Assembly: GCF_040448685.1 (NCBI RefSeq)
Contig: NZ_CP159290.1
Coordinates: 1,426,001 to 1,490,000, forward strand
Direction of reading: 5' to 3'
DNA: 64,000 bases
Origin: Cellulosimicrobium sp. ES-005
GTDB taxonomy: Bacteria; Actinomycetota; Actinomycetes; Actinomycetales; Cellulomonadaceae
This document shows positions 1 to 64,000 of the stretch, piece after piece. The notes under the pieces were generated by a model. It saw only the letters and a list, made by a program, of their open reading frames with translations, had not been told where the DNA came from and ran no database searches. The position numbers were made by a program, and so were the translations under genes. Position 1 is the stretch's first letter, and each line of letters opens with the position of its first letter.

Positions 1-894
1 GCCGCCCAGCTCGTCGGGGTCTCGCAGTCGGGCCTGTCCGCCGCGGTCCGGAGCCTCGAGGAGGAGCTCGGCGCGAGCCTGTTCACGCGCACGACCCGCC
101 GCGTCGAGCCCACCGAGGCGGGCCTGGCGCTGCTGCCCCACGCACGCTCCATGCTCGCGCAGGCGGCCGCCGGGCGCGACGCGGTCGTCCGCGCGACGCG
201 CGCCCTGTCCGGCTCGCTGCGGGTCGGCTCGGAGCAGTGCCTCGGCGTCCTCGACGTCACCACGCTGCTCGAGCGCTTCCACCGCCGCTACCCCCAGGTG
301 GAGATCCACTTCGCGCAGGCCGGCTCGCACGACCTCCTCGCACGCGTGCGCGAGGGCGACCTCGACGTCGCGTTCGTCGCGACCACCGAGCACCTAGGGT
401 CGTTGTCGCAGACCGTTCTGGGCAGCGAGCCGCTCGTGCTCGTGTGCGCCCCGGAGCACCCGTTCGCCGCGCGGGGCAGGGTCGACTGGGCCGACCTCTC
501 CGGCCAGGAGTTCGTCGACTTCGACCCGTCGTGGGGTGCGCGTCCCGTCAACGACGCCACGTGCGCGGCGCACGGCGTCCACCGGCGCGTGCGGTGCTCG
601 GTCAACGACGTGCACACGCTCCTCGAGCTCGTCGACCGCGGTCTCGGCATCGCCCTCGTGCCCCGCCACGTGGCCGCGAAGCCGCAGGCCGAGCGCCTCG
701 TGACGATCCCGCTGCCGGAGGGCGGCGCGCCGAGCTGGGTCGTCTCCGTGGTGACCGGACGCTGGGACAGCACGGCCTCCGCCGCGCCCCAGCTCCTCGA
801 GCTCCTCGCCGACGCTCCCGCGTGCCGCGGGGCGGAGGTGACGCGGCCCGACGACGAGCCGGTGGGCGTCGAGGCCGCGGCGGAGGTGCGGTGA
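1..894 (+). CDS. LysR-family transcriptional regulator (5' end cut by window)
   Basis: The reading frame is open from base 1, so the start codon lies outside the window; 297 codons are visible. The first residues contain a LysR-type recognition helix (VSQSGLSAAVRSLEEELG) followed by FTRTTRRVEPTEAG, the usual end of the winged HTH. The rest is a periplasmic-binding-like effector domain. It should bind DNA as a tetramer and respond to a small ligand. The stop overlaps the GTG start of the following MFS gene by 4 bp, so the two are probably co-translated. LysR genes are more often divergent from their target; here regulator and transporter run in one direction. The ligand cannot be inferred. Confidence 0.93.
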   Translation, partial: AAQLVGVSQSGLSAAVRSLEEELGASLFTRTTRRVEPTEAGLALLPHARSMLAQAAAGRDAVVRATRALSGSLRVGSEQCLGVLDVTTLLERFHRRYPQVEIHFAQAGSHDLLARVREGDLDVAFVATTEHLGSLSQTVLGSEPLVLVCAPEHPFAARGRVDWADLSGQEFVDFDPSWGARPVNDATCAAHGVHRRVRCSVNDVHTLLELVDRGLGIALVPRHVAAKPQAERLVTIPLPEGGAPSWVVSVVTGRWDSTASAAPQLLELLADAPACRGAEVTRPDDEPVGVEAAAEVR

Positions 895-2171
895 CCGCCC
901 CGGCGGGCACCGACGCGCCGCTCTTCCCGCTCCGCAGCGTCGTCCTCGGCGCGTTCGTCCCGACCCTCGTGCTCGAGATCGGCGTCGGCGCGATGCTGCC
1001 CGTGGTCGCGGTCACCGCGACCGGTCGCGGCGCGAGCCTCACGGTCGCGGGGCTGATCGCCGCGCTCGTCCCGATCGGCAAGATCGTGTTCGACCTCCCG
1101 GCCGGGGCGCTCGCCCAGCGGCTCGGCGACCGCGCGGCGATGCTCCTCGCGGGCGGCGTCGCCGCGGCGGCGTTCACGGCGGTCGCGGTCACGCCGAGCC
1201 TGTGGGGCCTCGCCCTGGGCGTCCTCGCGCTCGGGGCGTCGACGGCCGTCTTCAACCTCGCGCGGCAGGCGTACCTCACGGAGATCACCCCGCCGCTGCG
1301 GCGGGCGCGCGTCCTGTCCACGCTGGCGGGAGTGCACCGCATCGGACTGTTCCTCGGCCCGTTCGCCGGTGCTGCGGTCATCGCGGCGACGGACGTGCGG
1401 GGCGCGTACTGGCTCGGGGCCGGGGCGGCGCTCGCCGCGGTGGCGGTGCTCGCCGTCGTGCGCCCGGACGGGAGCGAGCGCGACGATCGGGCCAGGTCCC
1501 GGGCGAGCCGTGCGTCGAGCGGCCCACGCGTCACGATCGCCGCCGTCGCTCGTGAGCACCGGCGCCTCTTCGCGACGCTCGGCGTCGCGATCCTCCTCGT
1601 GAGCGCGGTCCGCGGGGCGCGCCAGACCGTCATCCCGCTCTGGGGCGAGCACCTCGGGCTGGACGCGGAGGTGACGTCGTTGGTCTTCGGCGTCTCCGGC
1701 GCGCTCGACATGCTGCTGTTCTACCCGGCGGGCAAGGTCATGGACCGCTTCGGGCGCCTGTGGGTCGCCGTGCCGTCGATGCTCACCATGGCCGTCGGCC
1801 TCGCGCTCCTGCCCCTCGCCCACACGGTGGGCGCGGTGACCGTCGTCGCGGCCGTGCTCGGGGTGGGCAACGGGATGGGGTCGGGCATCGTCATGACGCT
1901 CGGGGCCGACGTCGCCCCCGCGGACGTGCGCCCGACCTTCCTCAGCGTGTGGCGGCTCTTCCAGGACACCGGCGACGCGCTGGGCCCCCTCGTGCTCTCG
2001 GCGGGGGCCGCGCTGGGGTCGCTCGCGGCCGGCGTCTGGGCGACGTCGCTCCTCGGCGCGGGGTCCGCGGCAGCCCTCGCGCGCTGGGTGCCGCGCTACT
2101 CGCCGCTCGCGAACCTCGTGCGACCGCACGCCGGGCAAAAGGCGGTGCGCGCGTCGTCCGACGCGCCCTAG
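891..2171 (+). CDS. MFS transporter (efflux type)
   Basis: This is a 426-residue major facilitator protein with about twelve hydrophobic segments in two halves. The loop between the second and third segments carries a motif-A-like stretch (PAGALAQRLGDRAAMLL), and the equivalent in the second half is AGKVMDRFGRLWVAV. The central loop (about residues 190-220) is rich in Arg and Ser. The GTG start overlaps the stop of the upstream LysR gene (GTGA), which fixes the start and suggests one transcript under that regulator. The likely role is proton-driven export of a small molecule; the substrate is unknown. Confidence 0.88.
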   Translation: MTAPAGTDAPLFPLRSVVLGAFVPTLVLEIGVGAMLPVVAVTATGRGASLTVAGLIAALVPIGKIVFDLPAGALAQRLGDRAAMLLAGGVAAAAFTAVAVTPSLWGLALGVLALGASTAVFNLARQAYLTEITPPLRRARVLSTLAGVHRIGLFLGPFAGAAVIAATDVRGAYWLGAGAALAAVAVLAVVRPDGSERDDRARSRASRASSGPRVTIAAVAREHRRLFATLGVAILLVSAVRGARQTVIPLWGEHLGLDAEVTSLVFGVSGALDMLLFYPAGKVMDRFGRLWVAVPSMLTMAVGLALLPLAHTVGAVTVVAAVLGVGNGMGSGIVMTLGADVAPADVRPTFLSVWRLFQDTGDALGPLVLSAGAALGSLAAGVWATSLLGAGSAAALARWVPRYSPLANLVRPHAGQKAVRASSDAP

Positions 2172-2180
2172 CGTGGCGGG

Positions 2181-2432
2181 ATGACGAGCGACCGCACACC
2201 CCCCGACCCGTTCCCCGACCCGTTCGACCACCAGGTGACCAAGGACGGCCGCGTCCGGGTCGCGCGCGGCGGTCGCGTCGTCGTCACGGTCGCGGGGGCG
2301 GCGGCCGACCGCCTCGTCGCGGCCCTCGAGCGGGCCGAGGCGCGCGACGACGAGGTCGAGGTCCAGCTCCTGCTCGCGCGGGCGACGGGGAACTACCGGC
2401 GGGGCAACGAGAAGCGCGCGCACCGGCCGTGA
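2181..2432 (+). CDS. Small conserved hypothetical protein
   Basis: An 83-residue soluble protein begins 9 bp after the MFS stop. It has an acidic, Pro-rich N-terminus (PDPFPDPFDHQVTKDGRV), then a short beta-strand/helix segment, and a basic tail (NYRRGNEKRAH). There is no membrane segment or signal peptide. Codon use matches its neighbours (strong third-position G/C), which supports a real gene. I do not recognise a characterised family. It could be a small accessory protein of the upstream transporter operon or an independent gene. Confidence 0.6.
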   Translation: MTSDRTPPDPFPDPFDHQVTKDGRVRVARGGRVVVTVAGAAADRLVAALERAEARDDEVEVQLLLARATGNYRRGNEKRAHRP

Positions 2433-2451
2433 CGCAGGTCACGCGCGTGCG

Positions 2452-2478
2452 TGTCACGCGCGGCCCGCGGCGCGCGTC
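2452..2478 (+). promoter_or_regulatory. Candidate ECF41 sigma-factor promoter
   Basis: TGTCACG at 2452-2458, 16 nt, then CGTC at 2475-2478. This matches the promoter described for ECF41 sigma factors (TGTCACA, about 16 nt, CGTC, from memory of the literature). It lies upstream of the carboxymuconolactone decarboxylase gene that is co-transcribed with the ECF41 gene, so it is likely autoregulated. Transcription would begin near 2485, giving a leader of about 55 nt to the start at 2539. Confidence 0.7.
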
Positions 2479-2538
2479 TGGATGGTCGACCCCGCGCTCG
2501 ACCGGCGCGCACCGCGCCGGCTGACGGAAGGAGACCTC

Positions 2539-3132
2539 GTGGCCCGCATCTCGCTCGACCCGCCCCGGACCCTGCTCAACCGCACGCTCGCGGTGCTCTC
2601 GCGGCGGCGGTACGGCGCCGTGCTGGAGCCGCTCGCCGCCGTCGGGCACAACCCGCGCGTCGCGACGACGTACTGCGTCCTCGAGGCCGGGGCCGCGCGC
2701 TGGCGGACGCTCGACCCGACCCTCTCGGCGCTCGCGGTCATGGCGTCCGCGGTGCGGATCGGCTGCTCGTGGTGCGTCGACTTCGGCTACTGGGAGTCCG
2801 AGCACGGCGACGTCGACCCCCGCAAGCTCCACGACGTGCCCGCGTGGCGCGACAGCGACGCGTACACCGCCGTCGAGCGGCGCGTGCTCGAGTACGCCGA
2901 GGCGGCCACCGCGACCCCGCCGACGGTGACGGACGAGCTCGCGGCCGCGCTGGTCGACGACCTGGGTGAGCCCGCGTTCGTCGAGCTCACCGCCGTCGTC
3001 GCGCTGGAGAACCTGCGCAGCCGGATCAACGCGGCCCTCGGCCTGTCCAGCCAGGGCTTCAGCGACCGCTGCGAGGTCCCGCTCGACGGCGGGCTGCGCA
3101 CGGCGGCGACGGCTGGCAGGCTGGCCGGGTGA
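2539..3132 (+). CDS. Carboxymuconolactone decarboxylase / AhpD-like protein
   Basis: A 197-residue alpha-helical protein of the CMD/AhpD family. The family signature is seen as IGCSWCVDFGYWE, with the CxxC pair that gives peroxidatic or disulfide activity in AhpD relatives. The His found a few residues after the second Cys in AhpD is not present, so the exact chemistry is uncertain. I chose GTG 2539 because an AAGGAG Shine-Dalgarno sequence lies 7 nt upstream; an ATG at 2482 would also be in frame but has no such site. The gene overlaps the ECF41 sigma gene by 4 bp. A CMD gene beside an ECF41 sigma factor is the classic context (carboxymuconolactone decarboxylase, oxidoreductase or epimerase targets). 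Confidence 0.88.
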   Translation: MARISLDPPRTLLNRTLAVLSRRRYGAVLEPLAAVGHNPRVATTYCVLEAGAARWRTLDPTLSALAVMASAVRIGCSWCVDFGYWESEHGDVDPRKLHDVPAWRDSDAYTAVERRVLEYAEAATATPPTVTDELAAALVDDLGEPAFVELTAVVALENLRSRINAALGLSSQGFSDRCEVPLDGGLRTAATAGRLAG

Positions 3133-4049
3133 GCGACGACGCCGAGACCGCGCCGCCCGACGACGTCGCGGACCGTCGCGGCCCCGACCCGGTTCTCGTA
3201 CCGTTCAGCGCCCACCGCCGGCTCCTCTTCACCGTCGCCTACGAGATGACGGGCTCCGCGGCCGACGCCGAGGACGTGGTCCAGGAGGCGTGGCTGCGCT
3301 GGTCCTCTGCGGACCGGTCCGACGTCCTGGACCCGCGCGCCTACCTCGTGCGCGTCACGACCCGGCTCGCGCTCGACCGGCTGCGCGCGCTGCGGGCGCG
3401 CCGCGAGACGTACGTGGGGTCGTGGTTGCCCGACCCGCTCCTCACGACGCCGGACGCCGCGCTGCAGGTCGAGCGCGCGGAGGACGTCTCGATGGCGCTG
3501 CTCGTCGTGCTGGAGACGCTGAGCCCGCTCGAGCGCGCCGTGTTCGTGCTGCGCGAGGTGTTCGACGTCCCGTACGACGAGATCGCCGAGGGCCTCGACC
3601 GCTCGGCCGAGTCCGTGCGTCAGACCGCGCACCGCGCGCGCGAGCACGTGCGGGCGCGTCGCCCGCGGTTCACGCCGCCCGACGACGCGCAGCGTGCCGC
3701 CGTCGAGCGGTTCATGGCCGCGTGCGCCACGGGTGACACGACCGCGCTCGTCGAGGTCCTCGCGCCGGACGTCGTCGTGGTGAGCGACGGCGGCGGGAAG
3801 GCGCGCGCGGCGCTGCGACCCGTGACGGGGGCGGACAAGGTGGCGCGCATGCTCGTGGGCCTCTCGGCGAAGCCCGAGACGACGGCGATGGCCTTCGAGC
3901 CGGCGCTGGTCAACGGCGCGCTGGGCGGGGTGTGGACCGTGGAGGGGGCGCCGGCGATGGCGGCGTCCGTCGAGTACGACGGCGAGCGCGTCGTGCGCGT
4001 CCTGCTCTTCCGGAACCCGGAGCGGCTGGCCGGGCTCAGACGAGCGTGA
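3129..4049 (+). CDS. sigJ: ECF41-family RNA polymerase sigma factor (SigJ-like)
   Basis: A 306-residue sigma factor. Region 2 (about residues 28-95, with EDVVQEAWLRW) reads the -10 element and region 4 (about 125-180) the -35. It has the C-terminal SnoaL-like extension that defines ECF41. The group's three marks are present: WLPDP at 99-103 in the linker, DGGGK at 220-224 and NPERL at 296-300 in the extension. This extension acts in cis as an activity switch instead of a separate anti-sigma factor, and none is encoded nearby. The GTG start overlaps the CMD stop (GTGA). The stimulus is unknown. Its 3' end overlaps the convergent membrane-protein gene by 14 bp. Confidence 0.93.
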   Translation: MSDDAETAPPDDVADRRGPDPVLVPFSAHRRLLFTVAYEMTGSAADAEDVVQEAWLRWSSADRSDVLDPRAYLVRVTTRLALDRLRALRARRETYVGSWLPDPLLTTPDAALQVERAEDVSMALLVVLETLSPLERAVFVLREVFDVPYDEIAEGLDRSAESVRQTAHRAREHVRARRPRFTPPDDAQRAAVERFMAACATGDTTALVEVLAPDVVVVSDGGGKARAALRPVTGADKVARMLVGLSAKPETTAMAFEPALVNGALGGVWTVEGAPAMAASVEYDGERVVRVLLFRNPERLAGLRRA

Positions 4050-4254
4050 GGACGCCGAGCGCGCCGACTGCCAGAGCGAGAACGAGCGAGACCGCGATGA
4101 GCACGACGTGCACCGTGAGGAAGCGCGTCGCGCGCCCCTCGGCGTCCCGCGCGCGGGGGTCCTTGGCGATGCGCTGGAGGAACCGCGGCCAGATGAGCAG
4201 GTTCCACGCGGCGGCGACGAGCAGGACGACGGACCAGGCGACGGGGAGCTCCAC
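4036..4254 (-). CDS. Small two-helix membrane protein (SCO4848-like)
   Basis: A 72-residue protein with two hydrophobic segments (about residues 4-24 and 48-70) separated by a basic loop (RFLQRIAKDPRARDAEGR). It resembles small conserved actinobacterial membrane proteins of unknown function (SCO4848 type). It is convergent with the sigma-factor gene, sharing 14 bp, so the two ends form a tail-to-tail junction with no space for a terminator. The function is unknown. Confidence 0.75.
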   Translation of the reverse strand: MELPVAWSVVLLVAAAWNLLIWPRFLQRIAKDPRARDAEGRATRFLTVHVVLIAVSLVLALAVGALGVLTLV

Positions 4255-4344
4255 GCGTCGAGCATGCCAGCGGAGCGCGGTGCCTCCGGACCGGGGAGGG
4301 TCACGGGGTGTGTGGGATCGGCCACATCGACGGTGACCCGCAGG

Positions 4345-4363
4345 TGAGGATAGCCTTGCCTAC
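4345..4363. promoter_or_regulatory. Candidate iron box (IdeR/DtxR/DmdR operator)
   Basis: TGAGGATAGCCTTGCCTAC matches the IdeR/DmdR consensus TTAGGTTAGGCTAACCTAA at about 13 of 19 positions, including both half-site cores (AGG.TAG and CCTA). It is 66 bp before the siderophore-interacting protein gene, a usual target of iron repression in actinobacteria. Confidence 0.75.
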
Positions 4364-4428
4364 GGTCACCGTGGTCGCGGGGCCGTCGTCCGCCCGGGAG
4401 GCCCGGGCCGCACCCCGAGGAGCCGCTG

Positions 4429-5259
4429 GTGGCCACGTTCAAGATGGTCAAGCCCGCCGACGCGCACGTCGTCACGCTGAGCGTGGTGGGCAGCAAGCGG
4501 GTGAGCCCGAACGTCGTGCGGGTGACCCTCGGCGGCGAGGACATGGACCTCTTCACACCCATGGGCTTCGACCAGTGGTTCCGGATGTTCCTCGCCCGCG
4601 ACGACCAGGAGTCCCTGCGCCTGCCCACGCGCACGTCGGGCATGTGGTACGTCCAGTACCTCGCGACGCCCAAGGCGCGCCGGCCCTGGGTCCGCAACTA
4701 CACGGTGCGCGCCGCGCGGCCCGACCTGCGCGAGATCGACGTCGACTTCGTCGTCCACGGGGACGCCGGGCCCGCGTCGTCGTTCGCGCTGTCCGCGCGG
4801 CCGGGCGACCGCGTCGGCGTGCTCGACCAGGGTGTGGGGTACAACCCGCGCGTCCCGCACGACTGGACCCTCGTCGTCGCCGACGAGACCGGGTTGCCCG
4901 CGGTCGCGGGCATCTGCGAGTCGCTGCCCGACGACGCGCGCGGCCTCGCGATCGTCGAGATCCCCGAGGCGGCGGACGCGCAGGACTTTCGCGTCCCGGC
5001 CGGGGTCGAGCTGCGCTGGGTCGTGCGGGAGGGCTCCGCGCCCGAGGGCACCGACCCGCACGCGCTCCTGCCCGGCGCGCTGGCGCTCGAGGCGGTGCGG
5101 TCGGCCGACCTGCCGTCCGGTCCCGTCTACGCGTACGCGGTGGGGGAGTCGACGCTCGCGACCGGGGTGCGCCGCCACCTCGTCAACGACCGCGGCGTGC
5201 CCAAGGCGCACGTCGACTTCGTCGGGTACTGGCGGCACGGGCACGCGGCGTCGGCCTGA
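4429..5259 (+). CDS. Siderophore-interacting protein (ViuB-type ferric reductase)
   Basis: A 276-residue cytoplasmic flavoprotein of the siderophore-interacting family, which reduces Fe(III)-siderophores with NAD(P)H to free the iron. The FAD-binding barrel occupies about residues 15-135 and has the RNYTVR motif (R-x-Y-T) that contacts the flavin, followed by VDFVVHGDAGPAS. The reductase half (about 145-270) contains LVVADETGLPA and ends with the usual VDFVGYWRHG. The GTG start has a GGAG sequence just upstream. An iron box lies 66 bp before the start, so expression should rise when iron is scarce. No siderophore transporter is next to it. Confidence 0.93.
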   Translation: MATFKMVKPADAHVVTLSVVGSKRVSPNVVRVTLGGEDMDLFTPMGFDQWFRMFLARDDQESLRLPTRTSGMWYVQYLATPKARRPWVRNYTVRAARPDLREIDVDFVVHGDAGPASSFALSARPGDRVGVLDQGVGYNPRVPHDWTLVVADETGLPAVAGICESLPDDARGLAIVEIPEAADAQDFRVPAGVELRWVVREGSAPEGTDPHALLPGALALEAVRSADLPSGPVYAYAVGESTLATGVRRHLVNDRGVPKAHVDFVGYWRHGHAASA

Positions 5260-5262
5260 CCG

Positions 5263-5294
5263 GCCCGGGCGTCGTCGGACCTGAGGGCCCGGGC
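5263..5294. terminator. Possible weak bidirectional terminator
   Basis: GCCCGGGC at 5263-5270 is repeated at 5287-5294, and the two can pair as an 8-bp stem with a 16-nt loop. It lies between the convergent ends of the siderophore-interacting gene and the desaturase gene. There is no T-tract, and each arm is self-complementary, so this is tentative. Confidence 0.35.
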
Positions 5295-5311
5295 GGCACG
5301 CCTCTGTCCCG

Positions 5312-6421
5312 TCAGACCTTGCGGAGCTGGCGGAACATCGGGCAGTCGAACGGGTCGCGCGCCGAGAGCCCCACGCGGTTGAGGTAGCGGACCACGATGC
5401 CGTACGACTGGACGAGGCTGGTCTCCGTGTAGGGCAGGCCGAGGTTCGCGCAGTGCTCGCGCACGATCTCCCGCGCCCGCGCGAGGTGGGGACGCGGCAT
5501 GCTCGGGAAGAGGTGGTGCTCGATCTGGAAGTTCAGCCCGCCCATGAGGACGTTCATCCACCAGCCGCCGCGGATGTTGCGCGACGTGAGGACCTGCTTG
5601 GACAGGAAGTCGATCTTCGCGTTCTCGGGAATGATCGCCATGCCCTTGTGGTTGGGCGCGAACGACGCCCCCATGTAGACGCCGAACACGGCGAGCTGCA
5701 CGCCGAGGAACGCGAACGCCATGCCGAGCGGCAGGAACCAGAAGATCGCCCCCACGTAGAGCGACAGGCGCAGCGTGAGGATGACGAGCTCGCGGACCCG
5801 GTCGCGGACGTTGCCGCGCGTCCGGCCACCCGCGAGGAGCGAGCGGTACGCCTGGACGTGCAGGTTGAGGCCCTCGAGCGTGAGGAGCGGGAAGAACAGC
5901 CACCCCTGGTAGCGGTTGATCACCGAGCGGAAGCCCTTCGCGGCGGCGGCGTCCTCGTCGAGGAAGACGACGACGTCCGGGGCGATGTCCGGGTCCTTGC
6001 CGCGCTGGTTGGGGTTCGCGTGGTGGCGCGTGTGCTTGTTCATCCACCACGAGTGGCTGATCCCCACCACGCCGTTCGCGAGGATGCGACCCAGGAGGTC
6101 GTTCGCCGGGCCGGACGCGAAGACCTGCCGGTGCGACGCCTCGTGGGCGACGAACGCGAACTGGGTGAAGATCAGGCCGAGCGCCCCGGCGATCAGGAGC
6201 TGGAACCACGAGTCGCCGAGGAGGACGAACCCGGCGACGGCGCCGCCGAGCGCGAGCGTCAGCACGGCGAGGGTCCACAGGTAGTAGCCGTGCGTCCGGT
6301 GGAGCAGGCCGGCGTCGCGCACGGTGCGCGACAGCGCGCTGTACGTGCTGGTGACGGCGCCCGGCTCGTCGGTGCGGGGACGGGTGGCCCGGAAGCCCGG
6401 GCGCACTGCGGCAGAGGTCAT
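5312..6421 (-). CDS. Membrane fatty acid (acyl-CoA) desaturase
   Basis: A 369-residue integral-membrane di-iron desaturase that inserts a double bond in acyl chains. The three histidine boxes are intact: HEASH (about residues 93-97), HTRHH (about 130-134) and QIEHH in the C-terminal part (FQIEHHLFPSMPR). Four membrane segments flank them. The QxxHH form of box three is typical of the DesA3/linoleoyl-CoA-type group. I chose ATG 6421; an upstream in-frame ATG at 6523 would add a basic, unconserved-looking 34 residues and would run through the palindrome at 6500-6515. The likely job is membrane-fluidity control. It follows the GlxA-type regulator gene on the same strand, but a 155-bp gap holds its own regulatory region. 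Confidence 0.93.
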   Translation of the reverse strand: MTSAAVRPGFRATRPRTDEPGAVTSTYSALSRTVRDAGLLHRTHGYYLWTLAVLTLALGGAVAGFVLLGDSWFQLLIAGALGLIFTQFAFVAHEASHRQVFASGPANDLLGRILANGVVGISHSWWMNKHTRHHANPNQRGKDPDIAPDVVVFLDEDAAAAKGFRSVINRYQGWLFFPLLTLEGLNLHVQAYRSLLAGGRTRGNVRDRVRELVILTLRLSLYVGAIFWFLPLGMAFAFLGVQLAVFGVYMGASFAPNHKGMAIIPENAKIDFLSKQVLTSRNIRGGWWMNVLMGGLNFQIEHHLFPSMPRPHLARAREIVREHCANLGLPYTETSLVQSYGIVVRYLNRVGLSARDPFDCPMFRQLRKV

Positions 6422-6499
6422 GTGCGGCCTCGCAGGGTGTCGGTGTCGACTTCCCAGCCGCGGAGGTGAGCGGGTGCTCGTGCTGCAGATGACCCCCAC

Positions 6500-6515
6500 C
6501 CTACGGGACCGTAGG
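6500..6515. promoter_or_regulatory. Palindromic operator upstream of the desaturase
   Basis: CCTACGG GA CCGTAGG is a perfect 7-2-7 inverted repeat about 80 bp upstream of the desaturase start. Its size and symmetry fit a TetR-family (fatty-acid-sensing) repressor site. No such repressor is encoded next to it, so the regulator would act in trans. This is inferred from position and symmetry only. Confidence 0.55.
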
Positions 6516-6576
6516 TTGCGCATGCGAGCGCGTCACGTGAAGAACTCGCGCAGGAGCCGGACGGGCGGCGTCGTGG

Positions 6577-7530
6577 TCAGGCGGCGAAGCGGAACGTCTG
6601 GCGGTACTCCGTCGGCGTGATGCCGACCGCGCGCCGGAAGTGGTGGCGCAGGAGCGCCGCCGACCCGAAACCGCAGCGCCGCGCGACCTCCTCGAGGTCG
6701 AGCGACGACTCCTCGAGCAGCGACTGCGCGTGCGCGACGCGCTGCGACGTCAGCCACGCGAGCGGCGTCGTGCCCGTCTGGGCGACGAACGAACGCGCGA
6801 ACGTCCGCTCCGACGTGTGGGCCCGGCGCGCCAGGTCGCGCACCGTGAGCGACTCGTCGAGGTGCTCGGTCATCCACTCCAGCAGCTCGGCGAACGAGTC
6901 CTCCTCGCACTCCGGGACCGGGCGCTCGATGAACTGGCGCTGACCGCCCTCGCGCTGGGGCGCCACGACCATGCGCCGCGCGATCGTGTTCGCGACCTTG
7001 GCCCCGAGCTCGCGCCGCACGAGGTGCAGGCACGCGTCGATCCCCGCTGCGGTCCCGGCGCTCGTCACGAGGTTGCCGTCGTCGACGAACAGCACGTCCG
7101 GGTCGATGTCCAGGCTCGGGTACCGGCGACGCAGCTCGTCGGCGTGCATCCAGTGGGTCGTGACGCGCCGCCCCTCGATCACGCCGGCCGCGGCGAGCAC
7201 GAACACCCCGGAGCACACGCTCAGCAGCAGCGCGCCGCGGTCCGACGCGCGTCGGACCGCGTCCAGCACCTCGGGCGGGTAGTGCGAGCCGATGCGGATC
7301 GCCGGGACGATGAGGAGGTCGGCGTCGTCCGTCGCGTCGAGCCCGTGGTCGGGGACGACCTGCGCGCCGACCGACGTGCGGACGGGCGACCCGGCGACCG
7401 GGCCGCACACGCGGAAGTCGAACGGCGGGACGCCGTCCTCGCTCCGGTCGAGGCCGAACACCTCGCATACGACGCCGAACTCGAACGGGGCCAGGCCATC
7501 GCACACGACGGCAGCGACGGAGTGCACCAT
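6577..7530 (-). CDS. GlxA-family transcriptional regulator (DJ-1/PfpI + AraC HTH)
   Basis: A 317-residue regulator. The N-terminal DJ-1/PfpI-like domain (about residues 4-170) contains the nucleophile-elbow sequence LLSVCSGVFVLAAAG, with the Cys kept. The C-terminal AraC-type double HTH (about 215-315) contains ARRAHTSERTFARSF and EEVARRCGFGSAALLRHHF, ending in PTEYRQTF. Proteins of this layout regulate amine, amino-acid or carbon catabolism, usually using the first domain as a ligand sensor. I chose ATG 7530 over ATG 7539, three codons earlier, because family members begin close to the hydrophobic strand HSVAAVVCDG. The target is not evident; the desaturase downstream has its own operator. 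Confidence 0.92.
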   Translation of the reverse strand: MVHSVAAVVCDGLAPFEFGVVCEVFGLDRSEDGVPPFDFRVCGPVAGSPVRTSVGAQVVPDHGLDATDDADLLIVPAIRIGSHYPPEVLDAVRRASDRGALLLSVCSGVFVLAAAGVIEGRRVTTHWMHADELRRRYPSLDIDPDVLFVDDGNLVTSAGTAAGIDACLHLVRRELGAKVANTIARRMVVAPQREGGQRQFIERPVPECEEDSFAELLEWMTEHLDESLTVRDLARRAHTSERTFARSFVAQTGTTPLAWLTSQRVAHAQSLLEESSLDLEEVARRCGFGSAALLRHHFRRAVGITPTEYRQTFRFAA

Positions 7531-7620
7531 GCACGGCACGCTACGCCCGTGGCGGGATCTTGTCGAGAGGTGTCAGTCCTGCCACTCGTCGGCGGAGCCG
7601 CCCGGCGGAAGGGTGGGGGC

Positions 7621-8037
7621 ATGGACATCTTCTGGGGTGTGGTGGTTCTTCTCCTCGTCGTCGGCCCGACCGTCGCGGCGCTCGCGGTGCGGCGCGAGGA
7701 CCCCGCGCGACCGTGGTTCCCCGCGGGGTCCGACGGCGCGTGGCCCGGTGCCGGCGCGTGGGGCGACCGGTCGGTCGACGGCGAGCGCCCGGACCGCGAC
7801 GCGCAGCGTCTCGACGCCGACCTGCGGGCGGCGGCCTCGCGCCCTGACGCGCAGGGCGCGCACGTCGACCCGCACGCGGTCGCGGCCGAGCTCGTCCTGC
7901 GGCGCGTCGTCCCGAACCCTGCCGTGCGCGACGGCGTGCGGGGTGCCCCGGCGCAGGCGTCGGCGACGCTCGCCGAGCCGCCGACGTCGAACCGGCGTCC
8001 GCCGAGCGCGGCGCGGCGCGTGCCGCTCCCGCGCTGA
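7621..8037 (+). CDS. Hypothetical single-pass membrane protein
   Basis: A 138-residue protein with one N-terminal membrane segment (FWGVVVLLLVVGPTVAALAV) and a cytoplasmic tail rich in Arg, Asp and Ala with no recognised domain. A purine-rich GGAAGGGTGGGGG sequence precedes the ATG. Codon use is typical of its neighbours. It is divergent from the GlxA-type gene and convergent with mqo. No family is recognised; the prediction rests on codon bias, a plausible ribosome-binding site and the membrane segment. Confidence 0.55.
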   Translation: MDIFWGVVVLLLVVGPTVAALAVRREDPARPWFPAGSDGAWPGAGAWGDRSVDGERPDRDAQRLDADLRAAASRPDAQGAHVDPHAVAAELVLRRVVPNPAVRDGVRGAPAQASATLAEPPTSNRRPPSAARRVPLPR

Positions 8038-8116
8038 CGCGGTCGGTGCCCGCGGCGAACGCACGACGACGGACGCGAGACGGCCAGGACGGCAAGGAGG
8101 CGGCTGCAGAGACGCC

Positions 8117-8158
8117 GCGACAGAGAGGGGGCGACAGAGACGTGGCGACAGAGACGCG
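8117..8158. repeat. Three tandem 14-bp units
   Basis: Three adjacent 14-bp copies begin at 8117, 8131 and 8145, sharing GCGACAGAGA plus a variable tetranucleotide (GGGG, CGTG, CGCG). A degenerate partial copy precedes them at about 8106. They lie directly beside the mqo terminator hairpin. No function is apparent. Confidence 0.7.
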
Positions 8159-8190
8159 ACGGCCCGGACCTCGTGGAGGTCCGGGCCGTC
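8158..8190. terminator. Strong hairpin terminator between mqo and 7621-8037
   Basis: GACGGCCCGGACCTC (8158-8172), loop GTG, then GAGGTCCGGGCCGTC (8176-8190): a perfect 15-bp stem with a 3-nt loop. It sits 26 bp past the mqo stop and downstream of the convergent gene, so it can serve both. It lacks a clear U-tract, as is common in this GC range. Confidence 0.85.
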
Positions 8191-8215
8191 GTGGGGGAGG
8201 GGCGTCAGATCCTGG

Positions 8216-9736
8216 TCAGGCGCGCGAGCCGACCGCGTCGACGTCCGCGCCGCCGGTGAGCTGGTCGAGACCCTCGAGCTCCTCGGCCTCCCAGGGGGCG
8301 TGGCCGAGGCTCGGGATCATCGTCGCGAGCTCGGGGCGCCACTTGGTGAAGCGCGCGGGGAAGCAGCGCTCCAGCAGGTCGATCATCGCGGGGACCGCGG
8401 TCGACGCGCCCGGCGAGGCCCCGAGCAGGCCCGCGATGGAGCCGTCGCCGGCGGCGATGACTTCGGTGCCGAACTCGAGGACGCCCTTGCCGTCCTTGTC
8501 CCTCTTGATCACCTGCACGCGCTGGCCGGCGGTGATGGTCTCCCAGTCCTTGGGGTGCGCCGTCGGCATGAAGCCCTGGAGCGCCGTGAACTTGGTCTCC
8601 GGGCTCGCCAGGAGCTGGCCGACCAGGTACTGGGTGAGGTCGAGGTTCTTCAGGCCCGCACCGACCATCGAGCCGAGGTTGTGCAGGCGCAGCGACGTGA
8701 ACAGCCCGAGGTACTTGCCCTTCTTGAGGTACTTGGGGCTGAACCCGGCATAGGGGCCGAACATCAGGTACGTCTTGCCGTCGACGACGCGCGTGTCCAG
8801 GTGCGGGACGGACATGGGCGGGGAGCCGACGTCGGCCTTGCCGTACACCTTGGCCTGGTGCTGCGCGACGAGCTCGGGGCTGTCGGTGCGCAGGAACTCG
8901 CCGCTGATGGGGAAGCCGCCGTAACCCTTGGCCTCGGGGATGCCCGCGGCCTGGAGCAGCGGCAGGGCGCCACCGCCCGCGCCGACGAACACGAACCGCG
9001 CCTCGACCGTCGAGCGGCGCTTCGGGGCGTTCCACGAGCGGTCCTTGACCGTCAGACGCCAGCGGCCGTCCTTCGTCTTCTTGAGGTTCTTCACCTCGTG
9101 CTCGAGGTAGAGCTGCGTGCCCTGCGAGACGAGGTAGTCGACGAGCTGCTGCGTGAGGGCGCCGAAGTCGACGTCCGTGCCGCTCGTCGCGCGCGTCGCC
9201 GCGACCGGCTCGTCGCCGTCGCGCTCCGCGACGAGGAGCGGGGCCCACTCGGCGATCACGGCCGGGTCGTCGCTGAACTCGAGCTCGCTGAAGAGCGGGT
9301 GCCGGCGCAGCGTCTCGAACCGGCGGCGCAGGTAGTCGACGTTCTCCGCGCCGCGCACGAATGTCATGTGCGGCGTGCGGGAGATGAAGCTCGCGGGCTG
9401 GGGGAGGGCGCCGGTGGTGAGCAGGTGGTGCCAGAACTCGCGCGACACCTCGAACTGCTCGTTGATCTTCACCGCCTTGGTGATGTCGATCGAGCCGTCC
9501 GCCTTCTCCGGCGTGTAGTTCAGCTCGCACAGGGCGGCATGGCCGGTCCCGGCGTTGTTCCACGGGTTCGACGACTCCTGCGCCACGGCGTCCAGACGCT
9601 CGTAGATGCGCACGGTCCAGGAAGGCTCCAGGACCTTGAGGAGGGCTCCCAGCGTGGCGCTCATGATGCCACCGCCGATGAGGGCTACGTCGATCTGGTC
9701 TGCGCTGCTTGCGGGGTTGCTCGCTCGACTCGACAC
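8216..9736 (-). CDS. mqo: Malate:quinone oxidoreductase
   Basis: A 506-residue FAD-dependent membrane-associated enzyme that oxidises malate to oxaloacetate and passes electrons to the quinone pool. It replaces or supplements malate dehydrogenase in the TCA cycle. The N-terminus has the FAD dinucleotide fold (IDVALIGGGIMSATLGALL), then NPWNNAGTGHAALCELNYTP, a stretch characteristic of Mqo. The length is typical (about 490-510). The start is GTG 9736, preceded by TAGAAT with a 6-nt gap and no usable Shine-Dalgarno sequence (GGAGC abuts the start), so the mRNA is probably leaderless. It stands alone, ending at a strong terminator. Confidence 0.97.
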   Translation of the reverse strand: MSSRASNPASSADQIDVALIGGGIMSATLGALLKVLEPSWTVRIYERLDAVAQESSNPWNNAGTGHAALCELNYTPEKADGSIDITKAVKINEQFEVSREFWHHLLTTGALPQPASFISRTPHMTFVRGAENVDYLRRRFETLRRHPLFSELEFSDDPAVIAEWAPLLVAERDGDEPVAATRATSGTDVDFGALTQQLVDYLVSQGTQLYLEHEVKNLKKTKDGRWRLTVKDRSWNAPKRRSTVEARFVFVGAGGGALPLLQAAGIPEAKGYGGFPISGEFLRTDSPELVAQHQAKVYGKADVGSPPMSVPHLDTRVVDGKTYLMFGPYAGFSPKYLKKGKYLGLFTSLRLHNLGSMVGAGLKNLDLTQYLVGQLLASPETKFTALQGFMPTAHPKDWETITAGQRVQVIKRDKDGKGVLEFGTEVIAAGDGSIAGLLGASPGASTAVPAMIDLLERCFPARFTKWRPELATMIPSLGHAPWEAEELEGLDQLTGGADVDAVGSRA

Positions 9737-9742
9737 GCTCCG

Positions 9743-9748
9743 ATTCTA
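9743..9748 (-). promoter_or_regulatory. mqo -10 hexamer (probable leaderless promoter)
   Basis: Read on the minus strand, TAGAAT is followed by CGGAGC and then the GTG start of mqo. A 6-nt spacing between a TANNNT -10 element and RTG is the arrangement of leaderless actinobacterial transcripts. TTAGTG, 16 nt further upstream, is a poor -35 candidate. Confidence 0.65.
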
Positions 9749-9904
9749 CGCTTGTGAAAGAGTGCACTAAGTGTGCGTTCCGTCACGGGCGTGCGTCACA
9801 CTTTCGCGGGACGAACGTCCCGACCGGCACAGGCCGGACGTCTCACCCGCACCCCGGGACCCCCGTCCGCCGAGGGAGAGCAGGTCGCGGAGGGCTCAGA
9901 GGCT

Positions 9905-9922
9905 CCGCCGCTCGAGCGGCGG
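9905..9922. terminator. 18-bp perfect palindrome after the maleylpyruvate-isomerase-family gene
   Basis: CCGCCGCTCGAGCGGCGG is self-complementary over all 18 bases. It lies about 50 bp past the stop of the gene ending at 9972 (minus strand) and about 170 bp before mqo. It probably acts as a hairpin terminator; a protein-binding palindrome is possible. The rest of the 235-bp gap holds only the mqo promoter region. Confidence 0.5.
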
Positions 9923-9971
9923 GTTCGGCTCGCGCCCGAGACCCGGCCACGCGTCGAACCCCGACGCGGGT

Positions 9972-10805
9972 CTACCGCGGCGGCGAGTACGGGGAGGGCC
10001 AGGGGCTGATCTCGGGAAGGGCGACCGGTTCGCCGGAGCGGAACGCGAGGGGTGCGGCGTCGGGGGCGCGGCCCGCGAGCCAGGCGGCGACGTCGGTCAG
10101 GCGACCCCGGACGACGACACCGGCTCGCGCGTCGAACCCGGGGTCGCTCCCCAGGGGAGTCTCCGAGTCGGGAGAGATCCCGGGTTCGGCAGCGAGGCGA
10201 AGGCCGCCCGGACCCACCCCGAGCACGGTGGGCTCGCTCGCGAGCTCGACCACGACGTCGTCCGCGAGCCGGACCCCGAGGAAGTCGAGGAGGTGGAGGT
10301 CGAGGGAGCGCGGCCAGGTGTCGAGGCCGATCCCGGCGTCGAGGTCCACGGCGTGGACGCGGACCTCGCGCCACCATGCGACGAGCGCGTCGGCGACGGT
10401 CCCGTCGCGGTAGGTCACGGGGGCGTCCCACCCGGACGACCCGGGCTCCGGCCACGCGGCGTCGAGGCGTTCGGCGAGCGCCTCGAGCGCGACGACGTGC
10501 GCGGCGACGGACCGGCCCGCGCCCGCCTGGATGCCGGCCTCGCGGCCGGCGGCTCCGCCGTCGTACACCTCGACGAGCGCGCCGCGGGCGGCGTGCTCCG
10601 CCTGGCGGGCCATGGCCTCGCCGATCGCCGTGACGTGCGCGAGCACGTGGCTGCGCGACCAGCCGGGAAGGGTCGAGGGGCCGGCGAGGCCGTCGTCGCC
10701 GAGGGTGCGCGTCGCGGCGGTGACGGCGGCGAGCGCGGACCGTGCGTCGTGGCGCGCGTCCTCGACGTCGGGGAGCGCGAGCGGGCTGGTTCCGGTCAGG
10801 GCCAC
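9972..10805 (-). CDS. Maleylpyruvate isomerase family / mycothiol-dependent (DinB-fold) protein
   Basis: A 277-residue protein of the actinobacterial maleylpyruvate-isomerase/MDMPI family. The N-terminal four-helix DinB-like domain carries PGWSRSHVLAHVTAIGEAM, whose His belongs to the expected metal site, and EVRVHAVDLDAGIG, which holds another His. The C-terminal sterol-carrier-like domain ends with the usual ADVAAWLAGR. Family members use mycothiol as cofactor for isomerase or S-transfer reactions; the substrate here is unknown. The GTG start at 10805 lies inside the end of the PdxH-like gene (10-bp overlap) and has GGAG upstream, so the two are co-translated. Confidence 0.85.
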   Translation of the reverse strand: MALTGTSPLALPDVEDARHDARSALAAVTAATRTLGDDGLAGPSTLPGWSRSHVLAHVTAIGEAMARQAEHAARGALVEVYDGGAAGREAGIQAGAGRSVAAHVVALEALAERLDAAWPEPGSSGWDAPVTYRDGTVADALVAWWREVRVHAVDLDAGIGLDTWPRSLDLHLLDFLGVRLADDVVVELASEPTVLGVGPGGLRLAAEPGISPDSETPLGSDPGFDARAGVVVRGRLTDVAAWLAGRAPDAAPLAFRSGEPVALPEISPWPSPYSPPR

Positions 10806-11485
10806 AGGAGCTCCTTCGTCCAGGTGGGGGGTGCTGCGGTCCGGGTGTCCGCGGCCGCGGCGTAGCGGAGGCGGGTCTGGCCCTCGGGCGAGGACGCCCA
10901 GAACTCGACGCTCGTGGGCTCCAGCGCGTACGCGGTCCACGCGTCGAGGACGAGTCCGGGCTCGGTGCGGACCCGTGCGAGCGCCGCGTCCCACGCGGTC
11001 CGGTACGCGTCCTGCGACGCGAGCGGGTCGCTCTGCGGTCCCGCGAGCGCGGTCGCGCGGGAGGCGTCGGAGCGCGCGAGGAAGTCGGCGGCGGACGCGT
11101 CGGGGCCGAGCGGGACCACCGGACCGCGCACCCGCACCTGGCGGCCGTGCTCGCGCCAGAAGAACGTCAGCGCGGCGTTCGGGTTCTCCGCGAGCGCCAG
11201 GCCCTTGGGCGAGTCGGCGCGGGTGGCGAAGACCCAGCCGTCGCCGTCGACGTCCTTGAGGATCAGCGTCCGGGCGTCGACCCGGCCGCTCGCGTCGGCG
11301 GTCGAGAGGGTTGCCGCGTGCGGTGCCGGCAGACCGGCGTCGATCGCCTCCAGGAGCCAGTCGACGAAGAGCGTGCTGGGCTCGTCGGGTGCCGCGTCGA
11401 CGTCGAGGCCGGGCAGGTCGGCGCCGAGCACCGGCAGCGCGCGCAGGCGCTCGCGCAGGGACGGGCGGTCGGGTGCGGCGGTCAT
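10796..11485 (-). CDS. PNPOx-family FMN protein (pyridoxamine-phosphate-oxidase-like)
   Basis: A 229-residue split-barrel flavoprotein. The FMN-binding region is conserved (RTLILKDVDGDGWVFATRADSPKG, then NPNAALTFFW and QVRVRGPVVPL), as is PQSDPLASQD, the counterpart of the PdxH QS..P segment. The C-terminus has SVEFWASSPE but lacks the P-P-x-W-G-G-Y stretch seen in true PdxH before it (here WTAYALEPTS), so oxidation of pyridoxamine phosphate is likely but not certain; a PhzG-like role is possible. The ATG overlaps the stop of the TetR gene (ATGA) and the 3' end overlaps the next gene, making a tight three-gene operon on the minus strand. Confidence 0.8.
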   Translation of the reverse strand: MTAAPDRPSLRERLRALPVLGADLPGLDVDAAPDEPSTLFVDWLLEAIDAGLPAPHAATLSTADASGRVDARTLILKDVDGDGWVFATRADSPKGLALAENPNAALTFFWREHGRQVRVRGPVVPLGPDASAADFLARSDASRATALAGPQSDPLASQDAYRTAWDAALARVRTEPGLVLDAWTAYALEPTSVEFWASSPEGQTRLRYAAAADTRTAAPPTWTKELLWP

Positions 11486-12057
11486 GCGTCCTCCGGCGGG
11501 TCGGCGGGTCGAGGGTCCAGGAGCGCGACGAACCCGCGGGCTGCCGCGGTCATCGCGTCGGGGTCGTCGAGGGCGCGTGCCAGGACGTACCCGCCCTGCA
11601 CGATCGCGACGGCGGCGAGCGCGCGGTCGCGGGCGGCGTCGTCGGGCAGCCCGTCCTCCGCCAGGACGGCGGCGGCCAGGTCGACGAGCCCGCGGAAGTA
11701 GGTCCGGACCTCCGCCGCCAGCGTGGCGTCGTCCATGACGGCCTGGTCGCTCACGAGGCGCCCGACCTTGCACCCGGCGAGCGCGGGCCGCGGCCGTTCG
11801 AGGTAGCGGACGAGGCGCTCGACGGCGGTCCCGTCAGCGTCGAGGTCGCGGTGCGCCGCGTCGAGCCCGGCGGTCGTCGTGGCGTGGACGGCCGCCGCGG
11901 CGAGGTCGTGCTTGGTGGGGAAGTGGTGGTAGAGGCTGCCCTGGCCCACGCCGCTCGCGGCGAGGACCTCGCGCGGGCTGGTCGCGCCGACGCCCTGGGC
12001 CCAGAACAGCTCCTGCGCGGCGGCGACGAGGCGCGCACGGGCGTCGGTCGTCGTCAT
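11482..12057 (-). CDS. TetR-family repressor
   Basis: A 191-residue repressor. The N-terminal HTH (about residues 5-50) reads RLVAAAQELFWAQGVGATSPREVLAASGVGQGSLYHHFPTK when joined. The C-terminal ligand domain includes GCKVGRL and resembles the TetR_C of YxaF/LfrR-type regulators. I chose ATG 12057; an ATG at 12069 is possible, but it lies within the operator. A near-perfect operator sits directly upstream, shared with the divergent MFS gene, so it probably represses both itself and the pump until the drug or metabolite binds. It is the first gene of an operon with the PNPOx and maleylpyruvate-isomerase-family genes. Confidence 0.92.
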   Translation of the reverse strand: MTTTDARARLVAAAQELFWAQGVGATSPREVLAASGVGQGSLYHHFPTKHDLAAAAVHATTTAGLDAAHRDLDADGTAVERLVRYLERPRPALAGCKVGRLVSDQAVMDDATLAAEVRTYFRGLVDLAAAVLAEDGLPDDAARDRALAAVAIVQGGYVLARALDDPDAMTAAARGFVALLDPRPADPPEDA

Positions 12058-12063
12058 GGCTGT

Positions 12064-12089
12064 CACCATACCTACCTCTAGGTATGGTG
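12064..12089. promoter_or_regulatory. TetR operator in divergent promoter
   Basis: Two perfect 11-nt arms (CACCATACCTA, 12064-12074, and TAGGTATGGTG, 12079-12089) are separated by CCTC. The site lies 7 bp upstream of the TetR start and 64 bp before the divergent MFS start. Its AT content stands out against the surroundings. It is almost certainly the binding site of the adjacent repressor and covers the promoter(s). Confidence 0.85.
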
Positions 12090-12152
12090 TCGATCGGCCG
12101 CCCCGCGGAGCACCGCGCGTCACGCCGTCCCGGTCGCCTCGGTCGGGACGGC

Positions 12153-13583
12153 ATGAGAGTCGAGTCGTACGGTGGGTCGGTGACGGTGCAGCAGCGAGTG
12201 CTGGTGGTCGCGGTCCTCGCGTCGTTCGTGTCGTTCCTGGACGGCTCGGTGGTCAACGTCGCGCTGCCCGCGATCTCCGCCGAGCTGACGACCGGGCCGG
12301 TCACGGGTCTCGCACTGCAGCAGTGGGTCGTCGACGCGTACATGATCACGCTCGGCGCGCTCATCCTCCTGGCGGGCTCGCTGTCCGACGTCCACGGCCG
12401 GCGCCGCGTCATGGCGATCGGCCTCGTCGGCTTCGCGGTGACGTCGGTCGCGTGCGCGCTCGCCCCCGACGGGCTGTTCCTCGTCGTCGCGCGCGGGCTC
12501 CAGGGCGTCGCGGGCGCGCTGCTCGTGCCCAGCTCGCTCGCCATGATCATCTCGACGTTCGACGGCGAGCGGCAGTCCCGTGCCATCGGCTCCTGGACCG
12601 CGTGGACCAGCACCGCGTCGCTCGTCGGCCCCCTGCTCGGCGGGATCCTCATCGACACCATCTCGTGGCGCTGGGTGTTCTGGATCAACGTGCTCCCCGT
12701 CGCGGTGACGCTGTGGCTGCTGCGCGGCGTCCCGCGGTCCGCGGCGGAGGAGCCGGGGGCCGCGGGTGGCCCAGACGGGCGACGACACATCGACGTCGCC
12801 GGGGCGACGCTCGCCGCCGTCGGGCTCGCGGGCACCGTGTTCGCGCTCATCGAGCAGGGCCGGTTCGGGTGGGCGAGCCCGGTCGTGTGGGGGCCGTGCG
12901 TCGTCGGGGTCGCGTGCCTCGTCGTGTTCGTCGGGTGGGAGCGTCGCGCCCCCGACCCCATGCTCCCGCCGCGCCTGTTCCGCGTGCGCAACTTCGCGTG
13001 GGGCAACCTGGCGACCGCGGCCATCTACGGGGCGCTCTACTTCGGCGGGTTCGTCGTCACGCTGTTCCTCCAGCAGGTCGGCGGGTACAGCGCGACGGCC
13101 GCCGGCCTCGCCCAGCTCCCGGTGACCCTCGTGCTCCTCGCGCTGTCCACGCGGTTCGGGGCGCTCGCGGGCCGCTACGGCCCGCGCCTGTTCATGACGG
13201 TCGGGCCGATCGTCGGCGGGGCCGGCTACCTGCTGCTGCTCACGACGACCGACGACGCCGTCTACGTCACCCAGGTCCTGCCGGGCCTCGTGCTCTTCGG
13301 CCTCGGCCTCGCGATGACCGTGGCCCCGCTCACGTCCGCGATCCTCGGCTCGATCCCCGCAGCGGACGCCGGGATCGGCTCGGCGGTGAACAACGCGGTG
13401 TCCCGCGTCGCGGGCCTGGTCGTCATCGCGTTCGCGGGCGTGATCGTCGGCGGCGTGCTCGACCTCGACGGCTTCCACCGCTCGCTCGTCGTCACGGCGG
13501 CGCTGCTCGTCCTCGGCGGCGTGCTGAGCTGGGTCGGCATCCGCAACGAGAAGGTGCGCGCGACGGCGGACGCGCTCGGCTGA
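12153..13583 (+). CDS. MFS drug exporter (DHA2-like)
   Basis: A 476-residue transporter with about fourteen hydrophobic segments. The first is FVSFLDGSVVNVALPAIS, carrying the D-x-x-x-V-N-V-A-L-P motif of the 14-helix DHA2 family. It is followed by motif A (GSLSDVHGRRRVMAIGL) and motif C-like LVGPLLGGIL. The expected role is proton-coupled export of hydrophobic or cationic compounds. It is divergent from the TetR gene across the palindromic operator. I chose ATG 12153; GTG 12180 (VTVQQRVLVV), closer to the first membrane segment, is equally plausible, and ATG 12084 lies inside the operator and is unlikely. Confidence 0.9.
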   Translation: MRVESYGGSVTVQQRVLVVAVLASFVSFLDGSVVNVALPAISAELTTGPVTGLALQQWVVDAYMITLGALILLAGSLSDVHGRRRVMAIGLVGFAVTSVACALAPDGLFLVVARGLQGVAGALLVPSSLAMIISTFDGERQSRAIGSWTAWTSTASLVGPLLGGILIDTISWRWVFWINVLPVAVTLWLLRGVPRSAAEEPGAAGGPDGRRHIDVAGATLAAVGLAGTVFALIEQGRFGWASPVVWGPCVVGVACLVVFVGWERRAPDPMLPPRLFRVRNFAWGNLATAAIYGALYFGGFVVTLFLQQVGGYSATAAGLAQLPVTLVLLALSTRFGALAGRYGPRLFMTVGPIVGGAGYLLLLTTTDDAVYVTQVLPGLVLFGLGLAMTVAPLTSAILGSIPAADAGIGSAVNNAVSRVAGLVVIAFAGVIVGGVLDLDGFHRSLVVTAALLVLGGVLSWVGIRNEKVRATADALG

Positions 13584-13594
13584 GCGACGTGGGC

Positions 13595-14200
13595 TCAGCC
13601 GGGTGCGCGGGCGACCACGGCGTACGTGTGCCAGTGCTTGGGCCCGCTGAACGCCTCGCCGTCCTCCTCGACCTCGTCGAGCACGACGACGTCCAGCCCG
13701 GCGAGCAGGTCGCCCACCTCGGCGCGGGTCAGGAAGGTCTCGTCCGGTGCGCCCGCCCACGAGTCGCGGTCGCCGAACAGGTCGACGGCGAGCCACCCGC
13801 CCGGGGAGAGCGCGGCGCGGACCTGCCGCCACGCGTCGTCGAACACCGCTCGCGGCACGTGCGGGAGCGCGTAGCTCGCGTGGACGAGCTGCACGGCCGC
13901 GGGGCGGACCAGGCTGGAGACGTCCGCGAAGCCGGCCTCGTGCACGGCGAGCCGACCGCGGTCGCCCGGCCCGACGACCTCACGCACCAGGTCGCCGGTC
14001 CCCGGGGCCGGGTCGAGCGCGACGACGCGCCACCCGGCGTCGAGCATCGCGGCCGTCTCGACGCCCGCCCCGCAGCCCAGGTCGAGCGCGAGGCGCCCGT
14101 CGCCCGGACCTGCGAGGTCGAGGACCCGGCGGCACAGGTCGCGCACGGGCCGCCCGCGCTGGGCCGCGTTGTAGGCAGGCCAGCGCGCCGGGTCCCTCAC
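13595..14200 (-). CDS. Class I SAM-dependent methyltransferase
   Basis: A 201-residue Rossmann-fold methyltransferase. Motif I is LALDLGCGAGVET (about residues 38-50), followed by the acidic end of strand 2 (VVALDPAPG) and the post-I region ending AVHEAGFADV. It contains LSPGGWLAVDLFGDRDSW, the usual strand 5 region. The last residues include SGPKHWHTYAVVAR, which resembles bacterial YrrT/tellurite-resistance-like methyltransferases. The GTG start overlaps the stop of the M24 peptidase gene (GTGA), so the two are coupled. The substrate is unknown. Confidence 0.85.
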   Translation of the reverse strand: MRDPARWPAYNAAQRGRPVRDLCRRVLDLAGPGDGRLALDLGCGAGVETAAMLDAGWRVVALDPAPGTGDLVREVVGPGDRGRLAVHEAGFADVSSLVRPAAVQLVHASYALPHVPRAVFDDAWRQVRAALSPGGWLAVDLFGDRDSWAGAPDETFLTRAEVGDLLAGLDVVVLDEVEEDGEAFSGPKHWHTYAVVARAPG

Positions 14201-15375
14201 CGGACGGTCTGGAGGTCGTGCGTCGAGGTGTTGAGGCGGCGTGCGCCGTCGGGCACGTCCGGCGGGAACGCGACGACGATGTCCTCGATCCGCACGCCAA
14301 ACCGTCCGGGCAGGTAGATGCCCGGTTCGACGGAGAAGCACATGCCGGGCTCGATCGGCCGGTCCTCGCCGTCCACCATGTACGGCGGCTCGTGGGTCGT
14401 GGTGCCGATGCCGTGCCCCGTACGGTGCACGAAGAACTCGCCGTAGCCCGCGTCGGTGATGACGGCGCGCGCCGCGCGGTCGACGTCCTGGCACGTCGCG
14501 CCGGGTCGTACGGCGTCGACCCCTGCCTGCTGGGCGCGGCGGACGACGTCGTAGACCTCGCGCTGCCGCGCGGCGAGCGCGTCGTCGGTGCCACCGTCGA
14601 CGAGGACCGTGCGCGTCGTGTCCGAGCCGTAGCCGTCGCGGAGCCCGCCGAAGTCGAGCACGACGAGGTCGCCCGGCTCGATGACCCGGTCGCCCGCGTC
14701 GTGGTGCGGGTCGGCGCCGTTCGGTCCCGCGCACACGAGCGTGAAGTCGACCTGCTCGTGCCCGTGCTCGCGCAGGAACCGGTCGAGGTCGGCGGCGACG
14801 TCTCGCTCGCGCCGGCCCGCGAACGCGACCTCGCGGATCTGGCCGAAGGCCGCGTCGGCGGCGGCGCCCGCCGCGGCGAGGCGCTCGACCTCCTGCGCGT
14901 CCTTGACGGCGCGCAGCGTCGGGACGGCGTCGGTGAACGCGGTGAACCGCGCGTCCGGGAGGGCTCGCTGGAGACCGAGCACGTGCAGCGCCCACGTCGA
15001 GTCCGAGACGGCATAGGTGCCGGTCCCGTCGAGGAGGCGTGCGGCGGCGTCGTGCTCGTCGTCGCCGTCGCGCCAGGTCACGACGTCGAGCCCGTCGGCG
15101 CCCGGGGCCGAGACCAGGTCGCCGCGCTCGAGCAGCGGCACGACGACGGACGCGCCGGCCCGTGCGCCGGGCTCGCCCGCGGGGATGGCGAGCAGCGCGA
15201 GGCGCTCGGTGTCCGGCGGCGCGTAGCCGGTGAAGTAGGCGAGGTCGGGCCCCGGCGAGACGAGGAGCCCCGCGAGCCCGGCGTCGCGGGCGTGCGCGGC
15301 GGCGCGCTCGCGGCGGGCGGCGTAGACCTCGGGGCCGAACGCGGCCCCCGGACGTGCGGCGTCGGTGCTGCTCAT
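14197..15375 (-). CDS. M24-family Xaa-Pro aminopeptidase
   Basis: A 392-residue cytoplasmic peptidase with an N-terminal creatinase-like domain (about residues 20-160) and a pita-bread catalytic domain. All five di-metal ligands are visible: Asp in VVLDFGG (about 238) and in GSDTTRT (about 250), His in HRTGHGIG (about 321), Glu in FSVEPGIY and Glu in RIEDIV (about 362). It should remove N-terminal residues next to proline. ATG 15375 is the natural start. A palindromic repeat (15401-15470) lies just upstream, in the divergent region shared with the cupin gene. Confidence 0.92.
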   Translation of the reverse strand: MSSTDAARPGAAFGPEVYAARRERAAAHARDAGLAGLLVSPGPDLAYFTGYAPPDTERLALLAIPAGEPGARAGASVVVPLLERGDLVSAPGADGLDVVTWRDGDDEHDAAARLLDGTGTYAVSDSTWALHVLGLQRALPDARFTAFTDAVPTLRAVKDAQEVERLAAAGAAADAAFGQIREVAFAGRRERDVAADLDRFLREHGHEQVDFTLVCAGPNGADPHHDAGDRVIEPGDLVVLDFGGLRDGYGSDTTRTVLVDGGTDDALAARQREVYDVVRRAQQAGVDAVRPGATCQDVDRAARAVITDAGYGEFFVHRTGHGIGTTTHEPPYMVDGEDRPIEPGMCFSVEPGIYLPGRFGVRIEDIVVAFPPDVPDGARRLNTSTHDLQTVR

Positions 15376-15400
15376 GGTGCCAGCGTGGCACCGCTCACCC

Positions 15401-15470
15401 GCGAGATCGACCCGAGCGCTCCGACGTCGGCCCTCTGAGGGTCGATCTCGGACGTGCGGGTCGATCTCGC
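15401..15470. repeat. Palindromic GATCGACCC repeat, copy A
   Basis: The outer arms GCGAGATCGACCCG (15401-15414) and CGGGTCGATCTCGC (15457-15470) are perfect complements. The inner arms (about 15420-15435 and 15437-15452) pair with three mismatches. It lies in the divergent region between the M24 peptidase and the cupin gene and ends 29 bp before the cupin start. Related copies are at 15887-15954 and 63213-63280. Confidence 0.9.
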
Positions 15471-15499
15471 GGCGCGCAGGGGAGTGGCAGGGTGGGCAC

Positions 15500-15880
15500 A
15501 TGACCGACGCGCGCAACCTCTTCGCCGCCCTCGACACGTTCGACGGGCACTGGCAGCCCCACCGGGTCGCGAGCCTCAACGACCAGGACGTCAAGGTGGT
15601 CAAGGTGCGCGGCGAGTTCGTCTGGCACACCCACCCCGACACCGACGAGCTGTTCCTCGTGCTCGCGGGCGAGCTGACGATCGACCTGCGCGAGGACGGC
15701 GTCGAGCGGGCGGTCGTGCTGGGGCCGCACGACCTGTTCGTCGTGCCGCGGGGTGTCGAGCACCGGCCGCGGGCCGACGTCGAGACCTCCGCCGTGCTCG
15801 TCGAGCGCCGAGGGACCGTGAACACGGGCGACGCGGGAGGCGACCTCACGTCGCCGCTGCGCGAGCTGCCGGACGTCTGA
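15500..15880 (+). CDS. Cupin-domain protein
   Basis: A 126-residue single-domain cupin. The first motif is HTHPDTDELFLVLAGELTI (G-x5-H-x-H-x3-E-x6-G pattern), and the second is FVVPRGVEHRP (P-G-x2-H). These give the metal-binding His, His, Glu, His set. Small proteins of this type are usually metal-dependent isomerases or ligand-binding proteins, and the substrate is not evident. The ATG at 15500 is preceded by GGGTGGG, a weak Shine-Dalgarno. The gene is bracketed by two copies of the same palindromic repeat, one just upstream and one 6 bp downstream of its stop. Confidence 0.88.
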   Translation: MTDARNLFAALDTFDGHWQPHRVASLNDQDVKVVKVRGEFVWHTHPDTDELFLVLAGELTIDLREDGVERAVVLGPHDLFVVPRGVEHRPRADVETSAVLVERRGTVNTGDAGGDLTSPLRELPDV

Positions 15881-15886
15881 CGACGA

Positions 15887-15954
15887 CGAGATCGACCCGA
15901 GCGTCCGAGATCGACCCTCGGTGGGTCGATCTGGGGACGCTCGGGTCGATCTCG
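15887..15954. repeat. Palindromic GATCGACCC repeat, copy B
   Basis: A near-perfect 68-nt hairpin. The outer 20-bp stem pairs CGAGATCGACCCGAGCGTCC (15887-15906) with 15935-15954. After a small internal loop, an inner 10-bp stem pairs AGATCGACCC (15908-15917) with GGGTCGATCT (15923-15932), and the loop is TCGGT. It lies between the convergent cupin and oxidoreductase genes, where it can also act as a bidirectional terminator. Confidence 0.92.
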
Positions 15955-15961
15955 CGGGGGG

Positions 15962-16897
15962 TCAGACCCGGACGACGATCTTGCCGCGCACGTGGCCGGA
16001 CTGGCTCGCGCGGTGCGCGTCGGCGGCGTCGGCGAGGTCGAACACCTCCGCGACCTCCGGACGCAGTACGCTCTCCTCGCCGAGTTGCGCGAGCTCCGCG
16101 AGGTCCGCCGCGTCGGGGCGCACCCACACGTAGTGCCCGCCGAGCTCGTCGCGGGCCCGGGCCTCCGTGATCGAGGCGACCGTGCCGCCGTCGCGCAGCA
16201 CCTGGGGCACGGTGTCGAGCGCGTCGCCGCCCACGTAGTCGAGGACGACGTCCACGCCCTGGGGCGCGAGCGCCCGGACGCGGTCCGCGAGCCCGTCGCC
16301 GTACGTGACCGGCTCGGCGCCGAGCGAGCGCAGGAAGTCGTGGTTGCGCTCGGACGCGGTGCCGATCACGCGCGCGCCGAGCGCGCGGGCGATCTGCACG
16401 GCGAACGACCCGACGCCGCCGGCCGCGGCGTGCACGAGGACCGTCTGCCCCGCCGCGACGCCCGCGCGCCGAATCGTCTGGAATGCCGTCAGACCCGCGA
16501 GCGGCACGGCGGCGGCCTCCTCGAACGACCACGCCGCGGGCTTGCGCGCGAGCGTGCGGACCGGCGCCGCGACGAGCTCGGCGAACGTCCCGCCCGACAC
16601 CTCGCCGCCGATGACGTCCTTGCGCACGTACCCGTACACCTCGTCGCCCACCTGGAGCTCGGGCGTGTCCAGGCCCACGCGCTCGACGACGCCCGCGACG
16701 TCCCAGCCGGGGACGACGGGGAAGGCCACGTCCATGATCTGGTCGAGGTAGCCCTCGCGGACCTTCCAGTCCACCGGGTTGACGCTCGCGGCGCGCACGC
16801 GCACGAGCACGGAGTCGGGCCCGACCTTGGGGGTCGGGAGCTCGGTCGTCTCGAGGACGTCGGGGCCGCCGTAGCGGGAGTAGGTGATGGCTCGCAT
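15962..16897 (-). CDS. NADP-dependent quinone-oxidoreductase-like (zinc-free MDR) enzyme
   Basis: A 311-residue medium-chain dehydrogenase/reductase of the quinone oxidoreductase branch. The N-terminal GroES-like domain shows VLVRVRAASVNPVDWKVREG and VVPGWDVAGVVERVG. The Rossmann domain shows VLVHAAAGGVGSFAVQIARALG, with the AxxGxxG nucleotide loop. No catalytic or structural zinc Cys set is present. It probably reduces quinones or enones with NADPH, a detoxification role. It runs in the same direction as the VOC gene upstream (62-bp gap), and its 3' end faces palindrome copy B. Confidence 0.93.
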   Translation of the reverse strand: MRAITYSRYGGPDVLETTELPTPKVGPDSVLVRVRAASVNPVDWKVREGYLDQIMDVAFPVVPGWDVAGVVERVGLDTPELQVGDEVYGYVRKDVIGGEVSGGTFAELVAAPVRTLARKPAAWSFEEAAAVPLAGLTAFQTIRRAGVAAGQTVLVHAAAGGVGSFAVQIARALGARVIGTASERNHDFLRSLGAEPVTYGDGLADRVRALAPQGVDVVLDYVGGDALDTVPQVLRDGGTVASITEARARDELGGHYVWVRPDAADLAELAQLGEESVLRPEVAEVFDLADAADAHRASQSGHVRGKIVVRV

Positions 16898-16958
16898 GAT
16901 GGCGGCAACGGCACGCGCGCCCGCCCGATTCCCGAGACGCTCTACCTCGTGCGGTGCG

Positions 16959-17366
16959 TCAGCCCTCGAACGCCGTCGAGTCCATGAAGAGGACCTCCCA
17001 CTGGTGGCCGTCGAGGTCGGCGAAGCTGCGGGAGTACATGAACCCGCCCTCCTCCTGGGGGTCCTTGACCGCGGTGGCGCCGGCGGCGAACGCGGCGTCG
17101 GCGAGGCGGTCGACCTCCTCGCGACTGTCGGTGCTCAGCGCGTTGATGACCTCGGTCGTCGCGGTCGCGTCGGCGATGGACTTGTTCGTGAACTGCTTCG
17201 CGAACTCCTCGGTGAGGAGCATGACGTAGATCGTGTCGCTGATGACGATCGACGACGCGTTCTCGTCGGTGAACTGCTCGTTCACGGTGTACCCGAGGGC
17301 GGTGTAGAACGCCTTGGAGGCGTCGAGGTCCTGGACGGGCAGGTTGACGAAGATCTGCGTGCTCAT
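16959..17366 (-). CDS. VOC-superfamily (glyoxalase-like) protein
   Basis: A 135-residue protein of two beta-alpha-beta-beta-beta modules. It starts with MSTQIFVNLPVQDLDASKAF and ends with SFADLDGHQWEVLFMD, the typical DxDGHxWE closing motif. Such proteins are resistance enzymes, isomerases or binding proteins; the catalytic metal site cannot be assigned from sequence. A GGAGG sequence upstream of ATG 17366 supports that start over one at 17483. It is divergent from nothing nearby and lies downstream of the amidohydrolase terminator. Confidence 0.85.
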   Translation of the reverse strand: MSTQIFVNLPVQDLDASKAFYTALGYTVNEQFTDENASSIVISDTIYVMLLTEEFAKQFTNKSIADATATTEVINALSTDSREEVDRLADAAFAAGATAVKDPQEEGGFMYSRSFADLDGHQWEVLFMDSTAFEG

Positions 17367-17445
17367 GAGCGTGCCTCCGGCGTCGTGGGCGGTTCGCCCG
17401 GTACGTGGTGTCGTGGGGGTAGACGACCGGTGCCGCGAGAACTCA

Positions 17446-17478
17446 TCGCCCGGCCGCGCACGTGTCGCGGCCGGGCGA
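17446..17478. terminator. Hairpin terminator after the amidohydrolase operon
   Basis: TCGCCCGGCCGCG (17446-17458), loop CACGTGT, then CGCGGCCGGGCGA (17466-17478): a perfect 13-bp stem. It lies 39 bp past the amidohydrolase stop on the minus strand and upstream of the VOC gene, separating the two transcription units. Confidence 0.8.
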
Positions 17479-17516
17479 CCCACGCCCCGGGGCGGCTCGG
17501 ACGCGTTCGGACGAGC

Positions 17517-18755
17517 TCAGACGAGCACGTCGCCGTCGCGCGCGACGACCCGCCCGCCGGCCACGACGAGGGCGCGGTGCGGGGCGCGCACGACGGCGTC
17601 GGGCACGTTCTCGGCGTCGACGAGCACGACGTCCGCGGTCGCGCCGACGACGAGGTCGTGCACGTCGCGCCCGACGAACCGTGCGGCGTCGGACGTCGCG
17701 ATGCGTGCTGCCGTCACGAGCTCCTCGTCGTGGCGGAACCGGGACAGGCGCGCGAGCTGGGTCGTGAGCGCGAGGAGGTCGCCGGTCCCGTAGGGCGACC
17801 ACAGGTCGCGGATGCCGTCGGTGCCGAGCCCGACGGCGACCCCGGCCCCGCGCAGCGCGTGCACGGGCAGGGGAGCGGCGCCGAGCGGCGCGACGGTCGT
17901 CATGGTGATGCCGGCCGCGCCCATCGCGGCGACGAGGTCCGCCTGACGCGACGCCGGCACGTCGCCGACCGCGAAGCCGTGCGCGACGTTGACCTTGCCC
18001 TGCAGCCCGGCGCGCAGCGTGCGGTCGATCATGAGCTCGACCTGGAACGCCCCGAGCTCGCCGCCGTCGTGCAGGTGCACGTCGATCCCGACGCCGCGCC
18101 GCTCCGCGATGGCGAACAGTCCGTCGAGCTGGCCGACCGGGTCGCGGTCGATCGACGCCGGGTCGAGCCCGCCGACGTGCTCGGCGCCCGCGGCGGCGGC
18201 CGCGTCGAGCAGGTCGAGCACGCCCGGTCGGCGCAGCACGCCGTCCTGCGGGAACGCGACGATCTCGGCGTGCACCGCGCCGCCGAGCGTGGCGAGCGAC
18301 TCGCGCACGACCTCGATGCCGCGCAGGCCCAGGCCGAGGTCGACGTCCACGTGGGTACGGATCGCCGTGGTGCCGTGGCGGACGAGCTCGCGCAGCACCG
18401 CGAGCGTGACGTCGACGCCGGGGATCCCGAGCTCGTCGCGGTGCGCGCGCTCGTGCGCGATGCGTCCCTGCGTCGTCGCCTCGCCGCCGTAGCTGACCCA
18501 CGGCTCGCCCCACCAGCTCTTGTCGACGTGCGCGTGGGCATTCACGAGCCCGGGCAGGGCGAGCAGGCCGCGGCCTTCCACGACACCGTCCGCCGCGGTG
18601 TCGCCGGACGGACCCGTGCCCGCCGGCGCACCCGGGTCGTGCGGCGCCACCGCGGCGATGCGCCCGTCGGCGACGTGCAGGTCGACCCGCTCGCCGCCCC
18701 ACGGGCGGACGTCGCGCAGGACGGTGACGGTCTCGGGGGCGATCGGGCTGGTCAT
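17517..18755 (-). CDS. Amidohydrolase (cytosine-deaminase-like)
   Basis: A 412-residue TIM-barrel hydrolase of the CodA-like amidohydrolase group. It has the entry motif VNAHAHVDKSWWG (metal His 74 and 76), then IDVHLHDGGELGAF, NVAHGFAVGD and GLGTDGIRDLWSPY, which supply the remaining His and Asp metal ligands. Cytosine deaminases, isoguanine deaminases and related hydrolases share this pattern (HxHxDK, HxHDGGE, AHGFA, DGIRD), so a cyclic amide or amidine is the probable substrate. The ATG overlaps the stop of the upstream lipoprotein gene (ATGA), so the two proteins are made together. Confidence 0.88.
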   Translation of the reverse strand: MTSPIAPETVTVLRDVRPWGGERVDLHVADGRIAAVAPHDPGAPAGTGPSGDTAADGVVEGRGLLALPGLVNAHAHVDKSWWGEPWVSYGGEATTQGRIAHERAHRDELGIPGVDVTLAVLRELVRHGTTAIRTHVDVDLGLGLRGIEVVRESLATLGGAVHAEIVAFPQDGVLRRPGVLDLLDAAAAAGAEHVGGLDPASIDRDPVGQLDGLFAIAERRGVGIDVHLHDGGELGAFQVELMIDRTLRAGLQGKVNVAHGFAVGDVPASRQADLVAAMGAAGITMTTVAPLGAAPLPVHALRGAGVAVGLGTDGIRDLWSPYGTGDLLALTTQLARLSRFRHDEELVTAARIATSDAARFVGRDVHDLVVGATADVVLVDAENVPDAVVRAPHRALVVAGGRVVARDGDVLV

Positions 18756-20008
18756 GCTGCGGGTCCTTCCGGGAGCGGGACGACGACCTGCGGCCGTCCG
18801 GGGATCTGGATCTCGTACGACTCGAGCGTGGCGAGGTCGACGACCGTCGCGCCGTCCCACGCCTCGGCCTGCGTGTACCCGCCGGCGAGCACGGCGCTCA
18901 GGGACCCGCTCGCGGGGTCGGTCCACGTCGTGACGGTCTCGTGCCGGCGCGTCAGGGGAGCGACCCGCTCCTCGCCGGTCGCGGGGTCGAGGACCGCGAC
19001 GTTCGGGCCGCCGGTCGCGTTGCCGAACGGCCCGTCGCCCACGACGACGACGCGGCCGTCGGGCGTGCGCGCGACGCCGTGCTGGTGGCTGTCCGCCGCG
19101 GAGGGCACGGTCGTCGTCGCACCCGTGGCCGGATCGAGGCGGACCAGCACGCGGCCCTGGTAGGGGAGCAGGAGCGAGCCGTCGTCGTCGAGCACCGCGT
19201 AGTGCGGCTTCTCGAACGACGCGAGCCCGCCCGCGGTGCCGAACGGTGCGACCTCGATCCGCCGCGCCTCGAACGTCGTGGTGTCGACGACGTGCACGGA
19301 GAACTCGTCGTGGTCGACCGTGTAGACCGCGCGGCCGTCGGCCGCGACGAGCACGTCGAACGGCCGCAGGCCCACGGGCGTGCTCGCGAGGACCTCGCGC
19401 GCGGCGACGTCGATCGTCTCGAGCGTGGACGAGTCGCCCCGGTGGACGGCCACGTAGACGCGGGTGCCGTCCGGCGACACCGCGATGCCCATGCCGCCGC
19501 GTCGGTACTCGCCGAACCCGACCCGGGCGGGCGTGTCTCGGTAGGGGATCAGGTCGACGCGCTCGCGCGTGGTGAGGTCGACGACCGCGACGCCCTGCGC
19601 CGTCGAGACGTACGCGCGCATCGTCGGGGCGTGCACGGCGATCCCCCAGGGCGCGGCGCCGACCTCGACGCGGTCGACGACGGCGCTCCCGTCCCGGATC
19701 GTCGGATCGACGACGGCGAGCCCGTCGGACTCGGCCTCGGTCGCGAGCAGGTAGCGCGCGGGGGCCTCCACCGGCTCCTCGAGGACCGCGGGCTCGTCCG
19801 AGGGGTCGGGCGCAGGGGGCGGGGCGGGGGACGGGGCGCCGGGGGTCCGCGCGGGATCGGGAGAGGCAGCGTCGCCCGGATCGCCCGGCGAGCAGGCGGC
19901 GAGCAGGCCGACGACGACGGCCGTCGCCCACGCCGCGACGGCACGCCGGGTGCGGCGCGTACGACGCCGCAGGGGCGCGGCGCCACCGGGAGGGGGGAGA
20001 TGTGCCAT
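18752..20008 (-). CDS. Secreted lipoprotein with beta-propeller (YVTN-type) repeats
   Basis: A 418-residue protein. A basic N-terminus and hydrophobic segment end in LLAAC, a lipobox with lipidated Cys 39. A Pro/Asp-rich linker (about 40-75) leads to a seven-bladed-type propeller. Blade-like repeats are seen as LAVVDPTI, VAVVDLTTRE, GIAVSPDGTRVYVAV, FDVLVAADGRAVYTVD and GVARTPDGRVVVVGD. I expect it to sit on the outer face of the membrane. Its role is unknown; because it is coupled to a cytoplasmic amidohydrolase, it could bind or sense the same nutrient. A 10-bp GntR-like palindrome overlaps its ribosome-binding region. I chose ATG 20008, since upstream sequence lacks a signal-peptide pattern. 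Confidence 0.85.
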   Translation of the reverse strand: MAHLPPPGGAAPLRRRTRRTRRAVAAWATAVVVGLLAACSPGDPGDAASPDPARTPGAPSPAPPPAPDPSDEPAVLEEPVEAPARYLLATEAESDGLAVVDPTIRDGSAVVDRVEVGAAPWGIAVHAPTMRAYVSTAQGVAVVDLTTRERVDLIPYRDTPARVGFGEYRRGGMGIAVSPDGTRVYVAVHRGDSSTLETIDVAAREVLASTPVGLRPFDVLVAADGRAVYTVDHDEFSVHVVDTTTFEARRIEVAPFGTAGGLASFEKPHYAVLDDDGSLLLPYQGRVLVRLDPATGATTTVPSAADSHQHGVARTPDGRVVVVGDGPFGNATGGPNVAVLDPATGEERVAPLTRRHETVTTWTDPASGSLSAVLAGGYTQAEAWDGATVVDLATLESYEIQIPGRPQVVVPLPEGPAA

Positions 20009-20015
20009 GGCGAAA

Positions 20016-20025
20016 TGGTATACCA
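20016..20025. promoter_or_regulatory. GntR-type palindrome before the lipoprotein/amidohydrolase operon
   Basis: TGGTATACCA is a perfect 10-bp palindrome 8 bp upstream of the lipoprotein start, within an AT-rich patch. It matches the general FadR/GntR-family pattern (T-G-G-T-x-T-A-C-C-A type). No GntR gene lies within the window, so the regulator would act in trans. The overlap with the start region suggests repression. Confidence 0.6.
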
Positions 20026-20132
20026 ATTGCACGGACGCCCCTTCGACGTCCCGGACCGGTTCCCGGACCAGGCCGAGAGCCGCGCCCAGCACCGGGTGAC
20101 GACCGGCGGGACGCGTCGGCAGCGCCCCCGCC

Positions 20133-20642
20133 CTACGCGCTGTCGCCGGCGGGCGCCTCTGCGGGACGGGGCTCCAGCACGACGACCGCCGTCTCGGTCG
20201 GGCGCCGTGCGGCGAACCCGTCCAGCGCGTGGTCGAACGTGCGCCACCGCTCCCAGAGCCGGGCGCGCTCCGCCCCCTCGGCCGCGCGACCGCGGACGGC
20301 GCGCGTCTCGCCGTGCAGCTCGACGGTGGTGTCCGGGTGCGCCTGGAGGTTGAGCCACCACGCGGGCTCGGGCGCGGCCCAGCCGTTCATCGCGAGCGTG
20401 ACGAGGTTCGGGCCGTCCTCCACGTACCCGACGATCACGTCGTGCTCCCGGCCGGTGCGTCGCCCGACCGTGCGGAGCAGGAGCGTGCCCCACTTCTCGG
20501 GCTGCGGGCGCCACAGGCCGCGGCGGTGCCCGGTGACCCGGTAGTACGCGCGGTGCACGACCCAGGCCGTGCGGACGAACCAGCGTGGCGGGAGCCGTGG
20601 CGGGCGCTCGGGGGCGGAAGGTGCGGAGGACGTGTCGGTCAT
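20133..20642 (-). CDS. Nitroreductase-family deazaflavin-dependent (DDN-type) protein
   Basis: A 169-residue split-barrel protein of the DUF385/DDN family, in which actinobacterial members bind F420. Recognisable segments are LLRTVGRRTGREHDVIVGYVEDGPNL, followed by NGWAAPEPAWWLNLQAHPDTTVEL, the diagnostic W-x-x-N-L-x-x-x-P stretch. The N-terminal helix (RWFVRTAWVVHRAYYRVTG) probably contacts the membrane. The expected role is F420H2-dependent reduction of quinones or xenobiotics. I chose ATG 20642; the upstream ATG at 20711 adds an Arg-rich stretch lacking family similarity. It follows ligD on the same strand with an 83-bp gap. Confidence 0.85.
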   Translation of the reverse strand: MTDTSSAPSAPERPPRLPPRWFVRTAWVVHRAYYRVTGHRRGLWRPQPEKWGTLLLRTVGRRTGREHDVIVGYVEDGPNLVTLAMNGWAAPEPAWWLNLQAHPDTTVELHGETRAVRGRAAEGAERARLWERWRTFDHALDGFAARRPTETAVVVLEPRPAEAPAGDSA

Positions 20643-20725
20643 GGTCGCCGCCCTGCGTCGGAGGGGAGCCGAGGAACCTCGACGGAGCAACGGTCCCGCG
20701 GGTCGGGGCACGCGTCAACGGTCCG

Positions 20726-23398
20726 TCACCGGTCGAGCGTCGCGGGCTCCTCACGCACGACGTCGGCCGGCGACTTGTCGCGCCGCCACCCCTTCCACAC
20801 GGGGTGCCGCAGCTTGCCGAACGGGATGTCGTCGCCCTCGCCCTCGCCGGGTCCCGTCCACTCGGCGTAGACGACCTCGGCGACCCGACGCGGCGACACC
20901 CAGCGTGCGTCCCGCGCGTCCTCGCGGGGCACTCCCGTCGCGGGCGCGGTCGTGCGCTCGATCCGGCCGAGCTCGGCCACGAGGTCGCGCCGCTCGGCGT
21001 CGGTGAAGCCCGACCCGACGCGGCCCACGTAGACCAGCCGGTCGCCGTCGGGCACCGCGAGCAGGAGCGACCCGACGAGGTGCGTCCGCTCGCCGTGGCC
21101 CGGCCGCCACCCCACGACGACGACCTCCTGCGACTGCGCGTGCTTGAGCTTGAGCCACAGCGCCGAGCGGCGGCCGGACGAGTAGGTGCCGTCGCGCCGC
21201 TTGGCGACGACGCCCTCCAGGCCGAGCTGCCTCGACGTCTCCATCGCCGCGTCGAGGTCGCCGTCGAACGCGGGCGGCACGTGCACCGGCGCGCGCGCGT
21301 CGCCCAGCACGTCCTCCAGCACCTCGCGCCGCTCGTCGTAGGGGCGCTTGGCGAGCGACCGGCCCGCGGTCTCCAGGAGGTCGAACACCATGAGGTCGAC
21401 GGTGACCTTGCGGCGGGCCGCCGCGACGTCCCCCGGCTTGGCGATGTTCGCGCGCTGCTGGAGGCGCCGGAAGCTCGGCCGTCCCCGCGCGTCGAGCGCG
21501 ACGATCTCGCCGTCCAGCACGACCGGCAGCGCCTCGGCCGGGACCTGCTCGGCGAGCGCCTGGAGCTCCGGGTACGTCACCGTCATGTCCTTGCCCGAGC
21601 GGCTCACGAGCCGCACCCGGCCTTCGGACACGTGCGCGAGCGCCCGGAACCCGTCCCACTTCATCTCGAACGCCCACGCGTCGCCGTCGCGCAGGTCGCC
21701 TGGCGTCGCGGGAGAAGCGAGCATGGGCCGCCAGTCCGTCCGAGCCGGCTGCGGTTCGGTCGGGGTTTGGTCGGGGCCGTGGTCGGGCTGGGTGGCGGGT
21801 GGGGCGCTCGCGCCGGGTCTACCATCCGCGCCTCGTTCCTCGGCGCTCCCGCCAGACCCGCCACGACCCGGCGCGAGCGCCCCACCCGCCTTCTTCGTCT
21901 CGCCCTGGTCGCGGCCTCCCGCGGACACCGGCCCCGGGGTGCCACCACGCGGGGCCATGAGGTGGATGAGCCAGTTGTCCTCGTCGCGACCGTCGCGGCC
22001 GCCCGTGTGGATGAGGGCGAGGCGGCGCGTGCCGTGCTGCTCGCCGTGGAGGGTGACGATGACCTCCTCGCCGTCCCGCCACTTCTCCAGCTCGTACGTG
22101 CCGGCGTCCCAGATGGTCACCTCGCCCGCGCCGTACTCGCCCTGCGGGATCGTGCCCTCGAACGCCCCGTACGCGAGCGGGTGGTCCTCGGTCTGGACGG
22201 CGAGGTGGTTCTTCTTCGGGTCCGTCGGCTCGCCGCGGGGCAGCGCCCAGCTCACGAGGACGCCGTCGTGCTCGAGCCGGAAGTCCCAGTGCAGTCGCCG
22301 GGCGTGGTGCTCCTGGATGACGAAGCTGTTGCCCGCGCTCGGGGGCGGCGCCTCGTCCGGGACCGGCTCGGGCGTGCGCTGCGCGTCGCGCATGGAGCGG
22401 TAACGGCGCAGGCGGTCGGGCCGGTCGGCGCCGTCGCCGCCCGACGTCGCAGCGCCCTTGCGCTCGAACGTCGCCATGCGCTCGGGCGTGGGCTCGAGCG
22501 CGGACAGATGGCCGAGCGTGAGGGCTGCGAGCGGGTCGCCGATCGTGCGCACGCGCTCGACCACCTCGTCCTTGTCGAGGTGCCGCAGGTCCGGGTCGTC
22601 GAGCTCCTCCCACGTGCGGGGCGCCGCGACGGTCGGGTGCATGCGCCCGCGCAGCGAGTACGGCGCGATGGTCGTCTTGTTGCCGTTGTTCTGGCTCCAG
22701 TCGACGAGCACCTTGCCGCCGCGCAGCGACTTCTTCATGTCGCTCACGACGAGGTCGGGGTGCTCGGCCTCGAGGTAGCGCGCGAGCTCGTGCGCGACGG
22801 CGGAGACGGCCGCGGCGTCCTGCTTGCCGTCGAGCGCGGCGTACAGGTGGATGCCCTTGGACCCGCTCGTCACGGGCAGGGGCTCGAGCCCCATGCCCTG
22901 CAGGATCTGCCGGGCCAGGCGCGCGACCTCCGCGCACTCGGCCAGCCCGGCCCCGGGCCCCGGGTCCAGGTCGAGGACGAGCCGGTCCGGGTTCAGGTGG
23001 ACCCCGGTGCGGCCGAACTGCCACTGCGGCACGTGCAGCTCCAGCGACGCCGTCTGGCCGAGCCACGTCAGCGTGGCCAGGTCGTCGACGAGCACGTAGT
23101 CGTTCGCGCTGCTCTTGTGCTGGATGCGGCGCGTGCGCACCCACGACGGCACGCCCTGCCCCGCGTTCTTCTGGAAGAACACCTGCCCGTCGACCCCGTC
23201 CGGCCAGCGCTTGCGCGTCGCGGGCCGGTGGGCGCAGTGGGGGAGCATGACGTCGGCGACGGCCGCGAGGTACGCGAGGACGTCCGCCTTCGTCGTGCCG
23301 GTGGCGGGGTAGAGGACCTTGTCGAGGTTCGTGAGCCGCAGGCGGTGGCCCCCGACGCTCACCGTCTCGCCCGCGCCGCGGCTCGATGAGGTGGCCAT
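20726..23398 (-). CDS. ligD: Multifunctional ATP-dependent DNA ligase LigD (NHEJ)
   Basis: An 890-residue protein with three domains in mycobacterial order. The polymerase/primase domain (about residues 10-290) has the LVLDLDPGPG metal motif. The 3'-phosphoesterase domain (about 355-475) has FVIQEHHARRLHWDFRLEHD. The ligase domain (about 560-890) has catalytic Lys 580 in FEMKWDGFRAL. Together with Ku it repairs double-strand breaks by end joining. The linker at about residues 503-537 is unusual: it is encoded by a 103-bp structured repeat also found at 39.4 kb (see the repeat entry). The ATG at 23398 directly precedes the polymerase domain and is divergent from the alarmone synthetase gene. 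Confidence 0.97.
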   Translation of the reverse strand: MATSSSRGAGETVSVGGHRLRLTNLDKVLYPATGTTKADVLAYLAAVADVMLPHCAHRPATRKRWPDGVDGQVFFQKNAGQGVPSWVRTRRIQHKSSANDYVLVDDLATLTWLGQTASLELHVPQWQFGRTGVHLNPDRLVLDLDPGPGAGLAECAEVARLARQILQGMGLEPLPVTSGSKGIHLYAALDGKQDAAAVSAVAHELARYLEAEHPDLVVSDMKKSLRGGKVLVDWSQNNGNKTTIAPYSLRGRMHPTVAAPRTWEELDDPDLRHLDKDEVVERVRTIGDPLAALTLGHLSALEPTPERMATFERKGAATSGGDGADRPDRLRRYRSMRDAQRTPEPVPDEAPPPSAGNSFVIQEHHARRLHWDFRLEHDGVLVSWALPRGEPTDPKKNHLAVQTEDHPLAYGAFEGTIPQGEYGAGEVTIWDAGTYELEKWRDGEEVIVTLHGEQHGTRRLALIHTGGRDGRDEDNWLIHLMAPRGGTPGPVSAGGRDQGETKKAGGALAPGRGGSGGSAEERGADGRPGASAPPATQPDHGPDQTPTEPQPARTDWRPMLASPATPGDLRDGDAWAFEMKWDGFRALAHVSEGRVRLVSRSGKDMTVTYPELQALAEQVPAEALPVVLDGEIVALDARGRPSFRRLQQRANIAKPGDVAAARRKVTVDLMVFDLLETAGRSLAKRPYDERREVLEDVLGDARAPVHVPPAFDGDLDAAMETSRQLGLEGVVAKRRDGTYSSGRRSALWLKLKHAQSQEVVVVGWRPGHGERTHLVGSLLLAVPDGDRLVYVGRVGSGFTDAERRDLVAELGRIERTTAPATGVPREDARDARWVSPRRVAEVVYAEWTGPGEGEGDDIPFGKLRHPVWKGWRRDKSPADVVREEPATLDR
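21788..21890 (-). repeat. Structured palindromic element, copy 1 (inside ligD)
   Basis: Perfect 26-nt outer arms at 21794-21819 and 21865-21890 enclose a 45-nt core (21820-21864). On the plus strand the core begins TACCATCC, then an inner hairpin GCGCC / TCGTTCCTC / GGCGC (21828-21846), then TCCCGCCAGACCCGCCAC. A conserved CTGGGT abuts it (21788-21793). Copy 2 (39443-39552) has the same core, loop and flank, but different stem sequences that still pair. Here the element is translated as part of the LigD linker. Confidence 0.9.
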
Positions 23399-23578
23399 GG
23401 GCCCATCGTGACGCGCGCCCGTCCGCGCCGCCTGCCGGGCGGGACCCGACGCGGGACCAAGGACCCTGCCCGCGGGGCGCCGCGGGAACTTCCTGGCGCC
23501 CCCGACCGTGCACACTGGAGGAGGCGGTCCGCCCCAGCCGTGGAGACCGCCGGGACGAGGCAGACCGAGAGGAACACC

Positions 23579-24352
23579 GTGACGCACCTGACGACCGACG
23601 ACGTACCGCTCCCCGCGGAGATCGGTCCGCGCGTCCGCGAGTTCCGGCGCCTGATGATGAACTACAAGTTCGGCATCGACGAGGTGATGACCAAGATCAC
23701 CGTCCTGCGCGACGAGTTCCGCCACGTCCACGACGACAACCCCATCGAGCACCTGGGCTCGCGCCTGAAGTCGCTCGACTCGATCGTCGCGAAGGCGCGG
23801 CGCAAGGGGATCCCGCTCACGCCCGAGGGCGTGCGGGAGAACATGTTCGACGTCGCGGGCGTGCGCGTGACGTGCGCGTTCGTCTCGGACATCTACCGCG
23901 TGCGGGACCTGCTCGTCGGCCAGCGCGACCTCACGGTCCTGGAGGAGCGCGACTACATCGCCCACCCCAAGGGCAACGGGTACAAGAGCCTGCACCTCAT
24001 CGTGCAGGTGCCGGTGTTCCTGTCGGACCGCGTCGAGGACGTCGTGGTGGAGATCCAGCTCCGGACGATCGCGATGGACTTCTGGGCGAGCCTCGAGCAC
24101 AAGATCTACTACAAGTACCAGCGGGACGTGCCGCAGCACCTCACCGACGCCCTCAAGCTCGCGGCCGACGTCGCCGCGACGCTCGACACGACGATGGAGC
24201 GCATCCACGACGAGGTGCGCGGCCTCGACGGCGTGCCCGAGCCCACGGAGAACACGGACGAGCTCGCCACGCCGCGCGAGGTGATGGAGAGCTTCATGCG
24301 GACGGCGCAGGTCGCCGACGAGGCGTTCCACGAGCGCCGCCACGACGGCTGA
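23579..24352 (+). CDS. Small alarmone synthetase (GTP pyrophosphokinase, RelQ/SAS type)
   Basis: A 257-residue RelA/SpoT-type synthetase domain protein without hydrolase, TGS or ACT domains. It makes (p)ppGpp-like alarmones from ATP and GDP/GTP. Conserved segments are FDVAGVRVTCAF, the substrate loop YIAHPKGNGYKSLHLIV, and VVEIQLRTIAMDFWASLEHK with catalytic Glu about 158. All are intact, so it is probably active. The GTG start at 23579 has GAGAGGAA upstream. It is divergent from ligD and convergent with an ABC exporter. Small synthetases of this kind usually act in stress adjustment alongside a long Rel enzyme encoded elsewhere. Confidence 0.93.
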   Translation: MTHLTTDDVPLPAEIGPRVREFRRLMMNYKFGIDEVMTKITVLRDEFRHVHDDNPIEHLGSRLKSLDSIVAKARRKGIPLTPEGVRENMFDVAGVRVTCAFVSDIYRVRDLLVGQRDLTVLEERDYIAHPKGNGYKSLHLIVQVPVFLSDRVEDVVVEIQLRTIAMDFWASLEHKIYYKYQRDVPQHLTDALKLAADVAATLDTTMERIHDEVRGLDGVPEPTENTDELATPREVMESFMRTAQVADEAFHERRHDG

Positions 24353-24384
24353 CGCCACCCACCCCGCGGATGGGCGGCGCCGGT

Positions 24385-24401
24385 GGCCGGCGGAGCCGGC
24401 C
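24385..24401. terminator. Short hairpin between alarmone synthetase and ABC permease genes
   Basis: GGCCGGC, loop GGA, then GCCGGCC: a 7-bp stem between the two convergent stop codons (it abuts the permease stop). It is a plausible weak bidirectional terminator. Confidence 0.45.
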
Positions 24402-25208
24402 TCAGGTCCAGCGGAACCAGCGCGCCGCGCCGACGGTCCCGACGACGACCGCGCCGCCGAGCGCGACGAGGTGCGCCGGCTCCACGGGCTGCCCCGCCCA
24501 CGCGTCGCCGAGCGCCTGCACCGCGGCGCCGAAGGGCAGCATCTCGCCGAGCCGTGCCACCGGCTCGGGGAGGTTCGACACGGCGCCGAACATGCCGCCG
24601 GTCGCCCCGAACGCGAAGAACGCGACGAGACCGAGCGCGAGCGCGGCGTTCGGGGTCGGCGCGACGGCGGCCACGAGCATCCCGACCGCGTACATCGCCG
24701 CCGACGCCAGGGCGAGCACGCCGAGCGCGACCCCGGGGGAGGCGGGGGGCCGTGCGTCGAACGCGACCGTCGCGACGCCGAGGGCGAGCGCGACGCCCCC
24801 GGCGGTCTGGGCGACGCTCACCACGACCTGCGCGACGAGCACCATCGCAGGCGACGCGGGCGTGACGGACAGACGCTTGAGGATGCCGGACCGCCGGTAG
24901 TAGGCCAGGAAGCTCGGCATGTTGACGACGCCGATCATGCCGACGACGACGGCGAGCACGACCGGCACGACGAAGACGTCGAACGCCGTCCGGCCGCCCG
25001 ATCCCGGGACGACCGTCGTCGTGACGTCGCTGAGCCCGTACATGACGAGGATCAGCACGGGCATGCCGAACGGCATGACGAGCCCGGCGGTGTCGCGCGC
25101 GACCATCCGCGCCTCGGCGCCGACCAGCGCGACCCACGCGCGCGGCCCGGGACGCGTCGAGGCGCCCCGTCCGGACGGGGTCGTGACGGCGGGGACGGTG
25201 GTGGTCAT
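24402..25208 (-). CDS. ABC-2 type exporter, permease subunit
   Basis: A 268-residue membrane protein with six hydrophobic segments of the ABC-2 (DrrB/NatB) fold. The cytoplasmic N-terminus is followed by GMPVLILVMYGLSD, then FVVPVVLAVVVGMIG, and the family-typical FLAYYRRSGILKRLSVTPASP coupling region, then the C-terminal segments. It forms the transmembrane channel for the ATPase encoded immediately upstream, whose stop overlaps this ATG (ATGA). The pair probably exports a lipid, antibiotic or peptide. A two-component system reads divergently from the ATPase gene and likely controls the exporter. Confidence 0.9.
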   Translation of the reverse strand: MTTTVPAVTTPSGRGASTRPGPRAWVALVGAEARMVARDTAGLVMPFGMPVLILVMYGLSDVTTTVVPGSGGRTAFDVFVVPVVLAVVVGMIGVVNMPSFLAYYRRSGILKRLSVTPASPAMVLVAQVVVSVAQTAGGVALALGVATVAFDARPPASPGVALGVLALASAAMYAVGMLVAAVAPTPNAALALGLVAFFAFGATGGMFGAVSNLPEPVARLGEMLPFGAAVQALGDAWAGQPVEPAHLVALGGAVVVGTVGAARWFRWT

Positions 25209-26176
25209 GCGGCCTCCTCGGTCGGGGCGGTCGTCGCCCGGGACTCGCCCGGCAGGTCGTCGGTCAGCGGGCGTCCCGTCAGGGCGAGGAACGCGTCGTC
25301 GAGCGTCGCGCGCTCGAGCCGGGTCTCGGTCGCGACGACGCCGGCCCGCACGAGCGCGGTGCTCACCTCCTGGAGCAGGTCGCCGCGACCGGTCACCACG
25401 ACCTGGTCCCCGCGGACCGCGACGTCGTCCACGCCGGGGACGCGGTCCAGGAGCGCGGGCGGGAGAGGCTGCGCGACGCGGAACCGCACGCGCTGGTCCA
25501 GCCCGGCACCCGCGACCAGCCCGGCCGGGGTGTCGTGCGCGACGACACGACCGCTCTCGATCAGGGTCACGCGGTCGCAGAGCCGCTCGACCTCCTCCAT
25601 GAGGTGCGAGACGAGGAGCACGGTCGCGCCGCCGTCGCGCAGGCCCTCCACGACGCCCCAGACCTGCCGGCGGGCCTGCGGGTCGAGCCCGGTCGTGAGC
25701 TCGTCGAGGATCACGACGCGCGGGTCCCCCACGAGCGCGAGGACGATCGCGACCCGCTGCTGCTGACCCCCCGAGAGCCGCTCGTAGCGTACGTCGCGCT
25801 GCTCCTCGAGCCCGAGCGTCGCGACCAGCTCGTCGGGGTCGCGGCCCGCGCCGTAGAACGTGCGGTAGAGGTGCGCGAGCTCGCGCACCGTCAGCGCGCC
25901 GTGCAGGAAGCCCGACTGGAGCTGCACCCCGAGCACCTGGCGCACCGCGGCACGGTCGGAGAACGGGTCGAGGCCGAGCACCCGCACGGACCCGTGGTCG
26001 GGTCGGCGCACGCCCGCGACCATCTCGACCGTGGTCGTCTTGCCCGCACCGTTGGGACCGAGGATCCCCAGGACCTCGCCCTCGACGGCGACGAGGCTGA
26101 CGTCGTCCACCGCCGTCGTGGTCCCGCCCTTGCGGCGGTAGCGCTTCGTGAGGTTCCGTGCGTCGACGGCGTCCAT
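25205..26176 (-). CDS. ABC exporter, ATP-binding subunit
   Basis: A 323-residue ATPase (DrrA/CcmA-type) with Walker A GPNGAGKTT (about residues 40-48), signature LSGGQQQR, Walker B VVILDELTTGLD and the switch His in LLVSHLMEEVE. The Walker B ends DEL rather than DEP; the catalytic Glu is kept. A C-terminal extension (about 225-323) is typical of exporters of this class. It powers the permease encoded downstream, to which it is translationally coupled. It is divergent from the sensor kinase gene, with 172 bp between. Confidence 0.95.
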   Translation of the reverse strand: MDAVDARNLTKRYRRKGGTTTAVDDVSLVAVEGEVLGILGPNGAGKTTTVEMVAGVRRPDHGSVRVLGLDPFSDRAAVRQVLGVQLQSGFLHGALTVRELAHLYRTFYGAGRDPDELVATLGLEEQRDVRYERLSGGQQQRVAIVLALVGDPRVVILDELTTGLDPQARRQVWGVVEGLRDGGATVLLVSHLMEEVERLCDRVTLIESGRVVAHDTPAGLVAGAGLDQRVRFRVAQPLPPALLDRVPGVDDVAVRGDQVVVTGRGDLLQEVSTALVRAGVVATETRLERATLDDAFLALTGRPLTDDLPGESRATTAPTEEAA

Positions 26177-26348
26177 GTCGTCCTCCTGCTCGTCCGCGGT
26201 GTGCGTGCCACCGCTCGGGTCGTCCTGCCCAGGTGCGTGCTCCGACGCTAGGGACCGCGGGGACCGGCCCGCGCGTGCCGGTCGTCACCGACCCCGCCCA
26301 TGACTTCCGGCACGTCGCGCCCGGCCGGCGGGTCCGTAGGGTGGAGGG

Positions 26349-27548
26349 ATGCGACGGACCGACCCGGAGGTGTGGGCGGGCACCGCGATGCTCGTCGTCA
26401 TCCTCGGCATCGGGGCGCTCGTCCCGATCGCCGCCCCCGATGCCCTGACGCTCCCCGTCGTGGCCTGGCTCGCGGTGTTCGCGGCGTTCGTCCTCGCCAC
26501 CGTCGGGATCGTCCTCGGGTCGGGCTTCGCCACGACCCGCGCGTACACGCTGCTGGGCGCGCAGGTCGTGCTCGTGGGGACGCTCGTGCTCACGGCGCCC
26601 GGCGCGGGCTGGCTCCCGATCCTGCTCGTCGTCGTCGCGGCGCTGAGCGTGTACGTGGTGCCCGTGCCGGTCGTCGCGGTCGTCGTCGCGGTGAACGCCG
26701 TGGTCGTCGGTGCCGCCGTCGGGCTGCGCGGCTCGGCGACCGACGCCCTGCTCACCGCGACGATCTACCTGCTGCTCCAGGTCGCGAGCGTCGGCTCGAC
26801 CCTCGCGCTCCAGCGCGAGCGGCGCATGCGCGAGCAGCTCGCCGTCGCGCACGTCGAGCTGCGCGCGGCGGCGGTGCTGCGGGACGAGTCGACGCGCTCC
26901 CAGGAGCGCCTGCGGATCGCGCGCGAGCTGCACGACGTCCTCGGCCACCAGCTCACCGTGCTCGCCCTCGAGCTGGAGACGGCGAGCCACCAGGACGGCG
27001 GCCCGGCGCGCGAGCACGTGCTCCGGGCCAAGGACGTCGCCCGTGAGCTGCTCGGCGACGTGCGCGCCACGGTGGGCGAGCTGCGGCGGCAGGCGCCCAG
27101 CCTGCAGGAGTCGCTCGGTGCGCTCGCCGAGCGGGTGACCGTGCCGCGCGTGCGAGTCGCCGTCGCCGACGACGTCACTGTCGACGAGGACCAGACGGTC
27201 GTGCTCGTGCGCGTGCTCCAGGAGGCGCTGACCAACGCGATCCGGCACGCCGAGGCGACCGTGCTCGACGTCGTCGTCACCGCCGACGAGGGCCGGGTGC
27301 GGCTCGTCGCGCAGGACGACGGGTGGGGCGCCGCGCGCGTGGAGCCCGGCAACGGACTGCGGGGGATCGAGGAGCGGGTCCGCGCCGCCGGCGGGACCGT
27401 CCGGCTCGACGGGCGGAACGGGTTCCGGGTCGAGGTCGAGCTCGACCCCGTGCGGCGGAGCGTCGTCGAGCGCCGCCGCGTCGACGGCGACGGCCGAGCC
27501 CTCGCGCGGGGTGCCGGACCGGTCGGCTCGACCGTGACCGGAGCATGA
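26349..27548 (+). CDS. NarL-type sensor histidine kinase
   Basis: A 399-residue membrane histidine kinase. About five or six hydrophobic segments (residues 10-160) form the sensor, followed by a coiled-coil stretch and the HisKA_3 dimerisation domain RIARELHDVLGHQLTVLALE with phosphorylated His 195. The HATPase domain contains QEALTNAIRHAEA (N box), DDGWG and GNGLRGIEERVRAAGG. The exposed part is minimal, which fits sensing within the membrane (cell-envelope stress or antibiotics), as in LiaS/DesK relatives. TAGGGT lies 6 nt before the ATG, a likely -10 of a leaderless transcript, although GGAGGG also abuts the start. It overlaps the response regulator by 4 bp. Confidence 0.93.
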   Translation: MRRTDPEVWAGTAMLVVILGIGALVPIAAPDALTLPVVAWLAVFAAFVLATVGIVLGSGFATTRAYTLLGAQVVLVGTLVLTAPGAGWLPILLVVVAALSVYVVPVPVVAVVVAVNAVVVGAAVGLRGSATDALLTATIYLLLQVASVGSTLALQRERRMREQLAVAHVELRAAAVLRDESTRSQERLRIARELHDVLGHQLTVLALELETASHQDGGPAREHVLRAKDVARELLGDVRATVGELRRQAPSLQESLGALAERVTVPRVRVAVADDVTVDEDQTVVLVRVLQEALTNAIRHAEATVLDVVVTADEGRVRLVAQDDGWGAARVEPGNGLRGIEERVRAAGGTVRLDGRNGFRVEVELDPVRRSVVERRRVDGDGRALARGAGPVGSTVTGA

Positions 27549-28213
27549 GCGACCCCGCGGTGCGCGTCCTGCTCGTCGACGACCAGACCCTCGTGCGGCA
27601 GGGGATCCGCAGCCTCCTCGAGCTCGCGCCGGACATCACCGTCGTCGCGGAGGCGGAGGACGGGATGACGGCGCTCGCGGCCGTGCGCGAGCACGAGCCC
27701 GACGTCGTCCTGCTCGACCTGCGCATGCCGCGCCACGACGGCATCTGGGCTCTCGAGGCGATGGCCGAGAGCGGGCACGACGTGCCCGTCCTCGTGCTCA
27801 CGACGTTCGACGACGACGCGCTCGTGCTCCGCGCCCTGCGGGCGGGAGCCCGCGGCTACCTCCTCAAGGACGTGACGCTCGAGCAGCTCACGGGCGCCGT
27901 CCGCACGCTCGCCACCGGCGGCACCCTCGTGCAGCCGTCGATCACCGACCGTCTCCTCCGGGCGGTGCGAGCCGGGACCGTCCCCGCCGACGACCTGGAC
28001 GACGGCACCGGCCCGGTGCAGGAGCTGACCGACCGTGAGCTCGAGGTGCTCCGTCTCGTCGCGGCGGGGTTCTCCAACCGCGAGATCGCGCACGCGCTCT
28101 TCCTCGCCGAGGGGACCGTGAAGAACCACGTGTCGACCGTGCTGCTCAAGCTGGGGACGCGCGACCGCACGCGCGCCGTCCTGCGCGCGCTGCACGTCGG
28201 CCTGCTCGGCTGA
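27545..28213 (+). CDS. NarL/LuxR-type response regulator
   Basis: A 222-residue two-domain regulator. The receiver domain (about residues 5-122) has the acidic pair D12-D13, phosphoacceptor D58 (VVLLDLRMP), Thr in LVLTTFDDD and Lys in GYLLKD. The LuxR HTH (about 155-222) reads LTDRELEVLRLVAAGFSNREIA with GTVKNHVSTVL. The ATG overlaps the stop of the kinase gene (ATGA). It most likely activates the divergent ABC exporter, and possibly its own operon. Confidence 0.96.
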   Translation: MSDPAVRVLLVDDQTLVRQGIRSLLELAPDITVVAEAEDGMTALAAVREHEPDVVLLDLRMPRHDGIWALEAMAESGHDVPVLVLTTFDDDALVLRALRAGARGYLLKDVTLEQLTGAVRTLATGGTLVQPSITDRLLRAVRAGTVPADDLDDGTGPVQELTDRELEVLRLVAAGFSNREIAHALFLAEGTVKNHVSTVLLKLGTRDRTRAVLRALHVGLLG

Positions 28214-28219
28214 CGCCCG

Positions 28220-28522
28220 TCAGAGCAGGGTCTCGACGCCGATCGTCACCCGGTCGCCGACGTCGACGCCCTCGGCGCGCCGCACCGCGGCCTTGATGGG
28301 CACGACGAACGTCTTGCGCCCCGCGTCGGGGAACACCGACGTCGACCAGCGCTGCGCCCCGAGCGTCACCTCGACCTTGACCGAGCCGAACCCCGCGGGC
28401 GGGAGGGGCAGCTCCGCGATCTCGTCGCTCACGTCCTCCGGCAGCGCGGCGAACACCCAGCTGTCGGTGCGCGCCTCCCACCGCCACAGCTCTGCCTCGA
28501 ACTCGAACCTCGTCCCCGCCAC
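28220..28522 (-). CDS. DUF1905 protein
   Basis: A 100-residue single-domain protein with the DUF1905 pattern: FEFEAELWRWE, SWVFAALPEDVSDEI, FGSVKVEVTLGAQRWSTSVFP and TFVVPIKAAVRRAEGVDVGD. The fold is a small beta-barrel; the molecular function is unknown. GTG 28522 gives a protein starting just before the conserved first strand. Longer open sequence upstream overlaps ku and is unlikely to be used. It lies between the response regulator (convergent, 6 bp apart) and ku (divergent). Confidence 0.85.
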   Translation of the reverse strand: MAGTRFEFEAELWRWEARTDSWVFAALPEDVSDEIAELPLPPAGFGSVKVEVTLGAQRWSTSVFPDAGRKTFVVPIKAAVRRAEGVDVGDRVTIGVETLL

Positions 28523-28636
28523 GAGACCATGGTGCCGCGGGCCACCCACACGGCGGGCGGGGGCGCGCGCCGCTCGCCTGCGACCCGGAGCCGTCGCCCC
28601 CTCGCGGGCGGGCGCGCAGGGCGCCACCATGGACGC

Positions 28637-29647
28637 ATGAGGGCCATCTGGAAGGGCGCCATCACGTTCGGTCTCGTCAACGTCCCCGTCAAGGTGTACT
28701 CCGCGACGGAGGACCACGACGTGCCGCTGCACCAGGTGCACGACAAGGACGGCGGGCGCATCCGCTACCGGCGCGTGTGCGAGATCGACGGCGAGGTCGT
28801 GCCGTACGAGCACATCGACAAGGCGTACGACGACGGCGAGCGCACCGTCGTGCTCACGGGCGAGGACTTCGCGGCGCTGCCCGCCGAGCGCAGCCGCGAG
28901 ATCGAGGTCGTCGAGTTCGTGCCGAGCGAGCAGATCGACCCGCTCCTGCTCGACCGCAGCTACTACCTGGAGCCCGACTCGAAGTCCAACAAGGCGTACG
29001 TGCTCATGCGGCGCACGCTCGAGGAGACCGACCGGACGGCGATCGTGAAGTTCGCGCTGCGTCAGCGCACGCGGCTCGCTGCGATGCGCGTGCGCGACGA
29101 CGTGCTCGTGCTCCAGACGCTGCTGTGGGCCGACGAGGTGCGCGAGGCCGCGTTCCCCTCGCTGGACGACGAGGCGAAGGTGACCGACAAGGAGCTCGCC
29201 ATGTCCGCGCAGCTCGTCGCGAGCTTCGAGGCGGACTTCACGCCCGAGGAGTACGAGGACGACTACCAGGTGCAGCTCCGCCAGCTCATCGAGGCCAAGC
29301 TCGAGCAGGGGGACGCGCTCGACACCGCCGAGACGTTCGGCGAGCAGCCCGAGAAGGGCGAGGGCGCCGAGGTGATCGACCTCATGGAGGCGCTGCGCAA
29401 GTCCGTCGCGTCCTCGAAGAGCAGCCGCGCCGGCGGGTCGGGGTCGTCCGGCGGGTCGACGGCGAAGGGCGGCTCGGGCCGCAAGGCCGCCTCGTCGTCG
29501 GGCAAGGGCTCCTCCGGTTCCCGGGCCAAGGGTGGCGGCGCGAAGGACGAGGGCTCGAAGCCCGCGGCCAAGAAGACCTCGGGCCGCTCGTCGTCCTCGA
29601 AGGAGAAGACGACGGCGAAGACGACGCGGAAGAAGGCGTCCGCGTAG
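28637..29647 (+). CDS. ku: Ku DNA end-binding protein
   Basis: A 336-residue prokaryotic Ku. The ring-forming core spans about residues 1-255, starting MRAIWKGAITFGLVNVPVKVY, with the family markers FVPSEQIDPLLLDRSYYLEP and AIVKFALRQRTRLAAMRVR. It binds broken DNA ends as a homodimer and recruits LigD, encoded 5 kb away on the opposite strand. The last 70 or so residues are a long Lys/Ser/Gly/Ala tail (SSKSSRAGGSGSS, KEKTTAKTTRKKASA), the type of basic extension that in other Ku proteins aids DNA binding and mobility along DNA. The length is at the upper end of the family because of that tail. Confidence 0.97.
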   Translation: MRAIWKGAITFGLVNVPVKVYSATEDHDVPLHQVHDKDGGRIRYRRVCEIDGEVVPYEHIDKAYDDGERTVVLTGEDFAALPAERSREIEVVEFVPSEQIDPLLLDRSYYLEPDSKSNKAYVLMRRTLEETDRTAIVKFALRQRTRLAAMRVRDDVLVLQTLLWADEVREAAFPSLDDEAKVTDKELAMSAQLVASFEADFTPEEYEDDYQVQLRQLIEAKLEQGDALDTAETFGEQPEKGEGAEVIDLMEALRKSVASSKSSRAGGSGSSGGSTAKGGSGRKAASSSGKGSSGSRAKGGGAKDEGSKPAAKKTSGRSSSSKEKTTAKTTRKKASA

Positions 29648-29659
29648 GGCGGTCCCGCC

Positions 29660-29691
29660 GCCCCGGCCCGACCCGACGCGGGGCCCGGGGC
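29660..29691. terminator. Possible ku terminator
   Basis: GCCCCGGCCC (29660-29669) can pair with GGGCCCGGGGC (29681-29691) if one nucleotide is bulged. It lies 13 bp past the ku stop. There is no T-tract, so this is moderate evidence. Confidence 0.4.
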
Positions 29692-29775
29692 GCGCGATGA
29701 GTTCGGCCCCTGGGACGCGTCGGAACCGGTGGGTGGTCGTCCGGCCACCCGCGAGACCGACGAAGCGAGACGACG

Positions 29776-30228
29776 ATGCGCGCGATCGTGCCGAGCCTGT
29801 GGTTCGACGGCAACCTCGAGGAGGCCATCACCTTCTATGCGAGCGTGTTCCCCGACGCGACGGTCGGCGACGTGTTCCGCCAGCCCGACGGCACGGCGGT
29901 GTCGGCCGACTTCGAGCTCGCCGGGCACCGGTTCGCCGCCATCAACGGCGGCCCGCAGTTCCCGTTCACCGAGGCGGTGTCGTTCGTCGTCGAGTGCGAG
30001 TCGCAGGAGGAGGTCGACGCGTACTGGGCGGCGCTCACCGACGGCGGTCAGGAGTCGCAGTGCGGCTGGCTCAAGGACCGCTTCGGGCTGTCGTGGCAGG
30101 TGGTCCCCGTCGAGTTCCTCGCGATGCTGCAGGACCCGGACCCCGCCCGCGTCCAGCGCGTCGTCGACGTGATGATGACGCAGGCCAAGCTCGACCTGGG
30201 CCCGCTGCGGGCGGCGTACGACGGCTGA
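29776..30228 (+). CDS. PhnB/VOC-family protein
   Basis: A 150-residue protein with the 3-demethylubiquinone-methyltransferase-like (PhnB) VOC pattern: PSLWFDGNLEEAITFYASVFPDA, then FAAINGGPQFPFTEAVSFVVECE, and GWLKDRFGLSWQVVP, the characteristic C-terminal segment. Despite the historical family name, a methyltransferase activity is not expected. It probably binds or modifies a small molecule. The ribosome-binding site is weak. It is separate from ku (a 128-bp gap with a possible hairpin). Confidence 0.87.
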   Translation: MRAIVPSLWFDGNLEEAITFYASVFPDATVGDVFRQPDGTAVSADFELAGHRFAAINGGPQFPFTEAVSFVVECESQEEVDAYWAALTDGGQESQCGWLKDRFGLSWQVVPVEFLAMLQDPDPARVQRVVDVMMTQAKLDLGPLRAAYDG

Positions 30229-30362
30229 TCCTCCGTCCGCCCCGGTCTCGGCGCACAGGGGGTTCGTCGGGGATGTCCAGGTCGTGCCCAGGTCTGGTTG
30301 AATGCGCTCGACATCTCCGCCGACGGCGCGCGCCGTCCTCTCGTGAAGGACCACGACACCGA

Positions 30363-31844
30363 GTGAAGAAGCTCCTTGCCGGCACCGTGGGGACGGTGCT
30401 GGCCCTCGGCGGCATCTCCGTCGCCACGGCAACCCCCGCAGCCGCCGCCGTCCCGGACGTCCAAGCCGGCTGCTCGTCCCTCTACGTCACGCTCGACGGA
30501 TACCCGGACGGTACGGCGTTCGTCGCGACCGTCGACGGTGAGACCGTCGACGACGTCGTCTTCGACGGCTACCACACGCTCTGGTACGACGTCGACGGCT
30601 CGGTCGCGCACGACTGGAGCGTCGTCGTCGACGCACCCGGTGAGGTCGACGAGGACTTCTCGGACAGCGGTACGACGACGCCGTGCGGAGAGCCGCCCAG
30701 CGACTGGTTCTCCGCCGACGCGTACTGCGGGAACCTCAACGTCTCGCTCGGCGGCTTCCCGGCCGGCTCGGCGGTCACCGTCGTGGTGGACGCCGAGGTC
30801 GTCTCCGAGGGCCTCGTCGACGAGTACGGCTCCTACTGGTTCGGCACCCGGCTCGACGAGTGGTCGGGCCAGACGTGGCAGGTCGTCGTCGACGCGGAGG
30901 ACGACGCCTTCGACCGCAGCGAGTCGGGCGTCTCGTCCTGCGGGTCGGGCGGCGAGATCGTCGTGCCCGAGACGCCCTCAGCCCTGACGGACTGCGCGGC
31001 GACGCCGCAGGACGTGCACCTCCCGCCCGACACCGCGCAGGTGTCGTACGCGCGTGGCGACGACGGCATCGTCGCGACGGCGGCGGCCGGGTACGAGTTC
31101 CCCGGCGGCGCCGGCACGACGGGTGAGTGGCGAGCGCTCGGGGACGGGCGGCTGCTCCTCGAGTGGTACTCCGTCGTGCGGCCGCGGTGCGCGCTCGACG
31201 TCGTCTCGGTGACGCCGGTGTGCGAGGCCGGCGAGCCGTTCGTCGACATCGCCGTCGACCCCCCGGCGGGAGTGGACGAGAGCTCGTTCCTCATCTCGTG
31301 GGAGGGGCCGAACACCGGGTACGACGTCGTGTACGGAGACGCCGGCTTCGGCCACCCGTGGGTCACTCGTGAGCCCTGGCCGGGATTCGTCACGCACGGC
31401 GACGGTACGGTCTCGCCGGCCTACGACGAGACGTGGAGGCTCGACGACATCGATCTGGTGCTCGGCGCGTCGGCGTGGGTCGACGGGTGGGCGTACTCAC
31501 GGTCCTACGGGGCCGTCTGGGAGGACGCGCCGACGGCCGACCCGTGCGCCGACGACCCCGGGCCGCACTTCTCCGTCGACGTGAGCCCGCGCTGGCTCGC
31601 GGGCAAGCTCTACCTCAGCGTGCGCGTGCTCAACGAGGGCGACAGCACCGCGGACGTGAGCGTCGTGACGCCGTTCGGGCGCAAGCACTTCCCGCGCGTC
31701 GAGGCGGGGGCGAGCGCCTACCAGGCGTTCGCCGTGCGCACGACGGAGCCGGTCGAGGGCCAGGTGGACGTCTCGTTCGCCGCCGACGTCGACGGTGAGC
31801 AGGTCACGCGGGAGCGTTCCGTGGCGTTCTCATTCGGCGGGTAG
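30363..31844 (+). CDS. Secreted protein with an internal domain duplication, function unknown
   Basis: A 493-residue protein exported by a Sec signal peptide: KKLLAGTVGTVLALGGIS, then ATATPAAAAV with cleavage about residue 29. Two similar ~75-residue beta-rich domains follow (about 36-105 and 120-195). Each starts with a Cys, has LxVTLDGYPDGTAF or LNVSLGGFPAGSAV, WSVVVDA or WQVVVDA, and ends S-x-C-G, suggesting one disulfide per repeat. The rest (200-493) holds further beta-rich segments, including FSVDVSPRWLAGKLYLSVRVL. No sortase signal, lipobox or catalytic motif is visible. A strong terminator follows. I do not recognise a characterised family; an adhesive or surface-binding role is possible but unproven. 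Confidence 0.85.
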   Translation: MKKLLAGTVGTVLALGGISVATATPAAAAVPDVQAGCSSLYVTLDGYPDGTAFVATVDGETVDDVVFDGYHTLWYDVDGSVAHDWSVVVDAPGEVDEDFSDSGTTTPCGEPPSDWFSADAYCGNLNVSLGGFPAGSAVTVVVDAEVVSEGLVDEYGSYWFGTRLDEWSGQTWQVVVDAEDDAFDRSESGVSSCGSGGEIVVPETPSALTDCAATPQDVHLPPDTAQVSYARGDDGIVATAAAGYEFPGGAGTTGEWRALGDGRLLLEWYSVVRPRCALDVVSVTPVCEAGEPFVDIAVDPPAGVDESSFLISWEGPNTGYDVVYGDAGFGHPWVTREPWPGFVTHGDGTVSPAYDETWRLDDIDLVLGASAWVDGWAYSRSYGAVWEDAPTADPCADDPGPHFSVDVSPRWLAGKLYLSVRVLNEGDSTADVSVVTPFGRKHFPRVEAGASAYQAFAVRTTEPVEGQVDVSFAADVDGEQVTRERSVAFSFGG

Positions 31845-31866
31845 CGGCAGGCAGCACCCCTGGGAT

Positions 31867-31912
31867 CCGGAGGCCCGGTGGCACGTCGACAGGCGTGCCA
31901 CCGGGCCTCCGG
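31867..31912. terminator. Strong bidirectional terminator
   Basis: CCGGAGGCCCGGTGGCACG (31867-31885) pairs perfectly with 31894-31912 across an 8-nt loop (TCGACAGG): a 19-bp GC-rich stem. It lies between the convergent ends of the secreted-protein gene and the TetR gene. Confidence 0.9.
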
Positions 31913-31932
31913 CGTCGCGGGACGGTCCCGGC

Positions 31933-32562
31933 TCAGGCGGTCGACGCGCGGCGCAGCGCGACGAGCTCGTCGATGAGCCGCAGGAGGTCGTCGACGTCGT
32001 CGCCGGGCCGGGGCCCGCGGAAGGCGAGGTCCTCCTCGGGGACGCCGTCGCCGTCGTCGGTCGCGGCCGTGCCGCCCGTGACACGACCGAGCACGTCGCT
32101 GCTCAGCGCGGCGTGCGCGTAGAGCCCGTCGCTGAGCAGGACGATCGCGCGCGCGACGACGGGGTCGCCGACCTCGTCGAGGACGGCACGGGTCCAGGCG
32201 TCGTGCGCGCCGTCGAGCGCGGCGCGGGCGCGCGGGAACGACCCCTGCGCCAGGCGCGAGACGGCGAGGTAGACGAGCTCGAACTCGGTGTCGACGAGCG
32301 TCGACGTGCGGATGAGGTAGTCCACGGCCCCGGCGGGCGCGGCGCGCATCGCCGCGACGTCGGCGGCGGTGAGCTCGCGCAGATGCTCGGTGAGACCGTC
32401 GGCGAGCGCGTCCTTGGAGCCGAAGTGGTAGAGCAGCCCGCCCTTGGACACCCCGGCGCGCTCGGCGACGGCGTCGAGCGTGGCGGCGCGCTCACCCTGC
32501 TCGACGAGGAGGGACGCGAACGCGCGCAGGACCTTGGCGCGGGCGGCGGGGGGCGGCGGCAT
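31933..32562 (-). CDS. TetR-family repressor of the adjacent MFS gene
   Basis: A 209-residue repressor. The HTH (about residues 8-52) contains ERAATLDAVAERAGVSKGGLLYHFGSKDALADGL. The C-terminal domain is of the TetR_C type with DYLIRTSTLVDTEFEL. It is divergent from the 14-helix MFS gene. Two related palindromes (32598-32609 and 32690-32703) lie in the 203-bp intergenic region, one near each promoter. The usual logic is that it represses both genes until an exported drug binds. Confidence 0.93.
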   Translation of the reverse strand: MPPPPAARAKVLRAFASLLVEQGERAATLDAVAERAGVSKGGLLYHFGSKDALADGLTEHLRELTAADVAAMRAAPAGAVDYLIRTSTLVDTEFELVYLAVSRLAQGSFPRARAALDGAHDAWTRAVLDEVGDPVVARAIVLLSDGLYAHAALSSDVLGRVTGGTAATDDGDGVPEEDLAFRGPRPGDDVDDLLRLIDELVALRRASTA

Positions 32563-32597
32563 GGTTCCGAGGGTAGTGGGAGGGCGCGGCGCACCGG

Positions 32598-32609
32598 CCG
32601 TCCGGACGG
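32598..32609. promoter_or_regulatory. TetR operator site 1
   Basis: CCGTCCGGACGG is a perfect 12-bp palindrome 36 bp upstream of the TetR start. It shares its CCGTC / GACGG half-sites with the second palindrome at 32690-32703, so both are likely bound by the same repressor. Confidence 0.6.
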
Positions 32610-32689
32610 AGCGGCGCTCGCTCGGACGGCGGCGGTGCGCAGCGTCACACCGTCCTCGGGATGACGGCGAGCGTCGAGATCGTTACTGT

Positions 32690-32703
32690 ACCGTCTGGAC
32701 GGT
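32690..32703. promoter_or_regulatory. TetR operator site 2
   Basis: ACCGTC TG GACGGT is a 6-2-6 inverted repeat 63 bp upstream of the MFS start. It sits in the most AT-rich part of the gap (GTTACTGTACC), close to the expected -35/-10 region of the MFS promoter. Repressor binding here would block transcription. Confidence 0.75.
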
Positions 32704-32765
32704 TTGGAAGTTCGGCGCCACCGCGCCGCCCCGACCGCCCGCAGAACGTGGAAGGACCTCTCGCC

Positions 32766-34328
32766 GTGACGACCTCCGTGACGACGACCCCGACGGCCGC
32801 CCCGGCCGCCCAGCACGCGTCCGCGACGCGCGGGCCCGGGCGCGGCGCCGCCGGCCGCTGGTTCGCGCTCGCCGTGCTGATGCTCCCGGTGCTGCTCGTG
32901 TCGATCGACAACACCGTGCTGAGCTTCGCGCTGCCGCAGATCTCCGAGTCGCTGCGCCCCAGCGGGACCCAGCTCCTGTGGATCATCGACATCTACCCGC
33001 TCGTGCTCGCCGGCCTGCTCGTGCCGATGGGCTCCTTCGCCGACCGCGTCGGCCGCCGCCGGCTGCTCCTCGTCGGGGCCGTGGGGTTCGCGGCCGTGTC
33101 GGTCGTCGCCGCCTACGCGCCGACGGCCGGCGCGCTCGTCGCGTCCCGCGCCGCGCTCGGCTTCTTCGGCGCGATGCTCATGCCGTCGACGCTCTCGCTC
33201 CTGCGCAACGTCTTCGTCGACCGCGAGGAGCGTCGGCTCGCCATCGCGATCTGGGCGGCGGGGTTCGCCGCCGGGTCGGCCCTCGGGCCCATCGTCGGCG
33301 GGTTCCTGCTCGAGCACTTCTGGTGGGGCTCGGTGTTCCTCCTCGCCGTCCCCGTGCTCGTGCTGCTGCTCGCGCTCGCGCCGTTCTTCGTGCCCGAGTC
33401 GCGCGACCCCGCACCGGGGCGCGTCGACGTGCTGTCGATCGTGCTCGTCATGGCGACCATGACGCCCGTCGTCTACGGCATCAAGATGCTCGCCAAGTCC
33501 GGGGTGAGCACCCTCGCGGTGGGGAGCGTCGTCGTCGGGCTGGTCGCCGGGGCGCTGTTCGTGCGACGTCAGCTCCGCCGGGCCGACCCGATGATCGACG
33601 TGCGGCTCTTCACCCACGGCGCGTTCAGCGGCGCCGTGCTCGTCAACCTGCTGTCCGTGTTCTCGCTCGTCGGGTTCCTGTTCTTCGTCTCGCAGGACGT
33701 GCAGCTCGTGCTCGGGCTCGCCCCCATGCAGGCGGGCGTCGCGCTCCTGCCCGGCCTGCTCGTCATGATCGTGGCGGGCCTGGGCGTCGTGCGGGTCGTG
33801 CGCCGCGTGCGCCCCGCGCACGTCGTCGCCGTCGCGCTGCTCTTCTCCGCGACGGGGTACGCGATCGTCGCCGCGGGCGCGGGGCAGAGCACGCTCGCGC
33901 TGCTCGTGGTCGCGTTCGTCGTGCTGTCGCTCGGCGTCGGCGCCGCGGAGACCGTGTCCAACGACCTCATCGTGTCGTCGGTCCCCGCCGCCAAGGCGGG
34001 CGCGGCGTCCGCGATCTCCGAGACCGCGTACGAGGTCGGTGCCGTTCTCGGCACGGCCGTGCTCGGGAGCATCCTCACGGCGTCGTACCACGCGAACGTC
34101 GTCGTCCCGGCAGGCGTTCCCGCCGCCGACGCCGTCGCCGCGGCCGAGACGCTCGGCGGCGCGACCCAGGTCGCGTCCACGCTGCCCGCGGGGCAGGCGC
34201 AGGCGCTGCTCGACTCCGCGCACGCCGCGTTCGGCAGCGGCGTGGGCACGACGTCGCTCATCGGCGTGGTGCTCATGCTCGTCGCCGCGGGCGTGGCGCT
34301 CGTCACGCTGCGCGGCGCGAAGTCCTGA
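32766..34328 (+). CDS. MFS multidrug exporter (14-TMS, QacA/LfrA-like)
   Basis: A 520-residue DHA2-family exporter with fourteen hydrophobic segments. It has VLLVSIDNTVLSFALPQISESL (first helix with the acidic residue used for cations), motif A GSFADRVGRRRLLLVG, and motif C LGPIVGGFLLE. Helix 11-12 regions (GAAETVSNDLIVSSVPAAKAG, ISETAYEVGAVLGTAV) match QacA/SmvA types. It probably exports cationic dyes or biocides using the proton gradient. GTG 32766 follows GGAAGGACC closely. The divergent TetR gene and the two palindromes indicate substrate-induced expression. Confidence 0.93.
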   Translation: MTTSVTTTPTAAPAAQHASATRGPGRGAAGRWFALAVLMLPVLLVSIDNTVLSFALPQISESLRPSGTQLLWIIDIYPLVLAGLLVPMGSFADRVGRRRLLLVGAVGFAAVSVVAAYAPTAGALVASRAALGFFGAMLMPSTLSLLRNVFVDREERRLAIAIWAAGFAAGSALGPIVGGFLLEHFWWGSVFLLAVPVLVLLLALAPFFVPESRDPAPGRVDVLSIVLVMATMTPVVYGIKMLAKSGVSTLAVGSVVVGLVAGALFVRRQLRRADPMIDVRLFTHGAFSGAVLVNLLSVFSLVGFLFFVSQDVQLVLGLAPMQAGVALLPGLLVMIVAGLGVVRVVRRVRPAHVVAVALLFSATGYAIVAAGAGQSTLALLVVAFVVLSLGVGAAETVSNDLIVSSVPAAKAGAASAISETAYEVGAVLGTAVLGSILTASYHANVVVPAGVPAADAVAAAETLGGATQVASTLPAGQAQALLDSAHAAFGSGVGTTSLIGVVLMLVAAGVALVTLRGAKS

Positions 34329-34425
34329 CGACGCGCCGCCCCGCGCGTCCCGCCGCGCCCCCGCGGCGGGGCGCGCGGCGCTCGCGGTTGGCGGCGGGAG
34401 CCCCGATCCGGGAGGCTGGGCGGTG

Positions 34426-36285
34426 ATGAGCCGTCCGCACCGCACCCCGCCCCGCTGGGTCCGCTGGACCCTCGCCGTCCTGCTCGCGCTCGTGCCGTGC
34501 GTCGTGTGGGGGGTCACGACCGCGACGGCCGAGCGCAGCCTCGGGCCGCACGAGGCGCTGTACGAGGTCACGACGAACGGCCTCGTCACCGTCGACCTCG
34601 GCCCGCTCGGGACCATCCAGATCGACTCGCCGCTGCCGCTCGGCCTCGGCGCCGACGTCACGGTCGAGGAGATCCCCGCCGACCTCACCGCGGTCGGGCA
34701 GGCCGACACGCTCGAGGGTCTGTCGCAGGACCTCGAGGACTACCTGCGCTTCTTCGGCGGCCCGCAGGAGACGATCGGCTCCGTCGCGCGAGCCCTCGTC
34801 GTCGACGCGCTGCGCCGGACGGGCTTCGCGATCCTCGTCGTCGCGGCCGTCGGTGCGGGGCTCTACCTGCTGCTCGGCCCGCCGCGCCGCCGCGAGCTCA
34901 CCGAGCGGGTCGCGCCGCGCACGTACGAAATCACGGCGGGCGTCGTCCTCGTGTCCCTCGTCGCGGCGTCGCTCGTCGCGAGCGACCCGGGCACGACGAC
35001 AGGCCCGTCCAACCGCGCGTCCGCCGTGTTCGACGGGACCCCGCTCGAGGGCGCGCGCATCACCGGCCGGCTCGCGGGCGTCGTCGACACGTACGGCGCG
35101 ATGCTCATCGACCTGTACCGCGAGAACGAGGCCTTCTACGCGCGCGCCGATGCCAACCTCGTCGCGGCGTGGGACCGGCGCGACCGCATCCAGCGCCTCA
35201 CCGCGCCGCGCCCCGCAGCCACGGCGACGTCCGACGACGAGCCGTCCCCCGACGACGCGACGTCGCCCGATGGGACCCGCGCCACGGGGGACGACGACGG
35301 CGCGTCCGCCACTCCGCCGTCGGGCGCCGGCGACGAGGGCGCGGGCGGCGAGGTCTCCGGCGCCGAGGGGTCGGCCGACGACGAGGCGACCGACGAGCCG
35401 GCTCCGCAGCCGGCGGCCGAGGAGGACCTCGTGACGCTCCTGGTCGTGAGCGACCTCCACTGCAACACGGGCATGACGCCGCTCGTCCGGACCGCCGTCG
35501 AGCGCTCGGGCGCGACGATCGTGCTCAACGCCGGCGACACGACGATGAACGGCACGGCGGTCGAGTCGTTCTGCGTCGACTCGTTCGCGTCCGCGGTGCC
35601 GAAGGGCGCGACCATGGTCGTCGCCGACGGGAACCACGACAGCGTCGAGACCTCGGCGCAGGAGCGGGCCAACGGCCAGACCGTGCTGGACGGGAAGGTC
35701 GTCGAGGTCGAGGGGATCCGCATCCTCGGCGACCGCGACCCGCTCGAGACGCGCCTCGGCCTCGGCAGCCAGCCGCCGCGCGAGGAGACGCCCGAGGAGT
35801 ACGCGGCGCGTCTCACCGAGGTCGCGTGCACGGAGCAGGAGGAGGGCGACGGCATCGACCTCCTCCTCATCCACACGCCCCGCATGGGGAACGAGGCGCT
35901 CGACTCCGGCTGCGTCCCGAACCAGATCTCCGGTCACATGCACACCCGGTCCGGTCCGGAGCGGACGGGCGGCGGCGTCCGGTACGTGAGCGGCAGCACC
36001 GCGGGGGCGGTCAAGGACCAGCTCCGCATCGGCCCGCTCAAGGGCACGGCCGAGATGACGGTGCTGCGCTTCGACCCCGAGCGGCGCCGCATCGTCGACT
36101 GGCAGCTCGTGCAGATCGGGACCGACGAGTCCGCGACGGTCTGGCCCCGCATCGCCTGGCCGACGCCGTCGGGCGTGCCGGTGGTCGAGGAGCCGGAGGG
36201 TGACGACGGCGGCGAGGAGGGTGTCGAGGGCGGGGGCGTCCCCGCGGGCGAGCCGACCGACGACGCGCCCGCCACCGAGGGCTGA
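34426..36285 (+). CDS. Membrane-anchored metallophosphoesterase
   Basis: A 619-residue protein with three hydrophobic segments (about residues 14-30, 133-151 and 170-186), an acidic, Pro/Asp-rich linker (about 265-340), and a calcineurin-like phosphoesterase domain. The metal-site motifs are complete: DLHCN (about 343), NAGDTTMNG, ADGNHD and GHMHTRSG. The catalytic domain therefore probably lies outside the cell on a flexible stalk and may cleave phosphate esters or nucleotides. GGGAGG precedes both GTG 34423 and ATG 34426, and I use the ATG. It could be co-transcribed with the downstream YceI gene (54-bp gap). Confidence 0.88.
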   Translation: MSRPHRTPPRWVRWTLAVLLALVPCVVWGVTTATAERSLGPHEALYEVTTNGLVTVDLGPLGTIQIDSPLPLGLGADVTVEEIPADLTAVGQADTLEGLSQDLEDYLRFFGGPQETIGSVARALVVDALRRTGFAILVVAAVGAGLYLLLGPPRRRELTERVAPRTYEITAGVVLVSLVAASLVASDPGTTTGPSNRASAVFDGTPLEGARITGRLAGVVDTYGAMLIDLYRENEAFYARADANLVAAWDRRDRIQRLTAPRPAATATSDDEPSPDDATSPDGTRATGDDDGASATPPSGAGDEGAGGEVSGAEGSADDEATDEPAPQPAAEEDLVTLLVVSDLHCNTGMTPLVRTAVERSGATIVLNAGDTTMNGTAVESFCVDSFASAVPKGATMVVADGNHDSVETSAQERANGQTVLDGKVVEVEGIRILGDRDPLETRLGLGSQPPREETPEEYAARLTEVACTEQEEGDGIDLLLIHTPRMGNEALDSGCVPNQISGHMHTRSGPERTGGGVRYVSGSTAGAVKDQLRIGPLKGTAEMTVLRFDPERRRIVDWQLVQIGTDESATVWPRIAWPTPSGVPVVEEPEGDDGGEEGVEGGGVPAGEPTDDAPATEG

Positions 36286-36339
36286 GACGGCGCGCGTCGG
36301 TCCTCGCCCCGCGCTGCCGGACACGGCAGGATGTGGCGT

Positions 36340-37044
36340 ATGAGCAGGTCCACGCGCTGGATCGTCGTGTCGGTGGTCCTCGCGCTCGTCGTGGTGCTCC
36401 TCGCGCCGTTCGTGTACTCGGAGGTGCGCGAGGGCCGCACCCCGCCGCCGCTGGGCCTGCAGTCGCCGGGGGAGGAGACGGCGTCCGCGGCGCCCGCCGA
36501 GCCGGGGCCGTTCGACGTCGACGGCGAGTGGGTCGTCGGGTCGGGGTCCGAGGCGGGCTTCCGCGCCGACGTCCTGGACGTCCCGGCGGACGAGGCCGTG
36601 CTCCTGGGCGTCACCCCGGACGTCACCGGGACGTTCCGCGTGCGGTCGGGGTCGCTGGAGACCGCGACCGTGACGGTCGAGACGACGACGCTCCGGACCG
36701 GGTCCTCCGTGGCGGACCGCCAGCTCCAGCAGGCGCTCGAGACGGACCTCTACCCGACCACGCTCTTCTCGCTCACCTCGCCGCTCGACGTGAGCGAGCT
36801 CGGGTCCACGACGACGCCGGTGCGCCTCGAGGCGTCGGGCGCGCTGACGATCCGCGACGAGACCGAGGCCGTGACGGTGGCGCTCGAGGCGCAGCGGTCG
36901 GGCGACGGGGTGCTCGCGACCGGGGCGATCGGCGTGCGCTTCTCCGACTTCGGCATCGCGGTGCCGCCCGCGGCCCCCGTCCAGGTGCGGGACGAGGGCA
37001 CGGTCGAGGTGCGGCTCCAGCTCGTCCGGCCCGCGAGCCCCTGA
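36340..37044 (+). CDS. YceI-family membrane-anchored protein
   Basis: A 234-residue protein with an N-terminal membrane anchor (WIVVSVVLALVVVLLAPFVYSEV) and an exported YceI-type lipocalin-like barrel (about residues 60-232). Markers are WVVGSGSEAGFRADV, VTGTFRVRSGSLETATVTVETTTL, and DRQLQQALETDLYPTTLF (counterpart of the R-D-x-H-L-x-S-x-F segment). YceI proteins bind isoprenoid quinones or other long lipids in a central pocket. ATG 36340 is used; an upstream ATG at 36331 adds only three residues. It lies between the metallophosphoesterase and the DtxR gene. Confidence 0.85.
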   Translation: MSRSTRWIVVSVVLALVVVLLAPFVYSEVREGRTPPPLGLQSPGEETASAAPAEPGPFDVDGEWVVGSGSEAGFRADVLDVPADEAVLLGVTPDVTGTFRVRSGSLETATVTVETTTLRTGSSVADRQLQQALETDLYPTTLFSLTSPLDVSELGSTTTPVRLEASGALTIRDETEAVTVALEAQRSGDGVLATGAIGVRFSDFGIAVPPAAPVQVRDEGTVEVRLQLVRPASP

Positions 37045-37066
37045 GGGGTCGCGGGGCCCCGTGACC

Positions 37067-37072
37067 TAGGGT
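37067..37072 (+). promoter_or_regulatory. -10 hexamer of the DtxR-family gene
   Basis: TAGGGT, then 6 nt, then GTG at 37079. The TANNNT-N6-RTG arrangement, together with the absence of a good Shine-Dalgarno sequence, suggests a leaderless transcript. Confidence 0.5.
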
Positions 37073-37078
37073 GGTCGT

Positions 37079-37822
37079 GTGGACCACCCGACCGACCTGA
37101 CGCCCGTCGCCCAGGACTACCTCAAGGTCGTCTGGGCCGCCCAGGAGTGGTCGGACGAGAAGGTGACGACCAAGCTCCTCGCCGAGCGCATCGGTGTCGG
37201 CGCCTCGACCGTGTCGGAGACGGTGCGCCGGCTCAGCGCCCAGGGCCTCCTCGAGCACGCGCCCTACGGGGCCATCACGCTCACCGAGCGCGGGCGCAGC
37301 CTCGCGCTCGCCATGGTGCGACGCCACCGCCTCCTCGAGACCTACCTCGTGTCCGAGCTCGGCTACGGCTGGGACGAGGTGCACGACGAGGCCGAGGTGC
37401 TCGAGCACGCCGTCTCCGACCTGCTCATGGAGCGGATCGACGCGCGCCTCGGGCGCCCCACGCGCGACCCCCACGGCGACCCGATCCCCGGCGCCGACGG
37501 GACCGTCGTCCGCCCGCCCGCCGTCCCGCTCGCCGACCTCGTCGTGGGGGACCGGGGGACCGTCGTGCGGATCTCCGACGCCGACCCGGACGTCCTGCGC
37601 TACCTCGCGGAGATCGGCGTCGGCCTGGACACCGGCGTCGAGGTGCGCGAACGCCGCGAGTACGCGGGCATCCTCTCCGTCGTGTGGTCGCCGCCGGACG
37701 CTGCCGGGGCGGGCGTCCGTCCCGACGACGCGTCGGCCGCGCGCCCGACGCCGCCCGCGCAGCTCGGCCTGCGTGCCGCGGACCACGTGTGGGTCGTGCG
37801 CGCGGAGCCGGTCCCCGCCTAG
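37079..37822 (+). CDS. DtxR/MntR-family metal-dependent regulator
   Basis: A 247-residue regulator. The N-terminal winged HTH (about residues 8-70) contains KVTTKLLAERIGVGASTVSETVRRLSAQGLLEH in overlapping pieces. The dimerisation and metal-binding domain (75-145) has RRHRLLETYLVSELGYGWDEVHDEAEVLEHAVSD, with the expected Glu, His and Asp ligands, and the SH3/FeoA-like domain is C-terminal. Without experimental data it cannot be separated into the iron (IdeR) or manganese (MntR) branch; a Cys is absent from the metal site region seen here, which favours the manganese type. It is not next to a metal transporter. Confidence 0.9.
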   Translation: MDHPTDLTPVAQDYLKVVWAAQEWSDEKVTTKLLAERIGVGASTVSETVRRLSAQGLLEHAPYGAITLTERGRSLALAMVRRHRLLETYLVSELGYGWDEVHDEAEVLEHAVSDLLMERIDARLGRPTRDPHGDPIPGADGTVVRPPAVPLADLVVGDRGTVVRISDADPDVLRYLAEIGVGLDTGVEVRERREYAGILSVVWSPPDAAGAGVRPDDASAARPTPPAQLGLRAADHVWVVRAEPVPA

Positions 37823-37868
37823 ACTGGCCGCCTGCCCCTGTTCTCGTCGCCGACGTCGTCGACGATCC

Positions 37869-37882
37869 TCGAATCGATTCGA
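37869..37882. promoter_or_regulatory. 14-bp palindrome upstream of MFS gene
   Basis: TCGAATCGATTCGA is a perfect palindrome in an AT-rich patch 60 bp before the MFS start at 37943. It probably serves as an operator; the CG-centred symmetry with flanking AA/TT resembles LacI-type sites. The cognate regulator is not in the window. Confidence 0.5.
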
Positions 37883-37942
37883 TCGCTGGTGCTTCGGTCC
37901 GAGGTCTCCACCGCCGCCCTGCCACGACGCCCCGAGGACACG

Positions 37943-39232
37943 ATGACCGACAGCACCGCCACGCCCGCGCCTCCCGCGGACGTCCCTCCCACGCGCGCCG
38001 GACGCCTGCGCGGGGCCGGGCCCGCGCTCCTCGCGCTCGCGATGGGTGGGTTCACCATCGGCACGACCGAGTTCGCGACGATGGGCCTGCTCTCCGACAT
38101 CGCGACCGACCTCGACGTCTCGATCCCCACGGCGGGCCACGCCATCACCGCCTACGCCGTCGGCGTGGTCGTCGGGGCGCCGCTGCTCACCGTCGTCGCG
38201 GCGCGCCTGCCCCGCAAGACGCTGCTCGTCGCGCTCATGGCGTTCTACACGCTCGGCAACCTGTTCTCCGCGACCGCCGGGAGCATCGAGACGCTCGTCG
38301 CCGGCCGGTTCCTCGCGGGGCTGCCGCACGGAGCGTTCTTCGGCGTCGGAGCCGCGGTCGGCGCCGCCGTCGCGGGTCCCGGGCGCCGGGGGCGCGCCGT
38401 CGCGACCATGATGGCCGGGCTGACCATCGCCAACGTCGTCGGGGTCCCGCTCTCGACCTTCGCCGGGCAGCAGCTCGGCTGGCGCGCCGCGTTCGTCGTG
38501 GTCGGCGGGCTGGGCCTCGTCACGCTCGCCGCCCTGTGGTGGCTCGTCCCGGCCGGTGCGGGGAACGAGGACTCGAGCGTGCGCCGCGAGCTCGGCGCGC
38601 TGCGCAACGGGCCGCTGTGGCTCGGGTTCATCGGCGCCGCGGTCGGGTTCGGCGGCATGTTCGCCGTCTACTCCTACGTCGAGCCGACCATCACACGCGT
38701 CACGGGCCTGTCGTCCGCCGCGGTGCCGCTGGTGCTCGCGATCTTCGGCGTCGGCATGACGGTCGGCACCGTCCTCGGCGGTCGGCTCGCCGACCGCTCC
38801 GTCATGCGCACCGTCTACCTCGGGTTCGTCTCCACGGGCGTGACGCTCGCGCTGTTCGCCCTCACGGGCCACCACCCCGTCCCCGCCGTGCTGTCGCTCT
38901 TCCTGCTCGGCGTCACCTCCCAGGTCCTCGGCCTCGCCCTGCAGACGCGCCTCATGGACCTGTCGCCCGCCGCGCCCTCGCTCGGCGCGGCCCTGTGCCA
39001 CTCCGCGCTCAACGTCGGCAACGCCAACGGCGCGTTCCTCGGGGGTCTCGTCATCGCCGCCGGCTGGGGCTACCTCGCCCCGGCCTGGACCGGCGTCGTG
39101 CTCACTGTCGCCGGCCTGGCGATCATCCTCCTCGTCGGCCGCCGCCCCGCCGGCGTCGCCGGCGTCGTCGGCGCCACCCTGCCCGACGACGCCGGCTCGC
39201 CTGCGACCGAGCCGGTCAGCCTGCCGAGGTAG
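37943..39232 (+). CDS. MFS transporter (Cmx/CmlA or AraJ-like)
   Basis: A 429-residue twelve-helix exporter. It starts LLALAMGGFTIGTTEFATMGLLSDIATDL, the characteristic opening of the DHA1 group that includes chloramphenicol and arabinose exporters (G-x-F-x-x-G-x-x-E-F). Motif A-like regions are AARLPRKTLLVALM and GRLADRSVMRTVYLG. CGAGGA precedes ATG 37943. The substrate is unknown. The stop codon (39230-39232) lies inside the first unit of a 21-bp tandem repeat array, so the array has fixed the C-terminus (...SLPR). Confidence 0.92.
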   Translation: MTDSTATPAPPADVPPTRAGRLRGAGPALLALAMGGFTIGTTEFATMGLLSDIATDLDVSIPTAGHAITAYAVGVVVGAPLLTVVAARLPRKTLLVALMAFYTLGNLFSATAGSIETLVAGRFLAGLPHGAFFGVGAAVGAAVAGPGRRGRAVATMMAGLTIANVVGVPLSTFAGQQLGWRAAFVVVGGLGLVTLAALWWLVPAGAGNEDSSVRRELGALRNGPLWLGFIGAAVGFGGMFAVYSYVEPTITRVTGLSSAAVPLVLAIFGVGMTVGTVLGGRLADRSVMRTVYLGFVSTGVTLALFALTGHHPVPAVLSLFLLGVTSQVLGLALQTRLMDLSPAAPSLGAALCHSALNVGNANGAFLGGLVIAAGWGYLAPAWTGVVLTVAGLAIILLVGRRPAGVAGVVGATLPDDAGSPATEPVSLPR

Positions 39233-39411
39233 ACCCCTGGTCCGCCGAGGTAGAGCCCTGGTCTGCCGAGGTAGAGCCCTGGTCTGCCGAGGTAGAGCCC
39301 TGGTCTGCCGAGGTAGAGCCCTGGTCTGCCGAGGTAGAGCCCTGGTCTGCCGAGGTAGAGCCCTGGTCTGCCGAGGTAGAGCCCTGGTCTGCCGAGGTAG
39401 AGCCCTGGTCG
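39223..39411. repeat. Tandem array of nine 21-bp units
   Basis: Nine contiguous units start at 39223, 39244, 39265 and so on to 39391, each beginning GCCGAGGTAGAGCC. Only the first unit (TAGACCCC, CGTCC-type ending) and the last junction differ; units two to eight are identical or nearly so. Each forward unit carries TAG in the frame of the upstream MFS gene. No spacers of unrelated sequence are present, so it is not CRISPR. A related array is at 52151-52255. Confidence 0.97.
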
Positions 39412-39442
39412 TCGTGAGCACCGACCGGGTGAGTCGACACCG

Positions 39443-39552
39443 GGTCGGGGTGGGTGGTGGTGCCGCGTCGTGGTCGGGCCTGGCGGGAGCGACGCGAGGA
39501 ACGAGCGGCGCGGATGGTAGACGCGGCACCACCACCCACCCCGACCACCCAG
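39443..39552 (+). repeat. Structured palindromic element, copy 2
   Basis: Perfect 27-nt outer arms (39443-39469 and 39520-39546) flank a 50-nt core (39470-39519). The core in this orientation is GTGGTCGGGCCTGGCGGGA, an inner hairpin with loop GAGGAACGA (39496-39504), then GGATGGTA. ACCCAG follows (39547-39552), as in copy 1. Core, loop and flank match copy 1 in ligD, but the stems differ and still pair. It is intergenic, between the 21-bp array and a single inverted unit. Confidence 0.92.
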
Positions 39553-39578
39553 GGCAACCACACGCCGTCGTGAAAGGC

Positions 39579-39599
39579 GACCACGCCTCTACCTCGGCG
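39579..39599. repeat. Single inverted 21-bp unit
   Basis: GACCACGCCTCTACCTCGGC begins a lone copy of the 21-bp unit in inverted orientation relative to the nine-unit array, matching the orientation of the array at 52 kb. The remaining sequence up to the VKOR start (39600-39705) shows a TAGGTT (39629) that could be a -10 element and otherwise nothing distinctive. Confidence 0.8.
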
Positions 39600-39705
39600 G
39601 ACTCCCAGCCGGGACCCAGCGGCGCGCGGTAGGTTGTGCCCTGCGCGCACCGCCGTGCGCCCCGTCACGTCCGGCGCGAGCCGGTGACCCACGAGGAGCG
39701 TCCCC

Positions 39706-40362
39706 GTGAGCAAGAGCGCCACCGCCGGTGCGAGCGTGTCCGCCGACCACGACGACGAGCCGCTGCCGTCGTCCGGGCCCCGCCCGATCAGCATGCGAGC
39801 GATGGGCTGGTTGCTCGTCGTGGCCGGCGCGATCGGTCTGGCGGGCTCGGCGGCGCTGGCCATCGAGAAGTTCCTCAAGCTCGCGGACCCGAACCACGTG
39901 CCGTCGTGCAGCCTCAACGCGTTGCTCGACTGCGGCGACGCGATGGACTCCTGGCAGGGCTCGCTCCTCGGGTTCCCGAACCCGCTGCTGGGCATCGCGG
40001 CGTTCCCCGTCGTCATCACGACGGGCGTCGTGCTGCTCGCGGGCGCGCGGCTCCCACGCTGGTACTGGCTCGCGCTCCTCGGCGGGACGACCCTCGGCAT
40101 GGGTCTGATCGTCTTCCTCATCTGGACGACGATGTACGCGATCTCGGCGATGTGCCCGTACTGCATGGTCGTGTGGTTCGCCATGCTGCCGCTCTTCTGG
40201 TACCAGGTGGTCCACGCCGTCCAGGAGGGGTACCTGCCCGCGGGCGACGGCGTGCGCCGCACGCTCGTGGGCAACCGGCACCTGTTCCTGGCGATCGGCT
40301 ACGTCGCGCTCGTCGCGTGGATCCTGCTGGTCAAGGGCCCGATCATCATGACGCTGTTCTGA
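39706..40362 (+). CDS. Vitamin K epoxide reductase (VKOR) family protein
   Basis: A 218-residue membrane protein with four to five helices. It has the two redox Cys pairs of VKOR: C68 and C76 in the loop PSCSLNALLDCG, and CPYC (150-153) in a helix (ISAMCPYCMVVW). In actinobacteria it reoxidises a DsbA-like partner and passes electrons to menaquinone, so it is the bacterial counterpart of DsbB. No thioredoxin-fold partner gene is adjacent. GAGGAGCG lies before GTG 39706. It begins just after the repeat-rich intergenic region. Confidence 0.93.
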   Translation: MSKSATAGASVSADHDDEPLPSSGPRPISMRAMGWLLVVAGAIGLAGSAALAIEKFLKLADPNHVPSCSLNALLDCGDAMDSWQGSLLGFPNPLLGIAAFPVVITTGVVLLAGARLPRWYWLALLGGTTLGMGLIVFLIWTTMYAISAMCPYCMVVWFAMLPLFWYQVVHAVQEGYLPAGDGVRRTLVGNRHLFLAIGYVALVAWILLVKGPIIMTLF

Positions 40363-40411
40363 CGCGCGCCGCGGCCCCGCGGGGGTCCGGCCGCGCGGAC
40401 CGCCGCTGGCG

Positions 40412-40867
40412 TCAGCGCCAGGCCGGCTGGTCCGGCGCGGCGTCCTGCGGGTAGCCGTGACCGCCCGGCTGCGGGGGAGCGGACGGCGCACCCTGGGCCT
40501 GGTGGGCCGACTGCGCCGTCGCGCCGGGCTGGCCCGCCGGGATCGGCGTGACGACGACGGCGGTGCCGTACGCGCACACCTCCGAGAACGACGCCGCGAT
40601 CTCGCCCGTGTCGAAGCGCATCCCGACGACGGCGTTCCCGCCGCGGCGCTGCGCCTCCTGGACCATGCGGTGCATGACCTCCTGGCGGGACTCGTAGACG
40701 AGCTTCGTGTACTCCGTCACCTCGCCGCCGCCGATCGAGCGGAACGACGCGACGAAGTTCGCGCCGATGTTCGCGCTGCGCACGGTCATGCCCATCACCT
40801 CGCCGAGCACCGCGTCGATGCGGTAGCCGGGCACCTCGTTGGTCGTCACGATGATCACGGCGCACAT
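40412..40867 (-). CDS. YbjQ/UPF0145-family protein
   Basis: A 151-residue protein whose first 105 residues are a YbjQ (UPF0145) domain: [34 protein letters not shown] and [15 protein letters not shown]. These form homopentamers of unknown function, historically called a heavy-metal-binding domain without proof. The C-terminal 40 residues are Gln/Pro/Ala/Gly-rich and disordered. It is divergent from leuS with only 58 bp between, so the two promoters are close together or overlapping. Confidence 0.85.
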
Positions 40868-40912
40868 CCTCGCACGGGCCGGACGGCCGCCGTCGTGCCT
40901 CCCGTCGGCCGG

Positions 40913-40918
40913 TAAACT
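40913..40918 (+). promoter_or_regulatory. leuS -10 hexamer (probable leaderless promoter)
   Basis: TAAACT, 7 nt, then GTG 40926 of leuS. It is the most AT-rich hexamer in the 58-bp gap with ybjQ. No ribosome-binding sequence is visible, which fits a leaderless mRNA. Confidence 0.6.
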
Positions 40919-40925
40919 CGGCCGG

Positions 40926-43925
<3,000 letters not shown>

Positions 43926-43939
43926 GTCCCTGACCTGGT

Positions 43940-43997
43940 TGTGGGCATGAAATGGGCCCGGTTTCGACTCCGAAACCGGGCCCATCTCATGCCCACA
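43940..43997. terminator. Long bidirectional terminator (leuS / HerA-like gene)
   Basis: Two 27-nt arms (43940-43966 and 43971-43997) pair with a single mismatch around loop ACTC. The inner arm is GGGCCCGGTTTCG / CGAAACCGGGCCC. It lies between two convergent genes. The near-perfect length is greater than needed for termination. Confidence 0.88.
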
Positions 43998-44008
43998 GCA
44001 CGTGGGGG

Positions 44009-45979
44009 TCAGCGGCGGCGGGTGCCGAAGATGGTGCGGGTGAGCTCGCGGCCGAGCTGGGTGCCGGCGGAGCGGAGGAACGAGTCGAGCGGGCTCGACG
44101 ACCGCGACCGGGATGACCCGCCCGATCCTGAGCGGCTCTTCGCCGCGTCGCGCTCGAGCTTCGCGCGCATCTTCTCCAGCTCCGCCTGCTCCTTCTTCGC
44201 CGCGCGCTCGGCCTCCTTGGCGGCGTCCTTGGCCGCCTTCTCCTGGGCCGCCGCCTCGGCCTCGGCGGCCGCGGCCGCGTCCCGCGCCGCCGCCTGCTCC
44301 TGCACGCGCACCTGCAGGAGCTCGAACGCAGACTCGTTGTCCACCGCCGTGCCGTAGCGCGCGAAGGCCGGCGACGCAGCCACGATCCCCTCGAGCACGG
44401 TCGTGGGCGCGGGCTCCATCGACGACTGCGGTGCCCGCACGCGCGTCCAGGCGACCGGGGTCGGCGCGCCCTTCTCCGTGAGGACCGTGACGACGGCCTC
44501 GCCCGTGCCGAGCGACTGCAGCAGCCGTTCGAGGTCGTACGGCGAGGTCGGATACGTCCGCACGGCCGCGCGGAGGGCGGCGGCGTCGTCGGGCGTGAAG
44601 GCGCGCAGCGCGTGCTGGACGCGGTTGCCGAGCTGCGCGAGCACGTCGGCGGGGACGTCCTTGGGGCTCTGCGTCACGAAGAACACGCCGACGCCCTTCG
44701 ACCGCACGAGCCGGACGGTCTGCACCACTTGCTGGAGGAACTCCTTCGACGCGCCCGTGAACAGCAGGTGCGCCTCGTCGAAGAAGAAGACGAGCTTCGG
44801 CTTCTCCGCGTCCCCGACCTCGGGCAGCTCCTGGAACAGGTCGGCCAGCAGCCACATGAGGAACGTCGAGAACAGCGCGGGGCGGTCCTGCACCGCGGGC
44901 AGCTCGAGCGCGGAGATCACGCCCCGGCCGTCGGGTGCGGTGCGCAGCAGGTCCGACGTCGCGAACGCGGGCTCGCCGAAGAACACGTCCGCGCCCTGCG
45001 CCTGCAGGGCGACGATCTCGCGCAGGATGACCCCCGCCGTCGCGCTCGACACCCCGCCGATCCCCTTGAGCTCCGCCTTGCCCTCGTCGGACGTGAGGTA
45101 CGCGATCGTCGACTGGAGGTCCTTGAGGTCGAGCAGCGCGAGACCCTGGGCGTCGGCCCAGTGGAAGATCAGCCCGAGGCTCGACTCCTGCGTCTCGTTG
45201 AGCCCGAGGACCTTGGACAGCAGCAGCGGACCGAAGTCCGTGACGGTCGTGCGGATCGGCACACCGGTCCCCAGACCGCCGAGCGAGTAGAGCTCGACGG
45301 GAAAGGTCGTCGGGCTCCAGTCCTGCCCGATCGACGCCGAGCGCTCCACGATCTTCTCGTTCGGCTCGCCGGGCACGGCGAGCCCGGACAGGTCGCCCTT
45401 GACGTCCGCGAGGAACACGGGCACACCAGCGGCCGACAGCCCTTCCGCCATGCCCTGGAGCGTCTTCGTCTTGCCGGTCCCGGTCGCGCCCGCGACGAGC
45501 CCGTGCCGGTTGAGCATGCTCAGGGCGAACCCCACCTGCACGTCGGCGCGCGGCGTCGGGTCGCCGCCCGGGTCGCCTTCGAGCAGCGCGCCGAGCGCGA
45601 GCGTGCCGCCCCGGTACGCGTAGCCGGTCGCGACCTCGCTGGCGTAGCCCTCGAGCGGCCCGGTGCCCGACGGCGCAGCCTCCTCGGCAGGCGCGCGACC
45701 CTCCGCGCTCGGCTCGGTGCCCGACGACGTGCCCCCCTCGCGGGATCCGCTCGCCTCGGCTGGACCGGCGGTGCCCGGGGGCGTGCCGGTCGCCGACGCG
45801 TCGGCGCCCTCGGGAGCCGAGGTCTCGGGGGCCGTGTCGGCCCGCGCGGCCGCCTCCGCGGCCTCGAGGGCCGCCTGCGCGGCGGCGGCTCTGGCCTCGG
45901 CGGCCTCGGCGGCGGCCTGCGCGGCGGCCGCGCGCAGGGCGGCGAGCTCGGTCGGGGACTGTGCGGCGTCGTCGGCCAT
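44009..45979 (-). CDS. HerA-like ATPase (DUF853)
   Basis: A 656-residue P-loop ATPase of the HerA/FtsK-like superfamily, DUF853 branch. The N-terminus is an Ala/Glu-rich helix (residues 12-48, a probable coiled coil) and a low-complexity Pro/Ser/Gly linker to about 105. Walker A is GATGTGKT (164-171), Walker B is LVFFFDEAHLL (about 395), with the following VGVFFVTQSPKDVP sensor region. The C-terminus has another long Ala/Glu/Lys coiled coil (about 570-620) and a basic Ser/Arg tail. It likely forms a hexameric motor acting on DNA or protein; the exact role is unknown. It is convergent with leuS. Confidence 0.9.
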   Translation of the reverse strand: MADDAAQSPTELAALRAAAAQAAAEAAEARAAAAQAALEAAEAAARADTAPETSAPEGADASATGTPPGTAGPAEASGSREGGTSSGTEPSAEGRAPAEEAAPSGTGPLEGYASEVATGYAYRGGTLALGALLEGDPGGDPTPRADVQVGFALSMLNRHGLVAGATGTGKTKTLQGMAEGLSAAGVPVFLADVKGDLSGLAVPGEPNEKIVERSASIGQDWSPTTFPVELYSLGGLGTGVPIRTTVTDFGPLLLSKVLGLNETQESSLGLIFHWADAQGLALLDLKDLQSTIAYLTSDEGKAELKGIGGVSSATAGVILREIVALQAQGADVFFGEPAFATSDLLRTAPDGRGVISALELPAVQDRPALFSTFLMWLLADLFQELPEVGDAEKPKLVFFFDEAHLLFTGASKEFLQQVVQTVRLVRSKGVGVFFVTQSPKDVPADVLAQLGNRVQHALRAFTPDDAAALRAAVRTYPTSPYDLERLLQSLGTGEAVVTVLTEKGAPTPVAWTRVRAPQSSMEPAPTTVLEGIVAASPAFARYGTAVDNESAFELLQVRVQEQAAARDAAAAAEAEAAAQEKAAKDAAKEAERAAKKEQAELEKMRAKLERDAAKSRSGSGGSSRSRSSSPLDSFLRSAGTQLGRELTRTIFGTRRR

Positions 45980-46063
45980 GCTCGGATCGTAGGGGCGGCA
46001 CCGCGGGGGCGCAGCCGGGCCGGGATGCGCGACGGCCCGCGCGGGCCGTAAGGTGGCGCGGCC

Positions 46064-46945
46064 ATGACCGACCACCACGTGCACGTCGTCACCGACTCGA
46101 CGGCGTCCCTCCCGTCCGTCCCCGAGGAGCGGCTCCGGTCCGTCCCGCTGCACGTGATCGTCGACGACGAGTCCTCGCTCGAGGGAGTCGGGCTCACCGC
46201 CGAGGACGTGGCCGCGCACCTGCAGGCCGGTCGCCGGGTCACGACGTCGCAGCCGACGCCCCGGGCGTTCGCCGAGGCGTACGCCGCCGCCGTCGCCGCG
46301 GGCGCGCGCGAGATCGTCTCCGTCCATCTCTCGGGCGAGCTGTCGGGCACGGTGCACGCGGCCGCGCTCGCGGCGGCGGACGCACCGGTCCCGGTGCGGG
46401 TCGTGGACTCCCGGACCGTCGCGATGGGGCTGGGCTTCGCGGCGCGGGCCGCCGCCCGTGCCGCGGGAGCGGGGGAGAGCGCGGACGTGGTCGCCCGGCG
46501 CGCCATCGAGGTCGCCGACGCGAGCCGCGCCGTCTTCCTCGTCGACTCGCTCGACCATCTCCGCCGTGGGGGCCGCCTCAGCGCGGCGTCCGCGGCGTTG
46601 GGGACGGTGCTCGGCGTGCGACCGCTGCTGGCCGTGCGGGAGGGCAGGATCGAGGTCGTGCAGAAGGTCCGGACCAGGGCCGCGGCGGTCGAGCGGCTGA
46701 CGACGGTCGCCGTCGAGTCCGCGGCGCGCCGGGCGCTGCCCGCGCTCGCGGTCCACCACGTCGGGGACGAGGCGGGCGCGCAGCGGCTCGCGTCCGAGCT
46801 GACCGCCCGCACCGGCCTGGACGTCGCGGTCACCCCCGTCAGCGCCGTGCTGGGCGCCCACGTGGGACCGGGCGTGCTGGCCGTCGTCGTCGCCGAGCTC
46901 GCGGACCGTGGCTCGGGCGTCGAGGGCGGTTCGACCGCGCGCTGA
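46064..46945 (+). CDS. DegV-family fatty-acid-binding protein
   Basis: A 293-residue DegV-type protein. Its N-terminal domain has VHVVTDSTASLPSVPEER and RRVTTSQPTPRAF, and the region VSVHLSGELSGTVHAA, all typical. The C-terminal domain contains FLVDSLDHLRRGGRLSAASA, VLGVRPLLAVREGRIEVVQKVRT and ends near GAHVGPGVLAVVV. DegV proteins (FakB in Firmicutes) bind a fatty acid and present it to the FakA kinase. No fakA is adjacent. TAAGGT lies 9 nt before the ATG. It is the first gene of the degV-comEA-comEC-holA direction. Confidence 0.93.
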   Translation: MTDHHVHVVTDSTASLPSVPEERLRSVPLHVIVDDESSLEGVGLTAEDVAAHLQAGRRVTTSQPTPRAFAEAYAAAVAAGAREIVSVHLSGELSGTVHAAALAAADAPVPVRVVDSRTVAMGLGFAARAAARAAGAGESADVVARRAIEVADASRAVFLVDSLDHLRRGGRLSAASAALGTVLGVRPLLAVREGRIEVVQKVRTRAAAVERLTTVAVESAARRALPALAVHHVGDEAGAQRLASELTARTGLDVAVTPVSAVLGAHVGPGVLAVVVAELADRGSGVEGGSTAR

Positions 46946-47112
46946 GACCGGGCGTCGCGGACGGCCCGACGCGCGCCGAGACCCGTCGGTCCTCCGTCCG
47001 CGGCGAGGGCGTGCCGGTCGTGGCCGTGCACAGGGCCGTCGACGGAGCGTCCCGTCCCCAGGAGCCTTCGACGAGCGGGATCCTCCCGACCCATGCTCCG
47101 TACGGTCGCGGC

Positions 47113-48378
47113 GTGAGCACCCCACGACCCGAGCCGCGTCAGCACGCCCGTCCCGGTCGCGACCCCGCCCGAGAGGGTGCGGTCGTCCGCCAGCGCCTGC
47201 GCGCGGTGACCGGGGCCGAGCGGCCCGCGCTCGCCTGGCACCCCGCGACCGCGGCGCTCCCGCAGCTCGGACCGCCGCACGACGGCGACGCCGCGCCCGC
47301 CGTCGACCCGTGGCCGGACGGTCTCCGCACGGCAGAGCCCGACCCCGTGGGCGACGGCGCGGCGCCCGCCCCCGTCGCGGAGCTCCCCGCACGCCGCAGC
47401 GAGCCGCTCATGCGCGAACGGGGCGGTCTCCGCGGGCGTGGTCGTGCTGAGGAGCCAGAGAACGCGAGGCCCGGCTGGCTCCCGCCGCGTCCCGACGTGG
47501 ACGAGGGCCGAGGCACCGACCCGGCGGCAGCAGCCGGACCCCACGAGCCCGACGGCCTCGCGGGTCCGGACGGCGAGGCGGTCGACCGGCTGCGCTCCCG
47601 CGCTGCCCGGACCGCGTCCACGGCGTACACCGCGGCGTACGGGCACCCCACGTCCCACGCGGGGTTCGCGGGGCTCGGCGACGAGGGCAGGCGCCGGTGG
47701 GCGCTGCGGCCCCGGGTCGCGGCCGCGGCGCTGGTCGTCGTGCTCCTTCTCGCGGCCGGGGTCGTCGTGCTGCGGTCCTCGGCCGGCGGCGTCACCCCGG
47801 TCGCGCCCCTCGACGCGGCGCCCACGGGCGACTCCTCGACAGAGGCCGCCGTGACCTCGTCGGACGCCGACGGGACGGCGGGCGGCGCGGCCCCGGCCGG
47901 GGCGGGCGACGAGGACGCGAGCGCCGCGTCCGAGGGCGTGCCGTCGGGCGGGGTGGTCGTGCACGTGGTGGGCCAGGTCGTCGCGCCGGGCCTCGTGACC
48001 GTCGCCGCCGACGCGCGCGTCGCCGACGCGCTCGACGCCGCGGGCGGGGCGACCGCGGAGGCCGACCTCGCCGCGCTGAACCTCGCCCGGACGGTGACCG
48101 ACGGCGAGCAGATCGTCGTCCCGCGCCCCGGCGAGGCGGTGCCCGCCGCGGGGTCGGCACCACCGTCGGGAGGGTCTGCCGCGGACGGCACGGTCGACCT
48201 CAACACGGCCGACGCGGCGGCGCTCGACGCGCTGCCCGGGATCGGGCCCGTGCTCGCCGAGCGCATCGTGGCGTGGCGGGAGGAGAACGGTCCGTTCACC
48301 ACGGTCGACGAGCTCGGCGAGGTGAGCGGGATCGGGCCTGCCGTCCTCGCGGACGTGCGCGACCTCGTCCGCGTGTGA
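47113..48378 (+). CDS. comEA: ComEA-like DNA-binding competence protein
   Basis: A 421-residue protein. The first ~190 residues form a long, disordered, Pro/Arg/Asp-rich cytoplasmic region, then one membrane segment (about 205-222, AAALVVVLLLAAGVVVLRS), an Ala/Ser/Asp linker, a SLBB domain (VVVHVVGQVVAPGLVTVAADARVADAL), and a C-terminal double helix-hairpin-helix (DLNTADAAALDALPGIGPVLAERI and SGIGPAVLADVRDLV). It should bind double-stranded DNA outside the membrane and feed ComEC. GTG 47113 is chosen because the long N-terminus has consistent codon use, but a later start (before the membrane segment) cannot be excluded. Confidence 0.92.
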   Translation: MSTPRPEPRQHARPGRDPAREGAVVRQRLRAVTGAERPALAWHPATAALPQLGPPHDGDAAPAVDPWPDGLRTAEPDPVGDGAAPAPVAELPARRSEPLMRERGGLRGRGRAEEPENARPGWLPPRPDVDEGRGTDPAAAAGPHEPDGLAGPDGEAVDRLRSRAARTASTAYTAAYGHPTSHAGFAGLGDEGRRRWALRPRVAAAALVVVLLLAAGVVVLRSSAGGVTPVAPLDAAPTGDSSTEAAVTSSDADGTAGGAAPAGAGDEDASAASEGVPSGGVVVHVVGQVVAPGLVTVAADARVADALDAAGGATAEADLAALNLARTVTDGEQIVVPRPGEAVPAAGSAPPSGGSAADGTVDLNTADAAALDALPGIGPVLAERIVAWREENGPFTTVDELGEVSGIGPAVLADVRDLVRV

Positions 48379-51065
48379 GCGACCTGCGGCTCGTCCCGGC
48401 GGCGCTCGCGGCGTGGGGGACGGCGTTCCTCGCGGCCGGCGCGACGCCGGCGGCGGCCCTGCGCGGTGCGTCGGTCGCCGTCGTGCTGCTGGGCGTCGTG
48501 CTCGGGGTGCTGCTGCTCGGAGGACGACGTGGCCGCCGCGGGACGCCGACGGCTCCGCGGATCGCCACCTCCCCGGGCGCCGCGCGCGTGCCGTCGGGGC
48601 CGGGAGACCGACGACGTCCGGCGCGCCCCGACCGGCCCACCCGGTCGGGGCGGGCCGGGAGCGTGCTGGCACAGGGCGCACTGGTGGTCGCGTGCGTCGC
48701 GGCGGTGCTCCTGTCCGCAGGGGCACAGCTCGCCGACCGGCAGGCGCTCGCCGACGTGGCTGGCGAGGGCGCGACGGCGACGGTCACCGCGGTGGTGCGC
48801 TCCGCCGTCGTGCCGCGGACGAACCCGTGGTCGGGTGCCGCCGACCGTCACGAGGTGCGCGTCTCCCTGCGCGAGCTCACCGCGCGCGGCGTGACCACCG
48901 TGGCGGCCGGCACCGTCGTCGTGACGGGGCCCGGCGACGGCTGGGACGACCTCGCCTACGGGGCGGCGGTCGTGGTGACGGGCCGGCTGGCGGTCCAGGG
49001 CGACCGGACGTTGCTGCGGACGGAGGGGGCGCCGCGCGTCGTGGAGCCACCGGGCGCGTTCCTGCGCGGCGTGCACGCCATGCGTCGGGGGCTCCTCGAC
49101 GCGACCGACGGGCTGAGCCCGCAGGCGCGGGGGCTCGTCCCGGGCGTGGCGGTCGGTGACACCTCGCGGCTCGACCCCGCGCTGGACGAGGCGATGCGGA
49201 CGACGTCGCTCACGCACGTCACGGCCGTCTCCGGCGGCCACTTCGCGATCGTCGTCACCTGCGTGGCCGCGCTGTGCGTCCTCGCCCGCGCGCCCCGCGG
49301 GGCGCGCGTGGTCGTCACGGGTGCGGCCATGGTCGGGTTCGTCGTGCTGGTCCACCCGGAGCCCAGCGTGCTGCGGGCGGCGGCGATGGGTGCCGTCGGG
49401 GTGGTCGGCATCGCGCTCGGCAGGCCGTCGCGCGCCGTCGCCGCGCTTGCGGCGGGCGTCGTCGTCCTGCTCGTCCTCGATCCCGGGCTCGCCCGCTCGT
49501 ACGGGTTCGTGCTCTCCGTCGCGGCGACGGCCGGGCTCGCGCTCCTCGCGGCGCCGCTCGCCCGCCGGATGGCGCCGTGGTGCGGGCGGACCGCCGCGCA
49601 CGTGGTCGCGGTGCCCGTCGCCGCCCAGGCCGCGTGCGCCCCGGTGCTCGTGCTGCTCGACCCGAGCGTGAGCACCTGGTCCGTCCCCGCCAACCTGGTC
49701 GCGGCCCCGGCGCTCGGTCCCGCGACCGTCCTGGGAGTGCTCGCGACCCTCGTCGCGCCCTGGTGGCCGGGCGCGGCGACGGCGCTCGCGTGGGCCGCCG
49801 GGATCTTCACGGGGTGGATCGCCGGCGTCGCCGAGGCGTTCGCGGGTCTGCCCGGTGCGCGGCTGCCCTGGCCCGGGGGCGTCGGCGGTCTGGCCCTGCT
49901 GGCGCTCGGGACGGTCGTGCTGCTCGCCGCCGTGCTCCGGTCGCGCGCGCTGCGCGAGGCGGGGGAGCGGCGCGCCCTCCGACGCGCGTCGTCGCCACCC
50001 CTGCGCGACCGCGTCGCCCGGACGGTCCGCGTCGCCCGACGGCGGGTGTCGGGCGGGCGCGGACGCCTCGCGTGGCCGGGTGCGGCGCCGCGGCGCCCTC
50101 GCCGGAGCCCGGGTCAGGTCGTCGCCGGCGGGGTCGCCGCGGCGGTCCTGGCGGTGCTCGTCGTCGTGCTCGTGCGACCGCTCGCCGTGTCGGCCGGACC
50201 GGTGCCGTCGGACTGGGCCGTGGTCGCGTGCGACGTCGGGCAGGGCGATGCCCTCGTGCTGCGCTCCGGGCCCCGGTCCGCGGTCGTCGTCGACGTGGGG
50301 CCACCCGGAACCGCGGCGGGCGGCTGCCTCGACCGGCTCGGCGTCGACCGGGTCGACCTGCTCGTCCTCAGCCACTTCCACGCCGACCACGTGGGCGGTC
50401 TCGACGCCGTCCTGCGCGGCCGCGCGGTCGAGCGCGCGCTCGTGACCGCCACGGCGGATCCCCCGGAGCAGGCCGAGAGGACGCTCGCCGCGCTCGCCGA
50501 GGCGGGCGTCCCGGTCCAGGTGGCGACGGCGGGCGCCGTCGGCAGCGAGGGCGGTGACGGCACCGCCGCGGGTGTGCGGTGGGAGGTGCTCCAGGCCGGG
50601 GTGGGCGGCGGACGCTCGGGAGCCGCGCGGGGACCCGGCCCGTCGCCCGCCGGGTCAGGTGCCGCCTCGTCGGGCGGAGCCCGGACGGAGTCCGACGGCG
50701 GAGCGAACGACGCGAGCGTGGCGCTCCTCCTGCGCGTGGCGGGGATGGACGTCGTCGCGCTCGGCGACCTGGAGGACGCCGGCCAAGCAGCCCTCGCGCG
50801 GACCCTCGCGCAGCGCGGCTCCGGACCCGTCGACGTCGTCAAGGTCGCGCACCACGGCTCGGCGACGCAGTCCGACCGGCTCGCCGGTCTGCTCGCCCCG
50901 ACGGTCGCGCTCGTCAGCTCGGGCGAGAACACCTACGGTCACCCGACGGACCGGGCCCTCGACCTCTACCGAGGCGTCGGCGCGACGGTGCTGCGGACGG
51001 ACGTCTGCGGGACGTTCGCGCTCGTCGTGCGCGACGGCGTCCTCGCCGCGGCGGGCTGCGGCTGA
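48375..51065 (+). CDS. comEC: ComEC/Rec2 DNA-uptake channel protein
   Basis: An 896-residue membrane protein that forms the pore for single-stranded DNA import. It has N-terminal helices and an OB-fold region (about 95-230), the Competence domain (GLVPGVAVGDTSRLDPALDEAMRTTSLTHVTAVSGGHFAI in overlapping stretches), about ten further hydrophobic segments, and a C-terminal metallo-beta-lactamase domain. In that domain HFHADH (about 667-672, within LSHFHADHVGG) is intact, as is VAHHGSATQS, so the nuclease-like site looks active. The GTG start overlaps the comEA stop (GTGA). Competence is not established for this organism. Confidence 0.95.
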   Translation: MSDLRLVPAALAAWGTAFLAAGATPAAALRGASVAVVLLGVVLGVLLLGGRRGRRGTPTAPRIATSPGAARVPSGPGDRRRPARPDRPTRSGRAGSVLAQGALVVACVAAVLLSAGAQLADRQALADVAGEGATATVTAVVRSAVVPRTNPWSGAADRHEVRVSLRELTARGVTTVAAGTVVVTGPGDGWDDLAYGAAVVVTGRLAVQGDRTLLRTEGAPRVVEPPGAFLRGVHAMRRGLLDATDGLSPQARGLVPGVAVGDTSRLDPALDEAMRTTSLTHVTAVSGGHFAIVVTCVAALCVLARAPRGARVVVTGAAMVGFVVLVHPEPSVLRAAAMGAVGVVGIALGRPSRAVAALAAGVVVLLVLDPGLARSYGFVLSVAATAGLALLAAPLARRMAPWCGRTAAHVVAVPVAAQAACAPVLVLLDPSVSTWSVPANLVAAPALGPATVLGVLATLVAPWWPGAATALAWAAGIFTGWIAGVAEAFAGLPGARLPWPGGVGGLALLALGTVVLLAAVLRSRALREAGERRALRRASSPPLRDRVARTVRVARRRVSGGRGRLAWPGAAPRRPRRSPGQVVAGGVAAAVLAVLVVVLVRPLAVSAGPVPSDWAVVACDVGQGDALVLRSGPRSAVVVDVGPPGTAAGGCLDRLGVDRVDLLVLSHFHADHVGGLDAVLRGRAVERALVTATADPPEQAERTLAALAEAGVPVQVATAGAVGSEGGDGTAAGVRWEVLQAGVGGGRSGAARGPGPSPAGSGAASSGGARTESDGGANDASVALLLRVAGMDVVALGDLEDAGQAALARTLAQRGSGPVDVVKVAHHGSATQSDRLAGLLAPTVALVSSGENTYGHPTDRALDLYRGVGATVLRTDVCGTFALVVRDGVLAAAGCG

Positions 51066-51115
51066 ACGGCGCCGGCGTTTCTCGTCCGGTGGGTGGCTCG
51101 TGGGAGGCTGGTGCC

Positions 51116-52126
51116 ATGCCCGCGCCGACCCGCACCGCCCGACCGTCCGCCGGCCCGTCGCTCGCGTGGGACGACGTCCTGCTCGCGCCGGTCGTGCTGG
51201 TGCAGGGCCCGGAGTCCCTCCTGGCCGAGCGGGCCGTGGACGCGATCGTCGGGCTCGCGCGCGAGCGGGACCCCGAGGTCGAGAAGGTCACGATGGAGGC
51301 CGCCACGTACCAGGCGGGGATGCTCACCGTCGCGGCGAGCCCGTCGTTGTTCGGCGAGGCGAAGGTCGTCGTGGTCGAGGGCGCGGAGGCGGCGACGGAC
51401 GCGCTCGTCGCCGACGTCGTGGACTACGTCCCGACCGCCGACCCGGAGACGACCGTCGTCGTCGTGCACGGGGGCGGGGTGCGGGGCAAGCGCATGCTTG
51501 ACGCGATCAAGGCCAGCGGGGCGCCCGTCGTCGCGGTCGAGGCGATCAAGAAGGACTCCGACAAGACCGCCTTCGTCACCGCCGAGTTCCGCCGCGCCCG
51601 CCGACGCATCGACGCGTCGGGGGTGCGCGCCCTCGTCGAGGCGGTCGGCAACGACCTCCGCGAGCTCGCCGCCGCGTGCAGCCAGCTCGTCACCGACACG
51701 GACGGCACCGTGAGCGAGGCCGTCGTGGACCGGTACTACGGAGGGAGGGTCGAGGCGACCGGCTTCCGCGTCGCCGACGCCGCCGTCGCCGGGAACGCGG
51801 GGGAGGCCGTCGCGCTCCTGCGCCACGCGCTCGCGACCGGCGCCGACCCGGTGCCGCTCGTCGCGGCGCTCGCCATGAAGCTCCGCGCGCTCGCGAAGGT
51901 CGGCGCGATGCGCGGCCGGGGCGGCGTCGCGGCCAAGGACCTGGGGCTGGCCCCCTGGCAGGTCGACCGGGCGCGCCGCGAGCTCGCGGGCTGGACCCCC
52001 GAAGGACTCGCCACGGCGATCAGCGCCGTTGCGCAGGCCGACGCTGAGGTCAAGGGCGCGGGCCGGGACCCGGTGTTCGCCGTCGAGCGCGCGGTCCTCA
52101 CCATCGCCCGTGCCCACGGCCGCTGA
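51116..52126 (+). CDS. holA: DNA polymerase III subunit delta
   Basis: A 336-residue clamp-loader subunit, which opens the beta clamp for loading on DNA. Recognisable parts are VVLVQGPESLLAERAVDAI (P-loop remnant), the central region LREFRR-like (TAEFRRARRRIDASGVRALV) and the C-terminal helical domain KLRALAKVGAMRG. It lacks a functional P-loop, as normal for delta. ATG 51116 follows GGGAGG. It is in the standard actinobacterial position after comEC and before the rpsT/lepA block. A repeat array starts 25 bp after its stop. Confidence 0.94.
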   Translation: MPAPTRTARPSAGPSLAWDDVLLAPVVLVQGPESLLAERAVDAIVGLARERDPEVEKVTMEAATYQAGMLTVAASPSLFGEAKVVVVEGAEAATDALVADVVDYVPTADPETTVVVVHGGGVRGKRMLDAIKASGAPVVAVEAIKKDSDKTAFVTAEFRRARRRIDASGVRALVEAVGNDLRELAAACSQLVTDTDGTVSEAVVDRYYGGRVEATGFRVADAAVAGNAGEAVALLRHALATGADPVPLVAALAMKLRALAKVGAMRGRGGVAAKDLGLAPWQVDRARRELAGWTPEGLATAISAVAQADAEVKGAGRDPVFAVERAVLTIARAHGR

Positions 52127-52150
52127 GCGCGCGACGGGCTGTCGGCACCC

Positions 52151-52255
52151 GACCACGGCTCTACCTCGCCGGACCACGGCTCTACCTCGCCGGACCACGG
52201 CTCTACCTCGCCGGACCATGGCTCTACCTCGTCCGACCACGGTTCTACCTCGGGC
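52151..52255. repeat. Tandem array of five 21-bp units
   Basis: Five contiguous units begin at 52151, 52172, 52193, 52214 and 52235, each starting GACCACGG or a variant and containing CTCTACCTCG. The first three are identical; the last two have substitutions (GACCATGG, GGTTCTACC). Reverse-complemented, the unit aligns over its whole 21-bp length with the array at 39223-39411. It lies between holA and the terminator shared with rpsT. Confidence 0.95.
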
Positions 52256-52280
52256 GGCGTGGGTGCTCTCCCGTCGCACG

Positions 52281-52322
52281 CACGGAGGGGCGCCGACCCG
52301 TGCGGGTCGGCGCCCCTCCGTG
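52281..52322. terminator. Strong bidirectional terminator (holA / rpsT)
   Basis: CACGGAGGGGCGCCGACCCG (52281-52300) pairs perfectly with 52303-52322, leaving only TG between (effective loop a few nt larger). It is a 20-bp GC-rich stem between two convergent genes. Confidence 0.9.
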
Positions 52323-52383
52323 GGAAGCCTGTGCGGCCGTCGTGACGTTCAGCGTGTCACGCCGACGCGGGCGAACCGTGCGC

Positions 52384-52644
52384 TCAGAGAGCGTTGACGG
52401 CCTTCGCGATGGCCGACTTGCGGTTCGCGGCCTGGTTCGCGTGGATGACGCCCTTCGAGACGGCCTTGTCGAGCTTGCGCGACGCGGCCTGGAGCGCGGT
52501 GCTCGCCGCCTCCTTGTCGCCCGCGGCGACGGCCTCGCGCACGCGGCGCACGTACGTCTTGAGCTCGGACTTGACCGCCTTGTTGCGCAGGCGAGCCTTC
52601 TCGTTCGTGCGGATGCGCTTGATCTGGGACTTGATGTTTGCCAC
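52384..52644 (-). CDS. rpsT: 30S ribosomal protein S20
   Basis: An 86-residue basic ribosomal protein: [20 protein letters not shown], and the C-terminal [19 protein letters not shown] are diagnostic of S20, which binds 16S rRNA near the 5' domain during 30S assembly. The start is GTG at 52644 (52642-52644 on the minus strand). The upstream 245 bp, between it and the PemK gene, holds its promoter; no other gene is seen there. S20 is often autoregulated at its leader; no specific structure is evident. Confidence 0.98.
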
Positions 52645-52889
52645 GTGTGGACTCTCTGGTTCTGTTCGCCGGAGCGAGCGGATAGGTCGTAGAGGGCGGC
52701 CCTAGCTCCGGGACTGGGGTGGGGAACCCGTGGAGAGGTGCTGGGGCTGTGCCCGCCGACCTGGGCGGACACGCGACCACCAAGACTACCAGCGGTCGTG
52801 GTCCGAACTCCAATCCGCAGGAGCTCCCACGGGACAGCGGCGCGACGTCGCCGCTCCGGGTCCCGGACGGACGCTCCCGCTCCGCGGGA

Positions 52890-53528
52890 TCAGCGGTGCT
52901 GCGAGATGCCCGCCACCACGCGGTCGAAGACGTCGCGCCCCACCACGGCGCCCTCTCGTCGGACGGCGGCCGGGTCGACGCGGAGCACGCGGTCGAGCCG
53001 GACCTCGCTGTCGCGCCCCTTCGCGTCCCAGGGGCCCGACCCGATGTCGAGCCAGTAACGGCCCCAGCGCGCCTCGTCGCGGGCGTCGCGCGAGTGGTCC
53101 TTGCTCGTGAGCATGACGCCCAGCAGCCAGGCGCCGTCCGACCCGACGAGCAGGACCGGCCGGTCCTTGCCCTGCGTGTGGTCCTCCTCGTAGGGCACCC
53201 AGGTCCAGACGATCTCCCCGGGGTCCGGGTCGCCGTCGAGCCGCGGCGCGTACTGCGCGCGCACCCGGCCCTCGTAGTCGCCGGGGTACCCGCCGACCGG
53301 TCCGTCGCCCGACCCGCCGCGCGCGGGCGTGCGGGGCCGGGTCGGGGACGACGGTCGCGGTCCCGGGCGCGGGGACGGGGTCCGCGCCGGCGACGGGCGC
53401 TCGCGTCCCGGCGCGCGCGTCGCGGCCGTTCCCGAGCCGCCCTGCGCACCCTGCGACGAGCGCGTGAGCCCGGAGACGACGGCGCGGGCCGCGTCGGTGA
53501 GAAGTCCCAGCCATCGGTTGCGTGCCAC
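52890..53528 (-). CDS. PemK/MazF-like toxin-family protein
   Basis: A 212-residue protein. The N-terminal 80-90 residues are low-complexity Arg/Pro/Ser/Thr ([18 protein letters not shown]), followed by a PemK-like domain (about 105-210) with [26 protein letters not shown], the usual opening motif of this fold (G-E-I-V-x-x...R-P-V-L-V). It ends [13 protein letters not shown]. Typical members are ribonuclease toxins, but this long actinobacterial version has no antitoxin gene beside it: the neighbours are rpsT and a DJ-1 family gene. A housekeeping or non-toxic role is possible. Confidence 0.82.
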
Positions 53529-53633
53529 GCGCGCACCCTACCGGGCGGGCGGTGTCGCGGTGGCCGCAGCGTGCGGACGGCGTCGGTCCCCGCCGCAGGT
53601 CTCGGCCGCGGGACCCGTCGAGCACCGGCCCGC

Positions 53634-54212
53634 TCAGCCGGCGAGGACGGCGTCCACCTCGCGCAGGAAGGCGTCGAGGTCGCCGGGATCGCGCGACGTG
53701 ACGAGCGTGTAGCCGTCGTCGTCGCGCACGACGGGGCGGTCCACCCAGGCGCCGCCCGCGTTGAGCACGTCGGTCTCGAGCGACGGGTAGCTCGTGAGGG
53801 TCTTGCCCTCGACCGCCGCGGCCTCGACGAGGGCCCAGGGCCCGTGGCAGATCGACGCGACGGGCTTGCCGGCGGTCGTGAACGCGCGCACGAGGCTCAC
53901 GGCGTCGTCCTGCAGGCGCAACGCGTCGGCGTTGATCGTGCCTCCGGGCACGAGCAGCAGGTCGTACTCGGCAGGGTCGGCGTCGGCGTGCGTGAGCGTC
54001 GGCGTGACGGTGCGGCCGGGGTCCTTGTCGCCGACCAGGGTCTGCACGTCGTCCGCGGACACCGCGGCGACGTCGACCTCCACCCCCTCGCCGCGCAGGT
54101 GCTCGAGCGGCACGACGAGCTCGTCCTGCTCGACGCCGTAGTTCGTCACGATCGCCAGCACGCGACGGCCGCGGGGACGGCCGGAGGTCCGGTGCGCGGT
54201 GTCCTGGGCCAT
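53634..54212 (-). CDS. DJ-1/PfpI-family protein
   Basis: A 192-residue single-domain type 1 glutamine amidotransferase-like protein. It has the DJ-1/PfpI landmarks: [40 protein letters not shown] and the nucleophile elbow [13 protein letters not shown] with Cys-His. The nearby conserved Glu in the N-terminal part gives the PfpI-type triad. Roles in this family include protease, glyoxalase-III/deglycase and stress chaperone. It is divergent from lepA. ATG 54212 is chosen. The function cannot be narrowed from sequence. Confidence 0.88.
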
Positions 54213-54416
54213 GAGCGCTCCTCTCGTCGCCGGTCGGCCCGGTGCGGCCGGCCGGTCCTCCACGCTAGGTCGGCTCGCCGCGCCCCGCAGGGCGGGCGGG
54301 TGCCCGACGCCGGACGTGGGACAATGGATGCTCCCGCCCGCCCGAGAGCGACCGTCGGCGCGCCGCCCCCGAGCGCGCGGCCCGACCCGCACGCCACTCC
54401 CAGGAGCGCACCCGCG

Positions 54417-56309
54417 TTGTCCCCGATCCCCAGCGCCCAGCTGAGCACCCGCATCCAGCCCGCGGCCACGCCGCCCGAGCTGATCCGGAACTTCTGCATC
54501 ATCGCCCACATCGACCACGGCAAGTCGACCCTGGCCGACCGCATGCTGCAGCTCACCGGTGTCGTCGAGCCGCGCGCCATGCGTGCCCAGTACCTCGACC
54601 GCATGGACATCGAGCGCGAGCGCGGCATCACGATCAAGTCGCAGGCCGTCCGCATGCCGTGGGCGGTCGTCGAGGACGGGGTCGAGACGCCGCACGCGCT
54701 GAACATGATCGACACCCCGGGCCACGTCGACTTCACGTACGAGGTCTCCCGTTCGCTCGCGGCGTGCGAGGGCGCGGTGCTGCTCGTCGACGCGGCGCAG
54801 GGCATCGAGGCGCAGACCCTCGCGAACCTGTACCTCGCGATGGAGAACGAGCTCGAGATCATCCCGGTGCTCAACAAGATCGACCTGCCGGCCGCGCAGC
54901 CCGAGAAGTACGCGGAGGAGCTCGCGAACCTCGTCGGCGGCGACCCGGACGACGTGCTCAAGGTCTCCGGCAAAACGGGCGCGGGCGTCGAGGCGCTCCT
55001 CGACCGGATCGTCGAGCGCGTGCCCGCCCCGGTGGGCGACGCCGACGCGCCGGCGCGCGCGATGATCTTCGACTCGGTCTACGACACCTACCGCGGCGTC
55101 GTGACGTACGTGCGCGTCGTCGACGGCAACCTCAACCCGCGCGAGCGCATCGTCATGATGTCGACGCGCGCGACGCACGAGCTGCTCGAGATCGGCGTCA
55201 TCTCGCCGGAGCCGATCGTCACGAAGGGTCTCGGCGTCGGGGAGGTCGGCTACCTCATCACGGGCGTGAAGGACGTGCGCCAGTCGAAGGTCGGCGACAC
55301 GGTGACGAACTCCGCGAAGCCCGCGGCGGAGGCGCTCGGCGGCTACTCCGACCCCAAGCCCATGGTCTTCTCGGGGCTGTACCCGATCGACGGCACCGAC
55401 TACCCGGTCCTGCGCGACGCGCTCGACAAGCTCAAGCTCAACGACGCCGCGCTCAACTACGAGCCGGAGACGTCGGTCGCGCTCGGCTTCGGCTTCCGCG
55501 TCGGGTTCCTCGGCCTGCTGCACCTGGAGATCGTGCGCGAGCGCCTCGAGCGCGAGTTCGACCTCGACCTCATCTCGACCGCGCCGAACGTCGTCTACGA
55601 CGTGACGCTCGAGGACGGGACGACCGTCAAGGTGACCAACCCGTCGGAGTTCCCCGGCGGCAAGATCAAGCAGGTCAGCGAGCCCGTCGTGCGGGCGACC
55701 ATCCTCGCGCCGAGCGAGTTCGTCGGCACGGTCATGGGTCTGTGCAACGACCGCCGCGGGCAGATGCTCGGCATGGACTACCTGTCCGAGGACCGCGTGG
55801 AGCTGCGCTTCACCCTGCCGCTCGCCGAGATCGTGTTCGACTTCTTCGACCAGCTCAAGTCCCGCACGCGCGGGTACGCGTCGCTCGACTACGAGCCGTC
55901 GGGCGACCAGGTCGCGGACCTCGTCAAGGTCGACATCCTGCTCCAGGGCGAGCAGGTGGACGCGTTCAGCGCGATCGTGCACAAGGACAAGGCGTACGAC
56001 TACGGCGTCATGATGACCGCCAAGCTCAAGGAGATCATCCCGCGCCAGCAGTTCGAGGTGCCGATCCAGGCGGCCGTCGGCGCGCGCGTCATCGCGCGCG
56101 AGACGGTGCGCGCGATGCGCAAGGACGTCCTCGCCAAGTGCTACGGCGGTGACATCAGCCGCAAGCGCAAGTTGCTCGAGAAGCAGAAGGAGGGCAAGAA
56201 GCGCATGAAGAACATCGGGTCCGTCGAGGTCCCGAAGGACGCCTTCATCGCCGCGCTCTCCTCCGACGCCGCGGGCGGCAAGGACGCCAAGGACAAGTCC
56301 AAGAAGTGA
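54417..56309 (+). CDS. lepA: Elongation factor 4 (LepA), ribosomal back-translocase GTPase
   Basis: A 630-residue translational GTPase. The G1 motif is AHIDHGKST (30-38), switch and G3 motifs are GITIKSQ and DTPGHVDF, G4 is NKID, and the LepA C-terminal domain includes FMVGFRV-like [16 protein letters not shown] and the tail [14 protein letters not shown]. It acts on stalled ribosomes and assembly of the small subunit. TTG 54417 has AGGAG 10 nt upstream and gives the expected N-terminus ([16 protein letters not shown]), so it is preferred. An in-frame ATG at 54324 would add 31 residues and also remains possible. It overlaps hemW by 4 bp. Confidence 0.95.
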
Positions 56310-57643
56310 GCCCGGCCCTGCCCGACGGCGAGCCGGTCCCGCCCGACGGCTCGCTCCCCGCGTGGGTCGCGCCGGGCGGGAGCGGGTCCGTCGCGGGGGT
56401 GCCCCGCCCGACGGCGCCGCGCGGGTTCGGCGTCTACCTGCACGTCCCGTTCTGCTCGGTGCGGTGCGGGTACTGCGACTTCAACACCTACACGGCGTCC
56501 GAGCTCGGCGGCGGCGCGAGCCAGGCGTCCTACGCGAGCACGGCGCTCCTCGAGATCGACCTCGCGGCGCGCGTCCTGCGCGACGCCGGCCTGCCCGAGC
56601 GGCCGGTGTCGACCGTGTTCGTCGGCGGCGGCACGCCCACGCTGCTGCCCGCCGGCGACCTCGCGCGCCTGCTCCACGGCGTGCGGGACGCGTGGGGCCT
56701 CGCACCCGACGCCGAGGTGACGACCGAGGCCAACCCGGACTCCGTGACGCCGGAGTCGCTCGCCGAGCTCGCGGCCGCGGGGTTCACGCGCGTCTCGTTC
56801 GGCATGCAGTCCGCCGTCCCGCACGTGCTCGCGACGCTCGAGCGCACGCACGACCCGCGCCGCATCCCGGACGTCGTGCGCTGGGCGCGCGACGCGGGCC
56901 TCCAGGTCTCGCTCGACCTCATCTACGGCACGCCGGGCGAGAGCCTCGACGACTGGCGGGCGAGCCTCGAGGCCGCGCTCGCGACCGGCGTCGACCACGT
57001 GTCCGCGTACGCGCTCGTCGTCGAGGCGGGGACGAAGATGGCCGCCCAGGTGCGGCGCGGGGAGGTCGCGCTCCCGAGCGAGGACGACCAGGCCACGAAG
57101 TACGAGCTCGCCGACGAGCTGCTTACCGCCGCCGGGCTGACCTGGTACGAGGTGAGCAACTGGGCCCGCACCGACGACGACCGCTGCCGCCACAATCTCG
57201 CGTACTGGCGGGGCGACGACTGGTGGGGAATCGGGCCCGGCGCGCACTCGTACGTCGCGGCGCCGGGGGCGCTCGGCGCGGAGCCGACGTCCGTGACCGA
57301 CGACACGGGCGCGTCGGTCCAGGAGCCGCGGGTCGGCGTGCGATGGTGGAACGTGAAGCACCCGCGCCGGTACGCGGCGCTGCTCGAGGCGGGCACCAGC
57401 CCCGCGGCCGGGCGTGAGCTCCTCACGCGGGACGAGGGACGGCTCGAGCAGGCCATGCTCGGCGTGCGGCTGCACGAGGGTCTCGACCTCGCGGTCCTTT
57501 CCCCGGCCGGACGGCGCGCCGTCGCCGGGCTCGTCGCGAACGGGCTGCTCGACGGCCGCGCGGCCGTGGCCGGTCGCGGAGTGCTCACCCTGCGGGGGCG
57601 GTTGCTGGCGGACACGGTGGTACGGGAGATCACGGACGAGTGA
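56306..57643 (+). CDS. hemW: HemW-like radical SAM protein
   Basis: A 445-residue radical SAM protein of the HemN/HemW branch. The iron-sulfur site is C50-x3-C54-x2-C57 within [17 protein letters not shown], followed by [19 protein letters not shown] and [20 protein letters not shown]. It lacks the HemN-specific N-terminal extension and is short for coproporphyrinogen oxidase, so a heme-chaperone role (HemW) is more likely. The GTG start overlaps lepA (GTGA), the common lepA-hemW arrangement. The 3' end overlaps the next gene by 4 bp. Confidence 0.93.
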
Positions 57644-59754
57644 CGACGACCGACGAGGCACCTCGACCCGGGACGACCCCTGCGGGGGCCGGTCGCCCGA
57701 CGCTCGAGGAGCCTCGCGTCGTCGGGCACGTGCGGGCGCCCGGCGCCGCCCGACGGCCGGGCCGCCCGACCGTGCGCTACCGCCGGATGCCCGGGCTGGA
57801 CGGGCTGCGGGCGCTGGCCGTCCTCGTGGTCGTCGCGTTCCACCTCGCCCCGGCGACGTTCCCCGGCGGGTACGTCGGGGTCGACGTCTTCTTCGTGCTC
57901 TCGGGCTTCCTCATCACGACGCTCCTCGTGCGCGAGCACCGCGACCGGCACCACGTGGGGCTGCGCTCCTTCTGGGCGCGGCGCGCCCGCCGCCTGCTCC
58001 CTGCGCTCGGGCTGGTCGTGGCGGTGTGCACGGCGGCCGCGGCCGTCGTCGGGGGTGACGTCCTCGTCGGCATCGGCCCCCAGCTCCTCGGCGCCGCGAC
58101 GTTCACGAGCAACTGGGTCGACGTCGCGAGCGGGGCCACCTACTCGGGTGCGCTGCTCCCGCACCTCTTCGGCAACCTGTGGTCGCTCGCGGTCGAGGAG
58201 CAGTTCTACCTCCTGTGGCCGCTCGTCGTCGTGCTCCTGTGCGTCGTGCGGCCCCTGCGCCGCCGGGCGCCGTGGATCGTCGCCGGGCTGGGGCTCGTGT
58301 CCGCGGCCCTCATGGCGCTGCTGTACGCGCCCGGCTCCGACCCGACGCGCGTCTACGTCGGCACCGACACCCACCTCTTCGCGCTCATGGCCGGGGCTGC
58401 GCTCGCGTTCTGGCACGTGCGCCCGGTCCAGCGGCCCGACGTCGAACCCCGGGCCGGCGCCGACGCGTCCGCCCTCCTGCCGGGCGGGCCGCGCGTGCGC
58501 ACGCCGCGCGGCCGGGTCGCCGTCCTCGGCGCCGGGGCGGTCGGCGCCGTCGTCCTCGTCGTCGCCGTCGCGACGATGCGCTGGGACGGCGAGCTCGCCT
58601 ATCGCGGCGGGCTACTCGTGTGCGCGGTCGCGGCGACCGCGGTGCTCAACGCCGTCGTGTGCCTGCCCGGCATCGGCGCGCAGCTCGACCGCGGTCCGCT
58701 CGGCTGGGTCGGACGGCGGTCGTACGGGCTCTACCTGTGGCACTGGCCCGTGCTCGTGCTCGCCGCGGCCGCGCTCGGGACCGTGGTGGGTCCCGTGACC
58801 CCGGGTGCCGTGCACCCGCTCGTCGTCGTCGTGACCCTCGCCGTGACGACCGTCGCGGCGGCGCTGTCCTTCCGGTACGTCGAGCGTCCCGTGCTGCGGC
58901 GCGGGCTGCGCGGCGCGGCGCGCGACCTCGCCCGCCGCCTCCAGCCGACGCCGGGCGAGGCGGGGCCGCGCGTCCTCACCCGCCGCGGCTGGGCGCTGGC
59001 GGCGTCGTGCGCGCTCGTCGTCGGCCTCTCCGCGGCCGGGGTCGTCAACGCGCCCGCCACGACGAGCGTGGAGCAGCAGATCGCGGCGGGGGAGCAGGTC
59101 GCGCGGGCGACGCAGGCGGCACCGCGCGCCGCGGCGCCCGCGGCCGGCCCGGAGGTGTCGCCCCCGGCAGCGGGTCCCGACCCGGGCCCGGCCGACGCGC
59201 CCGCACCGGGACCCGAGGCGGCACCCGCCGAGGCCGCGGCGGCCCCGGTCGCGGCACCGACCGGCGACCAGGTGACCGTCGTGGGGGACTCGGTGACGCT
59301 CGCGAGCGCGCCCGCGCTCGCTGCGGCCCTCCCGGGCACGTACGTCGACGGCGCGGTCTCGCGCCAGGTCAAGGACGGGCCGGCGGCGCTCGCCGCCGCG
59401 CGCGACGCGGGCGCGCTGCGGCCCTACGTCGTCGTCTCCCTCGGGACGAACAGCACCGCGAGCGCCGCGGCGATGGACGAGCTGCTCGCGGCGGTCGGTC
59501 CCGGCCACCGCGTCGTGCTCGTCACCGGGTACGCCGACCGGCCGTGGGTACCGGGCACCAACGCCGAGATCGTCGCCGCGGCGGGACGGCACCCCGGTGT
59601 GGTCGTCGCGGACTGGTCGGCAGCGGTGGCCGCGGACCCGACCGTGCTCGGTCCGGACGGCGTGCATCCCACGGACGCCGGAGCGACGGCGTACACGGCG
59701 GTCGTCGTCGACGGCCTGACCCGTGCGGCGGCGCTGGGCTCCACGACGAGCTGA
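57640..59754 (+). CDS. Acyltransferase 3 / SGNH-fused membrane acetyltransferase
   Basis: A 704-residue OafA/YrhL-like protein. The acyltransferase domain (about residues 45-430) has ten hydrophobic segments, with GLDGLRALAVLVVVAFHLAP and GGYVGVDVFFVLSGFLIT near its start. A Pro/Ala linker (about 500-545) leads to an extracytoplasmic SGNH domain with GDS (549-551), SLGTN and D673-x-x-H676 in PDGVHPTDAG. The AT3-SGNH architecture O-acetylates cell-wall polysaccharide or other surface sugars. GTG 57640 overlaps hemW (GTGA). The target polymer is unknown. Confidence 0.9.
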   Translation: MTTTDEAPRPGTTPAGAGRPTLEEPRVVGHVRAPGAARRPGRPTVRYRRMPGLDGLRALAVLVVVAFHLAPATFPGGYVGVDVFFVLSGFLITTLLVREHRDRHHVGLRSFWARRARRLLPALGLVVAVCTAAAAVVGGDVLVGIGPQLLGAATFTSNWVDVASGATYSGALLPHLFGNLWSLAVEEQFYLLWPLVVVLLCVVRPLRRRAPWIVAGLGLVSAALMALLYAPGSDPTRVYVGTDTHLFALMAGAALAFWHVRPVQRPDVEPRAGADASALLPGGPRVRTPRGRVAVLGAGAVGAVVLVVAVATMRWDGELAYRGGLLVCAVAATAVLNAVVCLPGIGAQLDRGPLGWVGRRSYGLYLWHWPVLVLAAAALGTVVGPVTPGAVHPLVVVVTLAVTTVAAALSFRYVERPVLRRGLRGAARDLARRLQPTPGEAGPRVLTRRGWALAASCALVVGLSAAGVVNAPATTSVEQQIAAGEQVARATQAAPRAAAPAAGPEVSPPAAGPDPGPADAPAPGPEAAPAEAAAAPVAAPTGDQVTVVGDSVTLASAPALAAALPGTYVDGAVSRQVKDGPAALAAARDAGALRPYVVVSLGTNSTASAAAMDELLAAVGPGHRVVLVTGYADRPWVPGTNAEIVAAAGRHPGVVVADWSAAVAADPTVLGPDGVHPTDAGATAYTAVVVDGLTRAAALGSTTS

Positions 59755-59917
59755 CCCTCCGCGGCGTCGTTCCGGTCCGCCCGGCGTTTCCCCTCGCGCC
59801 GCCGTCGGAATCCCGACAGGCTGGAGGGCGACAGCGAAATGTGCGACCGACACACGACGTCCACATCCGGTGCGTGGCCCGGTTCCCCCGCGGCCCGTCG
59901 ACCGACCGAGGAGACCC

Positions 59918-61018
59918 ATGAGCGACAGCACCGCCGGCGGCCCGCCGCGCGACGAGAACGAGCCGCAGCTCCCGTCGGACGCCCCGGCGCCCGAGAACCC
60001 GTACGCGGCGGCCGAGCCGCCGGTCCCGCCCCAGGGGCCCGTCGCGCAGGAGCCGCCTGCACCCCAGGCCCCGCCCGTCCCGCAGACGCCGCACGCACCG
60101 GCGCAGCCCGCGTCGCCGCCCCCGGCCTCGCCCTCCGGTGCTCCGCCCGCGGGCGCGTACCCGTCGCCGGCCGGGCCGCCGCCGGGACAGCCGTACGGTG
60201 CCCCGCCGGCCGGTGCGTACCCGCCCCCGGCGGGACCGCCGCCCGGGCAGCCGTACGGCCAGCAGCCGCCCGGGCAGCCGCCCTACGGCGGGCAGCCCGG
60301 GTACCCGCCGCCGGCGGCGCCGTACGGGCAGCCGGGGTACCCGGGTCAGCCGATCCAGGTCCAGGACGCGTTCTCCTACGGCTGGAGCAAGTTCACGCAG
60401 AACGCCGGGGTCATCCTCGGCGGCGTCCTCACGTACGTCGTCGTGCTCGCCGGCCTGTCGGTCGCGTTCTGGGCGCTCCTCGTCGGCACGGCGACGACCA
60501 CGATCGACCCGCAGACGGGCGAGATCAGCACGGCGGGCGGGTTCGCTTTCGGGTTCGGGACGTTCCTGTTCGTCGCGATCCTCGTCGTGCTCGGGTTCCT
60601 CGTCCAGGCCGCGGTGGTCAACGTGTCGCTCCTGGTCACCCGCGGGAAGAAGCTCGAGTACGCGGACTTCTTCCGGTACCCGAACCTCGGCACGGTGATC
60701 CTCGTGGCGCTGCTGATCGGTCTCGCCACGGGCGTGCTCGCGATCACGATCGTCGGACCGCTCGTCTTCGTGTTCTTCGCCCAGTTCACGCTGTTCTACG
60801 TCATCGACAAGAAGCTCGGCGTCTTCGACGCGTTCAAGGCGAGCTTCACCGTCGTGAGCAAGAACCTCGGCACGGTCGTGCTGCTGTTCCTGGGCGTGTA
60901 CCTGGCCGAGCTCGTCGGGACGCTCCTGTGCTACGTCGGCCTGCTCGTGGCGCTGCCCGTCGCCCAGATCGCGACGGCGTACGTGTACCGGCGGCTCAAC
61001 GGCGAGCAGCCCGTCTGA
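59918..61018 (+). CDS. Pro/Gly/Tyr-rich membrane protein, paralog 1
   Basis: A 366-residue protein. The first ~150 residues are a disordered Pro/Gly/Ala tail with repeated PPPGQPYG and PPAGAYP units; the rest (about 150-360) has six hydrophobic segments. Landmarks are FSYGWSKFTQNAGVILG, the loop RGKKLEYADFFRYPNLG and the near-C-terminal VFDAFKASFTVVSKNLG. It resembles actinobacterial integral-membrane proteins with the glycerophosphodiester-phosphodiesterase membrane domain, without catalytic part. The next gene is a paralog of identical length. Function is unknown. GAGGAG precedes ATG 59918. Confidence 0.82.
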   Translation: MSDSTAGGPPRDENEPQLPSDAPAPENPYAAAEPPVPPQGPVAQEPPAPQAPPVPQTPHAPAQPASPPPASPSGAPPAGAYPSPAGPPPGQPYGAPPAGAYPPPAGPPPGQPYGQQPPGQPPYGGQPGYPPPAAPYGQPGYPGQPIQVQDAFSYGWSKFTQNAGVILGGVLTYVVVLAGLSVAFWALLVGTATTTIDPQTGEISTAGGFAFGFGTFLFVAILVVLGFLVQAAVVNVSLLVTRGKKLEYADFFRYPNLGTVILVALLIGLATGVLAITIVGPLVFVFFAQFTLFYVIDKKLGVFDAFKASFTVVSKNLGTVVLLFLGVYLAELVGTLLCYVGLLVALPVAQIATAYVYRRLNGEQPV

Positions 61019-61134
61019 GGCGGAGGGTGGCACTGCTCCCCGCGCGCCCAGGCCCCTGAGCAGCCAGGATAGGACCGAGCACGTCGAGGACGCGTGCTGC
61101 CCGCAGCACGTGACGACGAGGAACGAGGTGCACG

Positions 61135-62235
61135 ATGACGGACCCCACGAACCCGGGCGGTCAGCCGCCCCGCGACGACGAGCCGACGCCGGCGGACGGC
61201 TCCGGCGCTCCGGAGCAGCCCACCCAGCCGCCGGCCGGTCCGAGCCCGGCGACGCCCGAGGGCGACGTCCCGCCCGCGTCGCCGTACGGCCCGGGCGGCG
61301 CGACGCCGCCGGACCCGTCCGCCCCGCCGTCAGGGCCGCCCGCGTACGGCGCGCCGCAGGACCCCGCCGCCCCGCCGTCGGGCCCGCCCGCCTACGGCGC
61401 GCCCGGGGCGTACGGCGCTCCCGCGGGCGCACCGGGCGACCCCGCGGCCCCGGGGCCGACCGCCCCGCCGCCGGGCGCGTACCCGCCCCCGTCCGGCGCC
61501 TACCCGCCGCCGCCCGGCTCGTACGCGGCCGCGGCCGGCGGCTACGGCGCCCAGCCCGGGTACACGGGGCCCGCCTTCGCGGTGGGCGAGGCGATCTCCT
61601 ACGGCTGGCGCAAGGTCACCTCGAACCTCGGGCCGTGGATCCTCGTCGCGCTGATCTTCCTCGCGGTGAACGTGGCGTGGAGCTGGATCACGGGCGGGTT
61701 CGACCAGTTCCAGGACCAGTACGACTTCAGCGACACGAACTTCGCCGCCGTCAGCGGCATCACGTTCACGAGCATCCTGCTCGGGATCGTGGGCACGGTC
61801 ATCGGCTACCTGATCACCGCGTTCTTCACGCGCGGCGCGCTCGACGAGGTGGACGGGCGCCGCCCGGACGTCGCGGCGTTCTTCCGCCTCGGCAACGTCG
61901 TCAACGTGCTGCTCGCGGCGCTGATCGTCGGCATCCTCACGGGCATCGGCTTCGTGCTGTGCATCCTGCCGGGCTTCGCGGTGCTGCTCTTCTCCGCGTT
62001 CGTCTACTACGTCGCGCTCGACCAGGGCGTCGACGCGATCACGGCGATCCGGACGAGCTTCTCGCTCGTCGCCAAGAACTTCGGCCAGGTGTTCCTGCTG
62101 CTGCTCGCGCTGTTCGGCATCAACATCCTCGGCGCGATCCCGTGCGGCCTCGGCCTGTTCGTCACGATCCCGCTGAGCTACGTGGCCGTGGGCTTCGCCT
62201 ACCGTCGCCTCACCGGGGGCGTGCCGGCCGCCTGA
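61135..62235 (+). CDS. Pro/Gly/Tyr-rich membrane protein, paralog 2
   Basis: A 366-residue protein with the same layout as its upstream neighbour: a disordered N-terminus with GPPAYGAP and PPPGAYPPP repeats (about 1-140) and six hydrophobic segments. The landmarks match: ISYGWRKVTSNLGPWIL, then a loop with DEVDGRRPDVAAFFRLGNV, and ITAIRTSFSLVAKNFGQVF. The matching F-S-L-V-A-K-N-x-G motif and equal length show tandem duplication, with strong divergence since. ATG 61135 has GAGGAACGAGG upstream. It is followed by a hairpin facing DUF3097. Confidence 0.82.
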   Translation: MTDPTNPGGQPPRDDEPTPADGSGAPEQPTQPPAGPSPATPEGDVPPASPYGPGGATPPDPSAPPSGPPAYGAPQDPAAPPSGPPAYGAPGAYGAPAGAPGDPAAPGPTAPPPGAYPPPSGAYPPPPGSYAAAAGGYGAQPGYTGPAFAVGEAISYGWRKVTSNLGPWILVALIFLAVNVAWSWITGGFDQFQDQYDFSDTNFAAVSGITFTSILLGIVGTVIGYLITAFFTRGALDEVDGRRPDVAAFFRLGNVVNVLLAALIVGILTGIGFVLCILPGFAVLLFSAFVYYVALDQGVDAITAIRTSFSLVAKNFGQVFLLLLALFGINILGAIPCGLGLFVTIPLSYVAVGFAYRRLTGGVPAA

Positions 62236-62258
62236 CGGCCGGTCGTCGTCGTTCACCA

Positions 62259-62289
62259 CGCCCCGGTGCCGCCCGTCGGTGCCGGGGCG
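62259..62289. terminator. Hairpin between paralog 2 and DUF3097
   Basis: CGCCCCGG (62259-62266) pairs with CCGGGGCG (62282-62289) across 15 nt, in a 78-bp gap between convergent genes. It is a probable bidirectional terminator of moderate strength. Confidence 0.55.
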
Positions 62290-62313
62290 CGGCGCGTCCG
62301 GACCGGGGCGAGG

Positions 62314-63177
62314 TCAGGACGCCGTGACGAAGTCGATGAGCTCCTCGACGCGGCCGAGCAGGGACGGCTCAAGGTCCGCGTACGTGCGCACGGTGCCGAG
62401 GATGCGCTGCCACGCGCGGCCCACGTCCTCGGCGGTCTCCGCGGGCCAGCCGAGCTCGCGCAGGATGCCGCGCTTCCACTCGGTGCCCCGCTCGATCACC
62501 GGCCAGCGCTGCAGGCCGACGCGCGCGGGCTTCACGGCCTGCCACACGTCGACGTACGGGTGCCCGAGCACGAGCACCGTGCCCGCGGGGGAGCGGCGGA
62601 CCGCGTCGTCGGCGATGCGGCGCTCCTTGCTCCCGGGCACCAGGTGGTCCACGAGCACGCCGACGCGGCGCTGCGGCGTCGGGCCGAAGTCGGCGAGCGC
62701 CGCCGCGAGGTCGTCGACGCCGTGCAGGGGCTCGACGACGACGCCCTCGACCCGGAGGTCGTCGCCCCACACCTTCTCGACGAGCTCGGCGTCGTGCTTG
62801 CCCTCGACCCAGATGCGGCTGCCGCGAGCCACGCGCGCCCGCTGCCCGACGACGGCGCGCGAGCCGGACGCGGTCCGCGTCGGCGCGGCGGGGGCGCGGG
62901 ACGTGACCGGGGCGGTGAGCTCGACCGGCTTGCCGTCGACCCAGAACCCGGGCCCGAGCGGGAACGTCCGCGTCCGGCCGGCGCGGTCCTCGAGCACGAC
63001 GACGTGCATCCCGCCCGACTTCTCGACCCGCACGACGGCGCCGACCCACCCGGTCTGCACCTCCTCGACGACGAGCCCCCGCTCGGCGGCCTGCGGTCGG
63101 GACACCGGCCGCGCGCGATGATGAACGGGGGCGGGCGTGCCGCCGAGGACGTCGAACCCATAACGATCGAAAGCCAC
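62314..63177 (-). CDS. DUF3097 protein (Toprim-like core)
   Basis: A 287-residue protein of the actinobacterial DUF3097 family. The middle segment RIWVEGKHDAELVEKVWGDDL is similar to the Toprim opening motif (h-h-x-E-G-x-x-D-A), followed by EPLHGVDDLAAAL and GVLVDHLVPGSKERRIA, which could supply the acidic end of the metal site (only one Asp in D-H-L where Toprim has D-x-D). The C-terminus is EWKRGILRELGW. By analogy it may be a nucleic-acid enzyme (RNase M5/OLD-like), but this is inference; no activity is known. It is divergent from the last MFS gene across palindrome copy C. Confidence 0.85.
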   Translation of the reverse strand: MAFDRYGFDVLGGTPAPVHHRARPVSRPQAAERGLVVEEVQTGWVGAVVRVEKSGGMHVVVLEDRAGRTRTFPLGPGFWVDGKPVELTAPVTSRAPAAPTRTASGSRAVVGQRARVARGSRIWVEGKHDAELVEKVWGDDLRVEGVVVEPLHGVDDLAAALADFGPTPQRRVGVLVDHLVPGSKERRIADDAVRRSPAGTVLVLGHPYVDVWQAVKPARVGLQRWPVIERGTEWKRGILRELGWPAETAEDVGRAWQRILGTVRTYADLEPSLLGRVEELIDFVTAS

Positions 63178-63212
63178 GCCGTCACCCTAGGGGAGCGCCG
63201 GACGCACCCCGG

Positions 63213-63280
63213 CGAGATCGGCCCGTGCGTCGCGACATCGACCTCCCGAGGGTCGATCTCGGACGCTCGGGTCGATCTCG
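63213..63280. repeat. Palindromic GATCGACCC repeat, copy C
   Basis: Arms CGAGATCGGCCCG (63213-63225) and CGGGTCGATCTCG (63268-63280) pair with one mismatch. Inside, GCGTC pairs with GACGC, and ATCGACCTCC faces GGGTCGAT around CGA. It is the most degenerate of the three copies. It lies in the divergent region between DUF3097 and the MFS gene. Confidence 0.85.
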
Positions 63281-63332
63281 GCGCCCGGCGCCCGCCGCGC
63301 GCGGTCCCGGGGAGGGGTGGTACGACGGAGCG

Positions 63333-64000
63333 GTGAGCCCGCAGCGCGCCGAGCCGGACCCGAACCGCTGGCGCGTGCTGCCCGTCTGCCTCGCGGTCGG
63401 CTTCGTCACGACGCTCGACGTGTCGATCGTCAACGTCGCCCTCCCGTCGATCGAGTCGTCGCTCGACGCGGGGCCGACGCAGCTCCAGCTCGTCGTCGCG
63501 GGCTACACGCTCGCGTTCGGGCTCGCGCTCGTGCCCGCCGGCCGGCTCGGCGACGCCGGCGCCCGGCGTGCCCTGTTCATCGCCGGGCTGGTCGGGTTCG
63601 CGCTCATGAGCCTCGCGTGCGGGCTCGCGCCGACGGACGGGTGGCTCGCCGTCGCGCGCCTGCTGCAGGGCGTGAGCGCGGGCGTCCTCAACCCGCAGGT
63701 CGTCGGGCTCATCCAGCAGCAGGTCTCCGGGTTCGAGCGTGGCCGCGCGTTCGGCATGTTCGGCGCGACGATCGGGGTCTCGACGGCGCTGGGCCCGCTG
63801 CTCGGCGGCCTCATCATCGCGGCGGCCGGCTCCGCGGACGGGTGGCGGTGGGTCTTCCTCGTCAACCTCCCCGTCGTCGCGGTCCTATTGCCCTTCGCGT
63901 GGCGCCTCGTGCCCGCGCCACCGCCCGACGCCGCGCGCTCCGCGCGGGGCCCGCGCCGCCTCGACCTCGTCGGGCTGGCGCTGCTCGGTGCGGCGACGCT
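63333..64000 (+). CDS. MFS transporter (3' end cut by window)
   Basis: At least 222 residues are visible. The N-terminal half has seven or so hydrophobic segments: VLPVCLAVGFVTTLDVSIVNVALPSIESSL (first helix, with the D-x-S-I-V-N-V-A-L-P motif of the 14-helix DHA2 drug exporters), motif A PAGRLGDAGARRALFIAG, and motif C LGPLLGGLII. GTG 63333 is chosen because GGGGAGGGG precedes it. The gene continues outside the window, so its length and substrate are unknown. Palindrome copy C lies in its upstream region. Confidence 0.9.
   Translation, partial: MSPQRAEPDPNRWRVLPVCLAVGFVTTLDVSIVNVALPSIESSLDAGPTQLQLVVAGYTLAFGLALVPAGRLGDAGARRALFIAGLVGFALMSLACGLAPTDGWLAVARLLQGVSAGVLNPQVVGLIQQQVSGFERGRAFGMFGATIGVSTALGPLLGGLIIAAAGSADGWRWVFLVNLPVVAVLLPFAWRLVPAPPPDAARSARGPRRLDLVGLALLGAAT

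Follow-up and report, generated by a model that had tools for sequence, protein, structure and literature searches.

What kind of element keeps its loops constant while its long stems change sequence and still pair? The question is raised by two hairpins in a 64,000-nt stretch of the genome of Cellulosimicrobium sp. ES-005 (hereafter, the window), one of which lies inside the open reading frame containing ligD (20726–24358, − strand, as listed, the true start being probably further in; Pfam LigD_N and DNA_ligase_A_M). In this first copy, with its core on the + strand, a CTGGGT flank (21788–21793) directly adjoins the 5′ arm of an outer stem, P1 (21794–21819), whose 3′ arm (21865–21890) is 100% complementary to it over 26 nt across a 45-nt spacer. 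The spacer holds an internal-loop strand, TACCATCC (21820–21827), the 5′ arm of an inner stem, P2 (GCGCC, 21828–21832), the hairpin loop TCGTTCCTC (21833–21841), the 3′ arm of P2 (GGCGC, 21842–21846) and the opposite internal-loop strand, TCCCGCCAG-ACCCGCCAC (21847–21864). The second copy, with its core on the − strand, reads in core orientation as the same flank, again directly next to the outer stem (39547–39552; ACCCAG on the + strand), the P1 5′ arm (39520–39546), TACCATCC (39512–39519), the P2 5′ arm GCGCCGC (39505–39511), the loop TCGTTCCTC (39496–39504), the P2 3′ arm GCGTCGC, which leaves one mismatch (39489–39495), TCCCGCCAG-GCCCGACCAC (39470–39488) and the P1 3′ arm (39443–39469); its arms of 27 nt are also 100% complementary, around a spacer of 50 nt.

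The core common to both copies is therefore TACCATCC-stem-TCGTTCCTC-stem-TCCCGCCAG..CCAC, and the preliminary description was accurate in reporting this core with its ACCCAG/CTGGGT flank, the perfect outer stems of 26–27 bp, and inner stems that differ and nevertheless pair. The pattern TCGTTCCTCN{0,8}GCTCCCGCCAG matches twice in the window and in none of 100 shuffles. Perfect inverted repeats with arms of at least 18 nt and a spacer of at most 100 nt number five in the window, and with arms of at least 15 nt there are eight, compared to none in either of two first-order Markov sequences. Both copies fold, as DNA and on either strand, with z-scores of −7.7 to −8.2.

Further copies of the core, which the preliminary description proposed to seek with a covariance model in this genome and its relatives, are abundant. 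A model spanning 91 positions and built on 52 copies found 34 copies in the source genome (G000), and 27, 15, 31 and 3 hits in four other genomes, the 31 hits corresponding to about 27 actual elements. Exact patterns gave 29 matches in the whole source genome, compared to none for a reversed control pattern, and detected the element in all 15 other Cellulosimicrobium genomes searched. The same structured element is thus present in many unrelated contexts, and in several genera: among the matches listed by name (80 of at least 120 stretches), the hosts beyond Cellulosimicrobium are Luteimicrobium, Isoptericola, Oerskovia, Antribacter and Actinomyces. At the level of the order, copies were judged real in 14 of 396 genomes, the source genome included, and 7 of 54 genera among the relatives were positive by exact pattern, with 1 to 42 exact-pattern copies per positive genome, while of two genomes in one genus, G041 has 14 exact copies and G017 none; weak copies may be missed at a search depth of 10 candidates per genome in the phylum search and 150 in the five-genome search. 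In several genomes, copies fall at assembly gaps and contig ends, and copy number may therefore be underestimated; what looked like solo cores in one genome were core-only model hits on both sides of assembly gaps within elements. Because most copies were gathered with an exact loop pattern, the apparent conservation of the loop is inflated, and model hits fetched later carry the loop TCGTCCCTC and a few further variants.

The conserved loops flanked by changing stems hold up in this larger set. Across 56 dissimilar copies, 84.4% of 1511 stem cells are paired and the covariation score is 0.560, compared to 0.158 ± 0.011 in 500 shuffles and to only 0.104–0.173 for slid structures; without L036, L052, L063 and L113, three of which have poorly paired arms, the remaining 52 copies reach 85.6% and 0.579. 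Pairs in which both sides have changed number 26 of 28, barely more than in the shuffles (mean 23.1; 4 of 500 reach 26). The larger set proves covariation, for which the two copies in the window alone would not have sufficed. The loops stay much alike while the long stems change sequence and still pair. The preliminary description took such compensatory change as strong evidence of selection for structure, which is too strong a statement for a long DNA palindrome: according to the accounts in PMC8604942 and PMC8794818, template switching during replication keeps palindrome arms complementary. Since this could also keep the stems paired, covariation alone is no proof of selection.

The strand bias of the mismatches is better, though modest, evidence that one folded strand is under selection. 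Among P1 mismatches with paired neighbours (drawn from 29 of 48 non-redundant copies and read in core orientation), A·C/C·A outnumber G·T/T·G by 9 to 3 and pyrimidine–pyrimidine outnumber purine–purine mismatches by 10 to 2; in 49 distinct pairs of P2 arms, the corresponding counts are 9 to 3 and 11 to 2. Summed over both stems, the bias is 18:6 for the transition type (one-sided binomial, 0.011) and 21:4 for the transversion type (0.0005), in copies that are not independent, and P1 alone gives no significant excess of A·C over G·T (0.073; 10 to 5, or 0.15, without the neighbour filter). Read on the complement of the core given here, the mismatches thus favour G·U and purine–purine, and on this strand an internal loop of P1 in part of the copies reads CGAAG/CGAG. 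The folded strand would be 5′-GTGGYGGGYCTGGCGGGA-P2-GAGGAACGA-P2′-GGATGGTA-3′, which in the source genome would be the − strand for 23 copies and the + strand for 11; no switch between the halves of the chromosome was seen by eye, the replication origin not having been located.

These observations bear on the proposal that mutation alone made the family, with template switching perfecting the arms, the constant core a passive passenger in the spacer and the covariation functionless. Template switching is described as homogenizing arms and inverting spacers (PMC8604942), and the ligD gene of genome G013 still has a perfect palindrome of 16 bp but lacks the core. Inverted repeats maintained in this way resemble the hairpins in that replication homogenizes their arms and their spacers can invert (PMC8604942, PMC8794818), but they are single loci with passive spacers, whereas the hairpins share a specific core that has been conserved and amplified; as the proposal explains neither the core loops conserved across genera nor the strand bias of mismatches nor this amplification, we regard it as very unlikely.

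The wobble and purine–purine mismatches and the GA-type internal loop on one strand would equally suit a structured RNA, whether cis-regulatory, in a 3′-UTR or trans-acting, whose internal loop is conserved, and the covariance model behaves as it does for an RNA family. The location of the copies speaks against it. Of 100 intergenic copies, 43 lie in convergent gaps, compared to 66 of 460 neighbouring gene pairs without the element, and just 4 in divergent gaps, compared to 74 of 460. In the gaps between tandem genes, 23 copies follow the sense of the genes and 30 oppose it, and of 30 copies within genes 10 are sense and 20 antisense (orthologous copies kept in both counts). Copies thus favour convergent gaps and are rare in divergent ones, with no clear orientation preference relative to transcription. 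Rfam 15 yielded no match at the gathering score (at E ≤ 10, for 21 kb of the window and seven loci; at E ≤ 1, for six loci), the best hits over an element being mir-H1 (27.4 bits, gathering score 97) and RAGATH-31 (25.7 bits, gathering score 71.8, E 0.12 at best), and transcription of the copies is only putative. With neither a sense preference nor an Rfam match at the gathering score, a structured mRNA element is not supported, and a structured RNA of any of these kinds appears quite improbable. Of the three readings that the preliminary description left side by side (a mobile palindromic repeat, a DNA–protein recognition structure and a structured RNA), the mobile palindromic repeat fits best.

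Location also shows how copies are accommodated in genes. The copy in ligD lies in frame in the linker GGALAPGRGGSGGSAEERGADGRPGASAPP between the 3′-phosphoesterase and ligase domains of LigD, with the inferred folding strand coinciding with the ligD sense strand. Other in-frame copies, in either sense and without a stop, occupy linkers of an HrpA-like helicase (DUF3418/OB_NTP_bind), UvrD, biotin carboxylase and ferrochelatase (sense in L076 and L119, antisense in L126). Together with the location of the copies, such insertions in either sense speak for a mobile palindrome of the non-autonomous kind rather than an mRNA element. Some copies are old, the same hrpA-type linker being occupied in Cellulosimicrobium, Isoptericola and Antribacter loci, which would fit a host function as well. 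A shared neighbouring gene was sought and discarded, the largest clusters of flanking genes looking like orthologous contexts or common families.

At orthologous sites the element is present in some genomes and absent from others. In G000, G002, G005, G006, G007, G009, G012 and C. marinum, the ligD linker contains the element and its reading frame stays open; the orientation of the element in G002, G005 and G012 is reversed relative to that in G000, G006, G007 and G009. In C. marinum, a reversed copy survives as its first half, with a whole forward copy downstream. We do not claim an in-place inversion here, since two adjacent insertions with different losses fit this pattern equally and the LigD tree, with support of 46–73 at the relevant nodes, is too weak to decide between the two; nor do we claim one for ferrochelatase, despite its copies in both senses. 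The comparison of occupied and empty sites that the preliminary description called for showed that the core is absent from 13 of 20 orthologous stretches at six sites, most of these core-less stretches having been chosen because the gap looked short, so that some may be deletions of the hairpin. Outer flanks are retained at site 2 in G006 and G007, and in the core-less stretches no target-site duplication, clean pre-insertion junction or base-by-base clean empty site was established.

Like the ligD gene of G013, site 2 of G009 carries a 16-bp palindrome without the core. Such core-less palindromes, the differing stems and the presence of both orientations would be expected if the mobile unit were the core of about 45 nt alone, inserting into the loops of pre-existing palindromes, with the stems as its target. 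However, the pairs adjoining the core are constrained (C-G in 53 and G-C in 48 of 56 copies), an internal loop recurs within P1, and an abundant subfamily carries stem and flanks along, one copy of the source genome aligning over 170–202 nt, at 88.6–95.4%, with 16 copies at other sites. We therefore give this version hardly any credence.

Searches for a mobilizing partner were negative. The Y1 (RAYT) transposase PF01797 was found in 3 of 99 genomes and in none of the 25 bearing the element, and reverse transcriptase, IS110 and TnpB occur in 1, 4 and 3 of 12 element-bearing genomes, respectively; as obligatory partners, all four were rejected, being absent from all or most of these genomes. IS110 adjoins 5 of 29 copies in the source genome, where it appears inserted in neighbouring 21-bp repeats, and this link was likewise dismissed. 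No plasmid sequence matched either copy in the window and no phage sequence matched the second, the only one compared with phages; 14 exact-pattern stretches in viral contigs, none seen with ATCC ahead, were taken as chance. The absence of such matches and of a partner transposase would fit a host-owned structural site, its hairpin or cruciform core bound by a protein of the chromosome that acts, for instance, in recombination, replication or chromosome folding, with selection keeping core and fold. So would the lack of a clear orientation preference and the strong conservation of the core over genera and orthologous sites, including the hrpA-type linker. The patchy distribution (14 of 396 genomes and 7 of 54 genera), the widely varying copy number (1 to 42), presence and absence at given sites within one genus, and in-frame copies inside enzymes make a host site rather unlikely.

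The hairpins form a dispersed family of palindromic repeats in which the loop core is conserved and the stem changes yet stays paired. We consider it somewhat more probable than not that they spread as a non-autonomous mobile element, likely a small selfish one, recognized by a putative trans-acting factor. The factor would recognize a folded single strand, which would adopt its fold while the element moves, either as single-stranded DNA or as an RNA copy of it, and not within host mRNA. The stems would be kept complementary jointly by selection for the fold and by template switching from one arm to the other during replication, and in-frame copies would persist where they fall in tolerant linkers.

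Integron attC sites combine a variable stem, conserved unpaired features and recognition of one folded strand, and the hairpins bear some resemblance to them in these respects. Comparable in kind, though in a different phylum, are the Rickettsia palindromic elements (RPE) and their Wolbachia relatives, described as long hairpins of about 100–150 bp in many copies, both intergenic and in frame within unrelated conserved genes (PMC2229807, PMC10969869). The present hairpins also occur at many unrelated sites (34 in the source genome) and insert in frame without a stop; unlike RPE, they combine a constant loop with a stem rewritten in each new copy, enter genes in both orientations and occupy the same linker in different genera. 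REPs and REPINs are also dispersed palindromes, mostly extragenic and with a proposed IS200-like movement (PMC3116915), but by the accounts given their palindrome is retained together with a GTAG/CGTC tag (PMC3733652), whereas the hairpins keep their loops: stems are not conserved, GTAG adjoins P1 in many copies and GAAG, GTCG, GTTG or others elsewhere, and the RAYT transposase is missing from all 25 element-bearing genomes. MITEs (Correia/NEMIS, ERIC and RUP) are similarly small, repeated, palindromic and compatible with coding (PMC2229807); here, the terminal arms differ among aligned copies, being alike only in the abundant subfamily, and share no terminal inverted repeat; the stretches compared, none of them a clean empty site base by base, showed no target duplication. 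No paper on these hairpins was found among the top-ranked literature matches and in one search on general words. It is conceivable, although we hold this only tentatively, that they form a class of mobile hairpins not described before, inherited and recognized as a folded single strand with a constant internal loop and a rewritten stem, moved by putative machinery common to several families of Actinomycetales, and leaving copies as ready-made in-frame linkers in enzymes such as LigD and HrpA.

A conserved stem is what usually identifies palindromic repeats. In this family, by contrast, the loops are fixed and the stem is free to vary in sequence, so that selection acting on shape can be told apart from selection acting on sequence, and each genome offers dozens of natural replicates for testing template switching against selection in hairpin pairing. 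The family would also extend in-frame palindromic elements within conserved genes to one more bacterial lineage, and it points to a putative enzyme.

The two hairpins in the window, copy 1 within ligD (21794-21890, core reading on the + strand) and copy 2 at a second site (39443-39546, core reading on the - strand), consist of a perfect outer stem (P1) of 26 and 27 bp around a centre of 45 and 50 nt, respectively. Both centres share the arrangement TACCATCC-P2-TCGTTCCTC-P2'-TCCCGCCAG-RCCC-CCAC, with P2 as the inner stem. P1 is mostly unlike in sequence between the copies; P2 pairs in both, at a different length and with a different sequence. The preliminary description of a shared core within differing paired stems was accurate by sequence and inverted-repeat check. 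Among 56 copies picked for dissimilar arms, pairing was found in 84.4% of 1511 stem cells. Cells changed on both sides numbered 371 versus 133 ± 8 in shuffles, and the covariation score reached 0.560 versus 0.158 ± 0.011 in shuffles, which overstate its significance because the structure was partly derived from the same, related copies, and no more than 0.173 with the partner slid. The tally of stem pairs with changes in both partners (26 of 28) says little, shuffles giving 23.1 and 4 of 500 reaching the observed value; a subset of 52 of the 56 copies was 85.6% paired, with a score of 0.579. The slid controls and the effect size leave little doubt that the stems pair, bearing out the earlier claim that they covary around a conserved loop. 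In a subset of copies, P1 contains an internal loop 3-4 bp off the core (GCTC-TC-GGC / GCC-TTC-GAGC and similar), often reading CGAAG/CGAG on the opposite strand.

An exact pattern (loop plus one flank) found 29 copies in the 4.86-Mb genome of Cellulosimicrobium sp. ES-005 (G000), and the reversed control pattern none. The covariance-model search suggested by the preliminary description returned, at E<=0.01, 34 matches in this genome, of which only 7 lie at 1.5-3.8 Mb (47% of the chromosome), and 27, 15, 31 and 3 in four others. In G517, which has the 31, four assembly gaps account for 8 of the matches, one on each side; in G615, which has the 3, the lowest-scoring match is partial. One G000 copy matches 16 others along 170-202 nt at 88.6-95.4%; its alignments with two more are longer and weaker. 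A slightly looser pattern matched 25 of 99 genomes (relatives, own included), among them all 15 other genus members. The search of named genomes gave at least 120 stretches; hosts among the 80 listed by name include Cellulosimicrobium, Luteimicrobium, Isoptericola, Oerskovia, Antribacter and Actinomyces, and matches in unrelated taxa, having neither ATCC nor a stem, are due to chance. With a shorter pattern, 21 of 396 genomes drawn across the order matched; on inspection, 14 (own included) carry real copies and 7 have chance matches in coding sequence. The phylum-wide model search (396 genomes, stricter filters) gave hits solely in G000 and in a second genome from its order; the latter hit is a diverged relative with the loop TCGTCCCTC and a long stem. 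Plasmids gave no match to copies 1 and 2, and phages none to copy 2. Some assemblies break inside the element, N runs or contig ends falling at the core (loci L279-L282 of G517; contigs of G004 and G006); sequencing probably fails on the hairpin.

Occupied and empty sites in related strains were compared, as had also been suggested, and the core was present in 7 of 20 fetched orthologous stretches over all sites. The ligD linker reads open in all 10 sequences read: the element is forward in G000, G006, G007 and G009 and reversed in G002, G005 and G012, and the core is missing from G004 and G013, the latter retaining a 16-bp perfect palindrome. In C. marinum ligD, half a reversed copy precedes a forward one; two copies have therefore probably entered the linker. 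At the site of copy 2, the element is present in G004, its outer flanks alone in G006 and G007, and the core is lacking from G009 and G002, with a 16-bp palindrome of neighbouring repeats remaining in G009. At four further sites, none of 7 stretches, picked for gaps shorter than that of G000, had the core. In the linker of a DUF3418 + OB_NTP_bind protein, which we take to be hrpA-type, a copy occupies the same position in loci of the window's genus (one named C. funkei), Isoptericola and Antribacter, with stems that differ and still pair. This mixed occupancy, together with the shared linker copy, shows that copies are gained or lost within the genus and that some are old.

Genes were called by a simple method based on codon usage. 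Of 100 intergenic copies that had a called gene on both sides (orthologues included), 43 occupy convergent gaps versus 66 of 460 element-free neighbour pairs, 53 tandem gaps versus 320, and 4 divergent gaps versus 74. Tandem-gap copies lie 23 times in the gene direction and 30 times opposite, and 30 in-gene copies comprise 10 sense and 20 antisense; that copies take either orientation speaks against a role in host mRNA. The in-gene hosts checked by Pfam include LigD, the DUF3418 + OB_NTP_bind protein, UvrD/PcrA, biotin carboxylase, ferrochelatase, an ABC ATPase, an alpha/beta hydrolase and a GntR-aminotransferase; another fragment, the ninth (locus L294), had no Pfam match, its reading frame presumably resembling a RecB-type nuclease. 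In G000, in-gene copies are those of ligD, L018, L024 and L294, with L020 in biotin carboxylase; these hosts lean to DNA repair or helicase genes, which may reflect chance or long linkers.

Tandem 21-bp repeats (CTGGTCTGCCGAGGTAGAGCC) lie beside copy 2 (about 39230-39410), with an inverted partner on its other side (39578-39602); they also flank other copies of the abundant subfamily of similar units and persist at some hairpin-less sites. An IS110-family transposase directly adjoins the element in 5 of 29 G000 loci (L002, L003, L009, L023, L028), apparently inserted in these repeats. About 300-400 nt from abundant-subfamily copies, a second hairpin in opposite orientation (L003:1839-1993, L027:1935-2090 and relatives) has the same GGATGCGAAGGGGC / GCCCCGAGCACCGAG stem motif and a different core. 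A 20-bp perfect inverted repeat with nested GAGATCGACCC units at 15887-15954 has no core, and intergenic regions of the genus contain yet another family of palindromes, around GAGCAGGTGGT..GCCTGCTCG (L212, L003 at about 1690-1790).

In double-stranded DNA, both kinds of transition mismatch are expected to be equally frequent. In core orientation, P1 mismatches with paired neighbours were A.C 9 versus G.T 3 and pyrimidine-pyrimidine 10 versus purine-purine 2 in 29 usable non-redundant copies, 19 of 48 being excluded for irregular P1. Unfiltered for neighbours, these counts were 10 versus 5 and 14 versus 4; the transition bias in P1 alone is not significant (one-sided 0.073 filtered, 0.15 unfiltered). 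P2 gave 9 versus 3 and 11 versus 2 in 49 distinct arm pairs. In a bigger set with redundant copies (90 of 130), transition counts were 26 versus 8. On the complementary strand the excess consists of G.U/G.T and purine-purine pairs, from which we infer that the strand whose fold matters is 5'-GTGGYGGGYCTGGCGGGA-P2-GAGGAACGA-P2'-GGATGGTA-3', complementary to the core reading.

According to PMC8604942 and PMC8794818, template switching copies one hairpin arm onto the other, so stem upkeep need not be due to selection alone; we think that both act. What template switching leaves unexplained is the strand bias of the mismatches. No partner enzyme emerged among the candidates considered: Y1 transposase occurs in none of 25 element-bearing genomes, and reverse transcriptase, IS110 and TnpB, in 1, 4 and 3 of 12, respectively, were rejected as obligatory partners. 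The constant-loop, free-stem design was not found in print in the open-licence literature searched, and by search the element is not a described Rfam family. Two tested features exclude it from REP/REPIN, and one makes it untypical of a MITE; in type, the Rickettsia palindromic elements are its closest counterpart. A small mobile palindrome would fit its amplification, patchy spread, occurrence in either orientation and rarity in divergent gaps, and the likely mobile form would be the folded strand 5'-GTGGYGGGYCTGGCGGGA-P2-GAGGAACGA-P2'-GGATGGTA-3'.
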